DNA of 64,000 bases from an uncultured Pelagibacteraceae bacterium (lineage in GTDB: Bacteria > Pseudomonadota > Alphaproteobacteria > Pelagibacterales > Pelagibacteraceae), in assembly GCA_902535745.1 (NCBI GenBank), contig CACAUR010000005.1, forward strand, positions 20,237 to 84,236, given 5' to 3'. Both the position numbers and the translations under genes were made by a program. Numbering within the stretch: position 1 is the first letter of the stretch; each line of letters starts with the position of its first letter. The notes below the pieces were generated by a model. The model saw nothing but the letters and a program-made list of their open reading frames with translations. It was not told where the DNA came from and ran no database searches. Below are positions 1-64,000 of this stretch, piece by piece.

Positions 1-2
1 GG

Positions 3-1250
3 GCATCAAAAAAAGATTTAGATAATTACATTATAAGATTAGAGGAAGCCGAAAAAAGAGATCACAGAAAACTTGGTAAAGAAATGAACTTATTCCATTT
101 TAGAGAAGAAAGTCCAGGTGCTGTATTTTGGCATCAAAGAGGATGGACATTATTTCAAAAACTTATCGACTACATGAGGAAAAAACAAAACGAAGCAGGC
201 TATAAAGAAATTAACACCCCAGAAGTTTTAGATAGATCTTTATGGGAAAAATCTGGCCACTGGGAAAAATTTGGTGAACATATGTATACATCTGAAACTC
301 CAGATGAAAAAGTATTTGCCATAAAACCTATGAATTGTCCAGGATGTGTTCAAGTATTCAATCAAGGCTTAAAGAGTTATCGAGACCTACCTTATAAAAT
401 GTCTGAATTTGGAAAAGTACATAGATATGAACCATCGGGTGCTCTACATGGTTTGTTGAGAGTGAGAGCATTTACTCAAGATGATGCGCATATCTTTTGT
501 ACTGAAGATCAGATTACCGAGGAGTCTCTATCAGTTACAAATCTTATTTTAAATATTTATAAAGATCTTGGATTTGAAAATGTAATTTTAAAATATTCTG
601 ATAGACCAGACCTTAGAGTTGGAGAGGATGAGGTTTGGGACAAAGCAGAAAAAGCTTTATTGGAAGCAGTTAAAGCTACAAAATTAGAATATAGCATCAA
701 TAAAGGGGAAGGTGCATTTTATGGTCCAAAAATTGAATTTGTTTTAAGAGATGCAATAGGAAGAGATTGGCAATGTGGAACCCTACAAGTAGACTTCAAT
801 TTACCAGGAAGACTAGGTGCATCTTTTGTAGATAAAGATGGATCAAAAAAAGTTCCAGTAATGTTGCATCGAGCTTTATTTGGTTCTCTTGAAAGATTTA
901 TTGGAATATTAATTGAAAATTATTCTGGAAAACTTCCTTTCTGGATAAGTCCATCACAAATAATGGTAATACCAGTTTCTGAAGACTTTAACGATTATTC
1001 TGTTGAAGTTAATAAAAAGCTTATAGCATCTGGTTTAAATTCAGAGGTTGATTTGAAAAATCACAATCTAAATTACAAAATAAGGGAACATTCATTGTCA
1101 AAGGTTCCAATACTATTAATTTGTGGAAAAAAAGAAGTTGACAGTAATAGTGTAACTATTAGACAATTGGATTCTACAAAACAAGAAAATATGGAACTAA
1201 AAAAATTTATTAATCACTATCAAGCTTTAAATAAAGCTCCATCATTATAA
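3..1250 (+). CDS. thrS: threonyl-tRNA synthetase, 5'-truncated by window edge
   Basis: Frame open from base 3 (ASKKDLDNYIIRLEEAEKRDHRKLGKEMNLFHF...); class II aaRS motifs and KPMNCPGC typical of ThrRS. Confidence 0.97.
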   Translation, partial: ASKKDLDNYIIRLEEAEKRDHRKLGKEMNLFHFREESPGAVFWHQRGWTLFQKLIDYMRKKQNEAGYKEINTPEVLDRSLWEKSGHWEKFGEHMYTSETPDEKVFAIKPMNCPGCVQVFNQGLKSYRDLPYKMSEFGKVHRYEPSGALHGLLRVRAFTQDDAHIFCTEDQITEESLSVTNLILNIYKDLGFENVILKYSDRPDLRVGEDEVWDKAEKALLEAVKATKLEYSINKGEGAFYGPKIEFVLRDAIGRDWQCGTLQVDFNLPGRLGASFVDKDGSKKVPVMLHRALFGSLERFIGILIENYSGKLPFWISPSQIMVIPVSEDFNDYSVEVNKKLIASGLNSEVDLKNHNLNYKIREHSLSKVPILLICGKKEVDSNSVTIRQLDSTKQENMELKKFINHYQALNKAPSL

Positions 1251-1796
1251 GTGGCAGATTTTAAACAAAACTATTTCCAAAGAAGAACAAAGGATAGAGG
1301 ACCTCGCTCAAATAACAGGATTATGTCTCAAGAGGTACAGGTAATTTCAAGTGATGGAAAAAATTTAGGAATACTAAATACTCAAGAAGCAATCAACATG
1401 GCTAAAAATGAAGGGCTTGATCTAATTGAGATCGCCCAAAATGCCAAACCTCCAGTCTGTAAAATTATGGATATGGGTAAGTTCAAGTATGATGCTCAAA
1501 AAAAAGCTAATAAAGCAAAGAAGAAGCAAAAAAAAGTAGAACTTAAAGAAATAAAACTTAGACCAGTAACAGAAATTCATGACTACTCATTTAAAATAAA
1601 AAATGCACAAAAATTTTTGAGTAAAGGTGATAAAGTAAAATTTACAATTAAATTTAAAGGAAGAGAGTTGCAACACTCAAATCTTGGACATGAATTAATG
1701 GACAAGATTAAGACCGACATAGAAAAACTTGGAAAAGTAGAGTTACAGCCTAAATTTGAGGGTAAACAGATGATTATGGTCATTCAACCAATCTAA
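1251..1796 (+). CDS. infC: translation initiation factor IF-3 (GTG start)
   Basis: NNRIMSQEVQVISSDGKNLGI...GLDLIEIAQNAKPPVCKIMDMGKFKY; synteny with rpmI-rplT. Confidence 0.97.
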   Translation: MADFKQNYFQRRTKDRGPRSNNRIMSQEVQVISSDGKNLGILNTQEAINMAKNEGLDLIEIAQNAKPPVCKIMDMGKFKYDAQKKANKAKKKQKKVELKEIKLRPVTEIHDYSFKIKNAQKFLSKGDKVKFTIKFKGRELQHSNLGHELMDKIKTDIEKLGKVELQPKFEGKQMIMVIQPI

Positions 1797-1841
1797 TTAT
1801 TCTTGTAAAATTATAATTATATTTGTATAACCCCCCCAGTT

Positions 1842-2048
1842 ATGCCAAAGTTAAAAACTAAAAGTTCAGCAAAAAAAAGATTTAAAATTTCTGCAAGAGG
1901 AAAGGTAATAATGCCTCAAGCTGGGAAAAGACATGGTATGATCAAGAGAACGAATTCACAAATTAGAAAACAAAGAGGAACAACAGTAATGTCTAAACAG
2001 GATGGCAAAATTGTAAAATCATACATGCCATATAGTTTGAGAGGATAA
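1842..2048 (+). CDS. rpmI: 50S ribosomal protein L35
   Basis: [22 protein letters not shown]. Confidence 0.97.
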
Positions 2049-2049
2049 A

Positions 2050-2406
2050 ATGCCAAGAGTAAAAAGAGGAGTCACAAGCAGAGCTAAACATAAAAAAGTT
2101 CTTAAAGCTGTAAAAGGTCAGTGGGGCAGAAGAAAGAATACTATAAGAGTTGCAAGACAAGCGATGGAAAAGTCGATGCAATATGCATATAGAGATAGAA
2201 GAAATAAAAAAAGAGAATTTAAATCATTGTGGATACAAAGAATTAATGCAGGAGTAAGAGGTGAAGGACTTACATATTCAAAGTTCATACATGCTTTAAG
2301 TAAATCTGGTATCAAGTTAGATAGAAAAATTCTAGCTGAAATTGCTTATGATAACCCTGAAGCGTTTAAAACGATTGTAAAGAAAGCTCAAGCAGCACTT
2401 AATTAA
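2050..2406 (+). CDS. rplT: 50S ribosomal protein L20
   Basis: [19 protein letters not shown]...[10 protein letters not shown]. Confidence 0.97.
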
Positions 2407-2449
2407 TCTTCCCTATTGTTTTTCTTAGTTTAAGAAATAATCTCTAAAA

Positions 2450-3517
2450 ATGTCTGATTTTGAAAAAAAAATTCTCGAGTTTAAAAATAGATTAAACAGC
2501 ACCCAGGATTCAAAAGAAATTGAAGCCATAAGAACAGATATTTTCAGTAAAAATGGATTTATAAATTCTCAGTTTAAAAAACTTGGTTCTTTATCTCAAG
2601 ATGAGAAAAAAACTTTTGCATCCAATATAAACAAAGCAAAACAAGAATTACTTGAAATATTTAGATCAAAAGCAACAGAAGTTTCGGATAAAGATCTTAA
2701 TGAAAAAATAAAAAAAGAAAAAATTGACGTCACTTTACCTGAGAAAGAATTCAAAATAGGAAAGATACACCCTGTATCTCAAGTTATTGATGAAATATCA
2801 TGTATTTTTTCAGAGATAGGATTTAGCGTAGAAGAAGGGCCTGATGTTGAAAATGATTATAATAATTTTACTGCCTTAAACACTCCTAAAGATCATCCAG
2901 CAAAAGATATGCATGATACATTTTATTTGGATGAGAACATGAAAACCTTGCTTAGGACCCACACTTCTCCAGTTCAAGTTCGCACAATGTTAAAAGGCAA
3001 ACCTCCTTTTAAAATAATTGCACCAGGAAGAACTTATCGTAGCGATAGTGATCAAACTCATACACCAATGTTTCATCAGCTGGAAGGTCTTCACATAGAT
3101 AAAAATATTAATATGGGACATTTAAAAGGATGTTTAAATTATTTTATTAAAGAATTTTTTGAAGTGGATAAAATTAAGATGAGATTTAGACCTAGTCACT
3201 TTCCATTCACAGAACCTTCAGCCGAGGTAGATATAGGATATAGAATTGAAAATAACAAAATTACCATCGGCGAAGGTGATAAATGGCTTGAGGTTCTTGG
3301 ATGTGGAATGGTGCATCCAAATGTTTTAAAAAACTGTAAGGTTGACCCAAAAATTTATCAGGGTTTTGCATTTGGTATTGGTATTGATAGATTGGCAATG
3401 CTTAAGTACGGAATAAATGATTTAAGATCTTTTTTTGAATGTGACTATAGATGGTTAAATTATTATGGTTTTGACCCTTTAGATGTTCCAACAAACTATA
3501 GAGGTTTAAGTAAATGA
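2450..3517 (+). CDS. pheS: phenylalanyl-tRNA synthetase alpha subunit
   Basis: [46 protein letters not shown]. Confidence 0.97.
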
Positions 3518-5898
3518 AATTTACAAAAGACTGGCTTGATGTTCATTTAAAAACAAATAAAAGTGAGTCACAAATTATCCAGAAATTAAATAGTATTGGC
3601 CTAGAAGTAGAAAAGGTAGAGCCAGTCAAAAATGAATTAAGCGACTTCATTGTAGCAAAAATAATAAAAGCAAATAAACATCCTAATGCTGACCGGCTTA
3701 AGTTATGTGATGTGGATATAGGAAAAAAAAATACACTTAAAGTTGTCTGTGGTGCTCCTAATGCAAGAGATGGACTCTTGACAATCTACGCACCGCCAGG
3801 TTCAGTAATTCCAAAAAATAGCATGAAATTAGAGGTATCAAAGATCAGAGGAGAAACCTCTTACGGAATGCTCTGTTCTGAGTCAGAATTGAAACTTTCT
3901 AATGAGAGCGAAGGAATAATAGATCTAAATGATAAATATAAAACAAAAATTGGAAAATCATTCTTCGGTAAAAAAAAAGGAAAAAATGTAATTGAATTAT
4001 CAATTACCCCTAATAGACCAGACTGCCTAGGTGTGAGAGGTATAGCGAGAGACTTGTCAGCCTCTAACTTTGGAAAATTAAAAGAACCAAGAAAAAGTAA
4101 AGTTAAAAATAACATTAAACATAATTTAAAGATAAAGATTGAAAAAAATAAAAATCAGGCATGTTCAATTTTTGGAAGCTGTATCATTAAAAATATTAAA
4201 AATACTGAAAGTCCAGGATGGTTAAAAAATAGAATTTTAGCACTAGGCTTAAGGCCTATTTCTGCCGTTGTTGACATAACAAATTATGTAATGTTTGATT
4301 TAAACCGACCCCTCCATGCATACGATTTAGACAAGATAAAGAATAAAATTACCGTTAGAAATTCAAAAAAAGGAGAGAGTTTTAAAGCTCTAGATAATAA
4401 AAATTATACACTTGATAAAGACATGTGTGTGATAGCTGATGATGAAGGGGTACTTGGTTTAGGTGGAATAATCGGGGGCGAAAGGTCGGGCACAGAAATA
4501 CATACAAAAAATATACTATTAGAGGCAGCATATTTTGATCCTGCATTAATTAGAAAAACTGCTAAAAAATTAGATTTGAATAGTGATGCAAAGTTTCGTT
4601 TTGAAAGAGGGGTAGATCCTCAATCTGTAAATGCTGGACTGGACTCAGCTGTCGAACTAATTTTAGAAATTTGTGGAGGGGAAGTTTCCAAATTTGATGT
4701 ACAGCAGACAAAAAAATTTAAAGATCTTGAGATAAAATTTGACCCCAAAACGGTAACAAAGACAGTTGGAACCAATATAAACATTAATGAGTTAAAAAAG
4801 ATCTTATCAAACTTAGGCTTCACTATTAAAACCAAGGGTAAATTCCTCAATGTTAAGGTTCCAAGTTGGAGACCAGATATCTTTGGTGAGATTGATCTAG
4901 TAGAGGAAGTTATTAGAATTATTGGATTTGAAAAAATTAAGTCCATTGAACCTGAGAAAAAGCGAACTAAACCAACACTTAATTTCTTTCAGAAACATTT
5001 CCATTTAGCTCAAAGATCAGTAGCCTCAAAAGGATATCTTGAAACAATAACATGGTCGTTTACTGACGAAAAAATTAATAACAAATTTAAAGAAAAATTA
5101 GAAAGTGTAAAAATTGTAAATCCAATAAGTTCAGATTTAAATGTATTAAGAAATTCTTTGTATCCAAATCTCATTTTCTATTTGGAAAAAAACTTAAATA
5201 GAGGATTTGGTGATCAAGCTCTTTTCGAAATTGGTCCAACTTTTACAGGAAGAAAACCTGGTCAACAAATTACTGTTGTTTGTGGGATTAAAAAACAATT
5301 TATAGATGAAGATAATAATTTAAAGAAAAATGATTTAGTAGATGTTTTTCATATTAAAAAAGATTTAGTTCAATCATTAACAGAACTTGAGATAAGAAAA
5401 GAAGATTTTAAGGTTGAGGAAAATACACCTTCTTATTATCACCCAGGTATCTCAGGATCTATAATCTCAAAAGATGGAAATCTTGTTCTTGGATATTTCG
5501 GTGCCTTACATCCAAAAATAATTTCAAATACTTTTGGATTTGAAATCTTTTTAGAAAACCTAGTTGAATATAAAGCAAAAAATAAAAAAACTAAAGATAG
5601 TCTAACTTTTTCAGATTATCAAAAGTCAGATAGGGATTTTGCTTTTTTAGTCAATAAAGATACTAGAGCTCAAGATTTAACAGAAGTTATCCAAAAAATA
5701 GATAAAGATTTAATTAAAGAAATAAAAATTTTTGATGTTTATGAAGGGGAAAATATTCCATCTGATAAAAAATCAATTGCATTAAAAGTAACAATTCAGT
5801 CTGATCATAAGACTTTAAAGGAAAATGATCTGACAAATATATCAAAAAAAATAATTAGCACTGTAGAGGAAAAAACTGGTGCAAAATTAAGATCGTAA
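3514..5898 (+). CDS. pheT: phenylalanyl-tRNA synthetase beta subunit
   Basis: Follows pheS with 4-bp overlap; EMAP-like N-terminus, [25 protein letters not shown]-like motif. Confidence 0.97.
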
Positions 5899-7707
5899 AT
5901 GTCTAGCCTCGATAACATTAGAAATTTTGCTATTATCGCTCATATTGATCATGGGAAATCAACAATAGCAGACAGGATTATACATAAGTGTGGAGGTTTG
6001 ACAGAAAGAGAGATGAAAGATCAAGTATTAGACTCAATGGACATTGAGAGAGAGCGAGGAATTACAATTAAAGCGCAAACTGTAAAATTGAATTATAAGG
6101 CCAAAGATGGCAAAGAGTACATACTTAACATAATAGACACCCCCGGTCATGTGGATTTTAGTTATGAAGTCAGTCGATCACTATATGCATGCGAGGGATC
6201 AATATTAATTGTAGATAGCACTCAAGGGGTTGAGGCCCAAACACTTGCTAATGTTTATCAAGCACTAGATATTAATCATGAAATAATTCCTGTACTAAAT
6301 AAGATTGATCTGCCTGCCTCTGATTTAGATAGAACAAAAAAACAAATAGAAGATGTAATAGGTATAGATACATCCAATGCTGTACCATGTTCAGGAAAAA
6401 CAGGCGAAGGTATAGAAAATATTTTAGAGTCTATTGTCTCATCATTACCACCACCAAAAGGTGAGACTAAAGAACAATTAAAATGTTTGCTAGTCGATAG
6501 TTGGTATGACTCTTACTTGGGAGTTATTATTTTAGTTAGGGTAATAGATGGAACCTTGAAAAAAAATATGAAAATTAAAATGATGTCTACTGATCAAGAA
6601 TATATAGTAGAAAAAGTTGGTGTATTTACACCAAAGGCTGAGAACATTGAAGAACTCAAATCTGGTGAAATAGGATTTATCATTACAGGAATAAAAAACT
6701 TATCTGACACAAAAGTTGGTGATACTATTTGTGAATCTCAAAATCCTCTTAAAAAAGCCTTACCAGGTTTTAAACCTAGTAAACCAGTTGTATTTTGTGG
6801 TTTGTTTCCAGTTGATAGTTCAGAGTATCAAAAACTAAAAGATGGTTTAGCAAAACTACAATTAAATGATTCAAGTTTTTCTTATGAAGCAGAGTCTTCA
6901 TCGGCACTTGGTCTTGGTTTTAGGTGTGGCTTTTTGGGATTGCTTCATTTGGAAATCATTACTGAAAGACTTGAGAGAGAATTCGACATTAATTTATTAA
7001 CGACAACTCCAGGTGTTGTCTATAAAGTGCACTTAAATAATGGAAAAATTGAAGATCTACAGAATCCTTCAAATTTGGCAGATCCAACGCATATAAAACT
7101 TATTGAGGAGCCTTGGATAAAAGCAACAATAATTACTCCAGATCAATATTTGGGATCAATTATGAAAATATGTCAAAGCAAAAGAGGAATACAAAAAGAT
7201 TTAAATTATTCAGGAAATAGAGCAGTATTGAGTTATGAGATACCACTTAATGAAGTAGTCTTTGATTTCAATGACAGGCTAAAATCAATGACAAGTGGTT
7301 ACGCAAGTTTTGATTATGAAATTATGGGACATAAAGAAGGAGACCTTGTTAAACTATCAATACTTGTAAACTCAGAGCCTGTTGATGCACTAGCTATGAT
7401 GGTACATAAAGATTTTGCACAAACAATTGGAAGAGATGTTTGTGAGAAACTTAAAGATCTTATTCCAAGACATAACTTCATGATCCCTGTACAGGCAGCA
7501 ATTGGTGGTAAAATTATAGCAAGAGAAACTATTAAGGGTTTTAAAAAAGATGTTTTAACAAAAATACATGGTGGTGGAGCAAGAGATAGAAAAAGAAAAC
7601 TTTTAGAAAAACAAAAAAAGGGAAAAGCAAGATCAAAACAATTTGGCAGAGTGGAGATACCACAAGAGGCTTTTATTGGTGTACTGAAAATAAATAAAGA
7701 AAATTAA
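5899..7707 (+). CDS. lepA: elongation factor 4 (LepA GTPase)
   Basis: [22 protein letters not shown]...[14 protein letters not shown]-terminal [24 protein letters not shown]. Confidence 0.98.
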
Positions 7708-7708
7708 A

Positions 7709-8518
7709 ATGATATATGATTGTTTCTCTTACTGGGACGAGGATTTACTTTTAGATTTAAGATTAAACATTTTAGATAAAATTGTAGATCGTTTTGTAAT
7801 TGTTGAGGGGGATAAAACTTGGCAAAACAATCCAAAAAAACTTAAGTTTGATGTTAAAAAATTCCAAAAATTTAAAGACAAAATTATTTATATTCCTGTA
7901 ACAGACTTACCAGATGGTGAAGATCCATATTTACGTGAAAACCATCAAAGAAATTCAATCTCAAAAGGTATAAAAGATGCAAACAAAGATGATATTATTT
8001 TAATTTCAGATTTAGATGAAATTCCATGTCCAAAAGCTATTAAAAATTTTGATCATAAGATGAGATATGCAACTTTCAAACAAAAGCATTTTTATTACAA
8101 ATTCAATCTTCAAAGTAAAAACTATCCTTATTGGCATGGTTCAAGAATTTGTATCAAAAAATATTTAAAATCACCTCAATGGTTAAGGGAATTAAAATTT
8201 AAAAAAAGACCATTTTGGCGTTTTGATAAATTAAGACTTAATAACATTATTAGCAATGGTGGTTGGCATTTTTGCAATTTAAAAACTCCTGAAGATTTAT
8301 TGTATAAATATCAAAATTTATGTGAAACAAACGATCCAACGCATTTTAAGGAGCGGATTGATCCTAAATATCTTCAAATAGACGAAATACAAAAAAAAGT
8401 TATTTCAGGGGAGGATATAATTGGCAGAAAAGATAATTTTGAAAAAATTGAATTAGATTATTCTTTTCCAGAGTATTTAATAAAAAATAAGGAAGATTAC
8501 AGTGATTGGATAATTTAG
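7709..8518 (+). CDS. family 17-like glycosyltransferase (beta-1,4-N-acetylglucosaminyltransferase-like)
   Basis: MIYDCFSYWDEDLLLDLRLNIL...VIVEGDKTWQ...ISDLDEIP typical of GT17. Confidence 0.8.
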   Translation: MIYDCFSYWDEDLLLDLRLNILDKIVDRFVIVEGDKTWQNNPKKLKFDVKKFQKFKDKIIYIPVTDLPDGEDPYLRENHQRNSISKGIKDANKDDIILISDLDEIPCPKAIKNFDHKMRYATFKQKHFYYKFNLQSKNYPYWHGSRICIKKYLKSPQWLRELKFKKRPFWRFDKLRLNNIISNGGWHFCNLKTPEDLLYKYQNLCETNDPTHFKERIDPKYLQIDEIQKKVISGEDIIGRKDNFEKIELDYSFPEYLIKNKEDYSDWII

Positions 8519-9585
8519 TGTAAATAATTCTTTAGTCTTTTTACATCTAATACCATATCACCCCTTTTTTCCCTTTTAATTTTTTTTAATTTAATAAGAT
8601 GATGCCTCAATTTATTAAATTTACTGATTCTTTTATAAACATTATTTGGATGACCCAAAGGTCTTATTTCTACAACTTTAGTTTTTCTTTTACAAAAAAT
8701 CAGATTTGCCATACCAGCTCCGTGTGGACCTATAACAATGTTGCAATTTTTGAATATTGAAATTTGCTTATCAAAACTAAAATTTGATAATTTGACTATT
8801 TTGAAACCTTCTTTTCTTAAATAATTTTTTATTTCATTATCATTAATAATTTTACAATGGTTGTACTGAGAGTCGGATCTATCAATGTAAATTTTATCAA
8901 AGTTTTTAATTTTTTTTGCTGAATTATTGAGAAATTTTTTTCTCAAAAAATTGACAATCCATCTTGGCAAATTATTTTGAGCTGTAGAAAAAGTTCCTTT
9001 TAAATAATTAGGATGAGTACAAAATATTAAGTTATCTAAAAAACAATGTTTATTTATCCTACTATCTATGACTTTATTTGAGTTTAATTTTAGCATCTCA
9101 AAAGTTGCTTTTTGGAAAGAGTTTAGTTTAGAGAAATAGAAATAATCGATTTTTTTTAAATTGTAAGCTTCAGAAAGAATTTTGATTTTTGGAACAATAT
9201 CAAGTAACCAGTGTGCGTAATTATTATATCCACTGGCACCTTGCACTAGACTAATAACATTTCCATCTATTTTCTTTAAAAACTTTGGTGTTCCAGATTT
9301 TAAAACTTCATTTTTTTTTGAATCAACTAACTTGCCGTTTATTTGCTGCATTGAGCCTTCAGTAATTAATTGATTATTTTTGATAATGCTTACATTTTCT
9401 ACACAATTTGTATAAATTCGACAATTTCGAATGGAATAAATTTTATAAGTGTTTTTTTGAAAATATTTTTTTTTTATAATTTTAAATTTAGGTTTGAAGT
9501 TACCTTTTAAATATATCTTTTTGTATAAAATCGAGAAAAAGCGACTTCTTAATATTTTATAAGTTTTTTTAGGTTTTTTAATCAA
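8515..9585 (-). CDS. family 61-like glycosyltransferase (DUF563)
   Basis: YAHWLLDIVPKI, IYIDRSDSQYNHCKIIND, VIGPHGAGMANLIFC motifs. Confidence 0.8.
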   Translation of the reverse strand: MIKKPKKTYKILRSRFFSILYKKIYLKGNFKPKFKIIKKKYFQKNTYKIYSIRNCRIYTNCVENVSIIKNNQLITEGSMQQINGKLVDSKKNEVLKSGTPKFLKKIDGNVISLVQGASGYNNYAHWLLDIVPKIKILSEAYNLKKIDYFYFSKLNSFQKATFEMLKLNSNKVIDSRINKHCFLDNLIFCTHPNYLKGTFSTAQNNLPRWIVNFLRKKFLNNSAKKIKNFDKIYIDRSDSQYNHCKIINDNEIKNYLRKEGFKIVKLSNFSFDKQISIFKNCNIVIGPHGAGMANLIFCKRKTKVVEIRPLGHPNNVYKRISKFNKLRHHLIKLKKIKREKRGDMVLDVKRLKNYLH

Positions 9586-9639
9586 TTTTGAAATTTAAAA
9601 TTGTTTATATAATACAATTTGTAGTCTAAAAATAAATGT

Positions 9640-10437
9640 ATGAATAGTCTTAATATTTTTTGCGTTACAGACAAACCCCACAAACATTTGGAGGGCCTCA
9701 ATTTAAATCTGGTTGGTGTTGGTAAAAGACGATTTAATTATAAATATATAACATGCTTAAATGGCAAGAATATTCAAAAAAAAGAAAAGCACTATTCAGA
9801 GTTAACCTTCCATTATTGGTTTTGGAAAAATAAACTTAAGAATTACAGAAATAATGATTGGATAGGCTTTTGCCAAAAAAGAAGATTTTGGACAAAAAAT
9901 TCATCGAAAGTAAAAAGTCTAAAAGATTTAAAAAAAAAATTAATCACTAAACCAAAAAAAAAATGGAATAAATATGAAAGTATAATTTGTAAACCTATAA
10001 GAGTAGATAATCCCAAAAGAATGAAATTAATTAAAAGGGGCTGGCGAAATATTTTAATGGATCCCTCTATAGTAAATCAAAAGATGAAACAAAATATAAA
10101 ATTACATTTTGATATGCATCATGGATTTGGAGTTTTAGATAAAGCGATTAATAGAATGAATATCAAGGATCGAGAAAGCTTCAGAAAATTTGTAAATAGA
10201 GAAATAAAATTCAATCCACATATAATGGTTATTTCAAAAAAAAAAATTTTAAATCAATGGTTTAAAGATCTTTTTAATTGGCTTTTTAAATGTGAAAAAA
10301 TTTTTGGATTAAAAGATTTGAAAGGTTATGATCAACAAAGATTATACGCTTATTTAGCTGAGAGATATCTTTCTTTTTGGTTTTTAAAAAAAACAACTTT
10401 TCTAGAGTCTGATTGGTGCTTTTTTGAGGTAGAATAA
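9640..10437 (+). CDS. DUF4422-like putative glycosyltransferase
   Basis: YSELTFHYWFWKNKL...WIGFCQKRRFW, ...DQQRLYAYLAERYLSFW pattern; located in a glycosyltransferase cluster. Confidence 0.55.
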   Translation: MNSLNIFCVTDKPHKHLEGLNLNLVGVGKRRFNYKYITCLNGKNIQKKEKHYSELTFHYWFWKNKLKNYRNNDWIGFCQKRRFWTKNSSKVKSLKDLKKKLITKPKKKWNKYESIICKPIRVDNPKRMKLIKRGWRNILMDPSIVNQKMKQNIKLHFDMHHGFGVLDKAINRMNIKDRESFRKFVNREIKFNPHIMVISKKKILNQWFKDLFNWLFKCEKIFGLKDLKGYDQQRLYAYLAERYLSFWFLKKTTFLESDWCFFEVE

Positions 10438-11297
10438 TGAATTTAAAAACATTCTATAAAATTTATTATAAACATAGGTTTAAAAAGGCCTCACTTATTC
10501 TTAAAATATACCTAGTTTTTTCTGTATTTATAAAATATCTAATAAATCTATTTTATATACAAAAAATAGTTAACTTAGATAATCTTGGTTTAAAAAAAAA
10601 TTGTCTTTATGAAAAAAATTTGAATTTTCTTTTTGAATACTTCAATTCAGATAAAGGAGAGCAACATATCAATCAATATGCTCAACCATTTAAGAGAAAA
10701 AATGATAAAATAATTGCCCATGGATATGCAAAAATTTATGAAAATTTGTTTAAACCAAAAAAAAGTGATCACCTAAAAATATTAGAAATTGGCTCTTTCT
10801 ACGGAAATGCTTCAGCGGCCCTGTTTTTTTATTTTAAGAAATCTTTTATTTACAGCGCGGACATCAATCCTGATATGTATAAATATAAAGGTTCTCGACT
10901 AAAAAATTTTTTTGCGGATACGTCTTTGAGAGACTCAATAAACAAAAACATTTTAGAAAAAAATATTGAATTTGATATTGTGATTGAGGATGCAAGTCAT
11001 ATGCTTAAAGATCAGATTATTTCATTATTTATGATATTTCCTAAAATTAAAAAAGGTGGAATATTTATAGTGGAGGAAATTGATTTTCCAGAAAAAAGGG
11101 AGGACATGAGAATTAACCAAGCAAAACCAGATTTAAAAACAATTTTAAAAAAAGTTCTGTCTAAAGAGGATTTCAAGTCTGATTATATTCAGGACAAAGA
11201 GAAAGATTATTTTATAAAAAATGTTGATAGTATTGAATTTTTTACTGGAAATATCAATGAGATTGCAATCGTTAAAAAAAAAAATATTATTTTTTAA
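10437..11297 (+). CDS. class I SAM-dependent methyltransferase-like protein
   Basis: LKILEIGSFYGNASAALFF...YSADINPDMYK...FDIVIEDASHMLKDQI SAM-binding pattern. Confidence 0.7.
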   Translation: MNLKTFYKIYYKHRFKKASLILKIYLVFSVFIKYLINLFYIQKIVNLDNLGLKKNCLYEKNLNFLFEYFNSDKGEQHINQYAQPFKRKNDKIIAHGYAKIYENLFKPKKSDHLKILEIGSFYGNASAALFFYFKKSFIYSADINPDMYKYKGSRLKNFFADTSLRDSINKNILEKNIEFDIVIEDASHMLKDQIISLFMIFPKIKKGGIFIVEEIDFPEKREDMRINQAKPDLKTILKKVLSKEDFKSDYIQDKEKDYFIKNVDSIEFFTGNINEIAIVKKKNIIF

Positions 11298-11330
11298 TAG
11301 TATTAATTTTAAGAAATAGATCGATTTAAT

Positions 11331-12110
11331 ATGAAAAAAATTGCCATTTTAATATCAGGACAAATACGAATTTTTGAAAAAAATGTCGATTTTTTTAAAG
11401 ATTTAAAAAAAACTTTGTCAAATTTTGAAATTACAATTGTCAGCTCGATTTGGGAGAATCAAAACGAATTGGAAAACTTTAAGGATAAATATAATATAAA
11501 ATATATACATTTAATTAAGGAGCAAGACTGGACAAATAATGTTTCAAAAGTAAAGTATGTAACTTGGGAAGAAAATTCTGGTTTCAAAGTTCCAAATATT
11601 TTTCACATGTGGCATTCGATTCTAGAAAACATTAAATTTTTAGAAAAAATTAATATTGAAAATAATGAAGATTTTGATTACGTCGTAAGATTCAGAACAG
11701 ACATTATTTGTAAAAAGGGTTTAAACTTTTTGACAAATGCAATCAACTCTTTAAAAAATAATGAAGTTTTGTTTCCTTCCAATCTTCATTGGAAAGGTTT
11801 AAATGACTCATTTTTTATTGCAAATTACTCAACAATATTAAAATTTAAAGATTTCTTCAGATTTTTAGAAACATTTATTGAGGATAACAGGGTATTTAAT
11901 CCTGAGTATATACTTTATAGCTTTATTGACGAAAAAAGATTAAAAATCAAACTGATTAATGAATTTGATTTAGCCCTTATTAGAGTTGAGGATTCAAAAC
12001 CTACAAAAAGGGTTTTTATTCCCTTAAAAGATAAAATTAAAATGAAAATTGCAAAACAAAAAATTAAACTTCTAAAATTTCAAAATAAGTTAAAACAAAT
12101 TGTTAGATAA
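11331..12110 (+). CDS. WavE-like lipopolysaccharide/capsule synthesis protein
   Basis: KKIAILISGQIRIFEKN...ITIVSSIWENQ...DYVVRFRTDI pattern. Confidence 0.55.
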   Translation: MKKIAILISGQIRIFEKNVDFFKDLKKTLSNFEITIVSSIWENQNELENFKDKYNIKYIHLIKEQDWTNNVSKVKYVTWEENSGFKVPNIFHMWHSILENIKFLEKINIENNEDFDYVVRFRTDIICKKGLNFLTNAINSLKNNEVLFPSNLHWKGLNDSFFIANYSTILKFKDFFRFLETFIEDNRVFNPEYILYSFIDEKRLKIKLINEFDLALIRVEDSKPTKRVFIPLKDKIKMKIAKQKIKLLKFQNKLKQIVR

Positions 12111-12115
12111 CTTTA

Positions 12116-12205
12116 GGAGAGATGGCCGAGCGGTTTAAGGCGCACGCTTGGAAAGCGTGTTTAGGGGAAACTCTTTCGTGGGTTCGAATCCCACTCTCTC
12201 CGCCA
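12116..12205 (+). tRNA. tRNA-Ser(GGA), CCA encoded
   Basis: GGAGAGA/TCTCTCC acceptor, anticodon loop TTGGAAA, long variable arm, T-loop TTCGAAT. Confidence 0.97.
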
Positions 12206-12335
12206 TTTAATGATGATCAAAGGTACTTTTTTGAATTTCAAGTTTGAAAAAAAAAAATTGCTTAATTAATCAACAATACCAATACTGATTTGACTGCTAT
12301 TTCAAACCTAATTTTATCTCAACATATAAAAATGA

Positions 12336-14426
<2,091 letters not shown>

Positions 14427-14428
14427 GT

Positions 14429-15709
14429 ATGGAAACTCAATCGGTTTCAAAAACATACACATTAAATAAAACTACCTATATTAATCTTCGATGGATAGCA
14501 ATTCTAGGTCAGTTTTTAACAGTTAATGTTGTAAAGTATGTTTTTAATTTTGAATTTGATATTTTAATTGTCAATGTTGTTATAGTTCTAGGAATAATAT
14601 CTAACATAATTTTAATTTATTTTTATGAAAAAAATATTCTTTCAAATAGAGCTTCATTTTCATTTTTGCTGATCGATATTATTCAATTAAGTTTAATACT
14701 TTACTTTTCAGGGGGAGTTATTAATCCTTTTTCAATTTTTTTAATAATTCCAAGTGTTTTTTCTTCATCTAATCTGTCATTTAAAACCAGTTTATCATTA
14801 ATATTGATTACAATATTTTCAATAATTTTACTTACCCTTTTTCATAAACATTTGATTTACCCTTCAGGCAAAAGATTAATTATTAATGACTTTTACCATT
14901 ATGGTACATCAATATCCTTAATTATTGCTCTTATTTTTCTTAATTATTTTGCAATTTTATTTGGAAGAGAGTCAAATTTAAGAAAAGAAGCATTAAATAA
15001 GATTGAAGAATTCATTGCAAAAGAACATGAGTTGGTATCATTGGGAGGACAAGCTGCAGCTGCAGCTCACTCTTTAAACACACCTCTTTCGACTATAAAA
15101 ATAATTTCTCAAGATCTTCATGATCAGTTTAAAGATAAAAAAGAACTTAAAAAAGATCTTGAATTACTTGTAAACCAAGTTGATAGATGCAGTCAGATCC
15201 TTAAAAGATTGTCACTAAATCCTGGTGTTGAGGATAATTTTATTAATCAAGAATGCTCAATGTTTGATTATGTTAGTGAAATTATTAAATCATTTGAGGA
15301 CATTTCAAATAAGGAATTTACATTAAACAACAGTCAAGACACTAATTCTTTTAAGATAACAAAATTGATAGAGATTATTTATGGAATAAGAAACTTTGTT
15401 GGAAATGCCAATAAATTCGCGAAAAAAAAAATATATATATCCATTAAAAGTGATAACCAATTGACAGAGATATCTATAGAAGACGATGGAAATGGCTATT
15501 CTAAAGAAGTTTTGAACAAAATTGGAGAACCTTACATTAAGTCTTCGTCTTATAATGATAAAGCAAAATCTGGATTAGGTCTTGGAATTTTTATCGGAAA
15601 AACTTTACTTGAAAGAAACGGTGCGAAAGTAATTTGCAGAAATTCAAAAACTAGATCGGGGGCAGAAGTTTTATTAACTTGGAAAAATAAGGATTTAAAA
15701 AACCTTTAG
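14429..15709 (+). CDS. RegB/PrrB-like redox sensor histidine kinase
   Basis: Membrane N-terminus with [28 protein letters not shown]-box; VDRCSQIL; ATPase [24 protein letters not shown]. Confidence 0.85.
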
Positions 15710-17508
15710 TTTAGTTTTTTTGGACTGTTCTTTTTTTCGAATAAATTGCTCAGTTGAGAAATCATTACATCTCCTAACTCTTGCACATCAGAAATTTTAA
15801 TCGCTTTTTTGTAGTATCTCGAAACGTCATGACCTATACCAATTGCAAGCAGTTCAATATCTGAGTTCGACTCAATAAATTTAACAGTTTTCTTTAAATG
15901 TTTCTCCAAATAATCACCTGAGTTTACAGACAACGTCGAGTCATCAACTGGAGCTCCATCAGAAATAACCATCATTATTTTTCTTTCCTCTTTTCTTCTA
16001 ACAAGCCTATTAAAAGCCCACAAAATTGCTTCTCCATCAATATTTTCTTTTAGCAATCCCTCTTTAAGCATTAACCCGAGATTTTTTTTTGATTGTCGCC
16101 AGTGAACATCGGCTGCTTTATAAATTATATGTCTTAAATCGTTAAGTCTTCCAGGATTTTTTGGTTTTCCGCTTTTACTCCATTTTTCTCTAGCCTCTCC
16201 ACCTTTCCAATTTTTGGTTGTAAATCCAAGTATCTCAACTTTAACATTACATCTTTCTAGTGTTCTTGAAAGTATATCTGCGCATAATGCAGCAATAGTT
16301 ATTGGTCTTCCACGCATTGATCCTGAGTTATCAATTAAAAGTGTTACTATGGTATCTTTAAACTCGTAATCTTTTTCTTTCTTAAATGACAGAGAATTTT
16401 GGGGATCTATAATTATTCTGCTTAGTTTTGAACTATCTAATAAACCTTCTTCTAAATCATATTCCCATGATCTGTTTTGCTTTGCTAACAATTGCCTTTG
16501 TAATTTATTAGCAAGTTTTGTTATTACGTCCTGAAAATTAGTAAGTTGTTGATCTAGATTATTTCTTAGTTTTTTGATTTCATCATCTTTTTCTAAATTT
16601 TCGGCTTTTTCAATTTCATCAAAATTATTTGTAAAAATTCTGTATTCCTTATTATTTTTTGAAATATTAAGTTTTTGAATAATATTTTCTGAATTTTCTT
16701 TTTGATCCCCATCTTCTAAAAATTCCTCTTCCATTCTAAACTCATTTAAATCTTCCCCTCCATCTAAACTTTTATTTTCACTAGTTTCTTCTGATTTACC
16801 TTCTTTATCTTCATTATTATTTTCATCCTTATTATTCTGTAGATTTTCATTATCTTTATTGTCGTCATTACTCTCACTTTTAACTTCGTTTTCGTTTTCA
16901 AATATCTCCATATTTTGGAATATTTTTGAAAATTTCTCGTTATATTTTTTTTGATCAGCAATATTTTTCTTTAAAAATTGTGTATGTTTTTTTATTTTTT
17001 CATCGAATTTATTTTCCCAAAAACTTAAGATCTTATTTGATACATTATTTAATTTGATATTCAAAAAATTTTTTAAAAGGTATAATTCAAACGCCTCTGA
17101 AACATTTACATCTTCCCTTTTTTTAATATTAGTTTCTTTTTTATTTAAAATTTTATTATAATAATTTTCGTTGATATTTTTTTTTATACCGTTAAGCATA
17201 TCAGAGCCTAATAATTCACATCTTATTTTTTCTGAAATTTCATAGAATATTTTGTAGGATTGGTTTTTAGGAAAATTTTTTTTATAAATATTTTCATCTG
17301 AAAACTTTTTTTTTAATGCATTTGAATCGGCAAAGGCTCGAAATTTTACGTAATCTTCTCTAGAATATAGATTTGAAATTTTATAATCTTCAATATTCCT
17401 CTGATTTTCTTTTTTACTTAAAATATCAAATTCTTCTGAAATAACTTTATATGTTGAGTCTAATGCTTGTTTAAATCTTTCTTTAAAGAATTCCTCTTTT
17501 TTACTCAT
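15706..17508 (-). CDS. cobT: CobT-like cobaltochelatase subunit with C-terminal VWA domain
   Basis: [33 protein letters not shown]...[10 protein letters not shown]; start trimmed from 17574 to the [12 protein letters not shown] Met, which reduces overlap with cobS. Confidence 0.88.
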
Positions 17509-18481
17509 TAGATTGTTTGTTAATAACCGCTTCTGGCAAGTCTTCTCCAAAACATCTCTGATAATACTCCGCAATAATATTTTTCTCTAACTCATCACAT
17601 TTATTCAAAAAAGTAACCCTAAATGAATATCCAATATCTTTAAATATTAAATTATTTTCTGCCCAATGCATAACTGTTCGTGGACTCATTACTGTTGAAA
17701 TGTCACCAGACACAAACCCCTTTCTGGTCAGAGAGGCTACTTTAATCATATTTGCAATATCTTCTTTTCCTTTTGAATTATTATAAGTCTTATTCTTAGC
17801 AAGTAATATTTCCATTTCTCTTTCCAAACTTAAATAATTAAGAGATGTAACTATATTCCATCTATCCATTTGGCCTTGATTTATTTGCTGTGTGCCATGA
17901 TAAAGTCCAGTAGTATCACCTAGGCCAACTGTATTTGAGGTTGCAAATAACCTAAAGTACTTATGTTGTTTCAAAACTTTATTTTTATCTAGAAGTGTAA
18001 AATTTCCCTCTGCCTCTAGAACTCTTTGAATTACAAACATCACATCAGGTCTACCAGCATCATATTCATCAAAAACTAGTGCGATAGGATTTTGGATAGA
18101 CCAAGGCAAAATACCTTCCTGAAATTCCGTAATTTGTTTTCCATTTTTTATTGTGATCGCGTCTTTTCCTATCAAATCTATTCTACTTATATGACTGTCT
18201 AAATTCACTCTTATGCAAGGCCAATTCAATCTTGCAGCAACTTGTTCAATGTGAGTAGATTTTCCTGTTCCATGATATCCTTGAACTAATACTCTCTTAT
18301 TGAAAGAGAAACCGGACAATATTGCAAGCGTAGTATCTTTATCAAATTTATAGTTTTTATCTATTTCTGGAACATATTCATTTTTTTTTGAAAAAGCATC
18401 TACTTCAAGATTAGTGTCAATTCCAAAAGTTTGTTTCACTGAAATTTTTATATCTGGTGTCGAATTTATATTTTCACTCAT
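17501..18481 (-). CDS. cobS: CobS-like cobaltochelatase subunit (AAA+ ATPase)
   Basis: [46 protein letters not shown]. Confidence 0.92.
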
Positions 18482-18996
18482 TTTTTGTAAGACCTTTTTA
18501 GTTGCGTATAAGCCAATGTTATAATTTTTAGTTTTTCTTCGTATTTTTTATTTCCTGAGTTTTTATCAGGGTGAAATCGTTTGACAAGTTTTTTAAACTT
18601 ATCTCTAATAATGGTCCATTCTGCACCTATATTTAAACTTAAAATATTAAAAGCTTTTATATCATCATCCGAAAAGTTGAATTGTCGCAATTTTGAAGCA
18701 CTTATATCGTCGTTGTTAATTCCATCCAAACTTTCCTTAAGAGTATTATTCCACAAAACTTTAAAAAAATTATCTTGCCCACTGAAATTTTGAGTGGGTT
18801 TGTGCCAAGTCATGTCAGATTTAATAAATTCATTAATCTGATTATCAGTCATATTTGCAAAATAATTCCAATTTTTGTTAAATTCTTTTATATGTTCTAA
18901 ACAAAGATACCTAAAATCCTTACTGTTATCTTTTTCAATTGGAGCCTTGTACTCACCAACTTTGTTACAGTTATTCCAGTCGCATATAATTTTCAT
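18478..18996 (-). CDS. J-domain protein encoded upstream of cobS
   Basis: C-terminal KLVKRFHPDKNSGNKKYEEKLKIITLAYTQLKRS J-domain; start taken at MKIICDWNNC. Confidence 0.8.
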   Translation of the reverse strand: MKIICDWNNCNKVGEYKAPIEKDNSKDFRYLCLEHIKEFNKNWNYFANMTDNQINEFIKSDMTWHKPTQNFSGQDNFFKVLWNNTLKESLDGINNDDISASKLRQFNFSDDDIKAFNILSLNIGAEWTIIRDKFKKLVKRFHPDKNSGNKKYEEKLKIITLAYTQLKRSYKK

Positions 18997-19020
18997 TGTA
19001 GTATTATTATAATACATTTT

Positions 19021-19281
19021 ATGGAAATAAATAAATTAATTGAGATAGTAAAAAAAAAAATTTCGAGAGAAATTGTCTTACAAGAAATAAATGTAGAAGA
19101 TAAATCATTTTTACACAAAAGTCACAAAAATAATTCTCCAAACAAGTTTCACATCAAAATTATAATCATCTCCAATGAACTTAAATCAAAAAAAAGAATT
19201 GATTCTACAAAAAAAATTTATAAAATTTTGGAAAATGAATTAAAAAATTATATTCATTCTATCCAATTATCAATAAATTAA
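19021..19281 (+). CDS. BolA family protein
   Basis: HKSHKNNSPNKFHIKIIIIS...KRIDSTKKIYKILENELKNYIHSIQLSI; divergent from the J-domain gene. Confidence 0.82.
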   Translation: MEINKLIEIVKKKISREIVLQEINVEDKSFLHKSHKNNSPNKFHIKIIIISNELKSKKRIDSTKKIYKILENELKNYIHSIQLSIN

Positions 19282-20361
19282 ATTTTTTAAAAATGTTCTA
19301 ATCTTATTTTCTTCAAATGATTTGTCTAGTATGGGTTTTGCAATACCTTTCAGAAGAATTAGATTTATTTTACTATCTTTATTCTTTTTGTCTTGTTTCA
19401 TATAAAAAATAATTTTTGATATATCTTTTGTTTTAAAATATTTATTTAAATTACAATAATTCAGTTTTTCTAAGTGCTCAATAATTTGCTCATAATCATT
19501 TTTTTTTAAAATATTTCTTTGTTTACTAAATTTAATAGCTGACATAATTCCTAATAAAACTGCCTCACCATGATTTAGTCCTTTTTTATATCCAATTGTT
19601 GCTTCATAAGCATGGGCAAAGGTATGACCCAGATTAAGAACTTTTCTTATATTTTTTTCCTTCTCATCTTTCTCAACCACTTCTTTTTTGATTAAACAGC
19701 TCTTATAAATTGCATTTTCTAAAAATTTAGAATGATGACTCATAATTTTATAAAAATTTTTTTTTAAAAATTTGAAAAATATCTTATTACTTATAAGAGA
19801 ATGTTTAAGAATCTCTGCATATCCACATATCATTTCTTTTTTAGGTAAACTTTTTAAGAAATCTATATCCGAGATAACTAACGAGGGTTGATAAAAAGAT
19901 CCTATCATATTTTTTCCTGATAAAGAATTAACTCCCGTTTTACCACCAATCGCTGAGTCAACTTGACTAAGCAAAGTTGTTGGTACATTAATAAAATTCA
20001 ATCCTCTTTTAAAAATACTTGAGGCAAATCCACAAATATCACCACAAATACCACCTCCTACAGAAATTAAACAATCGTTTCTGCTAAAGTTCTTTTTTTC
20101 AAGAATTTTTACGATAGAGGAAACAGTTTTTAAATTTTTACTTTTTTCATTAAAAAAAATTTTTTTCTTTTCTATTCTTTTCTTATTAAATGTATTTACA
20201 ATACGTTTAATCATTTGAGTTGGTACATTACTATCGTAAATAAGCAAAAACTTTTTTGAATATATTCTTTCGTTTGAAATTATTTTGTTTACCTTTGAGC
20301 AAAGATTTTTACCAACAATCACTGAGTAATTATTTATTTTAGTTTTAACTTTTAATTTCAT
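19270..20361 (-). CDS. aroB: 3-dehydroquinate synthase
   Basis: SVGGGICGDICGFASSIFKRGLNFINVPTTLLSQVDSAIGGKTGVN. Confidence 0.97.
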   Translation of the reverse strand: MKLKVKTKINNYSVIVGKNLCSKVNKIISNERIYSKKFLLIYDSNVPTQMIKRIVNTFNKKRIEKKKIFFNEKSKNLKTVSSIVKILEKKNFSRNDCLISVGGGICGDICGFASSIFKRGLNFINVPTTLLSQVDSAIGGKTGVNSLSGKNMIGSFYQPSLVISDIDFLKSLPKKEMICGYAEILKHSLISNKIFFKFLKKNFYKIMSHHSKFLENAIYKSCLIKKEVVEKDEKEKNIRKVLNLGHTFAHAYEATIGYKKGLNHGEAVLLGIMSAIKFSKQRNILKKNDYEQIIEHLEKLNYCNLNKYFKTKDISKIIFYMKQDKKNKDSKINLILLKGIAKPILDKSFEENKIRTFLKNLIY

Positions 20362-20875
20362 CTTTTTTCAATATTGAAACTATTTTATCTACAATTTCGA
20401 TTTTTTTTTGATTATCACAATCTATTTTAAAATTTGATTTGGTATAACATTTATTTCTTCTTAATATCATCTTTTCAATTTCCTGATCGTTCAGTCCCTG
20501 AATAAGTGGTCTTTTCGAGGATTTTCTAATCCTTTTAATAATAGTTGAGGGTTTCCAATTTAACCAAAATGACAATGAATTATTTTTAACATTTTTTCTT
20601 ACTCTTTCATCTAGAAACGAACCTCCCCCCAAAGATAAAACTAATTCTTTTTCTTCAGAATCTAATAGTGATAGGATTGTTTTAACTTCTATCGCTCTAA
20701 AATACTTTTCACCCTTGAGTTTAAAAATTTGGCTAATTGTTTGTTTTTCAATTGTCTCAATTTTACTATCTACGTCTATGAATTTCATATTGATTTTTTT
20801 TGATAATAATGCGCCAATTGTTGACTTTCCTGATCCCATCATGCCTATTAAAACAATTTTTTTTTTTATTTTCAT
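20345..20875 (-). CDS. aroK: shikimate kinase
   Basis: IVLIGMMGSGKSTIGALLSKKINMKFIDVDSKIE; LGGGSFLDERVR. Confidence 0.96.
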   Translation of the reverse strand: MKIKKKIVLIGMMGSGKSTIGALLSKKINMKFIDVDSKIETIEKQTISQIFKLKGEKYFRAIEVKTILSLLDSEEKELVLSLGGGSFLDERVRKNVKNNSLSFWLNWKPSTIIKRIRKSSKRPLIQGLNDQEIEKMILRRNKCYTKSNFKIDCDNQKKIEIVDKIVSILKKDEIKS

Positions 20876-20932
20876 AATTTTCTAAGTTGAAAAAACACAA
20901 ATATGTCTTAATTTGAATTTAATAAAAAGTAT

Positions 20933-21118
20933 ATGCAATTTTACAAAAAAACAAGCATTGGCAGTTCTATTAATCCACTAAAAATCATAATAAAAGTAGT
21001 TGTGTTTTTAGCAATTATTTTTGGAATTTTAGTAATGGTTAGTAAAATAAATTTCCCTTCACCAAATCAGCTTATTGAAAAAAAAATCCCTCAAGAAAAT
21101 CTTAAAATTGTTAAATAA
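20933..21118 (+). CDS. small single-pass membrane protein, unknown function
   Basis: 61 aa with hydrophobic stretch IIIKVVVFLAIIFGILVMV; fills the gap upstream of a secreted protein. Confidence 0.5.
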   Translation: MQFYKKTSIGSSINPLKIIIKVVVFLAIIFGILVMVSKINFPSPNQLIEKKIPQENLKIVK

Positions 21119-22838
21119 TTTTTTCATAATTTTTTTAATTTTAATAGCTTTCACTAAATTTGCTTTAAGTAATGAACCTGCAGATATTTGGAGTCTTGAG
21201 AAAAAGGAAAATAGTGAAGAAAATGTCGTAATTGAAAATACCACAAATGAATTTGAGAATAAAAAAATTCAAATTAATGCTGGTATTACAGATGACATTA
21301 AAGTTTCGGAAGAAAATTTTACAGACAAAAATGATTTAGTTGTTGGGATATATGATCCAGGAAAATATGGTTTTGAATTAGACATGTGGACCAAATCAGA
21401 TGGAAAAAAAATATATGAACTAAAAAAAAAAATAAACTCAATGAATCTTTCTGAGGATGCAAGCGAGATCTATAAAAAAATTCTCCTTACCAATACTTTT
21501 CCACCCAAGAATAATTTGGATAAAAAAAAGTTTTTCGACCTTAAAGCCGAATGGTTAATTAAAAATGAAGACCTTGGTTTAATAATTGATTATGTAACTA
21601 AAAATTTAAACATAATATCAAATGAAAACTTGATTAAATTTGTTTTAAACGAATATTTATCAAAGGCAGAAATTAAAGAGGCATGCAGCTTATTTAAAAA
21701 GTTAAATCAAAGTTTTAGCGATAATTATCTAAAGAACTTTTCAATATATTGCTTGATACACAGCAAGCAAAATGATCTTGCTATGATGCGTTTTGATTTA
21801 GAAAAGGAATCTGGTTATTCAGATCCTTTTTTTGAGAAAAAATTTAATTCATTAATGGGGCTTTCAAAAGATGACAATACTTCGTCAGATAAAAATCTAT
21901 TAAATTTACATCTTTCATTTAATACTATTAAAGACTTTAAATACGTGCCAACAAAAAAAACTTCAAAGTTATTTTGGACCTATTTAAGATCCAACAATCT
22001 GCTAGACAGCACTAGTGATATCGATATTGCCGATGAAGAAAAAATATCATTATTAGAAAAGGCTACGCACGAGAGAAACTATAATGAGAAAGATTTACTT
22101 AATATTTATAAAAAATTTCAGTTTTCTGTGGATCAACTTCTCAACATAGAAAGGGAAAAAGAGGATTTATCAAACATAAAAGCCAGAGCCTTAATGTATC
22201 AAGGTATTTTATTAAATGATGATCCTAACAAGGTAACAAAACTTTCTAAAGATTTAAAATCATCTTTTACTAATGATGGTTTAGAAGATGCCTTTAAAGA
22301 TGAGTTAAGGTATATTTTGGAGGAATTTGATAAAAGTGAATTAAGTTCAGATTTAACAGATTTTTATGTTTTAAACTCTAAAGTAGAAAATCCAAATAAA
22401 AAAATTAAATACAACAATAAAATTTTACATCAATCAAAAATTATAAATTATTTTATACAAGAAAAGCCTTCTAAGAAAAAAACTGAAAAAGATCTAAATA
22501 ATTTTTTAAAAAAAATAAAAAAAAGCAAAAAAAATTATTTAATAACCAAAGATGTAATTGTTATTGAATCTTTAAAGTTTGACGGTATTGAAATTAATGA
22601 GGAATATAATGATCTTTATACAATTAATGAAAATACTATGCCTATTGATATACAGGTTTTAATAAATGACGGGGAAATTGGATTGGCAATGTTAAGAATT
22701 ATAGAAATAATTGGCGAAGATGAACTTAAAAATCTTGGCTCAGAAACTTTATATTTCTTAGTAAATGCGTTAAATCAAATGGATATAGATTTAATAAGAA
22801 ATGAAATCCTTTCTGAAATCTTGCCAGTTAGAGTATAA
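21075..22838 (+). CDS. conserved-hypothetical-type secreted protein, unknown function (start uncertain; TTG in the ORF track)
   Basis: 587 aa, signal-peptide-like LLNNFFIIFLILIAFTKFALSNEP. Confidence 0.7.
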   Translation: MKKKSLKKILKLLNNFFIIFLILIAFTKFALSNEPADIWSLEKKENSEENVVIENTTNEFENKKIQINAGITDDIKVSEENFTDKNDLVVGIYDPGKYGFELDMWTKSDGKKIYELKKKINSMNLSEDASEIYKKILLTNTFPPKNNLDKKKFFDLKAEWLIKNEDLGLIIDYVTKNLNIISNENLIKFVLNEYLSKAEIKEACSLFKKLNQSFSDNYLKNFSIYCLIHSKQNDLAMMRFDLEKESGYSDPFFEKKFNSLMGLSKDDNTSSDKNLLNLHLSFNTIKDFKYVPTKKTSKLFWTYLRSNNLLDSTSDIDIADEEKISLLEKATHERNYNEKDLLNIYKKFQFSVDQLLNIEREKEDLSNIKARALMYQGILLNDDPNKVTKLSKDLKSSFTNDGLEDAFKDELRYILEEFDKSELSSDLTDFYVLNSKVENPNKKIKYNNKILHQSKIINYFIQEKPSKKKTEKDLNNFLKKIKKSKKNYLITKDVIVIESLKFDGIEINEEYNDLYTINENTMPIDIQVLINDGEIGLAMLRIIEIIGEDELKNLGSETLYFLVNALNQMDIDLIRNEILSEILPVRV

Positions 22839-22846
22839 ACTTTGTT

Positions 22847-23371
22847 ATGGCAAAAAGAAAAATCATACTGGTTCCAGATGAAATCCTTAGAAAAAAATCT
22901 GAAAAAATTGAGAAAATAACTTATAAAGAAAAACTGTTAGCGGACGATTTATTTGAAACAATGTACAACAATAATGGCATAGGTCTTGCTGCTGTTCAAG
23001 TTGGTGTTTTGAGGAGAATGATTGTAATTGATGTTTCAAAAAAAGATGAAGAAAAAAAACCTTTTTGTTTAATAAATCCAACTATAAAATCTTTTGGTAA
23101 AGAAAGTTCTACATATGAAGAAGGATGTTTGTCGATACCCGAAACATTTATTGAAATTGAAAGACCAAAAAGCTGTATTGTCGAATATGTTGATATTTTA
23201 GGAAATAAAACAAACATGGAATGTGATGGTTTGCTATCCACATGTATTCAACACGAAATTAATCACTTAGATGGTAAACTGATCATTGATTTTTTGTCAA
23301 AGCTTAAAAAAGAAATTCTTATAAAAAAATTATCTAAAAACAAAAATACGTCTAGTAGAGTTATTGTGTAA
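22847..23371 (+). CDS. def: peptide deformylase
   Basis: GIGLAAVQVG, EGCLSIP, QHEINHLDG. Confidence 0.97.
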   Translation: MAKRKIILVPDEILRKKSEKIEKITYKEKLLADDLFETMYNNNGIGLAAVQVGVLRRMIVIDVSKKDEEKKPFCLINPTIKSFGKESSTYEEGCLSIPETFIEIERPKSCIVEYVDILGNKTNMECDGLLSTCIQHEINHLDGKLIIDFLSKLKKEILIKKLSKNKNTSSRVIV

Positions 23372-24301
23372 ATGCCAGATAATATTATTTTTATGGGTAC
23401 TTCAAAATTTGCTGTACCTATTCTTGAAAAGATTAGTGAGAGTAAACTCAATATTTCTGTTGTTTACACACAACCGCCAAAAAAATCAAGCAGGGGAATG
23501 AAAATTCAAAAAACTCCAATTCATGCTAAATCTGAATTACTTGGCTTACCAATTAGAACTCCAAATAGTCTTAAAAATAATGTTGATGAGTATAATTTTA
23601 TAAAAAAAATAAAACCCACAATTGTAGTAGTAATTTCATACGGTCAAATTATACCGAAGGAATTCTTGGAACTTTCCAAAAATGGTTTTTTAAATATTCA
23701 TGCATCCATCTTGCCCAAATTTAGAGGTGCTGCACCAATACAAAGAGCAATAATGAGCCTGGATATTGAAACGGGAATTAGTTTTATGAAAATTACCGAA
23801 CACCTGGATACTGGTCCAGTTCTTGAAACTTATAAAATGAAAATTGACTTAAATTTGAATGCAACTCAGATTGAAGAAAAATTATCTCAACTGGCGGCTG
23901 AAAAAATTATTAAAAACATAGATAAAATTATAAAAGGTGAAGCGAAGTTTAAAGAACAAGACCATTCCGAAGCAACATATGCTGAAAAAATAAGTAAAAA
24001 AGAGGGAAAAATAATTTGGAATAATAGAGCAAAGAAAATTGTTGGAAAAATAAATGGTTTGTATCCCACTCCTGGAGCTTATTTTATGTTTAAAGGAGAG
24101 AGATATAAAATTTTAAAAGCTGAGATTGGAAATGGGTCAGGTCAACCTGGAGAAGTTTTAGGTGATAATCTTGAGATAGCATGCACAAAAAACGAAAGTA
24201 TTAAGGTTATTGAAATTCAAAAAGAAGGGAAAAAAGTTCAAGAGATAAATGAATTTTTGAATGGTTCAAAAATACAAAAAGGCTGCACCCTAAATGAATA
24301 G
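23372..24301 (+). CDS. fmt: methionyl-tRNA formyltransferase
   Basis: IIFMGTSKFAVPIL, NIHASILPKFRGAAPIQRAI. Confidence 0.97.
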   Translation: MPDNIIFMGTSKFAVPILEKISESKLNISVVYTQPPKKSSRGMKIQKTPIHAKSELLGLPIRTPNSLKNNVDEYNFIKKIKPTIVVVISYGQIIPKEFLELSKNGFLNIHASILPKFRGAAPIQRAIMSLDIETGISFMKITEHLDTGPVLETYKMKIDLNLNATQIEEKLSQLAAEKIIKNIDKIIKGEAKFKEQDHSEATYAEKISKKEGKIIWNNRAKKIVGKINGLYPTPGAYFMFKGERYKILKAEIGNGSGQPGEVLGDNLEIACTKNESIKVIEIQKEGKKVQEINEFLNGSKIQKGCTLNE

Positions 24302-25034
24302 ATATCAAATCCTTATAGAGTACGCAGGTACTAATTATAATGGCTGGCAGATACAGAGAAAGGGGAAAACAATTCAAGGGAAGATTCAAAATACTATCTC
24401 AAAAATTCTTAAAGAAAAGGTAAATGTAATAGGATCAGGTAGAACTGACTCCGGAGTACATGCTTTAGAACAATCAGCTCATTTTGATACAAGCATTAAA
24501 ATAGAAGATAGCAATAAATTTTTAAAATCAATTAATCATTTTTTATCTAGATACGGCATTAGTATTTTAGACTTAAAAAAAAAAGAACTCACCTTTCACT
24601 CTCGATATTCTGCAAAAGCGAGAATATATAAATATGTTATTTTAAATCGTAAATCTGGTTCTGTATTAAAAAATAAAAGGTGTTGGCACATAATAAAAAA
24701 ACTTAATTTAGCAATGATGAAAAAAGGAGCAAAAAAATTAATTGGTACAAAAGATTTTTCAACATTTAGATCATCAAGTTGTTCTGCGAAAACTCCAGTA
24801 AGAACAATTAAATCAATAAAATTTTTAACCAAAAAAGACATTATTGAGATTGAGATCAAAGCCCAGTCATTTCTTCAAAATCAGGTAAGATCGATGATCG
24901 GTTGCTTGAAGTATGTTGGCGAGAACAAATGGAGTATTCAAAAATTTGACAAGATAATCAAATCAAAAAAAAGAATTAATTGTGCACCCCCTGCTCCAGC
25001 AGAGGGACTTTATTTAACTAAAGTGATTTATTAG
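24294..25034 (+). CDS. truA: tRNA pseudouridine synthase A
   Basis: IEYAGTNYNGWQIQ, GSGRTDSGVHA, FLQNQVRSMIG. Confidence 0.97.
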   Translation: MNRYQILIEYAGTNYNGWQIQRKGKTIQGKIQNTISKILKEKVNVIGSGRTDSGVHALEQSAHFDTSIKIEDSNKFLKSINHFLSRYGISILDLKKKELTFHSRYSAKARIYKYVILNRKSGSVLKNKRCWHIIKKLNLAMMKKGAKKLIGTKDFSTFRSSSCSAKTPVRTIKSIKFLTKKDIIEIEIKAQSFLQNQVRSMIGCLKYVGENKWSIQKFDKIIKSKKRINCAPPAPAEGLYLTKVIY

Positions 25035-25500
25035 TTTTTTTTTTACTAATAGCGAATTTTTTATTTATCCTAAACCTAGAACCTGCCCTTACAATATATC
25101 CGCAACAATTTTTTGCACCACATTTACAAGGGAACTGTTTATAGTCTTTATCAAATCCAAAACCATAATCACAAGTCAGTTCTTCTTCTTTTTTAATATC
25201 TCTAATTGCTGATATCCAGATCTTATAACCTTTTCCCTCATAGTCACAATTGTTATTACATGAGTGATTAATCAAACCTGCGGTATTCCAATTAAAATCT
25301 CCATCTAAAGTATATCTATTATTAAGTGTGAATAAATAGATTGGTTTATTATTGTCAAATTTTTCTGACTCCTCAACTTCTTTATTAGTAATGATTTTTC
25401 CAATATAATTAATTATTTTAGTTCCTTCTTTAATATCTTTAGTTGCATATAAACCTCGTCTGTTGTCTATTTTAGACTTTTTGATCTTATACAGTTTCAT
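25018..25500 (-). CDS. SET domain protein (putative lysine methyltransferase) with post-SET cysteines
   Basis: GLYATKDIKEGTKIINYIGK, LINHSCNNNCDYEG, LTCDYGFGF, FPCKCGAKNCCGYI. Confidence 0.9.
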   Translation of the reverse strand: MKLYKIKKSKIDNRRGLYATKDIKEGTKIINYIGKIITNKEVEESEKFDNNKPIYLFTLNNRYTLDGDFNWNTAGLINHSCNNNCDYEGKGYKIWISAIRDIKKEEELTCDYGFGFDKDYKQFPCKCGAKNCCGYIVRAGSRFRINKKFAISKKKTNKSL

Positions 25501-26423
25501 TAATTATTTTCTTCGAGAGCATTTACATGATTAAATGCGCTATCTGCAAGGGCATTAAGGTCGTACCCTCCCTCCAACACTGATATTACTTTTCCACTAG
25601 TGAATTCGTTTGTTGCTTTAAGAGTTTTTTTTGTAATCTCATAAAAATCTTCAGATTTTAATTCAAACTGTGCTAAAGGATCGGCAATATTTGCGTCAAA
25701 GCCCATGCTTAAGATCAAAAATTCAGGTTTAAATTCAACCAGTTTATCTAAAACTCTATCCAAAGCATTCATATATTTCTCTGATGTAGTCCCAGCAGGA
25801 AGAGGCACATTGAAAATATTATTATGTTTACCTTTTTCTTTTTCACTTCCAGTGCCTGGATAAAATGGATATTGGTGTGTAGATAAGTATAGAACATTTT
25901 TATTATCGAAAAAGATATCTTGTGTCCCATTTCCATGATGGACATCAGGATCGAAAATTGCAATTTTTTTATATTTATACTCTTCTATTAGATAATGGGC
26001 GGCAACTGCGCAATTATTATATATACAAAAACCCATCGCTTTACTTTTTTCTGCATGGTGGCCAGGAGGCCTCACTGCACAAAAAGCATTTTTAAATTTG
26101 TTCTGTTCAATACCGTCTATTGCTTTTATTACTGATCCTACTGCATCAATTGTAGCATCTTCACTTCCGGGTGAAATTATAGTGTCCCCATCCAAAAATT
26201 TTAATCCTTGATTAGGAAAACTTTTTTTGACCATATTAACATAATTTTCATCATGTGCTTTTTTAAGTATTTTATGATCAAAAGTAGTTGGCTTATCCCA
26301 TATTAAATTTTTATTTTTTTTTAGTCTTTGAGTTATTGCCGTTACTCTTTTTGGTTGTTCTGGATGACCATCACCTGTTAAATGATTAACCGAAGTTTTT
26401 GAAGATATTATCGCAGTTTTCAC
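25500..26423 (-). CDS. histone deacetylase-like amidohydrolase
   Basis: RPPGHHAEKSKAMGFCIYNN, IFDPDVHHGNGTQDIF, SMGFDAN, LEGGYDL. Confidence 0.93.
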   Translation of the reverse strand: MKTAIISSKTSVNHLTGDGHPEQPKRVTAITQRLKKNKNLIWDKPTTFDHKILKKAHDENYVNMVKKSFPNQGLKFLDGDTIISPGSEDATIDAVGSVIKAIDGIEQNKFKNAFCAVRPPGHHAEKSKAMGFCIYNNCAVAAHYLIEEYKYKKIAIFDPDVHHGNGTQDIFFDNKNVLYLSTHQYPFYPGTGSEKEKGKHNNIFNVPLPAGTTSEKYMNALDRVLDKLVEFKPEFLILSMGFDANIADPLAQFELKSEDFYEITKKTLKATNEFTSGKVISVLEGGYDLNALADSAFNHVNALEENN

Positions 26424-27577
26424 TAAAAATAGTTATAAAGAATGTTAGCATAAATTTTTGTTAATTTCTTAAGATCATTTAAAGATACTGCTTCATCAAC
26501 TTTATGCATTGTCTTACCTACAAGGCCAAATTCCAAACATGGAGAAATATTTTTTAGAAATCTAGCATCAGATGTTCCTCCAGTTGTCGAAAGTTTTGGT
26601 TTAATTTTAGTAAATTTTTTTACAACATTCTGTATCATATTTGTTGTAGCGTTTTGTTTTGTTAAAAATGCCTCACCAGATACTCGATAATCTATTTTAA
26701 ATTTTGATTTATTTTTTGTATTAATTTTGCTTAAAATTTTATTAATTCTTTTTTTGATAGAACCTGATGAGTGCTTGTTATTAAATCTTATATTAAAAGT
26801 TGCATTAGCAACTCTTGGAATAACATTATCAGCGTTATTATTAATGTTTATTTTCGTAATCTCTAAATTTGTTGGCTGAAAGTTTTTGGCACCTTTATCG
26901 AACTTTATATTTTTTAATTCATTTAAAACTTTAACAATTATCGTTGAGGGATTATTTGCCCTATGAGGATAAGCAACATGCCCTTGCATACCAATTATTT
27001 CTATTTTTCCAGTTAAACTTCCTCTTCGACCAATTTTTATCATTTCTCCTAATTTATTTGGATTTGTTGGTTCACCAACCAAACAAAAATTAATTTTTTC
27101 CCCCCTTTTTTTTAAATAATCTACGACTTTTTTTGTACCATTTACTGCATCTCCTTCTTCATCACCTGTTATTAATAGACTAATTGATCCATTGAAACTT
27201 TTATTATTATTCAAAAAAATACTTACGGCTGAAACAAAAGCAGCTACTGAGCCTTTCATATCATTCGCACCTCTACCAATTAAATGACCTTTTTTGACAG
27301 TTGGTCTGAAAGGATTAATTGTCCAGTCTTTTATATCTCCAGGGGGCACAACATCTAAGTGGCCCGCAAAACAAAAATTAGGCCCTTTACTTCCTAACCT
27401 AGCATATAAATTTTTCACTGGTTGAAAGTTTTTTTCTTTAAAATTCAAAATTTTAGTTTTGAAACCCATTTTCTTTAATTTTTTTTCTAAAAATTTCATT
27501 ACACCAGCGTCTCTGGGTGTAACTGATGGAAACTTCATTAGCTCTTTGGCTAATTGTAATTCATTTATTTTTTGCAT
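26423..27577 (-). CDS. dapE: succinyl-diaminopimelate desuccinylase
   Basis: FAGHLDVVPPGD, GRGANDMKGSVAAFV, TTGGTSDARF. Confidence 0.96.
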   Translation of the reverse strand: MQKINELQLAKELMKFPSVTPRDAGVMKFLEKKLKKMGFKTKILNFKEKNFQPVKNLYARLGSKGPNFCFAGHLDVVPPGDIKDWTINPFRPTVKKGHLIGRGANDMKGSVAAFVSAVSIFLNNNKSFNGSISLLITGDEEGDAVNGTKKVVDYLKKRGEKINFCLVGEPTNPNKLGEMIKIGRRGSLTGKIEIIGMQGHVAYPHRANNPSTIIVKVLNELKNIKFDKGAKNFQPTNLEITKININNNADNVIPRVANATFNIRFNNKHSSGSIKKRINKILSKINTKNKSKFKIDYRVSGEAFLTKQNATTNMIQNVVKKFTKIKPKLSTTGGTSDARFLKNISPCLEFGLVGKTMHKVDEAVSLNDLKKLTKIYANILYNYF

Positions 27578-27579
27578 AA

Positions 27580-28383
27580 TTAGTCTCTTAAAAGATCGTT
27601 AATTGATGTCTTTGACCTCGTCTTTGCGTCCACAGTTTTTATTATATGAACAGCATAAAGATCATTATGAGTGCCAGGTACTACGACCGAATAAGGTGGA
27701 ACATGCCCTTTTGTAACCTCACCATTTGATCTATTTACAATTTTTGTACTTTGACCAATGTAACATCCCATTGAAAGAACGCTTCCTTCTCCCACTATAA
27801 CACCCTCTACAACTTCTGACATTGCTCCAACAAAAACATTATTCTCAATTATAGTTGGAAGTGCTTGAGCTGGTTCTAAGACTCCACCAATACCTGAACC
27901 AGCCGATATATGACAATTTTCTCCGATTTGACAGCAGCTACCAGCTCTACTAAAAGTATCCATCATTGTTCCAGCACCGATGTACGCTCCTATGTTTACA
28001 TAACAAGGCATGAGCACTGCATTTTTTCCAATGAAAGATCCTGGTCTTACTGGACTGTTTGGTGTCATTCGAAATCCAGCAGCCTTATGTTGTTCCTTTG
28101 TCCAATTAGCTGTTTTACCTTTTAATAAGTGAGCTTTATCGTACCAGCTACTATACGGACCGCTTAAATTATCCATAGGGTAAATTCTAAAACTAAGCAT
28201 GATAGCCTTTTTTAGATGTTGATGAGTTTTCCATTCCCCATTAATTTTTTCTGCTACTCGAGACTTACCACTATCTAAATCTTTAATTACTTGGTTTATT
28301 GCATCCTTTAAAGATTGATCTGAATCTTGATTTACTTGGTCTTTTTTTTCCCAAGCGTCATTAATTATTTTTTCTAAGGACAT
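27580..28383 (-). CDS. dapD: tetrahydrodipicolinate N-succinyltransferase
   Basis: Hexapeptide-repeat protein with GSFIGKNAVLMPCYVNIGAYIGAGTMMDTFSRAGSCCQIG. Confidence 0.97.
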   Translation of the reverse strand: MSLEKIINDAWEKKDQVNQDSDQSLKDAINQVIKDLDSGKSRVAEKINGEWKTHQHLKKAIMLSFRIYPMDNLSGPYSSWYDKAHLLKGKTANWTKEQHKAAGFRMTPNSPVRPGSFIGKNAVLMPCYVNIGAYIGAGTMMDTFSRAGSCCQIGENCHISAGSGIGGVLEPAQALPTIIENNVFVGAMSEVVEGVIVGEGSVLSMGCYIGQSTKIVNRSNGEVTKGHVPPYSVVVPGTHNDLYAVHIIKTVDAKTRSKTSINDLLRD

Positions 28384-28386
28384 AAT

Positions 28387-29079
28387 TTATTTACTTTTTA
28401 ATAACCTTATTTCTTTAAGAAATAAAGATAGATTTTCAATTTTATGAGAAATATAATCTTTATCAGAGTCAATTTTTCCAAAATGTTCGTCATTGATTAA
28501 CCAAACAGTTGTACAGCCTTTTTCAAAGCCAATACTTAAATTTTTAGCTATATCTTCAATATAAATTGTTTCTTTGGGTTTAATACCAAATTTTTTGACC
28601 ATTAAATCAAAGGTCTGGGCTTCTGGTTTAGGAACATATCCAGCGTCTTTTATATCGAATACTTTTTCTTTTTCAAAAAGATCATAAATACCTAATCGGG
28701 TCAAAATATTTTGAGCATGCTCAGCGCTACCATTTGTAAAAATAAATTTTTCCATATCTAAATTCTCTAGTTCATTTCGTAATATTTTGTCTTCTTTCAT
28801 AAATGAAATGTCAATATCATGTACATATTTAAGAAACTCATCTCCAATAACATTATGATGTAACATTAGACCGTTAAGGCTGGTATTGTACTTGTAAAAA
28901 TAATTAGTTTGAAGTTCTTTTGCCTTTTTTTCATCTAAACCAAGTTTTTCCTGAATAAAAAGAGTCATTCTTTTTGATACAAGACCGAAGACTTTTTCTA
29001 AAGGATAGCCATTGTGAGAACCATAGCAAACCCCGTCAAGGTCCAAAAGAAGGTATTTCATTTCTTTTAAACTTTTCAT
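28387..29079 (-). CDS. HAD-family pyrimidine 5'-nucleotidase-like hydrolase
   Basis: LLLDLDGVCYGS, FTNGSAEHAQNILTRLGI, YIEDIAKNL. Confidence 0.82.
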   Translation of the reverse strand: MKSLKEMKYLLLDLDGVCYGSHNGYPLEKVFGLVSKRMTLFIQEKLGLDEKKAKELQTNYFYKYNTSLNGLMLHHNVIGDEFLKYVHDIDISFMKEDKILRNELENLDMEKFIFTNGSAEHAQNILTRLGIYDLFEKEKVFDIKDAGYVPKPEAQTFDLMVKKFGIKPKETIYIEDIAKNLSIGFEKGCTTVWLINDEHFGKIDSDKDYISHKIENLSLFLKEIRLLKSK

Positions 29080-29924
29080 TTTCTTATTAATGTACCTGAT
29101 CCTTTGTCGGAAAATAATTCAAACAAAACTGAACGAGGTTTACGACCGTCAATTATACCAACTGCAGTTACATCGTTTTTTACAGCATCAAGGCAAGTAT
29201 TTATTTTTGGTATCATACCCTCAGTAATTGTTTTATCCTCTATCATTTCGGTTATTTTTAAAGAATTGATTTCTGAAATAAGTTTTTTCTCTCTATTCAA
29301 AACGCCCTCAACATTTGTCATTAAAAGAAGTCTTCTTGATTTAAGAGATTTCGCAACTGCTCCAGCTGCATGATCTCCGTTAATATTATAGGTCTGTTTA
29401 TTCTCTCCTAGCCCTAAAGGGGAGATAATAGGTATAATATTATTTTTTAATTTTTTAAAAATAGTTTCTGTATTAATTTTGTCAGGAATTCCCACGAAAC
29501 CAAGTTCCTTTTGTTCAGGAATAATTTTTATAACATTATCTTTTTTTGTATGTAGTGAGGCTGCCTGGGACCCAATTTTTTTTAGAGAATTTACAATATC
29601 TTCATTAAAGTCAATAAGCACTGTCTCAACGACATTTATAATTTTTTCATCAGTAACTCTAAGACCTCTTACAAATTTTGACTCAATATTTTGTTTAGAC
29701 AACTCCCTTTTTATTCTTGGCCCTCCTCCGTGCACAACAACCACTTGCAAACCAAGCTTGTTAAGTACACTTAAATCTTTGATAAAATTATCAAAAATTT
29801 TTCTATCAATAAATACATTGCCCCCATACTTTATAACTATTATTTCATTTTTGTATTTCTCAACATATTTTAAAACTTCTTCGACTGGCGGTCCGTCAGT
29901 AGGTAAGATCTTTTTTAAATCCAT
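29076..29924 (-). CDS. argB: acetylglutamate kinase
   Basis: IIVIKYGGNVF, VVVHGGGPRIKREL; start placed at MDLKKILPT because the ORF extension overlaps yidC. Confidence 0.95.
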   Translation of the reverse strand: MDLKKILPTDGPPVEEVLKYVEKYKNEIIVIKYGGNVFIDRKIFDNFIKDLSVLNKLGLQVVVVHGGGPRIKRELSKQNIESKFVRGLRVTDEKIINVVETVLIDFNEDIVNSLKKIGSQAASLHTKKDNVIKIIPEQKELGFVGIPDKINTETIFKKLKNNIIPIISPLGLGENKQTYNINGDHAAGAVAKSLKSRRLLLMTNVEGVLNREKKLISEINSLKITEMIEDKTITEGMIPKINTCLDAVKNDVTAVGIIDGRKPRSVLFELFSDKGSGTLIRK

Positions 29925-31609
29925 TATTGAGAGGTTTTCACAGTAGTTCTCTTCATAATGACGTACTGTTGAGCCATTGTAAGAATATTGTTGGCTGTCC
30001 AATACAGAACTAATCCTGAAGGGAAAGGTGCAAGTATTACAGTTAAAAAAACTGGAAAAAACATAAAAATTTTCTTTTGTATATCATCTTGTGGAGCTGG
30101 ATTAAGTTTCTGTTGCGCCCACATTGTTAAGCCCATCAATATTGGTAACGCACCAATGATTAAAAAGTCAGGTGGTGACCATGGTATCAGTCCAAATAAA
30201 TTAAAAATTGATGTTGGGTCTTTTTCAGAAAGATCTTTTATCCATCCAAAAAAGGGCTGGTGTCTCATTTCAATTGTTACAAACAACATTTTATAAATAG
30301 CGAAAAAAAATGGTATAGAAATTAAAATTGGCACGCAACCACTTACAGGATTAACTCCTTCCTTTTTATAAAGCTGCATAATTGCTTGCTGAAGTTTCAT
30401 CTTATCATCTTTATGCACTTCTTTAAGACGAGCCATTTCGGGTTGCAAAATTTTCATACGACTCATTGATCTAAATGCATAATTATTGAGTGGAAAGAAC
30501 AATAATCTTAAACAAACAGTTATTAATATAATTGCTAATCCATAATTTCCTGCAAGTTTAAAAAAGTAATCGTTTAAAAAGAATAAAGGTTTTACAATCC
30601 AATAAAACCAACCCCAGTCAATTACCAGATCAAATTTTGATAATCCCAATTTCTCATTGTACTCATCAATTACATCTACCTCTTTTGCAGCAATAACAAT
30701 ATCAACTTTATTACTAATTTGCTTATTTGGTTCTGCCTCTAAAGCCTCAGTTTCTATAAAACTAATTTTGAATTTTTCACTATACTCAAAATCTGCTCTA
30801 AAATTTTTATTCTTTTCTGGTATTAAACTTGTTAGCCAGTATTTGTCAGTGATACCTAGAAAACCTTTTTCAGCATTGATTGAATATTTTTTGTCTATTA
30901 CATCATCATAATCTTTCTCCACTAACTGATCATCAAACACCCCAAGCGGTCCCTCATGTAAAATAAAAAAATTAACTATGTCTTTAGGAATATTTTTTCT
31001 GATAATTTGGCTATAGGGATAAAAATTATATGTTTTATTAGTATTATTTTTTATTTTTTGGTTAATAGTGAATAAAAATTTATTATCAATGCTAATAATT
31101 TTTTCAAAAGTGAGTCCTTGAGCACTTTTCCACATTAATTTAACGTCGTTTCCCGGTGAAAGTTTTATGTTGCCCTCTACTTTCCATTTCGATTTATTAT
31201 TCGGTAAATCAATATTTTTGTTGTTAGTTACCCAGCCTGTTTCTAAATAATATGTATCAGAAGCATTTCTTGGATTTAGTAGCACAACCTTTTTTGTACC
31301 CTCGAGTTTTTCATTGTAATTTTTAAAAAGTAAATCGTCTATAATTGCACCTTTTAAAGAAATAGAACCTTTAATGTTATCATTTTCAAATATAATTCTT
31401 TTATCTTTATTTAAAGCTTCTTTTCTTGAAAGAAGATTATTAGTTTCGGAATTTTCTATTTCTGGAGCATCTAAACTTTTAACCGAGTCTATTCTTTTTT
31501 GTTTTATTTTTTCTCTATCTTCTGGCGAAGGTGAAAAAAATAAGGCCCACAAAACAATTATTGCTGCACTAAGTGATATAGCTGCGATTATATTTTTATT
31601 TGAGTCCAT
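29924..31609 (-). CDS. yidC: membrane protein insertase YidC
   Basis: NYGLAIILITVCLRLLFFPLNNYAFRSMSRMKILQPEM; rpmH-rnpA-yidD-yidC synteny. Confidence 0.97.
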   Translation of the reverse strand: MDSNKNIIAAISLSAAIIVLWALFFSPSPEDREKIKQKRIDSVKSLDAPEIENSETNNLLSRKEALNKDKRIIFENDNIKGSISLKGAIIDDLLFKNYNEKLEGTKKVVLLNPRNASDTYYLETGWVTNNKNIDLPNNKSKWKVEGNIKLSPGNDVKLMWKSAQGLTFEKIISIDNKFLFTINQKIKNNTNKTYNFYPYSQIIRKNIPKDIVNFFILHEGPLGVFDDQLVEKDYDDVIDKKYSINAEKGFLGITDKYWLTSLIPEKNKNFRADFEYSEKFKISFIETEALEAEPNKQISNKVDIVIAAKEVDVIDEYNEKLGLSKFDLVIDWGWFYWIVKPLFFLNDYFFKLAGNYGLAIILITVCLRLLFFPLNNYAFRSMSRMKILQPEMARLKEVHKDDKMKLQQAIMQLYKKEGVNPVSGCVPILISIPFFFAIYKMLFVTIEMRHQPFFGWIKDLSEKDPTSIFNLFGLIPWSPPDFLIIGALPILMGLTMWAQQKLNPAPQDDIQKKIFMFFPVFLTVILAPFPSGLVLYWTANNILTMAQQYVIMKRTTVKTSQ

Positions 31610-31612
31610 CTT

Positions 31613-31855
31613 TTAATTTTTATTTTTTTTTACTGGTTCAAATCCCTCACCACCACCAAGGAATTTAATAGGATGACAACTCAAAACTCTTTTGGTGCCT
31701 TTGAAAAAACCTTTAATCAAACCATACTCCTTTAAAGACTCTATAAAATACTCTGAACAAGTTGGTAAATACCTACAGTTGTTACCCAGCAAAGGTGAGA
31801 TTAAGTACTGATAAAACTTTATTATCTTGATAATAATCTTGGTTAAAATCTTCAT
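31613..31855 (-). CDS. yidD: membrane protein insertion efficiency factor YidD
   Basis: IIKFYQYLISPLLGNNCRYLPTCSEYFIESLKEYG. Confidence 0.95.
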   Translation of the reverse strand: MKILTKIIIKIIKFYQYLISPLLGNNCRYLPTCSEYFIESLKEYGLIKGFFKGTKRVLSCHPIKFLGGGEGFEPVKKNKN

Positions 31856-32196
31856 TAACTTATTTTTTCAAAACTTTTTTGTAATGCCTCTTTAATTTCA
31901 TTGTATTTTTCCTCTAAAACACTTTTTTTTGCAAGAACTAAATAAGAAAAGTTAAGATTTAATTTAGCTATTTTAGTTATTGCATATGTCATATTTTTAA
32001 GCCTTCTTTTTATCTTATTTCTATCAACAGCTTTACCCATTTTCTTTTTTGCTACAAAACTAATATTGAGACATGTATTTTTTTTATCAGGAATTTTTTT
32101 AAAAAAAATCGTCAGATAAGAATTAGAAATTTTTCTTCCATTAAGAATTTTTTTAAAGTCCTCATTCTTTGAGAGACTTTTGATTTTAATATTCAT
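31855..32196 (-). CDS. rnpA: ribonuclease P protein component
   Basis: SFVAKKKMGKAVDRNKIKRRLKNM. Confidence 0.93.
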   Translation of the reverse strand: MNIKIKSLSKNEDFKKILNGRKISNSYLTIFFKKIPDKKNTCLNISFVAKKKMGKAVDRNKIKRRLKNMTYAITKIAKLNLNFSYLVLAKKSVLEEKYNEIKEALQKSFEKIS

Positions 32197-32330
32197 TAAA
32201 CAGTAAGTTTTTTTCGACCTTTTTTTCTTCTTCTGGCAAGAAGTTTTTTTCCACCTTTTGTTTTCATTTTTGATCTAAATCCGTGGCGTCTTTTTCTGAC
32301 AAGTTTACTTGGTTGATAAGTTCTTTTCAT
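32196..32330 (-). CDS. rpmH: 50S ribosomal protein L34 (absent from ORF track)
   Basis: Reverse-strand [44 protein letters not shown], stop overlaps rnpA start. Confidence 0.97.
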
Positions 32331-32387
32331 AAGATTTTAATTATGTAGTATTAAAAATTTAAGTACTTATAATGTAAAATCTATAAT

Positions 32388-33110
32388 ATGCAAACTATGA
32401 AAAATGTAAAAATATGGTTAGGTTTAGCCTATATTATATTCCTGGGATTGTTTTTATACTTCTTGTTAACTTACATAAGTATTGAGGAATTAACTTCATA
32501 TAGTTTTCTCAAATCAAATAGTGAGTATCTAATTAATTTTAAACAAAATAAAATAATGTTCACATCTTTTATATTTGTTCTATTTGGAATTGTTTGGATT
32601 TCTTTACTTCAAGGATTTGGGTCTCCATTAGGATTGATTTGTGGATATATTTTCGGACCTTACTTTGGAACTTTAATTTTTTCATTAACTTTTGCTTTAG
32701 GATCTAGTGTAACTTTTATTGTTGCTAATTATTTTTTTAAAAACTACATCATTGAAAAAATACAAAATAAGTATCAATATCTAAATGATAAAATAAGAAA
32801 TAATCAGCTTTTAGCGGTTGGCCTCCTAAGATTTCTTGGTGGAATTCCGACTCAGATTCAAAATTTAATACCTGTATTATTTGATGTAAAATTAAAAAAC
32901 TATTTTTTTGGGACCTTACTTGGAGTTATTATTCAAGCATTTATAGTTTGTTCACTAGGATCAGCTTTAGAAAAAAAAATATATGAAAATGATGAATTAC
33001 CTAAATTATTTGATCTTCTAAAAACTCAAGAAATTTATTTACCAATATCGGCTATAATATTTTTGTTCTTTTTAACATTTATTTTAAGAAAATTTTTCTT
33101 TGAAAAGTAA
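32388..33110 (+). CDS. TVP38/TMEM64 (VTT domain) membrane protein
   Basis: LQGFGSPLGLICGYIFGPYFGTLIF, LLRFLGGIPTQIQNLIPVLFDVKLKNYFFGTLLG. Confidence 0.72.
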   Translation: MQTMKNVKIWLGLAYIIFLGLFLYFLLTYISIEELTSYSFLKSNSEYLINFKQNKIMFTSFIFVLFGIVWISLLQGFGSPLGLICGYIFGPYFGTLIFSLTFALGSSVTFIVANYFFKNYIIEKIQNKYQYLNDKIRNNQLLAVGLLRFLGGIPTQIQNLIPVLFDVKLKNYFFGTLLGVIIQAFIVCSLGSALEKKIYENDELPKLFDLLKTQEIYLPISAIIFLFFLTFILRKFFFEK

Positions 33111-33185
33111 TGGTGCCCTCGATGAGAATCTAACTCATGACTGACCCTTACCAAGGGCCTGTTTTAACACTAAAACTACAAGGGC
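33111..33185 (-). tRNA. tRNA-Thr(GGT), CCA encoded, atypical D and T loops
   Basis: Reverse complement GCCCTTG-TA-GTTT-TAGTGTTA-AAAC-A-GGCCC-TTGGTAA-GGGTC-AGTC-ATGAG-TTAGATT-CTCAT-CGAGGGC-ACCA folds as a full cloverleaf. Confidence 0.85.
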
Positions 33186-33278
33186 GAGCAAATAAAAATA
33201 GTGTAAAAATCAATAAAATTCAAATTTTTGACTTAATTTTTTATTTTATTATAGCTATAATAATTTTTTGGTAATTTT

Positions 33279-33473
33279 ATGGGAATTCATTACGACTATA
33301 AATCGACGAGAGGCGCTAAAGCTATGGAGAAGCAGGCTAAAAGAGAAAAGAAATTAGCTGAGCGAAGAGCCAAAAAACAATCTAAGCAGGGAACAAATAA
33401 ATCTGAAGATAAAACGATACCAATTGATCAAGTTGTAACTTTGGAACATCTTACAAATCCTGAGAAAAAATAA
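33279..33473 (+). CDS. small charged protein of unknown function
   Basis: 64 aa MGIHYDYKSTRGAKAMEKQAKREKKLAERRAKKQ...; fits the gap. Confidence 0.65.
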   Translation: MGIHYDYKSTRGAKAMEKQAKREKKLAERRAKKQSKQGTNKSEDKTIPIDQVVTLEHLTNPEKK

Positions 33474-33481
33474 ACTTTTTA

Positions 33482-33595
33482 ATGAATTCTAAAAGAAAGC
33501 CTTCTAAGCTTGATCTCGAGAAAGCCCTTAGAAAAAATTTAAGAAAGAGAAAAATTCACAAACGAAAAAATCAAAACAATGATTCTAAACGATAA
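33482..33595 (+). CDS. very small basic protein (37 aa), absent from ORF track
   Basis: ATG..TAA ORF MNSKRKPSKLDLEKALRKNLRKRKIHKRKNQNNDSKR overlapping the dcd start by 17 bp. Confidence 0.5.
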   Translation: MNSKRKPSKLDLEKALRKNLRKRKIHKRKNQNNDSKR

Positions 33596-34130
33596 ACAAA
33601 TTAAAGAACTTGCAGAAAAACAGGAGATGATTAGTCCATTTATAAGCGAAAGTGTTTCTAAAGGCATTAGTCATGGACTCAACTCTTTTGGCTACGATTT
33701 AAGATGTGGCTCAGAATTTAAAATTTTTACAAATATAAAAGGAGCTACCGCTGATCCAAAGAATTTTAGTGAGGATAATTTTATAACAATTAAAGGTGAA
33801 GAATCTGTTTTAATCCCTCCAAATTCTTTCGCACTAGCAAGTAGTCTTGAGTATTTTAAAATGCCAAGAAATGTGACCGGATTAGTAACTGCTAAGAGTA
33901 CTTATGCAAGATGTGGACTTGGAACTCCCCCCACAGTTTTAGAGGCAGGTTGGCATGGCAACTTAGTTTTAGAATTTTCAAATCATACAAGCAACTCTAT
34001 TAAATTATATGCAAATAGTGGAGCAGCGCAAATTTTGTTCTTTAGCGGAGATCAGCCAGAGGTATCATATTCTGATAGAAAAGGAAAATATCAAGGTCAA
34101 GTTGGTATAACTTTAGCAAAATCAAAATAG
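33579..34130 (+). CDS. dcd: dCTP deaminase
   Basis: GLNSFGYDLRCGSEFKIF, VTAKSTYARCGL, GWHGNLVLEFSN. Confidence 0.96.
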   Translation: MILNDKQIKELAEKQEMISPFISESVSKGISHGLNSFGYDLRCGSEFKIFTNIKGATADPKNFSEDNFITIKGEESVLIPPNSFALASSLEYFKMPRNVTGLVTAKSTYARCGLGTPPTVLEAGWHGNLVLEFSNHTSNSIKLYANSGAAQILFFSGDQPEVSYSDRKGKYQGQVGITLAKSK

Positions 34131-34131
34131 T

Positions 34132-35400
34132 ATGAAAAGATTTGTAATTACTGGCCCAAGCAAAGCCGTTAATGGTATAGTAAATATAAGTGGTGCAAAA
34201 AATTCATGCCTTCCCCTTATGGCGGCATCTATTCTATTTAAGAAAGAAGTAATTTTAAGAAATGTTCCTTTAGTCCAAGACGTTCTTACAATGAAAGATC
34301 TTTTGATTTCTTTAGGTTCCAAAGTAAAAATTTTAGAGAAAAAAAAGATTATGATTATTACAAATAAAAAAGATCATAAATTAACTGTTCCTTATAATTT
34401 GGTATCTACAATGCGAGCAGGAGTTCTGACCATGGGTTCCTTACTTGGAAGATATCCAAAAAAAAAAATACGGGTTGCCCAAGGAGGAGGTTGTGCATTA
34501 GGAATCCGTGATACATCTTGGCATCTCGAAGGTTTTAAAAGTTTAGGGGCCGAACACGTTTTGGAAAAGGGATATGTAAAAATATCTTCAAAGAATGGTT
34601 TGGTAGGTAAGAGCTATAAGTTTCCAAAAATCACAGTTACAGGTACGTCAAACTTAATCATGTCTTCAGTTTTTGTGAGAGGTTCCCATATTTTAAAAAA
34701 TATATCCTTAGAACCTGAGGTAACAGATCTTATAAAATTCCTAAATAATTCAGGCGCAAATATAAAGTTTATTGGTAAAAGATCTTTAAGAATTAGAGGT
34801 GTTAAAGAGCTATTAAGTGGTAATCACAAAATTATTGGAGATAGGATAGAAGCATTTAGTTATCTTTGTGTGGGAGCAATTACTAAAGGTAGTGTGAAGG
34901 TTGCGAACATAAATCCTAAATTTTTACCTTCAGAGCTAAAGATATTAAAAAAAATAGGTTTTAAAATTGGTGTAAGTAAAAATTCTATAAAATTAAGTAC
35001 TATAAAAAAATTAAAACCTGTAAACGTCAAAACTGGGCCATGGCCTGGATTTGCAACAGATTGTTTACCAGTTTTAATACCTGTTTTGACAAGAATTTTT
35101 GGGCGAAGTAAAATTAAAGAGACGATTTTTACAAATAGATTTATGGCTGTGCCCGAACTTAATAGAATGGGCGCAGATATAAAAATTAAAAAAGACTTTG
35201 CAGTAATCAAAGGAGAAAAAAAATTGAACTCCGCTGATTGTATTTCATCTGATCTTAGAACTACTTTCTCAATAATATTGGGTGCAATCGCAGCGAAGGG
35301 ATCGTCAACAATATCAAGAATTTATCATGGATTGAGAGGGTACTCAAATCTTCAGCATAAATTAAGAAAACTTGGTATTAAAGTAAAAATGAAAATATAA
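34132..35400 (+). CDS. murA: UDP-N-acetylglucosamine 1-carboxyvinyltransferase
   Basis: VNISGAKNSCLPLMAASIL, AQGGGCALGIRDTSWHLEGFKSLGAE. Confidence 0.97.
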   Translation: MKRFVITGPSKAVNGIVNISGAKNSCLPLMAASILFKKEVILRNVPLVQDVLTMKDLLISLGSKVKILEKKKIMIITNKKDHKLTVPYNLVSTMRAGVLTMGSLLGRYPKKKIRVAQGGGCALGIRDTSWHLEGFKSLGAEHVLEKGYVKISSKNGLVGKSYKFPKITVTGTSNLIMSSVFVRGSHILKNISLEPEVTDLIKFLNNSGANIKFIGKRSLRIRGVKELLSGNHKIIGDRIEAFSYLCVGAITKGSVKVANINPKFLPSELKILKKIGFKIGVSKNSIKLSTIKKLKPVNVKTGPWPGFATDCLPVLIPVLTRIFGRSKIKETIFTNRFMAVPELNRMGADIKIKKDFAVIKGEKKLNSADCISSDLRTTFSIILGAIAAKGSSTISRIYHGLRGYSNLQHKLRKLGIKVKMKI

Positions 35401-35789
35401 TGGTAAAAAATTTTTTATCCAAAATATTAGCGAGAGATCCCAATGGTTTAAATATAATTTCTACATACTGTGAGGATTCAACCACAAGTGTTCCAGAGAT
35501 TAAATATCTTAAAAAAAATAAAATATTTCTACTGTCTCTAACTCGAAAATCTCTGAAGGATAACAAAAAAAGCAACATTATAAGTGTTTGTAAATTTGAA
35601 TTTATAGAAAATGTAGTAGCAAAAAATATAGATCAAAAAGACAATAAACTTAAATTAAAGTTGATTGGAATAGATCTAATGAAAATAGATAAACAATACG
35701 AAATTAATTTGTTATTTTCAGATAATCGTTTTATAACCCTATATTCTGAAATTATAGAGGTTACATTGGAGGATTTAAAAAAGAAATAA
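35400..35789 (+). CDS. DUF2948 family protein
   Basis: LARDPNGLNIISTYCEDSTTSVPEIKYL; located between murA and hisD as in other alphaproteobacteria. Confidence 0.6.
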   Translation: MVKNFLSKILARDPNGLNIISTYCEDSTTSVPEIKYLKKNKIFLLSLTRKSLKDNKKSNIISVCKFEFIENVVAKNIDQKDNKLKLKLIGIDLMKIDKQYEINLLFSDNRFITLYSEIIEVTLEDLKKK

Positions 35790-35790
35790 A

Positions 35791-37076
35791 ATGAAAGTAA
35801 TTTCCGCAAAAAATAAGAATTTTGATAAAATTTTAAATAATCTTCTTTCTAAAAGAAAAAATAAACTTCGATCAGATTACGTTTCAGTAAAAAATATAAT
35901 TAAAGATGTTAAAAAAAATGGAGATAAAGCTTTACTAAAATATGAGAAAAGATTTAATAAAAATAAAACGATCATTCCTACCCCAAAAAAAATTAAGGAC
36001 TCCATTAAATCCTTAGACCAAAAAGTAAAAAAAGCGATAGATGCAGCTTATAATAGAATTTACAAATTCCATTCACTTCAAAAGTTTAAAGATGTTTTGT
36101 ATATTGATAAGTACCAAAATAAAGTGAAATATAAATATGTTCCACTTGAGTCAGTTGCAATTTACGTTCCAGGTTCAAAAGTTTCTTATCCATCGAGTGT
36201 TTTAATGAGCACAATACCTGCGATCGTAGCAGGTGTTAAAAGAATTGTGATGATTAATCCTGGTTACAAGGGAAAACAAAATGCTGCAGTTTTATACGCT
36301 GCAAAAAAATGCAAAATCAGAGAAATTTATTCAATTGGTGGTCCTTCAGCAATTGCAGCTGCTGCATATGGAACTAAATCAATTAAAGCTGTAAATAAAA
36401 TTGTGGGACCAGGGAACTCGTATGTGGCTTCAGCAAAAAAAGAGGTTTTTGGGGATATAGGTATTGAGTCAATGACAGCTGGACCTTCAGAGGTTCTAGT
36501 TGTTTGTGACAATAAATCTAATCCAGAATGGTTAGCAAGCGATTTAATTGCTCAAGCTGAACACGATACTCTTGCACAATGTATTTTAATCTCAAAAGAT
36601 AAAAATATTCTAAAAAAACTAAGAATGAAATAACAAATCAACTTAAAAGCATTTCGAGAAGCTCAATTGCAAAAAAGAGTTTAATGATGAATGGTGTGCT
36701 AATCTACGAAAATTCAGAAAATAAAATTGCAGAAATAATTAATAAGGTGGGCCCAGAGCATTTAGAGCTAAATGTAAAAAATTATAAGTCTTTAATTCCA
36801 AAAATAAAGAACGCAGGTTCTATTTGCTTAGGAAAATTTGCTGTGATGGCAATGACAGATTATGGGGTACCTGGCACTAATCATGTTCTTCCAACCAATA
36901 TGACCAGTAAATACTCAAGTGGATTAAGTGTTTCAGAGTTTATTAAAAAAATTTCATACATAAATTTATCAAAAAAGGGTATTGAAACTCTTGGTCCATC
37001 AGTTATAACTCTTGCAACTAATGAAGGTTTAGATGGACATGCTAAATCAATTAAAAAAAGATTAGGAGAACTATAA
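35791..37076 (+). CDS. hisD: histidinol dehydrogenase, interrupted by apparent frameshift at A7 (36612-36618)
   Basis: ORFs 35791-36633 ([38 protein letters not shown]) and 36684-37076 ([16 protein letters not shown]) form one HisD; -1 frame bridges as ...[34 protein letters not shown]. Confidence 0.9.
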
Positions 37077-37078
37077 AT

Positions 37079-37294
37079 TTGTCAAAACAAGACTCTTTAG
37101 AATTTAAAGGAAAGGTTATAGACCTTTTGCCCAATGCAATGTTTAGGGTCAAATTAGAAAATAATCACATTGTTACAGCGCATACTGCTGGAAAATTAAG
37201 AAAAAACAGAATTAGAGTTTTGCAGGGAGACAATGTTACTGTAGAAGTAACTCCGTATGATCTTACAAAGGGTCGTATAACATTTAGATTTTAA
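37079..37294 (+). CDS. infA: translation initiation factor IF-1 (TTG start)
   Basis: [65 protein letters not shown]. Confidence 0.97.
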
Positions 37295-37295
37295 T

Positions 37296-37370
37296 GGCCT
37301 TGTAGCTCAGTAGTAGAGCAGTACCCTGAAAAGGTATGTGTCGTAAGTGCGATTCTTACCAAGGCCACCA
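37296..37370 (+). tRNA. tRNA-Phe(GAA), CCA encoded, atypical elbow
   Basis: GGCCTTG-TA-GCTC-AGTAGTA-GAGC-A-GTACC-CTGAAAA-GGTAT-GTGTC-GTAAG-TGCGATT-CTTAC-CAAGGCC-ACCA. Confidence 0.93.
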
Positions 37371-37437
37371 CTAAAATGTAGAATAATAGCCAATTTAATC
37401 ACTTGCATCTAATTTAGAAATCTAATAATTAAACAAC

Positions 37438-37457
37438 TTCTTTGTATAAGCAAAGAA
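37438..37457 (+). promoter_or_regulatory. hairpin in cspA 5' leader
   Basis: Perfect 7-bp inverted repeat TTCTTTG-TATAAG-CAAAGAA, 22 nt before the cspA ATG. Confidence 0.45.
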
Positions 37458-37479
37458 TAACTAATAAAGAAAGAGTAAA

Positions 37480-37689
37480 ATGAGTCTAAAAGGTAAAGTA
37501 AAATGGTTTAATGGAAAAAAAGGTTACGGTTTCATTGAACGTGAAGATAAAGAAAAAGATGTATTCGTTCACGCGTCTGCAGTTAGAGATGCTGGTTTAA
37601 GATTTTTAAACGAAGGTGACGAAATAACATTTGAAGTTGAAGACGGAGATAAAGGTCCTTCCGCAGTAAAACTGCAAAAAACCTCTTAA
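37480..37689 (+). CDS. cspA: cold shock domain protein
   Basis: [31 protein letters not shown]. Confidence 0.96.
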
Positions 37690-37704
37690 TTCTAATTCAT
37701 CATT

Positions 37705-37751
37705 ATTGTATAGGAGTATAAAGCCCATTAGTTTTATTATTCCTATACAAT
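37705..37751 (+). terminator. terminator-like long inverted repeat downstream of cspA
   Basis: ATTGTATAGGA ... TCCTATACAAT, 11-bp perfect stem with 25-nt loop, no clear U-tract. Confidence 0.35.
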
Positions 37752-37915
37752 TCATTCTTGTATTTTTGAAATTAGATGCTATTTAACCTCTATGATTATG
37801 TTAAATAATACGTTTAATCCATCTCACAGACATCATACACATGCTGGCTGCACGCTAGCTATTTAATTATTTAATAAATTTAAATTTAACAACAATTAAT
37901 ATAAAATAAACATAG

Positions 37916-37990
37916 GCCCTGGTGGTGAAATGGTTATCACGGAAGTTTGTGGAACTTCAGTTTTTGGTTCGATCCCAAGCCAGGGTACCA
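37916..37990 (+). tRNA. tRNA-His(GTG), CCA encoded, A73
   Basis: GCCCTGG/CCAGGGT acceptor with G1:U72, anticodon loop TTGTGGA, T-loop TTCGATC, discriminator A, encoded G at -1 (37915). Confidence 0.95.
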
Positions 37991-37995
37991 AAAAA

Positions 37996-39390
37996 ATGAG
38001 TATAAAAAATAAATTAACCCCTGGGTTACCCCAGGGATTTGAAGATAGGTGGAATAAAAAATTACTTCTTAAAAAGAAACTTTTAAAAGTTATAGAGAAT
38101 AATTTTATAAAATACGGGTTTGACCCTTTGGAAACTCCATCGTTTGAAATTGCAGAAAATATCGGATCCTTTCTCGCAGAGGATGAAAGTAATCCTATGT
38201 CTGATGTATTCTCTTTTAAAGATGGAGCAAAAGATATTACTCTTCGTTATGATCTATCAAGTCCGTTAGCGAGATTTGTTGCTCAAAACAATCAAGACCT
38301 TCCACCTATATTTAAAAGATATGCAATCCAAAATGTTTTTAGAAATGAGAAAGCTGGCAATGCTCGTTATAGAGAATTTACACAAGCAGACTGTGATATT
38401 GTAGGAAATGTTAATCCAGCTCAAGCAAATGCAGAATTATGCAATTTAATTGCAAGCACATTGTTGGAGTGCGGTCTAAAAACAGATCAATTTATCATTA
38501 ACGTCAGCAATAGAAAAATAATTCAAGGTCTAATCAAAGATCTAAAAATTCCAGATACTAAACAGGCGAAGGTTATGAGAGCAATAGACAAGCTTGATAA
38601 ACCTGGTTTTGGATTAAGAGGTGTTGAGGACTTATTAAAAAAAGAGAGAAAAGATAAAAGTGGTGCAATTACAAAAGGTGCTAATCTAAATGGTGATCAA
38701 GTATCTAAGATTTTAGATTTTTTAGAGATTACTGATTTGAATAAACTTAAACAAAATTTTAAAAATCCTTTAACACAAGAGGGAATAAATGAATTAGAAG
38801 ATCTTCTAGAAATTTTAAAATTTGGAAATTATTTTGATCAAGTTAAAACTAATTTTGCAATTGTAAGAGGTCTTGCATATTATGATGGTTTTTGTGTTGA
38901 AACTAATCTTAATTTTAAAGCAAAAAATAATAAAGACAAAGAAGTAGAAATTGGAAGTATTTGCTCTGGAGGACAATACAATAAGTTAATATCTAGATTT
39001 AGAGGAGTGGATATACCAGGTACTGGTGTAAGTATTGGTGTTGATAGATTGTTATTTGCGATGATGCAATTAAACCCAGAAATTATTGAACAAAAACCAG
39101 TTATTATTTGTGTGATGGATGAAAAATATTTAAAAAATTATTACGAAATTTTGGAAACTTTGAGAAAAAATAACATTAATTCAGAAATTTTTTTAGATAG
39201 TAAAAAAAATCTTGGGAAACAATTAACTTATGCCAATAAAAGAGGGTGTCCTGTCGCTGTAATTTGCGGGGAGAATGAATTTAAAGATAACAACATCACC
39301 TTAAAAAACCTTCTTGGAGTAAAAGGAGAGAATAATCAAGTCTCATTTTCAAGGGAAAATTTAATCAATGAAATCAAAAAATTTATCTGA
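37996..39390 (+). CDS. hisS: histidyl-tRNA synthetase
   Basis: LPQGFEDRW, LRYDLSSPLARFVA, FRNEKAGNARYREFTQADCDIVG; start moved from 37930 because the upstream extension is the tRNA-His gene. Confidence 0.95.
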   Translation: MSIKNKLTPGLPQGFEDRWNKKLLLKKKLLKVIENNFIKYGFDPLETPSFEIAENIGSFLAEDESNPMSDVFSFKDGAKDITLRYDLSSPLARFVAQNNQDLPPIFKRYAIQNVFRNEKAGNARYREFTQADCDIVGNVNPAQANAELCNLIASTLLECGLKTDQFIINVSNRKIIQGLIKDLKIPDTKQAKVMRAIDKLDKPGFGLRGVEDLLKKERKDKSGAITKGANLNGDQVSKILDFLEITDLNKLKQNFKNPLTQEGINELEDLLEILKFGNYFDQVKTNFAIVRGLAYYDGFCVETNLNFKAKNNKDKEVEIGSICSGGQYNKLISRFRGVDIPGTGVSIGVDRLLFAMMQLNPEIIEQKPVIICVMDEKYLKNYYEILETLRKNNINSEIFLDSKKNLGKQLTYANKRGCPVAVICGENEFKDNNITLKNLLGVKGENNQVSFSRENLINEIKKFI

Positions 39391-40417
39391 AAAAATTCTT
39401 AGATCCGTAAAATCTAAAGGATTTAAATACATTGAATTACCGTCTGTAATTGAAGCTGGTCACATAGTTCAAAGATCAGGTGAAAATTTTAGAAAGTTCA
39501 TTTTTTCATTTGTTGATCAAAATGGTAGCGAGTTATGTTTAAGACCTGATTTAACAATAGTTTCTTGCTTGAGGTACCTTGAAAACAATCTTAAAACTAA
39601 AGAAAAAATATTTTATAGTGGTCAGGCATATAGAAAATCAAATAATAGAAAAGACTCAATTATTAGAGACCAAATTGGATTTGAAATTATTGGTTCAAAA
39701 GATGAGAAAAAAGATGATAAAGAAATAATTGATACTTCTCTCAAATCATTAAAAAACTTAAAATATTCAAAAGGAACATTGACAATCGGAAATGTGGAAA
39801 TATTTAATCTTTTAATTTCAAAATTGGATATTCCTAAGAGATGGAAGTTGAGACTATCAAGACATTTTTGGAGAGAAAGTTATTTTAACGACTTATTAAA
39901 GAGATTAGAGACAAACTCAGACGTTGATCCAACAATTGTAGAAATTGATAAAAAACGTTATTTAAAAATGACTAAAGAAAATAAATCATCAATAATTGCT
40001 GGTAGATCTATTGATGAAATTTTGAAAAGGTTTGATAAGAAAATAAAGGATCCAAGACGCCCGAGCAAAGGTAGAAACCTCTCTAAAATTATTAAAGAAT
40101 TTTTAAAGATTAAGTGCCCAATTGACAAAGCAGCTCAGAAATTAAATAAATTTTTTAAAAAAAATAAAATTAACCTAGCAGTCGATCAAAAATATTTTCC
40201 ATTATCAAAAAAAAAAGTTTCCAAGCTTAATGTAATTTTTTCAACAGCTTTTGGAAGGCAACTCGAATACTACACAGGTATGGTGTTTAAAATTGATATT
40301 AAATCGAAAAATAAAATTAAAAATATTTTTAATGGTGGAAGATATGATCAATTAATCTCTGATTTAGGATCGAAAAAAAAAGTGCCAGCTGTAGGGGCAG
40401 CAATAAATTTAAAGTAA
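39368..40417 (+). CDS. hisZ: ATP phosphoribosyltransferase regulatory subunit (HisRS paralogue)
   Basis: LCLRPDLTIVSCLRYL, FYSGQAYRKS, NGGRYDQLISDLGSKKKVPAVGAAI; followed by short-form hisG. Confidence 0.88.
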   Translation: MKSKNLSEKILRSVKSKGFKYIELPSVIEAGHIVQRSGENFRKFIFSFVDQNGSELCLRPDLTIVSCLRYLENNLKTKEKIFYSGQAYRKSNNRKDSIIRDQIGFEIIGSKDEKKDDKEIIDTSLKSLKNLKYSKGTLTIGNVEIFNLLISKLDIPKRWKLRLSRHFWRESYFNDLLKRLETNSDVDPTIVEIDKKRYLKMTKENKSSIIAGRSIDEILKRFDKKIKDPRRPSKGRNLSKIIKEFLKIKCPIDKAAQKLNKFFKKNKINLAVDQKYFPLSKKKVSKLNVIFSTAFGRQLEYYTGMVFKIDIKSKNKIKNIFNGGRYDQLISDLGSKKKVPAVGAAINLK

Positions 40418-40420
40418 ATT

Positions 40421-41104
40421 ATGAAAAATATAATTAACATAGGTATACCAAGCAAAGGAAGATTAAGAAAAGATGTATTAAAGATTTTTAAAAGAAAAAA
40501 ACTAAAACTTATTTCAGAAAGGGGGAAAAGAGATCTCATTGGATCAATTAAAAATAAAAAAAATTTAAAAATATTATATTTGCATGCGAGAGAAATTATA
40601 GAAAGGCTAGGGGAAGGTTCCCTAGATATAGGTTTTTCAGGTTTTGACTTATTTAAAGAAAGTGAATTTAATATACAAAAAAAAATAAACCTTGTTAAAA
40701 AATACAATTTTGGAAAAGCAAATTTGGTTGTTGCTATCCCCGATCCGTGGATTGATGTTCAAACAGTTGCAGACTTAGAAGAAATTGCGTTTGAATTTAG
40801 GGATAAAAAAAAGAAAAGACTTAGAGTTGCTACTAAATATCCCAACCTGACCAGAGACTTCTTATTTTCAAAAGGTGTAACTCAATTTCAAATTATTGAA
40901 AGTTTAGGAGCTACGGAAGTTTATCCTTTTACTGGTTCAGCTAATTTAATTACTGACATCAGCTCGACTGGGAAAACAATTAAAAGTAACAATTTACGTA
41001 TACTTAAAGATGGTGAAATACTTAAATCTCAGGCATGTGTTTTTTTATCAAAAAAAAGTTTTTCAAAAAAAGGTTTAAAAAATATTATTAAGTTATTTTC
41101 TTAG
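40421..41104 (+). CDS. hisG: ATP phosphoribosyltransferase, short form
   Basis: IGIPSKGRLRKDVLKIF, LDIGFSGFDLF, RVATKYPNLTRDF, GATEVYPFTGSANLITDI. Confidence 0.95.
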   Translation: MKNIINIGIPSKGRLRKDVLKIFKRKKLKLISERGKRDLIGSIKNKKNLKILYLHAREIIERLGEGSLDIGFSGFDLFKESEFNIQKKINLVKKYNFGKANLVVAIPDPWIDVQTVADLEEIAFEFRDKKKKRLRVATKYPNLTRDFLFSKGVTQFQIIESLGATEVYPFTGSANLITDISSTGKTIKSNNLRILKDGEILKSQACVFLSKKSFSKKGLKNIIKLFS

Positions 41105-41224
41105 TAACAAGTCTTTAAAATAGATAAAAATAATTTTAATTATATCTAAATTTCTTAAAGTTGCATAAACAGCTATTAAAACACCTACTATAATTATTAT
41201 TTTAAAGGTTAATTGAAATTCCAT
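41093..41224 (-). CDS. putative 43-aa single-pass membrane protein
   Basis: Reverse-strand ORF MEFQLTFKIIIIVGVLIAVYATLRNLDIIKIIFIYFKDLLLRK*, in otherwise empty gap, convergent with hisG. Confidence 0.4.
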   Translation of the reverse strand: MEFQLTFKIIIIVGVLIAVYATLRNLDIIKIIFIYFKDLLLRK

Positions 41225-41314
41225 TATTAAATTGATTATATTACAATTTCATTTGTTTTTTTAATCTTTTTACTTGTATACTTTGATAAAATAGGAATAT
41301 TCATAATTGATAGC

Positions 41315-42370
41315 ATGCAAGATTCGATATTATATTTAATTTTGGTTTTAATGGTAATAATAATTTACCTATTAATTACTCAGAGGAGAAATAAATCAGA
41401 GCCAAAAGATAATTCTCAAGAAATTAATAATTTAAGGGATAGTATTAATAGTTCATTTAATACAATGAGTGCATCTTTTAACAGTTTATCCAAAGATGTC
41501 ACAAGAGATATGACTCAGACACTAACTTCAGTAAATCAAAAAGTTGATGCATTTAATATGCAGGTAAAAGATTTAAATGAAAGTCAGAGAGGCATAAATA
41601 AGATACTTGCAGGGGTGAAAAAATTTGGAACATTAGCTGAATTCAGTTTAGGATCTTTATTAGAGGATTTGTTACCAGCTTCACAATATTTATCTAATGT
41701 TAAAATGAAAGAAGATACGAGTGAAAATGTTGAGTTTGCTATCAAACTTAAAGAGGATGTGCTTGTACCAGTAGATAGTCATTTTCCTGTAGATAAATTT
41801 AAAGCCATAGAGGATGCATTTAAAGATGAGGATAAAAAGGCCGCTGTTGATGCAAGAAAAAATTTAGCAAAAGCTTTTAGGGACAAAGCAAAATCAGTCA
41901 ATGATAAATATATAAACCCTCCTAAAACTACAGACTTCGCAATTGTGTATGCTCCAACAGAAAGTTTATTTTCAGAATTAAGCTCTTACCAAGACCCTAT
42001 TAATAAAGAGTTGTTGACGCAAGAAATAATGAAAAAGTATAAAGTTGTAATTTTAGGGCCAAATACTCTCTCAGCTTATTTGCAATCTCTTCATATGGGA
42101 TTTCAAACTTTGAAAGTTCAAAAGCACGCAACAGAAATCTATGATCATTTAAAAACAATCAGCACTAGATTTTCAACTCATTTCGATAATATTCATAAAC
42201 TAAGAAAAAAATTAGAGGAGGCTATGACAGTCGTTGACAGTTTTGGAAAAGATGCCAGATCTATTACGCGGACACTAGAAAATATAAAAGATCCAGAGCA
42301 GATTGAAAGAGCTATCAATACAGAGAATGTGGAAAAGCTAAGTAAACAAACCAAACAAGCTAAAAACTAA
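41315..42370 (+). CDS. rmuC: RmuC family DNA recombination protein
   Basis: N-terminal TM, coiled coil, SLGSLLEDLLPASQY, DSHFPVDKFKAIEDA, LGPNTLSAYLQSLHMGFQTLKVQKHA. Confidence 0.9.
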   Translation: MQDSILYLILVLMVIIIYLLITQRRNKSEPKDNSQEINNLRDSINSSFNTMSASFNSLSKDVTRDMTQTLTSVNQKVDAFNMQVKDLNESQRGINKILAGVKKFGTLAEFSLGSLLEDLLPASQYLSNVKMKEDTSENVEFAIKLKEDVLVPVDSHFPVDKFKAIEDAFKDEDKKAAVDARKNLAKAFRDKAKSVNDKYINPPKTTDFAIVYAPTESLFSELSSYQDPINKELLTQEIMKKYKVVILGPNTLSAYLQSLHMGFQTLKVQKHATEIYDHLKTISTRFSTHFDNIHKLRKKLEEAMTVVDSFGKDARSITRTLENIKDPEQIERAINTENVEKLSKQTKQAKN

Positions 42371-42406
42371 TTCATTTCAAATTAAAAAACAAATATAACA
42401 GCTCAA

Positions 42407-43089
42407 ATGGAATGGAATAAAAAATTTAATTATCCAAGTTCTACTCGAGCATTAATTCACGGAAAAAGGCACTACTCTTTAAATGGATCTAACTTACCCT
42501 CTGTTACAACCATACTTTCAGCAACAAAAAGTGAAGAGGACAAAGCTGCATTAGCCGCATGGAAGGAAAGAGTCGGAAAGTTCGAGGCAGATAGAATCAA
42601 AAAAGAAGCATCAAGTAGAGGTAGCTCAATTCACAAGTTTATTGAAGAGTTTCTACATGGAAAGCTTAATCAAGATTTAATTGATGATAACAATCAATCA
42701 AAAAAATGGCAGAAGAGATTATAGATAATGGTCTTAAAAATAAACTAACAGAAGTTTGGGGCGCTGAAGCAACACTATATTATCCTAACAAATATGCTGG
42801 CACAGCTGACTGTATAGGTGTTTATGAAGGCAGAGAGACAATTTTAGATTTTAAACAAAGTAATAAACCAAAAAAGAAAGAGTATATTGAAGACTATTTT
42901 TTACAAATAGGGGCCTATTCATTAGCGCATAACACAGTTTATAACTCCAACATCACACAGGGAGTTGTTTTGATGTGTACAGTAGACAGACTATTTCAAG
43001 ATTTTAAAATTGAAGGTAATGAACTTTTAGATTATCAAAATAAATTTCTTGAGAGAGTTGAAAAATTTTACAACCTTTTTGTCAAATGA
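42407..43089 (+). CDS. PD-(D/E)XK (phage exonuclease-like) nuclease, interrupted by apparent frameshift at A7 (42700-42706)
   Basis: ORF 42407-42724 (LPSVTTILSATKSEEDKAALAAWKERVG...RGSSIHKFIEEFLHGK) and ORF 42706-43089 (YAGTADCIGVYEGRETILDFKQSNK...YFLQIGAYSLAHN) are complementary halves. Confidence 0.8.
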
Positions 43090-43143
43090 AATTGACAAAT
43101 TATTAAATTAATATACTAACAGTATTGCTTGCTACTTGTTTAG

Positions 43144-44625
43144 ATGCGAGATCATATTCTCTTCACAAAAAGCATTAAGATAAAAGGAAAAAAATTGAAT
43201 ATTGTTATTTGGGATATTGAGTCATCAAGTTCTTCTACTGATTTTGGCAGCATAATTGAAATTGGAGGAATTTTGGTAGATGAAAACTTTAAAGAAAAAG
43301 ATAGATTTAATCTAAGATGTAGACTACCCGAAGGTGAAATACCTCAGTGTATGGCGCTGCTCGTTAATAAAACAAACGTAGATTTGCTAACAAAAACGAA
43401 CCTAAGCCATTATCAGATGTTAAATCAAGTTGAAGCAATTTTTAAAAAGTGGAGTCCCGCAATCTTCATGGGATGGTCAAACATAGGTTTTGATGATGAA
43501 ATGATTAGAAAAGAGTTTTTTAAGGGTATTAGATACCCCTACATTACTAATGCCTCACCAAACAAAAGACACGATGGACTAAATATAGCAAGAGGTGCTT
43601 TTGCTATTGATAATAAAATATTAAACACTGAAATTAACGAGAAGGGTAACGCAGTGATGAAATTAGAGTCTTTAGCGAGAATGAATGGTTTTGAATCTGG
43701 CGGAGCTCATAGTGCAATTTTTGATGCTGAGCTCACACTTAAAGTACTAGGCTTAATTAAGAAAAAGCAGCCAGAAAGTTGGAACGATTTTTTAAAAACT
43801 GCAAATAAGTTAGACACAGAAACAATTATTAAAAAAGAAAAAATTATTACTTTAAATGAGTATTTCTATGGAAAATCAAGACTTTACCTTTGTGCTCCTC
43901 TCCACCCTAAATTTTGTACCCATCCGATATATCAGTGGGGTCAAGCGGTCGACTTAAGGGTTGATGTAGAGCCTCTTCTTAAAATGTCGATAAACGATTT
44001 AAAAGCTGAGATGAAAAAATCACCCAAATTTTTAAGAACTATCAGATCAAATAAAGCACCTATAATTTTGGATAAAAAATTTGGTATGGATGTTGAACCT
44101 TATAATGCAATAGATAGAAATATACTGATAAAAAGAGCTGAATTAGTAAACAGTGACGAAAAGTTTTCTGAGAACATATTGACTGCTTTAAGAGAAATTG
44201 CCGAAGAAAAAGAACAATCAAAATCTCAAGAAGATATACTTCCAGAAGAGAGTATATATAAAAAGTTCACTCCAAACAAAGATACAAATTTATTCTCAAA
44301 ATGGCACGAGGCATCTTGGTCAGATAAACTAAGATTGCTGGATAAGTTTGAAGATGAAAGACTTGTTGGATTTGGCAAAAAAATAATCTTTCAAGAAGCT
44401 CCTCATGTTCTGCCTGAATCTATTTTAAAACAGGTGAAGCGAGATATAGCCAAGAGAATTCTTAGTGATAAAAAAGAGAAGTGGTGGACTTGCAAAGAAT
44501 TTTATTTCGAGTGCGACAATTTAAGAGAAAAATTTTCTAATGAAAATGATGAGAAAAATCTCAAATTTTTGGATCAACTAAATAATTTTGTAATGTCCAT
44601 TGAAAAGAAATATCAAAATGTTTAA
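43144..44625 (+). CDS. sbcB: exodeoxyribonuclease I-like DEDDh exonuclease
   Basis: VIWDIESSSSSTDFGSIIEIGGI, GWSNIGFDDEMIRKEFF, GGAHSAIFDAELTLKV. Confidence 0.85.
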   Translation: MRDHILFTKSIKIKGKKLNIVIWDIESSSSSTDFGSIIEIGGILVDENFKEKDRFNLRCRLPEGEIPQCMALLVNKTNVDLLTKTNLSHYQMLNQVEAIFKKWSPAIFMGWSNIGFDDEMIRKEFFKGIRYPYITNASPNKRHDGLNIARGAFAIDNKILNTEINEKGNAVMKLESLARMNGFESGGAHSAIFDAELTLKVLGLIKKKQPESWNDFLKTANKLDTETIIKKEKIITLNEYFYGKSRLYLCAPLHPKFCTHPIYQWGQAVDLRVDVEPLLKMSINDLKAEMKKSPKFLRTIRSNKAPIILDKKFGMDVEPYNAIDRNILIKRAELVNSDEKFSENILTALREIAEEKEQSKSQEDILPEESIYKKFTPNKDTNLFSKWHEASWSDKLRLLDKFEDERLVGFGKKIIFQEAPHVLPESILKQVKRDIAKRILSDKKEKWWTCKEFYFECDNLREKFSNENDEKNLKFLDQLNNFVMSIEKKYQNV

Positions 44626-44691
44626 TGTGGATAAAATAAATTTTAATTATTTTGGGCTTGAATATAAATCTAATCTTTATATATAAATACT

Positions 44692-45009
44692 ATGGCTACT
44701 GTAAACGTAACAGATGAAAACTTTGAAGCAGAAGTTATTAAGGCTGGCAAACCAGTTATAGTTGACTTCTGGGCAGAGTGGTGTGGACCTTGTAAACAAA
44801 TTGGACCAATATTAGAAGAAATTTCTAATGAGATGTCTGATGTTGTAATTGCTAAACACAATATTGATAATGAACCTAACACTCCAACAAAATATGGAAT
44901 CAGAGGTATACCAACTATGCTCTTATTTTCTGGTGGAGAATTGAAAGCAACAAAAGTTGGGGCTACCACTAAATCTAATATTGTTTCTTGGATTAAAGAA
45001 AATACTTAA
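44692..45009 (+). CDS. trxA: thioredoxin
   Basis: VIVDFWAEWCGPCKQIGPILEEI, YGIRGIPTMLLF. Confidence 0.97.
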   Translation: MATVNVTDENFEAEVIKAGKPVIVDFWAEWCGPCKQIGPILEEISNEMSDVVIAKHNIDNEPNTPTKYGIRGIPTMLLFSGGELKATKVGATTKSNIVSWIKENT

Positions 45010-46274
45010 TTTAAATTTAGAACTTCTCCAATTAAATAAAGTGATCCTGTAACTAAGGTAATAGTGTTAATATCCTTTGAGTTTGAATGAATTGCACTGT
45101 CGATACTATCTGAAATTTTTAACTTAAAATTGAGATTACTTATCTTTTGTTTAAATTCATTTTTAGAAATCCCCCCATTCTGATTAGGAATATCAATTAA
45201 AGTAACTGAATTAACTAAACCCTCAAAAGATTTCATAAATTTTTGATGTTCCTTATCTTTCATCATAGCTACAATGAGATTAACTTTTTGATTTTGGTTT
45301 TTAATCCAGTTTGCAATAACATAACCGCTTGAAATATTATGGCCTCCATCAACAACCAATCTATTATTACCTGCAATTTTTTTGAGTTTTCCTGACTTAA
45401 TTTCCTGCAATCTTCCTCTAAGAGAGATGTTTTGAATACCTGATTTGATATCTTGGTCTCTAACGTTAAATATTTTTCTAGACGCTGCAATTGAAGTACT
45501 AATATTATAAAGTTGATGGTCTCCTAGAATATTGGGTTCTGGCAATATTAATTCACCAATATCATCTTGGTATTGAATGAAGCTATTATCTGATCTTGAA
45601 ATATTGAAGTTTTTTCCAAAAAAAAATTTATTTGACGTATTTTGATTTAAAGATTCTTCCACTTTTTTACCTATCTCATCATTCACCTGTTTGTTTACAA
45701 AAATATTAGAGTTTAAAAGCTTACAAGTTTTTTCATGTATAACTCCATCAATACTCTTATTTTCTAACCATTGAAAATGATCGTTATGTATCACACCAAT
45801 CAATGTCATTAAATTTTTTTTAAAAACATTGGTGCTATCGAATTGATGAAATAATCCAGCCTCAATAATATTAATATTATCTTTAAAACTTTCTGCATAT
45901 CTTAAAAAAGCACATGTAAGTATTTCAAAAACAGTTGCGTTATCATCCCCTAAGACTTTTTCTGTTTCCTCTAACAATTTAAAAAGATTTTCTTCATCAA
46001 TTTCAGTATCATTAAATACAAAACGTTCAGTATAGGATTGAAGATGTGGGGAGGTATACATATTACACTTTAATCCAGCTTGATTAAGGATTGCCTTTAG
46101 ACTGTATGACATACTTGCCTTAGCATTCGTACCTACTATCGTAATTATATTATTAAGTTTGTCTTGAGGGTTTCCAAGTTTTTTTAAAAGATTAAAAGTT
46201 CGACCTAGGGATAGGTCTAACTTCTTTTTATGATGCTTCTCTAGTTCCGATATTAAATTCTGGAGTTTGTTCAT
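45006..46274 (-). CDS. folC: folylpolyglutamate synthase / dihydrofolate synthase
   Basis: IITIVGTNAKASMSYSLKAILNQAGLKCNMYTSPHLQSYTERF, DGGHNISSG. Confidence 0.9.
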   Translation of the reverse strand: MNKLQNLISELEKHHKKKLDLSLGRTFNLLKKLGNPQDKLNNIITIVGTNAKASMSYSLKAILNQAGLKCNMYTSPHLQSYTERFVFNDTEIDEENLFKLLEETEKVLGDDNATVFEILTCAFLRYAESFKDNINIIEAGLFHQFDSTNVFKKNLMTLIGVIHNDHFQWLENKSIDGVIHEKTCKLLNSNIFVNKQVNDEIGKKVEESLNQNTSNKFFFGKNFNISRSDNSFIQYQDDIGELILPEPNILGDHQLYNISTSIAASRKIFNVRDQDIKSGIQNISLRGRLQEIKSGKLKKIAGNNRLVVDGGHNISSGYVIANWIKNQNQKVNLIVAMMKDKEHQKFMKSFEGLVNSVTLIDIPNQNGGISKNEFKQKISNLNFKLKISDSIDSAIHSNSKDINTITLVTGSLYLIGEVLNLN

Positions 46275-47160
46275 TATTCTCTGAATTTACTTCAGAATTT
46301 TTCTTTAGCAATATAGATAATACCTTACCAATTTTTTTAGATAAATCTTTACGAGGTATTATGTTATCTACAAATCCACAATCGAGAACATGTTCTGCTT
46401 TTTGAAAATTTTCAGGCAATTCCTCTTTAACTGTTCCCTCTATAACTCTTCTTCCTGCAAATGCGATCAAGGCTCCAGGCTCGGATATTTGAATGTCCCC
46501 AAGCATCGCAAAAGATGCAGTGATCCCTCCAGCAGTTGGATCTGTAAGACATACTATATAAGGCAATTTATTTTCTTTAAGTTCATTAATTGCCATGGTT
46601 GTTCTTGTCATTTGCGCAAGGGCCAAGGGACTTTCATGCATTCTTTGACCACCACCACAAGTAAAAATTATGAAAGGTTTTTTTTCTTCTACGGCTTTTT
46701 GAATACCGAAAATAATTGCTTCACCTTCACTTGTTGCTATCGAACCACCCATGAAAGCAAAATTGATTGCACCAACTATTACATCTATATTTTCAACCTT
46801 ACCTTTAGCGATCATAACTGCACAATCTTGGTTAGTTTTTTTTCTGGCAGCATTTAACTTCTTAATATATGGAGAAGAGTCTTTAAATTCTAAAGGATCA
46901 TCGGCAGGTATTGGAGTTTTTAATATTTCATAATTATTTTTTCCAAAAAAAAGATCAAATCTTTGGTTAGAACTGATTCTAAAATGTTTTCCACATGGAC
47001 CTGGACATACCCACAAATTATCCTCCAGATCTGTTTTTTTTATTGGACCTTTACAGCAAGATGCCCAATCACTGTTTTCTATATCAGTCTTTGATGGTCT
47101 TTTTTTTAATAACTGTTTTATCTTTTCACCGAATCTAAGAGTTTTTTTTAACCAATTCAT
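46228..47160 (-). CDS. accD: acetyl-CoA carboxylase carboxyltransferase beta subunit
   Basis: FMGGSIATSEGEAIIFGIQKAVEEKKPFIIFTCGGGQRMHESPLALAQM; SEPGALIAFAGRRVIEGTV. Confidence 0.96.
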   Translation of the reverse strand: MNWLKKTLRFGEKIKQLLKKRPSKTDIENSDWASCCKGPIKKTDLEDNLWVCPGPCGKHFRISSNQRFDLFFGKNNYEILKTPIPADDPLEFKDSSPYIKKLNAARKKTNQDCAVMIAKGKVENIDVIVGAINFAFMGGSIATSEGEAIIFGIQKAVEEKKPFIIFTCGGGQRMHESPLALAQMTRTTMAINELKENKLPYIVCLTDPTAGGITASFAMLGDIQISEPGALIAFAGRRVIEGTVKEELPENFQKAEHVLDCGFVDNIIPRKDLSKKIGKVLSILLKKNSEVNSENNEQTPEFNIGTREAS

Positions 47161-47957
47161 ATAATTTTGTTTTTAAGTTTCCTTACTAATTTACTTACAT
47201 TTGTGACGGGATTTTGTCTATCTTTTAAACTTCTTGTTATTTCTCGACAAATCGCACTACCAACAACTAGACCGTCTGCAGATCTCAGATTCGAAATAGT
47301 TTTTTCGGTAATACCAAAACCTATAACAACATTTTTTGATGGTTTGATTTTTTTTATAATATTAAAATTCTTAATAATTCTTTTTATACTATATTTTAAT
47401 GCAGACCCTGTTGTTGATATTGTTGAAATCATATAAATCATTTCATGTGAGCTTTTTATTATCTCTTTCATTCTTTTTAAAGTTGTAGTGGGAGCTATCA
47501 ATTGAACGAAACAAATAGAGTTTCTTTTACACAATTTGGCAAAATTTTTATTATCAGGAAATGATAAATCAACAACAATTAAACCATCAACACCAGATTC
47601 TTTACATTTTCGAATAAATTTTTTATCTCCATAATTAAATATCGTTTGGTAGTAACCCATTAATATTATTGGTTTAGATGGTTTTGTTTTCTTAAATCTT
47701 TGTACAAGTTTAAAAATATCATTTAATCGAATACCATTTTGTAAGGCTCTGTAAGAGCTATTTTGAATATCTTTACCATCGGCAGTTGGGCAATTGTGAG
47801 GTATTCCCCATTCTGCAATATCCAAATCTTTTGATATTGAATTTAGTATTTGTAGAGATTTATCTTTAGTATTATCACCACAAACTGTATAGGATATTAA
47901 CGCAGGTCTATTCTCTTTTTTTGCAGTCCTAAAAGCATTATTAATTGAATTTTTCAT
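47157..47957 (-). CDS. trpA: tryptophan synthase alpha chain
   Basis: ILMGYYQTIFNYGDKKFIRKCKESGVDGLIVVDLSFPDN, VIGFGIT, DGLVVGSAI. Confidence 0.94.
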   Translation of the reverse strand: MKNSINNAFRTAKKENRPALISYTVCGDNTKDKSLQILNSISKDLDIAEWGIPHNCPTADGKDIQNSSYRALQNGIRLNDIFKLVQRFKKTKPSKPIILMGYYQTIFNYGDKKFIRKCKESGVDGLIVVDLSFPDNKNFAKLCKRNSICFVQLIAPTTTLKRMKEIIKSSHEMIYMISTISTTGSALKYSIKRIIKNFNIIKKIKPSKNVVIGFGITEKTISNLRSADGLVVGSAICREITRSLKDRQNPVTNVSKLVRKLKNKII

Positions 47958-49168
47958 TTGGGATAATATCCTAATTGCTCAATATAAATTTTTTTATCTT
48001 TGTAGCCTTTCCCACAATTGTTGACTACTAGCACATCACTTTTTTTTAATTTTGGAGCTAAACGAATGCATTCACTCCATGCATGTGCTGGTTCCAAACT
48101 TGGTCTTATATCTTCTAATTTTGTAATTAACTTGAAAGCATTTAATGCCTCTTTATCTGATGCATAAGTGTATCTGGCTCTTCCGGAGTCTTTTAACAAT
48201 CCATGTAAGGGACTCGATCCTGGATAATCTAAACCCGCACTTAATGAATGGGTTTCCGCTATTTGACCCTCTTTATCAGTCAAACAATATTGTGCAGCTC
48301 CATGCAAAATAGCTACTTTTGCGTTTGTAGATAATGGTGCAGCATACTTTGCTTCCACACCTATTAGTTCAACATGTTTTTTATCGTAGTCAATAAACTC
48401 GTTCCAAAATCCTAGCGCGCTACTTCCTCCGCCTATGACATTAATTAATTTAAGTTTTGGTATTTTTCCAAACTCCTTAATTAATTGTTTTTTCAATTCT
48501 CTTGAAATTTGAGATGTTGACCATGCACAAATTTTTAAAAAAATATTGCAGCCAATTGCTGAGCCTACAGCGAGATGTGTATTGTCACAATTTGAAACAT
48601 AGTGGCGCATACACTCAGAAACAGCATCTACCAAAGTCTTTGAACCTGAATCAACAGGCACAACTTCAGCACCTGCGTCACGTATAAATTTTACATTAGG
48701 TGCTTGTCTAGAAATATCTTTTGTTCCCATAAAAATTTTGCATTTGAGATTCATTTTTTTTGCTGCCATTGCAAGATTTTTTCCGAACATTCCAGCACCA
48801 GTATCTCCTGCTATGTGGCGTTTACCACTTTCTTTACAAATTAATGCATTCACAGTTGCATGATATGCTTTGTGTGCGTCACCATTGATAGCTGACACGT
48901 CTTTACACCAGATTTGTGCCCCACCTAAATGTCTTGTTAAATTTTTTAATTTAAAAAAGGGTGTTTCACCTCCAAGATAATGTTTAAAATAATGATCTCT
49001 TTTTTTAAGGAACTTTCTATCTTTTCTTAATTTTTCAAAAAGCTTAGATAAATCCTCAATTGGTTTTCGCATTGTTTCTGCACAATAGTTTCCACCAAAC
49101 TTATTTCCATAAAATCCAAACTTATTATGTTGGTCAATAAGAGGAGTTTTTTTCTTCAATTTAATCAT
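47954..49168 (-). CDS. trpB: tryptophan synthase beta chain
   Basis: GAQIWCKDVSAINGDAHKAYHATVNALICKESGKRHIAGDTGAGMFGKNLA (K replaced context of HKxN loop), GGGSSALGFWNEF. Confidence 0.94.
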   Translation of the reverse strand: MIKLKKKTPLIDQHNKFGFYGNKFGGNYCAETMRKPIEDLSKLFEKLRKDRKFLKKRDHYFKHYLGGETPFFKLKNLTRHLGGAQIWCKDVSAINGDAHKAYHATVNALICKESGKRHIAGDTGAGMFGKNLAMAAKKMNLKCKIFMGTKDISRQAPNVKFIRDAGAEVVPVDSGSKTLVDAVSECMRHYVSNCDNTHLAVGSAIGCNIFLKICAWSTSQISRELKKQLIKEFGKIPKLKLINVIGGGSSALGFWNEFIDYDKKHVELIGVEAKYAAPLSTNAKVAILHGAAQYCLTDKEGQIAETHSLSAGLDYPGSSPLHGLLKDSGRARYTYASDKEALNAFKLITKLEDIRPSLEPAHAWSECIRLAPKLKKSDVLVVNNCGKGYKDKKIYIEQLGYYPK

Positions 49169-49778
49169 TTAGTTTTTTTACGTTGTCTAAGAAAATTTTT
49201 ACTTTAGAAATATCTTTTAATCCAGATGTCTCTACACCCCCAGATATATCAATATAATTACAAATTTTCATAAACTTATCAAGATTATCGTTGAATTTAA
49301 TATTTCCAGCAATCATGCTGTTAACGCTTACTGGAACATTTTCCATCAATGTGTGATCAAATTCCAATGATTTTTCGTATCCCTTGCTGTCAAATAATAT
49401 TATATCAGAACAATTCTCATATTTCTTATATTTTAGAATATCTTCTTTAGTTTCAACAGTAATCACAGAAATAATCTTTTTATTATACTTCTTTTTAATT
49501 GATATTATTTCATCAGGTGTGCAATCATAAATTTGAAAATACTCAAAATTAAGTTTATGCATTTCATTTAATATGAATTCATCGGGTTTTACCAGAACAC
49601 ATACAAATCGAGACTTTTGATTATCAACTTTGAGAAGTTTTTGAAGAGAATTTATATTTATAAATCTTTTAGATTTTGGATAATTACAAATAAACCCAAT
49701 TAATTCAGGAGGATATTTATAGTTTATTAAAAAGTTTAATGTTTCGCTATCTTTGACACCACAAATCTTAGATCGCAT
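49161..49778 (-). CDS. trpF: phosphoribosylanthranilate isomerase
   Basis: KICGVKDSETLNFLI...IDISGGVETSGLKDISKVKIFLDNV; upstream of trpB. Confidence 0.85.
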   Translation of the reverse strand: MRSKICGVKDSETLNFLINYKYPPELIGFICNYPKSKRFININSLQKLLKVDNQKSRFVCVLVKPDEFILNEMHKLNFEYFQIYDCTPDEIISIKKKYNKKIISVITVETKEDILKYKKYENCSDIILFDSKGYEKSLEFDHTLMENVPVSVNSMIAGNIKFNDNLDKFMKICNYIDISGGVETSGLKDISKVKIFLDNVKKLND

Positions 49779-50455
49779 CAGTCCTCTAAAGTTTCCAATA
49801 AATTCTTAATATTCTCTTTAATATTTCCTTTTGTGACAGATCTACCAATAACTAACCAATCACTTCCTGCAGCAAAAGCATCATTAGGTTTCATAATTCT
49901 TTTTTGATCGTTTTTTGTATTTTGCATTTTTATTCCAGGTGTAATTATTTCTTTTTTAAACACCTTTTTTACTGATTTTATTTCATGTCCACTACAGACT
50001 ATTGCGTCCAATTTTGCTCTTTTTGCAAGTTTTGCTTGATGTCTAACTAGATCATTAACCTTTTTATTGTACCCAATCTCTTTTAAATCTCTGTTGTTCA
50101 AAGAGGTCAAAGTTGTTACGCCAACAATTTTTATAGTTTTACTTTCTTTTTTCAAAATTTTTAAAGCGCTAAAACCTGAGCTAAGATGAACGGTTAAATA
50201 AGAGATCTTTAAATTTTTCAATGATTTCATTGCTGAGCTTATTGTGTTAGGGATATCATTAAGCTTTAAATCTAGAAAAACTGTTTGATTTTTTAAACTT
50301 GAAATAAATTTTCTTCCCTCTTTTGAGTAAAAAAACTCAAGCCCGAATTTATAACCTATTTTAATTTTTTTTGTTTGTGTATCTCGTATTATTTTTTTTG
50401 CTCTAGAGATTTTATTTGTGTCTACAGCAATAAATATTTTTTTTTTATTTATCAT
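49778..50455 (-). CDS. pyrF: orotidine 5'-phosphate decarboxylase
   Basis: VFLDLKLNDIPNTISSAMKSL, PGIKMQ, WLVIGRSVTKG. Confidence 0.94.
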   Translation of the reverse strand: MINKKKIFIAVDTNKISRAKKIIRDTQTKKIKIGYKFGLEFFYSKEGRKFISSLKNQTVFLDLKLNDIPNTISSAMKSLKNLKISYLTVHLSSGFSALKILKKESKTIKIVGVTTLTSLNNRDLKEIGYNKKVNDLVRHQAKLAKRAKLDAIVCSGHEIKSVKKVFKKEIITPGIKMQNTKNDQKRIMKPNDAFAAGSDWLVIGRSVTKGNIKENIKNLLETLED

Positions 50456-50732
50456 TTATCTCTTTAAATAGATCTTTTGACATTTTGAAACTTATACCTT
50501 TTTTTTCATCAACTATTACTTTTTCTCCAGTTTTTGGATTTCTTGAAGTCTTACCTTTTTGATTTTTGGTAGAAAAAATACCCCATCCACGAAGTTCAAC
50601 TCGCTCATTGTTTTGAAGGGCCAACTTAACTTCATTAATGAATATATCAAAAAATTTCTCTAAATCTTTTTTTAACAGATTAGGATAATTTTTAGATAAT
50701 TGTTTTATTAATTCTGACTTAGTAATCGGCAA
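50445..50732 (-). CDS. ihfB: integration host factor beta-like HU family protein
   Basis: VELRGWGIFSTKNQKGKTSRNPKTGEKVIV; next to rpsA. Confidence 0.88.
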   Translation of the reverse strand: MPITKSELIKQLSKNYPNLLKKDLEKFFDIFINEVKLALQNNERVELRGWGIFSTKNQKGKTSRNPKTGEKVIVDEKKGISFKMSKDLFKEINDK

Positions 50733-50744
50733 TTTATTTTTTAC

Positions 50745-52472
50745 TTATTTTTTTTCTTTATCTTTTTTTTTAAGTTTATCAGATAAAGTCGAAAAAGGTA
50801 GATTTTTCCCAGAGCCTTCAGCACCGTATTTGTCTAGAGCCTCTTTCTTTTGAATTTCTTCAAGAAGTTTAATACTTAGAGATACTTTTCTTTTTTCAAA
50901 ATTTAGCTCAGCTATTGCTGAGTCAATACGTTCACCACCAACAAATCTTGATGGACGAGCATCACTTGCGTTTACAGCTATTTGAGATTTTTTTATCAAA
51001 ATGTTCATTTCACAGCCCTCTGGCCGAACAATCAATCCTTTATTGTCAGATGATATTATTTTTACGGTAATAGTATCATTAACATTCTTATTTTTGAAGT
51101 AATCAAACGGATCTTTTTCAGTTTGCTTTAAACCAACTCTAACTTTTTGTTGGTCATCTTTAATTTCTAGGATCTTAACTTTTATTTTGTCTCCAATCTT
51201 ATAATTTTTTAATTCAGTCTCTGGATCTTTTGTATAACTTAGATCATTGCAATGTAAAAAAGCATCAATATCATATCCATCAAGCTTAACGTAAACTGCA
51301 TAGTCATTTGTGCTACTTACTATGCCCTCGATAAGGCTTCCAACTGGTTCTTTTTTATTTAACACTTTATAAGGATTATCAATTGTAAGCTTATGAGATA
51401 TGGCAATTCTTCTTTTGTCTTTGTCAATTTCTGTAATTACACATGAGATCTTGTCATCTACTTTAAAAGTTTTTTTCGGAGATACATTTTTTCTAGTCCA
51501 ACTAATTTCACTAGAATGTAACAAAGTTGTTAAACCGGGCTCTAATTCACAAAATGCGCCAAAGTCCATTAGTTTAATTACTTTGACTTCATATTTTTTG
51601 TTTAATTCGTAATTAGTTATTTTTTCAAATGGATCAGGAGAAAGTTGTTTAATTGAACAACCGACTTGAAGTTTTTCCTTATCTACTGAAATTACTAAAA
51701 TTGAATGTTTATCTCCAATCGTAAACATTTCTTCAGGGTGACTAACTCTAGAATAACTTATTTCTTGTAAATGTACGAGGCAATCAATTTCATTGTTGAC
51801 GTTGAAAAAAACTCCAAATGAACTATATCCCTTCACCACTGCATTTGCTATTACATCTCCAACTTTATACTTTTCAATAATTTTTGCCTTATCCTCTTTT
51901 TTACCGGATGATATTATTTGGCGACGTGAAACACATGCGTTGCCCCTCACTTTGTCCATTTTTATCAAAGCAAACTTTTGAGGTTCATTCATTAAATGAG
52001 ATATATCTTTTAAGGGTGTATCAGAAATTTGTGATCCTGGACAAAACATTAAAGAACCTGTGTCTAAATGTTCAACAATAACCCCACCTTTACACTTACT
52101 AGTAATCTTACCAATGATTGGCTCGTTTTTTTCAAACGCTTCAACTAAAATATCCCAACCTTTAATTTTTTGAGCTTTGCTTGCTGAGACAACAATTTCA
52201 CCATTTCTGTCCTCAAGTCTTTCTAATAAAACTGGAATTTTTCCACCAATCAAAATTTTCTTCTCTAGGCCTAAAGTTTTTAATTCGTTGATATCTAAAA
52301 TTGGTTCCGATTTTAAACCACAGTCTAAAAAAACAAATTTTTCAGTAATTTTTGTTATTACACCTTCAATTATTTTACCTTCAATAAGGTTTTGGGTTTT
52401 TGAAAATTGGGTATCTAATAGTTTTTCAAATTCTTTAGATGCTTCAGTTTTAACACTTTTAAATATTTCCAT
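50745..52472 (-). CDS. rpsA: 30S ribosomal protein S1
   Basis: Multiple S1 repeats; LLHSSEISWTRKNVSPKKTFKVDDKI. Confidence 0.96.
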   Translation of the reverse strand: MEIFKSVKTEASKEFEKLLDTQFSKTQNLIEGKIIEGVITKITEKFVFLDCGLKSEPILDINELKTLGLEKKILIGGKIPVLLERLEDRNGEIVVSASKAQKIKGWDILVEAFEKNEPIIGKITSKCKGGVIVEHLDTGSLMFCPGSQISDTPLKDISHLMNEPQKFALIKMDKVRGNACVSRRQIISSGKKEDKAKIIEKYKVGDVIANAVVKGYSSFGVFFNVNNEIDCLVHLQEISYSRVSHPEEMFTIGDKHSILVISVDKEKLQVGCSIKQLSPDPFEKITNYELNKKYEVKVIKLMDFGAFCELEPGLTTLLHSSEISWTRKNVSPKKTFKVDDKISCVITEIDKDKRRIAISHKLTIDNPYKVLNKKEPVGSLIEGIVSSTNDYAVYVKLDGYDIDAFLHCNDLSYTKDPETELKNYKIGDKIKVKILEIKDDQQKVRVGLKQTEKDPFDYFKNKNVNDTITVKIISSDNKGLIVRPEGCEMNILIKKSQIAVNASDARPSRFVGGERIDSAIAELNFEKRKVSLSIKLLEEIQKKEALDKYGAEGSGKNLPFSTLSDKLKKKDKEKK

Positions 52473-52583
52473 AATTTTAAAAATCTCGATGTTTTAGATA
52501 AAAAATAAGAATTAATCAAGCTTCAATTAAGTTAATCAATCATTAATAAGTAGGGCTTTTTTAGTGATTAAATGTGTGAATAA

Positions 52584-53918
52584 TTAAACAATTTTAAATT
52601 TAAAACCTAATTTTTTTACAATATTTAAAAAAGATGGAAATGAGCTTTTGTATGAGTCAATGTCGTTTATTTTCCATTTGCCACCAAAGGTAAATGCCGC
52701 GATTACTGAGGTCATAAATATTCTATGGTCTTTATGATAATTTTTAATATTTATATTTTTTTTCAAATGAATAGCAGGGTTTCCAAAAATTTTGATCGAG
52801 TCTTTTGTCAACTTAGTCTTTATTCCTAATTGATTTAATAGTTTTGAACCCAATTTTAATCTGGGACTTTCTTTTTTATTTAATTCACCTAAATTAGAAA
52901 AACTTGAAACACCATTAGCTTTTGCTGCAGCTAAGAATATAATTAGGAATTCATCAATTAAATTACTGTTAAGACTCGGTGGACAAGTAATTTTTTTTAA
53001 AGAGGGTTGACTTTTAATGTATAGATCAGCTTGTTTTTCTCCATATTTTGTTCTTATATTTTTTATTTTAATCTTAGCTCCCATTTTATTTAAAATTTTT
53101 ATAAAACCAATTCTAGATTGGTTCACATTAACATCCTGTATTTTTAACTTACAATTTTTTGACAAAAGAGTAAGCACAACAAAAAAGGCACATGAGCTAG
53201 GGTCTGATGGAACTTTATATTTAAATGACCTAATATTTTTTTGACCCTTAATTTTAATTTTATCATAATGTTTATTTTTTTTTACGATGATAGGTATTCC
53301 TAAATGTTTAAAGATATTTTCAGTATGATCCCTAGATTTTTTGGCTTTTATTACTGTTTGACCGGGGGAGTTGAGAGCAGCAAGCATTACAGTACTTTTA
53401 CACTGTGCAGATCCCCTCTTTTCAAAATAATTAATAGGATTTACAAATGTTGTTCCAATGATTTTAAGAGGTAAAGTTTTTTTATTGTTAACTTTGAAAG
53501 ATGCACCAACTTTTTGTAAAGGCAATATTACTCTTGCAAAATCTCTTTTTGATAAACTTCTATCACCACTTAACTTAATGTAGTAAGGTGATTTTACTAA
53601 AAGACCCAAAATTAATCTAGCGAATGTTCCAGAGTTACCTGCATTTAAACTAATATTTTTTTTAAATTCAAACCCATTTAAACCCTTTCCGTCTATAAAA
53701 CATTTATTCTTATTTAAAGAGATTCTAATACCCAATTTTTTTAAACAATTTATTGAACTCAATATATCTTCAGACAAAAGTATATTTTCTATGAAAGTTT
53801 TACCATAAGATTGAGATCCCAGTAATAATGCTCTAATAGAGATACTTTTATCTCCATCAACCAGGATAGTTTTTTTAAAAGAATTATATTTGTTATCTAT
53901 AAATAATTTTTTACCCAT
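52584..53918 (-). CDS. aroA: 3-phosphoshikimate 1-carboxyvinyltransferase
   Basis: DGDKSISIRALLLGS, LNAGNSGTFARLILGLL, RGSAQCKSTVMLAALN, SDPSSCAFF. Confidence 0.95.
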   Translation of the reverse strand: MGKKLFIDNKYNSFKKTILVDGDKSISIRALLLGSQSYGKTFIENILLSEDILSSINCLKKLGIRISLNKNKCFIDGKGLNGFEFKKNISLNAGNSGTFARLILGLLVKSPYYIKLSGDRSLSKRDFARVILPLQKVGASFKVNNKKTLPLKIIGTTFVNPINYFEKRGSAQCKSTVMLAALNSPGQTVIKAKKSRDHTENIFKHLGIPIIVKKNKHYDKIKIKGQKNIRSFKYKVPSDPSSCAFFVVLTLLSKNCKLKIQDVNVNQSRIGFIKILNKMGAKIKIKNIRTKYGEKQADLYIKSQPSLKKITCPPSLNSNLIDEFLIIFLAAAKANGVSSFSNLGELNKKESPRLKLGSKLLNQLGIKTKLTKDSIKIFGNPAIHLKKNINIKNYHKDHRIFMTSVIAAFTFGGKWKINDIDSYKSSFPSFLNIVKKLGFKFKIV

Positions 53919-53923
53919 TGCTC

Positions 53924-54700
53924 TTAGTTGAATTTAAAAGAATCACCAAAATATGCTGATTGAGCATTTGGATTTTTTACAAGTTCTGAAGGCGTTCCCT
54001 TCGCAATTACTTTCCCATCTGATAAAACTACTGCCACATCAACGCAGGTCAGAAGATCTCTTGCTTGATGATCACATATACAAATAGTAATCCTATTTTC
54101 AGATTGAAGGTTTACTATAATTTGCTGCAACATTTTAATTGTCATTACATCTAAAGCTGCAAAGCATTCATCCAGTAAAAGTAACTCTGGATTTCCAAGA
54201 AGTGCCATAGCTATAACCAATTTTTTCTTTTGACCACCTGATAAAAATTTTGCTTTGATGTCTCTAATTGGCTCAAGTTCGAATTTAGATGTTAAGTAAT
54301 TAATTTTTTCAATTCGATCCCTTGAATTTTTAATTAGAATTTCACCTACTGCTTTCAGGTTCTCAAATAAAGTTAAATCATAAAAATAACCGCCATACTG
54401 TGGAACATAACCAATCTTAAATTTAGTAGTTCGAAGGAATATTGGAAAATTGTTTACTTTTTCTCCTCCTATAAATATTGACCCTTTTTCAGGTGAAATT
54501 AGGCCAGTAACTAAATTAAAAATTGTTGATTTCCCAACTCCGTTTGGTCCTAGCATACCAAAAATTTCTCCCTTATTAATCTCAAAATTTATATTTTCCA
54601 AAATTTGTCTGGAACCAAATGATAATGAAACATTTTCTAATTTCAAAATTGGTTTTTTTTGTTTAAAGCTTTTTATCCTAAATTTTTTAATTATTGCCAT
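53924..54700 (-). CDS. lptB: LPS export ABC transporter ATP-binding protein
   Basis: GMLGPNGVGKSTIFNLVTG, FLSGGQKKKLVIAMALLGNPELLLLDECFAALD; next to lptC. Confidence 0.92.
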   Translation of the reverse strand: MAIIKKFRIKSFKQKKPILKLENVSLSFGSRQILENINFEINKGEIFGMLGPNGVGKSTIFNLVTGLISPEKGSIFIGGEKVNNFPIFLRTTKFKIGYVPQYGGYFYDLTLFENLKAVGEILIKNSRDRIEKINYLTSKFELEPIRDIKAKFLSGGQKKKLVIAMALLGNPELLLLDECFAALDVMTIKMLQQIIVNLQSENRITICICDHQARDLLTCVDVAVVLSDGKVIAKGTPSELVKNPNAQSAYFGDSFKFN

Positions 54701-55277
54701 TTTTAGATAGATTATTTATTTGAACTTTTTTATTGGAATTTTCCATAAAAATTTTTGTATTTTTATTTAAAATATCAATTTCAGCCCTGTCGGCTTTTAA
54801 CGATGAAATTCCACTTAGATAACGAACATTATCGTATATAGAGACCAAATTATTTTCAAAAGATAAGTTTAAAAATCCACTTTTTAAACCATGCTCTCCG
54901 TAATTTAGAGAAACTGAATTATTAAACAAAGTATCAAAATTTTTTGTATTATATTTTGCAAATTTTGATTTAATTAAAATGGTGTCAGAATTTTGTAATA
55001 AAATAATAGCCTCTACATTTTCTAAATAAATAATATCAGGATTGTCTTTATCTATGTTTCCTTTTTTTGCCTCTATTTTATATTCATTACCCTCTTTGTC
55101 GGTAGAGAGGTATTTTAGATCCTCTATTATGCTTTTATTAGTATTTTCTGTCCTTTCAGTATTTACTCCTAAATTACTTTTAGTGATTCTTTTATCAAAA
55201 TATTTAAAAAATATTAGTAAAGATATTAATACAAAAGTTAAAATTAATAATAGCTGTATATATAGTTTTTTAGTCAT
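54687..55277 (-). CDS. lptC: LPS export periplasmic protein LptC
   Basis: Single N-terminal TM; GNEYKIEAKKGNIDKDNPDIIYLENVEA...; position between kdsD and lptB. Confidence 0.8.
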   Translation of the reverse strand: MTKKLYIQLLLILTFVLISLLIFFKYFDKRITKSNLGVNTERTENTNKSIIEDLKYLSTDKEGNEYKIEAKKGNIDKDNPDIIYLENVEAIILLQNSDTILIKSKFAKYNTKNFDTLFNNSVSLNYGEHGLKSGFLNLSFENNLVSIYDNVRYLSGISSLKADRAEIDILNKNTKIFMENSNKKVQINNLSKNGNN

Positions 55278-56270
55278 TTATTGAATATTACTTTCCAAAA
55301 TATTATGAATATGAATTACTCCTATAGTTTTATTTTTTTCTTTTTTTTTATGAACACATAGAAAAGTAATTCTATTTGAATTCATAAGAGATAAAGCTTT
55401 AGCAGCTAGAACATCAGCATTAATTGAAATTGGGTTTTTTGTCATTACATCTTTTACTTTTAATTGTTGAAGATCTCCTTTTTTTTCACTTATTCGTCTA
55501 ATCTGTCCATCGGTAATAATTCCAGTGGTTCTCTTTTTATTATTTCTTGCAACAAGAACACCTAGTTTTTTTTGGGAAATAAACTTTAATGCATTTGTCA
55601 TATTAGAACTTTCGCTAATAAACGGTATTTTTTTCCCTGTTAGCATAAGGTCTTCTACTGATTTTAACTTAGATCCTAAACTTCCAGAGGGGTGAAATTT
55701 TTTGAAGTCTTTTTGACCAAATTTTTTCTGTTTCATTGTAGCTATCGCAATTGCATCTCCGACTGCCAATTGAACAATAGTTGAAGAAGTTGGAACTATA
55801 CCCCCTGGTCCGGCTTCTTTTACCTCAGGAGTTAAAATCTTAATGTCTGAAGCTTTGTAAAGGAGAGAATTTTTTTTTGAAACTATGCCAATTAGTGTAA
55901 TACTCTTATTTCTATTTGCGAATTGAATAATATTTTTTAATTCAATAGACTCTCCACTATTACTAATCAGTATCAAAACATCGTTTGAACTAATTTGTCC
56001 AAGATCTCCATGAGAGCAAGAACTTGCATCCACAAAAAAAGACGGAGTACCAACTGATGCTAACGTAGAGGAAATTTTTTTTGCAATAATCCCCGATTTA
56101 CCAACTCCAGACAAAATAACTTTTCCTTTTTTACAATTTAATATTTTTTCAACTGCTTTTTTAAAATTCGTGTCCAATGAATTTTTCAGTTTATTTAGTG
56201 AGACTATTTCAGTATTTATTACATCTTTTGCAATTTTTTTATAAATATCTTTCTTCATTAATGTGACCAA
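55278..56270 (-). CDS. kdsD: arabinose-5-phosphate isomerase (KpsF/GutQ)
   Basis: SIS domain ILSGVGKSGIIAKKISSTLASVGTPSFFVDASSCSHGDLGQIS and CBS pair. Confidence 0.94.
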   Translation of the reverse strand: MVTLMKKDIYKKIAKDVINTEIVSLNKLKNSLDTNFKKAVEKILNCKKGKVILSGVGKSGIIAKKISSTLASVGTPSFFVDASSCSHGDLGQISSNDVLILISNSGESIELKNIIQFANRNKSITLIGIVSKKNSLLYKASDIKILTPEVKEAGPGGIVPTSSTIVQLAVGDAIAIATMKQKKFGQKDFKKFHPSGSLGSKLKSVEDLMLTGKKIPFISESSNMTNALKFISQKKLGVLVARNNKKRTTGIITDGQIRRISEKKGDLQQLKVKDVMTKNPISINADVLAAKALSLMNSNRITFLCVHKKKEKNKTIGVIHIHNILESNIQ

Positions 56271-56863
56271 ATATCATCTGAAAATGATGCTAAATCTAAA
56301 TTAACTCTTGTGTTGATAAATTTTAGACAATCTTCATATAGGTGATATCTTTTTTCTCTTTTAAGAATTTTTGTTAGAGCGTCGTTAATTTTATGTAAAT
56401 ATAAAACATCATTAGCACAATATTTAATTTGAGCCTGAGACAGCTCCCCTCCAAAATCAGAACTTTGATACTGCTTACTTATGTCAACACCAGTAAACTC
56501 CTTAATTAAATCTTTTAGTCCGTGTTTATCAGTGTAGGATCTTGCTAGCTTTGACTGAAGCTTAGTATCTTCGATGTTGTTTACATCTATCAAAAGATAT
56601 TTCTTTATAAAAGTTAGGTCTGCTCTTGCAAAGTGAAAAATTTTTTTTATTGATTTATCGGATAAAATTTTTTTCAATACCGGTGCCTTGTATTCACTAC
56701 GATCAAGTTGAACTATATGGGCATCAGAATTTCCTGACGAAATTTGTACTAAACACAACTTGTCTCTTTGAAAATTTAAACCCATAAATTCACAATCAAT
56801 AGCGACCCTATTGCCAACATCAAGATCTTCTGGTAAATCTATTTTGTGAACTTTTATATCCAT
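56258..56863 (-). CDS. rnd: ribonuclease D-like 3'-5' exonuclease
   Basis: VAIDCEFMGLNFQRDKLCLVQIS, IFHFARADLTFI, YCANDVLYLHKI. Confidence 0.85.
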   Translation of the reverse strand: MDIKVHKIDLPEDLDVGNRVAIDCEFMGLNFQRDKLCLVQISSGNSDAHIVQLDRSEYKAPVLKKILSDKSIKKIFHFARADLTFIKKYLLIDVNNIEDTKLQSKLARSYTDKHGLKDLIKEFTGVDISKQYQSSDFGGELSQAQIKYCANDVLYLHKINDALTKILKREKRYHLYEDCLKFINTRVNLDLASFSDDIWSH

Positions 56864-56883
56864 AACTTGTTAATTATATATAT

Positions 56884-57837
56884 ATGAAACCAAAAAATTG
56901 TCTAATTTTTGGCGCAAGTGGTCAGATAGGAAGAAATTTGATTAGAAGTTTAACCAAAAATAATATTAAAGTAACAGCATTAACAAGAAATATTCATCAA
57001 AAAGGCTATATACTCAAAACCCAGGCTAACCCTGGATATCTTGAAATTGTTGAGGGCAGTATATTTGATTATGAACTAACAAAAAAATTATTTAGCAACG
57101 CCGATATATGTGTGAATTTGGTCGGTATATTATTTGAAAAAGGAAAAAATACTTTTAATAATATTCATGTTGAATTTCCAAAAATGATTTCGAAATTAGC
57201 ATCGATATATAAACTTGAAAAATTTGTTCACTTATCTGCTCTTGGAATTGAAAGTGCGGAAGACTCAATTTATGCTCAAAGTAAATTAAAAGGTGAAAAA
57301 GAAATTTTGGATAACTTTGGCAGAACCGTGATTGTAAGACCTTCAATAGTATATTCTGTCGATGACAATTTTACCACTCAATTAATGAATTTGTTGAGAT
57401 TGTTGCCAATTTTTCCAATTTACTATAATGGCAGAACAAAGTTTAGTCCTATTTATTGTTCTGATTTAACAAACTCTATAAGAAAGATAATCACTGACGA
57501 TATCAAAGAAAATATTATTGAATTTGCAGGACCTGAGGAAATGTCTTTTAAGGATATTTTGGAAAAACTTCTTTTATCAATAGAAAAAAAAAGGTTGTTA
57601 CTTCCTATGCCAATTTCAATAGCCAGAATGACTGCAAAAATCTTTGAACTTTTACCTAAACCACTTATTACGAATGACCAACTTAAATTATTAAAATATG
57701 ATAACGTTTTATCTGGCAAACACAAAAGCAACAATGACTTTGACTTTGACTGCTCATCAAGATTTGAAGATGAGGTAAATAAATATTCTTATATGTGGAA
57801 AAATGAAGGAGAATATTCTAAAAAAAAGGTAAATTAA
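56884..57837 (+). CDS. NAD-dependent epimerase/NDUFA9-like complex I-associated protein
   Basis: LIFGASGQIGRNLIRSL...VNLVGILFEKGKNTFNNIHVEFPK...SALGIESAEDSIYAQSKLKGE. Confidence 0.82.
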   Translation: MKPKNCLIFGASGQIGRNLIRSLTKNNIKVTALTRNIHQKGYILKTQANPGYLEIVEGSIFDYELTKKLFSNADICVNLVGILFEKGKNTFNNIHVEFPKMISKLASIYKLEKFVHLSALGIESAEDSIYAQSKLKGEKEILDNFGRTVIVRPSIVYSVDDNFTTQLMNLLRLLPIFPIYYNGRTKFSPIYCSDLTNSIRKIITDDIKENIIEFAGPEEMSFKDILEKLLLSIEKKRLLLPMPISIARMTAKIFELLPKPLITNDQLKLLKYDNVLSGKHKSNNDFDFDCSSRFEDEVNKYSYMWKNEGEYSKKKVN

Positions 57838-57841
57838 TTTT

Positions 57842-58093
57842 ATGATAATATCTATTGTTTATACTATAATTGGTTTAATTTTTTGCTTTGTTTTATATCT
57901 TGCTTTTAGAGCTATCAATACTGGCATGGAAGCAAAAAAAGCTAATAAAGATTTAGGGAATTCTGATAAGACAAGTTTAGACAATCAAGAAGACCTAATT
58001 AAAAAACTTAACGAATTAAAAGAATTACACGAAAAAAAAATTCTGAATGACGAGGAGTTTGCTGCAGCTAAAAAGAAAATATTAGACGAATAA
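57842..58093 (+). CDS. small membrane protein with C-terminal SHOCT motif
   Basis: N-terminal TM and KKLNELKELHEKKILNDEEFAAAKKKILDE. Confidence 0.78.
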   Translation: MIISIVYTIIGLIFCFVLYLAFRAINTGMEAKKANKDLGNSDKTSLDNQEDLIKKLNELKELHEKKILNDEEFAAAKKKILDE

Positions 58094-58094
58094 T

Positions 58095-58595
58095 TTAAGC
58101 TGACTTTATCCTTCTTTTAATAAATTTTGGTACCTCATTATCTTTGTCTTTATCCAAAACGTCATCTTTTCTATTTTTTGGTTGAAAAGCATATAATAAG
58201 TGAAGTTTACAATATGAAAAATCTTTTAATGAAGTTCTGCCGCAAAAGTAAAAACCATCTTCATTGGGATGTCCAATTGGCCATTTGCAAGAATTTTCAT
58301 CAAGCTCCTCAAGTTGCTTAGGATTTTCAGGTTCGAAATCTTTGTCTATAATTAAAGATTTGAACTTACCTCTTCTTAAATTTTTGCGTGAAGTTTTATT
58401 TTCATTGTCGTTATTATTAACTGCTGAAGGTGAGCTTTTTTTTGTCTGAATTTTTCCAGATAAATTTAGTCTATGGGCTTTACCAATAACCGCATTTCTA
58501 GTTAAACCTCCAAGTATTTGGGCAATTTCGCTTGCCGTGTTTCCTTTGCCCCATAATTCCTTAAGTTTTTCTACTTTTTCAGGTGTCCAGCTCAT
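58095..58595 (-). CDS. gcrA: GcrA family cell cycle regulator
   Basis: SWTPEKVEKLKELWGKGNTASEIAQILGGLTRNAVIGKAHRLNLSGK. Confidence 0.95.
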   Translation of the reverse strand: MSWTPEKVEKLKELWGKGNTASEIAQILGGLTRNAVIGKAHRLNLSGKIQTKKSSPSAVNNNDNENKTSRKNLRRGKFKSLIIDKDFEPENPKQLEELDENSCKWPIGHPNEDGFYFCGRTSLKDFSYCKLHLLYAFQPKNRKDDVLDKDKDNEVPKFIKRRIKSA

Positions 58596-58716
58596 TACAA
58601 TATTTAGTTAATGTTTTACTTAAAACACTATATATAGTAATTCATATTATGCTAACTAAAACAAGCATTTTCTTTAATTTCTTAACAATTTTTTAAAAAG
58701 AAAATTATAAATACTT

Positions 58717-59529
58717 ATGGTTGAACTTAATAAAAAATACAAAATTGGAGTACGGCGATTTAGTTTTATCAACTGGATAGGCTTTTATTCTTTATATAAA
58801 AAAGAGACGCTTCGTTTTCTAATTGTATCTGGTCAAACTATTTTAGGGCCAGTAGTTACTGCGATTTTATTTTTGATGGTCATTTCTCTTGCATTAGGTG
58901 AAAATAGAGGAATAGTTCTTGGAGTTCCTTTTATCGAATTCTTAGCACCTGGATTAATTAGCATGCAAATAATTCAACAATCTTTTGCACATTCATCATC
59001 CTCAATACTATCAGGAAAAATGATGGGAAATATTGTGGATTTAGTAGGAAGTCCACTATCCGCACTCGAAGTGACACTCGCCGTTATTTTTGCCTCAATA
59101 ACAAGGTCTATTATGATAAGTTTTTTATCAATACTAGTATTTAGTATTTTTATAGGAATTCGTCTTGAAAACGTTCTGTATTTCGCAGTTTTCCTATTTC
59201 TGTCATCTTTTTCTATGGGCGCAATGGGGTTTATAGCAGGCATGTGGTCTGATAAATGGGAAAATATGGCCTCTGTAACTAACTTCATTATTGTTCCAAT
59301 GTCCTTTTTGTCGGGAACCTTTTATTCAATAAATAGACTTCCTGAAATCTTACAAAAAATAAGTTTTTTAAATCCTTTCTTTCATATGATTGATGGCTTG
59401 AGATTTTCTTTTATCGGTAGTAGCGACGGTTCAATTAAATTTGGTCTTGCATATTTATTTTTATTCAGTTTGATTATATGGTTCATATCATTTCTCCTTT
59501 ATAAAAAAGGATATAAAATTAGAAATTAA
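58717..59529 (+). CDS. ABC-2 type transporter permease
   Basis: LYKKETLRFLIVSGQTILGPVVTAILFLMVI, FLSGTFYSINRLPEILQKISFLNPFFHMIDGLR. Confidence 0.85.
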   Translation: MVELNKKYKIGVRRFSFINWIGFYSLYKKETLRFLIVSGQTILGPVVTAILFLMVISLALGENRGIVLGVPFIEFLAPGLISMQIIQQSFAHSSSSILSGKMMGNIVDLVGSPLSALEVTLAVIFASITRSIMISFLSILVFSIFIGIRLENVLYFAVFLFLSSFSMGAMGFIAGMWSDKWENMASVTNFIIVPMSFLSGTFYSINRLPEILQKISFLNPFFHMIDGLRFSFIGSSDGSIKFGLAYLFLFSLIIWFISFLLYKKGYKIRN

Positions 59530-60693
59530 ATGACATTTTTAGCAAACAATTATAATAGAAAAAAAATTTCTTTTAAAAAGGGTACTGGAAGTTATCTAGT
59601 TGCTACAAATGGTAAGAAATATTTAGATTTTTGCTCGGGAATTGCTGTTAATAGTTTAGGACATGCAAATCCTAGATTAGTAAAAGCATTATATAAACAA
59701 GCACAAAGAGTCTGGCATGTTTCAAATGCCTTTACGATTCCTGAAGGAGAAATGTTAGCAAAAAAATTGGTTAAAAAAACTTTTGCAGACTCAGTTATAT
59801 TTCAAAATTCTGGTACTGAAGCAACTGAAGTTGCCATAAAAGTAGCTAGAAGATATTTTTATTCAATCGGTAAACCAAAAAAAAATAGAATTCTTTGTGT
59901 TAAAAACTCATTTCATGGCCGGACCATAGCTGCAATTTTTGCTAGTGGGTCAAAAAAAATGACTGAAGGTTTTGGTCCAAAAGTAAGCGGCTTTGATCAT
60001 TTTACATTTGGAGACCATAATTCTTTAAAGAAAAAAATCACAAAAAATACTGCAGCTATTATGGTTGAAACAATTATGGGTGAAGGTGGAATTAAAGTAA
60101 TACCTGACTGGTGTTTAAGAGATTTAAGAAAATTATGTAATAAAAAAAAAATATTACTTATATTGGATGAAGTTCAATGTGGAATTGGAAGATCAGGAGA
60201 TTTTTTTGCTTTTGAAAACTCAAAAGTAAAACCTGATATTGTGCCTATAGCAAAAGGTATAGGTGGAGGTTTTCCGATTGGTGCAGTACTGATGAGCAAG
60301 AAGGTTAGTAAAGCTATGGTACCCGGAACTCACGGATCAACTTTTGGAGGCAATCCCTTAGCCATGTCTGTCGGAAATGAGGTAATGGATATAATTTCAA
60401 ATAAAAAATTTTTGAATAATGTCAAAAATTTATCTAAATATTTTCTTAAAAATTTAAATACTATTAAAGATAAATATCCAAATATAATTAAACAAATAAG
60501 AGGCAAAGGTTTGTTAATAGGCATTCAATTACATAAAGATCAAAATTTATTTATAAAAAAACTAATGGATAAAAAATTACTGACTATTAAAGCAGCTGAA
60601 AATGTTATTCGCGTTTTACCACCTTTAAATGTTAAGAAGAGTGAAATCGATATAGCATTAAAAGTTATTAATAAAGTTTGCTCAGAATCTTAA
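59530..60693 (+). CDS. argD: acetylornithine aminotransferase
   Basis: YLDFCSGIAVNSLGHANPRLVKAL, ILDEVQCGIGRSGDFFAFE, THGSTFGGNPLA; followed by argF. Confidence 0.95.
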   Translation: MTFLANNYNRKKISFKKGTGSYLVATNGKKYLDFCSGIAVNSLGHANPRLVKALYKQAQRVWHVSNAFTIPEGEMLAKKLVKKTFADSVIFQNSGTEATEVAIKVARRYFYSIGKPKKNRILCVKNSFHGRTIAAIFASGSKKMTEGFGPKVSGFDHFTFGDHNSLKKKITKNTAAIMVETIMGEGGIKVIPDWCLRDLRKLCNKKKILLILDEVQCGIGRSGDFFAFENSKVKPDIVPIAKGIGGGFPIGAVLMSKKVSKAMVPGTHGSTFGGNPLAMSVGNEVMDIISNKKFLNNVKNLSKYFLKNLNTIKDKYPNIIKQIRGKGLLIGIQLHKDQNLFIKKLMDKKLLTIKAAENVIRVLPPLNVKKSEIDIALKVINKVCSES

Positions 60694-60697
60694 TTTA

Positions 60698-61627
60698 ATG
60701 AAACATTTTATAAATTTAAAAGATATATCAACTAAAGATCTTAGAAAGATTATCGTGGATGCCAAAAAGAGAAAAAGATTGAGAAAAAAACTTAACACTC
60801 TTGAAGTTGACAAAGGATCTCCGCTTAAAGGGAAAATATTGATACAAATGTTTGAAAAACCAAGTTCAAGAACAAGAATAAGTTTTTATTTGGCAATCAA
60901 GCAGTTAGGAGGAGGAACTCTAACATTAAGATCCAATGAGCTGCATTTAGGCCAAGGAGGAGAAAGTATTACCGATACCGCCAAAGTTCTGTCTACTTAT
61001 GGAGATGGTTTTATGTTGAGAACTGATAGCGAAAAAAAAATGGAAGATTTTAAAAAATATTTATCAATACCTATAATAAATGGTTTAAGCCCTTTATCTC
61101 ATCCAACACAAGTATTGTCTGATATTTTCACTGTTGAAGAAATTAAAAAAAAACCTATTTCAAAATTGAATATTTGTTGGATAGGCGACTCAAATAATGT
61201 TTTAAATAGTTTAATAGCCGCCTCAGTGAAATTTTCTTTTAAGCTAAGCATTGGTTGTCCAAAAAAATTTGAACCTGGAAAAGAAGTTAGAAACTGGGTC
61301 AAAAAAAATAATAAGAAAATTTATATTTATAATGATCCAAAAAAAGCAGTTTCTGGCGCTGATGTAATATTTTCAGATAAGGTAATTTCACTTAACGATA
61401 AAGTGAATAAGAAAAAAAAGATCTATGCTTTTAAAAATTTTAAGATAGATAAAAAGTTGACAAGATTAGCAAAAAAAAATTTTATATTTTTACATTGTCT
61501 GCCTAGAGGAAATGAAGTTTCGGAAGAGGTTTTTTTGAGTAAAAACTCACATGTTTGGCAACAAGCCTTTAATAGAGTTCATGTTCAAAAAAGTATTTTA
61601 TTATACTGTTTTGGAAAATTAAGGTAA
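60698..61627 (+). CDS. argF: ornithine carbamoyltransferase
   Basis: FEKPSSRTRISFYLAIKQLGG, PLSHPTQVLSDIFT, FLHCLPRG. Confidence 0.95.
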   Translation: MKHFINLKDISTKDLRKIIVDAKKRKRLRKKLNTLEVDKGSPLKGKILIQMFEKPSSRTRISFYLAIKQLGGGTLTLRSNELHLGQGGESITDTAKVLSTYGDGFMLRTDSEKKMEDFKKYLSIPIINGLSPLSHPTQVLSDIFTVEEIKKKPISKLNICWIGDSNNVLNSLIAASVKFSFKLSIGCPKKFEPGKEVRNWVKKNNKKIYIYNDPKKAVSGADVIFSDKVISLNDKVNKKKKIYAFKNFKIDKKLTRLAKKNFIFLHCLPRGNEVSEEVFLSKNSHVWQQAFNRVHVQKSILLYCFGKLR

Positions 61628-62158
61628 CGGTAAAGGGCTTTCCGAATTTTTGTTTAAATATAAAATAACTGATGCTCTATCTTTTTCTTTTCTTAAACCG
61701 GCAAATGCCATTTTCGTACCTTTTATCCAAGCTTGAGGTTTGATTAAATAACCATTTAACTCTTCAAAAGTCCAATTTTTTGTGTGAGCAACAAGTGCTT
61801 TTGAATATTTGTAATCTTCGATAGCAGCAACTTTTCTTCCCACAACATTATATAAAGCTGGTCCAATTTTGTTTCCCCCACCTGCTTGTATCGAGTGACA
61901 TGCTGAACATTTTTTAAAGATTTTTTCGCCATGCGCTAGATCAGCTTGGGCCATTAAAGCCGATATATCAACTTCGACCTTTTCCTCTTTTTGAGCCACA
62001 GATTTTTTTGAAACATCTTCAGTTACCTCAACTTTATAACCAGAAACCTCTGGCTTTTCTACATTGAATAATAAGTTTGAGATTTTTCCAATACCAATAA
62101 CTAAGAGCGCAACCAACAATACAGCTGCAATTACTTTATTTAATTCAAAAGAATCCAT
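61619..62158 (-). CDS. membrane-anchored c-type cytochrome
   Basis: N-terminal TM; KKCSACHSIQAGGGNKIGPALYNVVGR heme motif; WIKGTKMAFAGL. Confidence 0.9.
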   Translation of the reverse strand: MDSFELNKVIAAVLLVALLVIGIGKISNLLFNVEKPEVSGYKVEVTEDVSKKSVAQKEEKVEVDISALMAQADLAHGEKIFKKCSACHSIQAGGGNKIGPALYNVVGRKVAAIEDYKYSKALVAHTKNWTFEELNGYLIKPQAWIKGTKMAFAGLRKEKDRASVILYLNKNSESPLPLP

Positions 62159-62248
62159 TATTTTTTCTTAAGAACTCATATAACATGTTAATATTAAAAT
62201 AAACTAATTAAAAATTATTTGCGTCCGTAAGACGCATTAAACTTTAAA

Positions 62249-62995
62249 ATGGATAAAACAATTATCTTGATACCGTCTAGAATGAGCGCATCAAGGCTTC
62301 CTGGAAAACCTTTATTAAAAATAAACGGAAAAAGCATTATTCAGCACGTATACAACAAAGCTAAAGAGACAAATTTGGGCAAAGTTTATGTTGCAACAGA
62401 GGATGCTGAAATTCAGACTGAAATTGAAAAAGATGGTGGTAATTCGATAATGACTAGTAAAAATCATCAAACAGGTACTGATAGAATTTTTGAAGCGGTA
62501 GAAAAAATTAAAGACATAGAAAATATCAAATATGTCATTAATTTACAGGGAGACGAACCACAAATATCGACAGAGGATATAATTAATCTTGATAAAAATG
62601 TTAGAACACTAAATTCAAAAATTGGTACGCTTTGTACAGATATTAAGGACAAAAAAATATTTAGTAATAAGAATATTGTAAAAGTCTCTGTAAATGAAAC
62701 TTTTCGAAAAAATAATCATTCACCAGCTTTGACTTTTTTTAGAAATTCAGAAGATTTTGATGAAAAAAATACCTATCATCACATTGGAATTTATCAGTAT
62801 GAAATCTCGACTTTAAAGAAATTTATCAATTTAAAACAGACAGAAAATGAAAAAAAATTTAGATTGGAGCAGCTACGTGCTTTAGACAATGGTATACCGA
62901 TAGATGTTGTGTATACACAAAATTCTCCAATAGGTGTCGATACCATGGATGATTTTATGGAAATTAAAAAAATAATGGAATATAAAAAAGGTTAA
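62249..62995 (+). CDS. kdsB: 3-deoxy-manno-octulosonate cytidylyltransferase
   Basis: IPSRMSASRLPGKPLLKINGKSIIQHVY, YVINLQGDEPQI. Confidence 0.95.
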   Translation: MDKTIILIPSRMSASRLPGKPLLKINGKSIIQHVYNKAKETNLGKVYVATEDAEIQTEIEKDGGNSIMTSKNHQTGTDRIFEAVEKIKDIENIKYVINLQGDEPQISTEDIINLDKNVRTLNSKIGTLCTDIKDKKIFSNKNIVKVSVNETFRKNNHSPALTFFRNSEDFDEKNTYHHIGIYQYEISTLKKFINLKQTENEKKFRLEQLRALDNGIPIDVVYTQNSPIGVDTMDDFMEIKKIMEYKKG

Positions 62996-62999
62996 ATTT

Positions 63000-63830
63000 A
63001 TGAAAATTGTTTATCAAGGTTCACCAGGAGCATATTCTCATTTAGCGGCTAAAAAAATATACCCAAAGTATGAACCTATTTCGCAAAATACTTTTGAAGA
63101 GTGTTTTAATCTTTGTTTAAAAAATGAGAGTTATAGAACAATTATTCCTGTAGAAAATTCAATAGCAGGAAGAGTTGCAGATATACAATATCTGATAAAT
63201 AAATATAAACTCCAGATTTATGCAGAGCATTTTCAACCAATTACTCATAACCTTATGATACTACCTAGCTCAAGTATGCAAAAGATTTCCTCTGTAAGAT
63301 CGCACACCCAGGCAATCTCTCAATGTCAAAAAGTTATTACCGAAAATAAGCTTGAGCCTATTATTGCAGCAGATACTGCTGGAAGTGCCAAATACATTAG
63401 TGAAAACAAAATTATTAATGAGGCGGCTATTGCATCCGAGCTAGCTGCTGAAATCTACAATCTTAAAATTGTAAAAAAAAATATCGAAGACAATAAGGGG
63501 AATGTCACAAGGTTTTTGATAATGGGTAGTAAAGCCTCTCACCCAGAATTTAAGAAAAAAAATTATATTACAAGTTGTATTTTTAAGGTGAAAAATAAAC
63601 CAGCCGCTCTGTATAAATGTTTAGGCGGCTTTGCTACTAATAATGTTAATTTAAGTAAATTAGAAAGTTTCTCTGACCAAAGTAGTTTTGAACAATATTT
63701 ATTTTTATGTGATATTTATGGACATATTGAAGATCCAAAAATACAAAAATCTTTAGAGGAGCTCGGATTTCATACCGTCAGTTTAGATATTTTGGGAGTT
63801 TACGAAGCAAGTGAATATAGGAAAATCTAA
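63000..63830 (+). CDS. pheA: prephenate dehydratase
   Basis: YQGSPGAYSHLAAKKIYP, PVENSIAGRVADIQYL, NVTRFLIMG, LSKLESF. Confidence 0.94.
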   Translation: MKIVYQGSPGAYSHLAAKKIYPKYEPISQNTFEECFNLCLKNESYRTIIPVENSIAGRVADIQYLINKYKLQIYAEHFQPITHNLMILPSSSMQKISSVRSHTQAISQCQKVITENKLEPIIAADTAGSAKYISENKIINEAAIASELAAEIYNLKIVKKNIEDNKGNVTRFLIMGSKASHPEFKKKNYITSCIFKVKNKPAALYKCLGGFATNNVNLSKLESFSDQSSFEQYLFLCDIYGHIEDPKIQKSLEELGFHTVSLDILGVYEASEYRKI

Positions 63831-63881
63831 AAATTTACAAAGTTTTGTTGTAGACTAGAAAATATAACTGTTATAATAACT

Positions 63882-63969
63882 GGGGGCCAATCAGGTGGTG
63901 GTACCACGAATCCCCCAGGCTTGAAAAAGAGCAAGGGTAATGAGTATTTTCCAGGTTGATTGGTCTCCT
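63882..63969 (+). ncRNA. ffs: SRP RNA (4.5S-type)
   Basis: Domain IV signature CCAGG-CTT-GAAA-AAG-AGCA-AGGG plus outer helix GGCCAATCA/TGATTGGTC; directly upstream of presumed dnaX. Confidence 0.85.
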
Positions 63970-63975
63970 AAAAAA

Positions 63976-64000
63976 ATGAGCAATAATTCAAAAGTTTTAG
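63976..64000 (+). CDS. dnaX: start of DNA polymerase III gamma/tau, truncated by window edge
   Basis: Only MSNNSKVL visible; call rests on ffs-dnaX synteny. Confidence 0.45.

Follow-up and report, generated by a model that had tools for sequence, protein, structure and literature searches.

A poly(A) frame break that splits hisD in a SAR11 draft genome is probably of technical origin

The window, a 64,000-nucleotide stretch of genome G000 (G000:C5:20237-84236; genomic G+C content 29.6%), carries a gene for histidinol dehydrogenase (hisD) that is broken into two frames at a run of seven adenines. The nearest relatives of this genome are single-cell assemblies of SAR11 (Pelagibacteraceae), and G000 is probably itself a single-amplified genome, judging from these neighbours. 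The gene is flanked by a small conserved gene on one side and an infA-like sequence on the other, and gene order beyond it runs from the infA-like sequence through tRNA-Phe, a cold-shock-type gene and tRNA-His to hisS, hisZ and hisG. A first-pass annotation had described hisZ and hisG as intact, which was borne out and applies to hisS as well. An Rfam scan of the window returned tRNAs only. The parts of the split gene are as follows.

35791-37076, plus strand: hisD as a whole, split by a one-base lesion at the A7 run
35791-36633, plus strand: 5′ part of hisD, an in-frame ORF of 280 aa that ends at a TAA past the lesion and matches TIGR00069 at 306 bits (profile positions 1-248)
36612-36618, plus strand: A7 run and site of the frame break, one base below the A8 of most close relatives
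36618-37076, plus strand: 3′ part of hisD in the -1 frame, 152 aa to the native stop, with a profile match and a pattern of purifying selection

The sequence across the lesion reads CTA AAA AAA CTA AGA ATG AAA TAA, with the stop codon ending at 36633, and the -1 frame from 36618 continues through GPEHLELN, GTNHVLPT and LGEL to a stop at 37076. The run and the frame 0 stop lie exactly where the first-pass annotation had put them. Its claim that a -1 step restores the whole C-terminal part of HisD also stands, as the two halves match family profiles contiguously, at positions 1-248 and 248-393 of 393 in TIGR00069 and at 8-264 and 265-411 in the Pfam family PF00815, and combined they give full profile coverage. 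No second lesion was seen in either half, in agreement with the same annotation, and the extra stops elsewhere in hisD that would mark a simple pseudogene were likewise not seen. Between the 3′ half and its counterpart in the sister assembly G049, 15 codons differ synonymously and 5 non-synonymously, with differences at first, second and third codon positions numbering 3, 3 and 15, which shows the predicted 3′ half to be still under purifying selection and undecayed.

In G049 (93% DNA identity) the site has A8, and the sequence downstream (CTAAGAATGAAATAACAAATCAACTTAAAAGC) is identical to that of G000. A window-wide alignment placed exactly one extra A at 36612 in 12 close relatives; the remaining close relatives aligned at the site have other codons and keep the frame, including those in which the run is interrupted or shorter. 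Most close relatives, at 89-95% identity, thus carry an in-frame A8, and none of those aligned over the site has the A7 frame break. Reading this run in related genomes was a check that the first-pass annotation had proposed, and because most relatives have A8 and the rest other in-frame codons, the A7 of G000 is, on this alignment, a private deletion (A8 to A7). Loss of one A from an in-frame NNA AAA AAA A always leaves A_AAA_AAA in the slippery phase. Since the phase follows automatically from the deletion, it is not independent evidence of recoding.

Other genes of G000 carry breaks of the same kind. The gene-by-gene comparison covered 755 kb of G000, 775 kb of G049 and 440 kb of a second sister assembly, G059. 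Among approximately 480 orthologues checked between G000 and G049 there were eight frameshift candidates, six of which were judged real. Candidate breaks before hisS (37990) and at 33264 were rejected, the former being upstream of the real coding sequence and the latter in a 5′ extension outside it. The six are single-base frameshifts private to G000, in hisD and the five genes below; gene names other than hisD, hisS, hisZ and hisG are our reading of the protein sequences.

42407-43089, plus strand: the window's second split gene, PD-(D/E)XK nuclease-like, A8 to A7 in the run at 42700-42706; 227 aa and intact in relatives
mrdA/PBP2: A7 to A8, also confirmed against G059
pxpA/LamB-like gene: A9 to A10, also confirmed against G059
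rplI: loss of a single base from an A-rich stretch; intact in the other members of the genus with a match
ygfZ-like gene: a G run lengthened by one base

The lesions therefore include both insertions and deletions, in both A and G runs, and the one in the 42407 gene leaves A_AAA_AAA in the slippery phase just as in hisD.

Breaks were also found in sister assemblies, namely in secA of G049 (A8 to A7), in smc of G059 (an insertion in an A stretch) and in a DUF-type gene of L065 (one extra A). In L075 (AG-325-J17), hisG has an A9 to A10 frameshift at 14865 relative to G049, so that a break at a poly(A) run affects a histidine gene in this single-cell assembly too. The complete genome G012, used as a control with approximately 155 orthologues, gave two candidates, neither of which was judged a clear lesion: the first falls at a start region, the second in a glycosyltransferase-like gene of 55% identity. 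G000 seems somewhat richer in such lesions than its sister assemblies (Fisher P 0.024 against the pooled sister controls, with approximate denominators and in a test made post hoc). A different kind of interruption was seen in a gcrA-like gene of G059 (G059:C5:28214-28264, minus strand), which is intact in G000 and G049. In this case a 49-base insertion contains a near-perfect inverted repeat, AGAATGGCTGTCTTA...TAAGATAGCCATTCT, and is either a hairpin element or an amplification artefact.

G000 encodes a second HisD-family protein (C6:32575-33801; L001, L035:12539-13828), which was considered as a backup HisD and rejected. Among solved structures it matches sulfopropanediol 3-dehydrogenase and (R)-DHPS dehydrogenase best, at 491-500 bits, against at most 232 bits for HisD structures, and the paralogue was not found in the examined part of G049. 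On these grounds the protein is probably of the HpsN type rather than a reserve HisD, and it suggests use of the sulfonate DHPS in G000.

The split in hisD most likely comes from an error of amplification, sequencing or consensus calling, a reading we hold to be probable. The lost A would have disappeared during whole-genome amplification, sequencing or consensus calling and not in the cell, hisD in the living population would be an ordinary intact histidinol dehydrogenase gene, and recoding would not be needed. Homopolymer error is expected to leave several private homopolymer indels across an assembly, in genes of any function, and this is what was found in G000. Breaks in mrdA/PBP2, secA and smc are difficult to square with a living cell, as these genes are normally essential in other bacteria and are taken to be so in SAR11. 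Six breaks in one cell, one of them in PBP2, together with those in secA and smc of sibling assemblies, are therefore better explained by amplification or consensus error, and we infer a technical origin for the hisD lesion rather than a real mutation. A real null in hisD would probably cost the cell histidine synthesis, and this too leads us to expect that the gene is intact in life. Indels are also listed among the assembly artefacts of single-cell genomes in a benchmark paper (PMC5519541). Against a technical origin, real homopolymer slips should be commoner than usual in organisms that lack mutS and mutL.

A real and very recent slip in the cell that was sampled, or in its immediate lineage, leaving a null or polymorphic hisD allele, is a possible but rather unlikely source of the A7. 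Without mismatch repair such slips would be frequent and selection would remove them. No match to mutS was found among 61 Pelagibacterales genomes (G000-G084), and none to mutL above the cut-off, in agreement with a report that SAR11 lacks both genes (PMC12374537); given this absence, a private and undecayed hisD null is to be expected occasionally. An A8 run is mutable, every lesion in G000 is private and undecayed, and promiscuous recombination in SAR11 could restore a hisD allele (PMC12374537). However, a viable free-living cell under strong selection should not carry as many as six undecayed frameshifts, with mrdA among the affected genes, and the enrichment in G000 relative to sister assemblies points to a cause specific to this assembly. 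Runs of up to 13 A occur in intact long ORFs, so coding homopolymers are plentiful in this order without mismatch repair.

The first-pass annotation had offered four options for the frame break, of which homopolymer error and a recent A8 to A7 slip gained support, as A8 is the commonest state in sisters and at least five other private breaks are present. Its two rescue options, RNA polymerase slippage and -1 ribosomal frameshifting, gained no support, as the site is not conserved and the sibling lesions are of mixed sign and base. That the A7 of hisD is a genuine recoding feature is not supported. It is highly unlikely, in our estimate, that free-living SAR11 without MutSL tolerate private homopolymer frameshifts in many genes, even essential ones, through poly(A) slippage in transcription or translation that yields enough full-length protein. 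If it were true, the endosymbiont type of slippage rescue would extend to the most abundant, free-living bacteria of the ocean.

Polymerase slippage at the poly(A) run, by which an A would be added to some transcripts and HisD rescued as in Blochmannia or Buchnera, is very improbable in hisD. The genome is A+T-rich and the 3′ half of the gene is undecayed, and there are precedents in which 12-50% of transcripts are corrected, including those of a histidine gene of an ant endosymbiont (PMC5009743), and in which Blochmannia genes are frameshifted yet conserved (PMC3017870). A run of seven is short, however, as the known bacterial sites have about 8-9 A or more; the working length is 9A, with 8A possible (PMC1088944), and insertion grows exponentially with run length (PMC5574713). 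A low-rate leak at A7 may occur. Blochmannia poly(A) frameshifts are conserved across species (PMC3017870), whereas the hisD break is private to G000 and kept in no related genome. Over 2,000 A-runs of at least seven lie in open coding frames, and a Buchnera transcriptome study revealed no frame-restoring event (PMC5574713).

A -1 ribosomal frameshift at A_AAA_AAA giving full-length HisD is likewise very improbable, for although the X_XXY_YYZ heptamer has the phase required and the shift restores the whole protein, the phase results automatically from the loss of one A, as in the 42407 gene, and the A7 arrangement recurs in no relative, all of which are in frame with A8 or other codons. Of the 631 ORFs with 150 aa or more, 492 contain the same heptamer in phase, from a total of 1,262 distinct runs. 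A site so common cannot be an efficient place of shifting, since most of the proteome would then be damaged. In E. coli, A_AAA_AAA is far less prone to shifting than A_AAA_AAG (review, PMC5009743). The RNA downstream of the hisD site folds no better than shuffled sequences (z +0.79; stretches from -0.05 to +1.30), so that no stimulatory structure was found there, and lesions of both signs in A and G runs leave no single shift or recoding rule that would mend all of them.

As a single locus, hisD matters little, and its use is cautionary. Private homopolymer frameshifts affect approximately 0.3-1.3% of the genes checked in SAR11 single-cell drafts, and at such a frequency apparent auxotrophies and recoding sites should be checked against reads or relatives before being accepted.

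Among known systems, the programmed -1 frameshift of E. coli dnaX (A_AAA_AAG) resembles the hisD site in having its heptamer in the X_XXY_YYZ phase. It differs in that hisD has A_AAA_AAA, with no downstream structure, no conservation and the same heptamer in most long genes. The Blochmannia and Buchnera cases (PMC3017870, PMC5009743) share a small A+T-rich genome, a poly(A) indel and an otherwise intact gene with G000, and like G000 they include a histidine gene. The comparison with insect endosymbionts drawn in the first-pass annotation nevertheless fits poorly, since G000 is a marine, free-living SAR11 with a run of seven that is not conserved in relatives, whereas the endosymbiont cases have long poly(A) tracts. 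A third likeness is to the homopolymer artefacts of single-amplified genome assemblies, with which the G000 case shares private A- and G-run indels of both signs, in several genes and with intact flanks.
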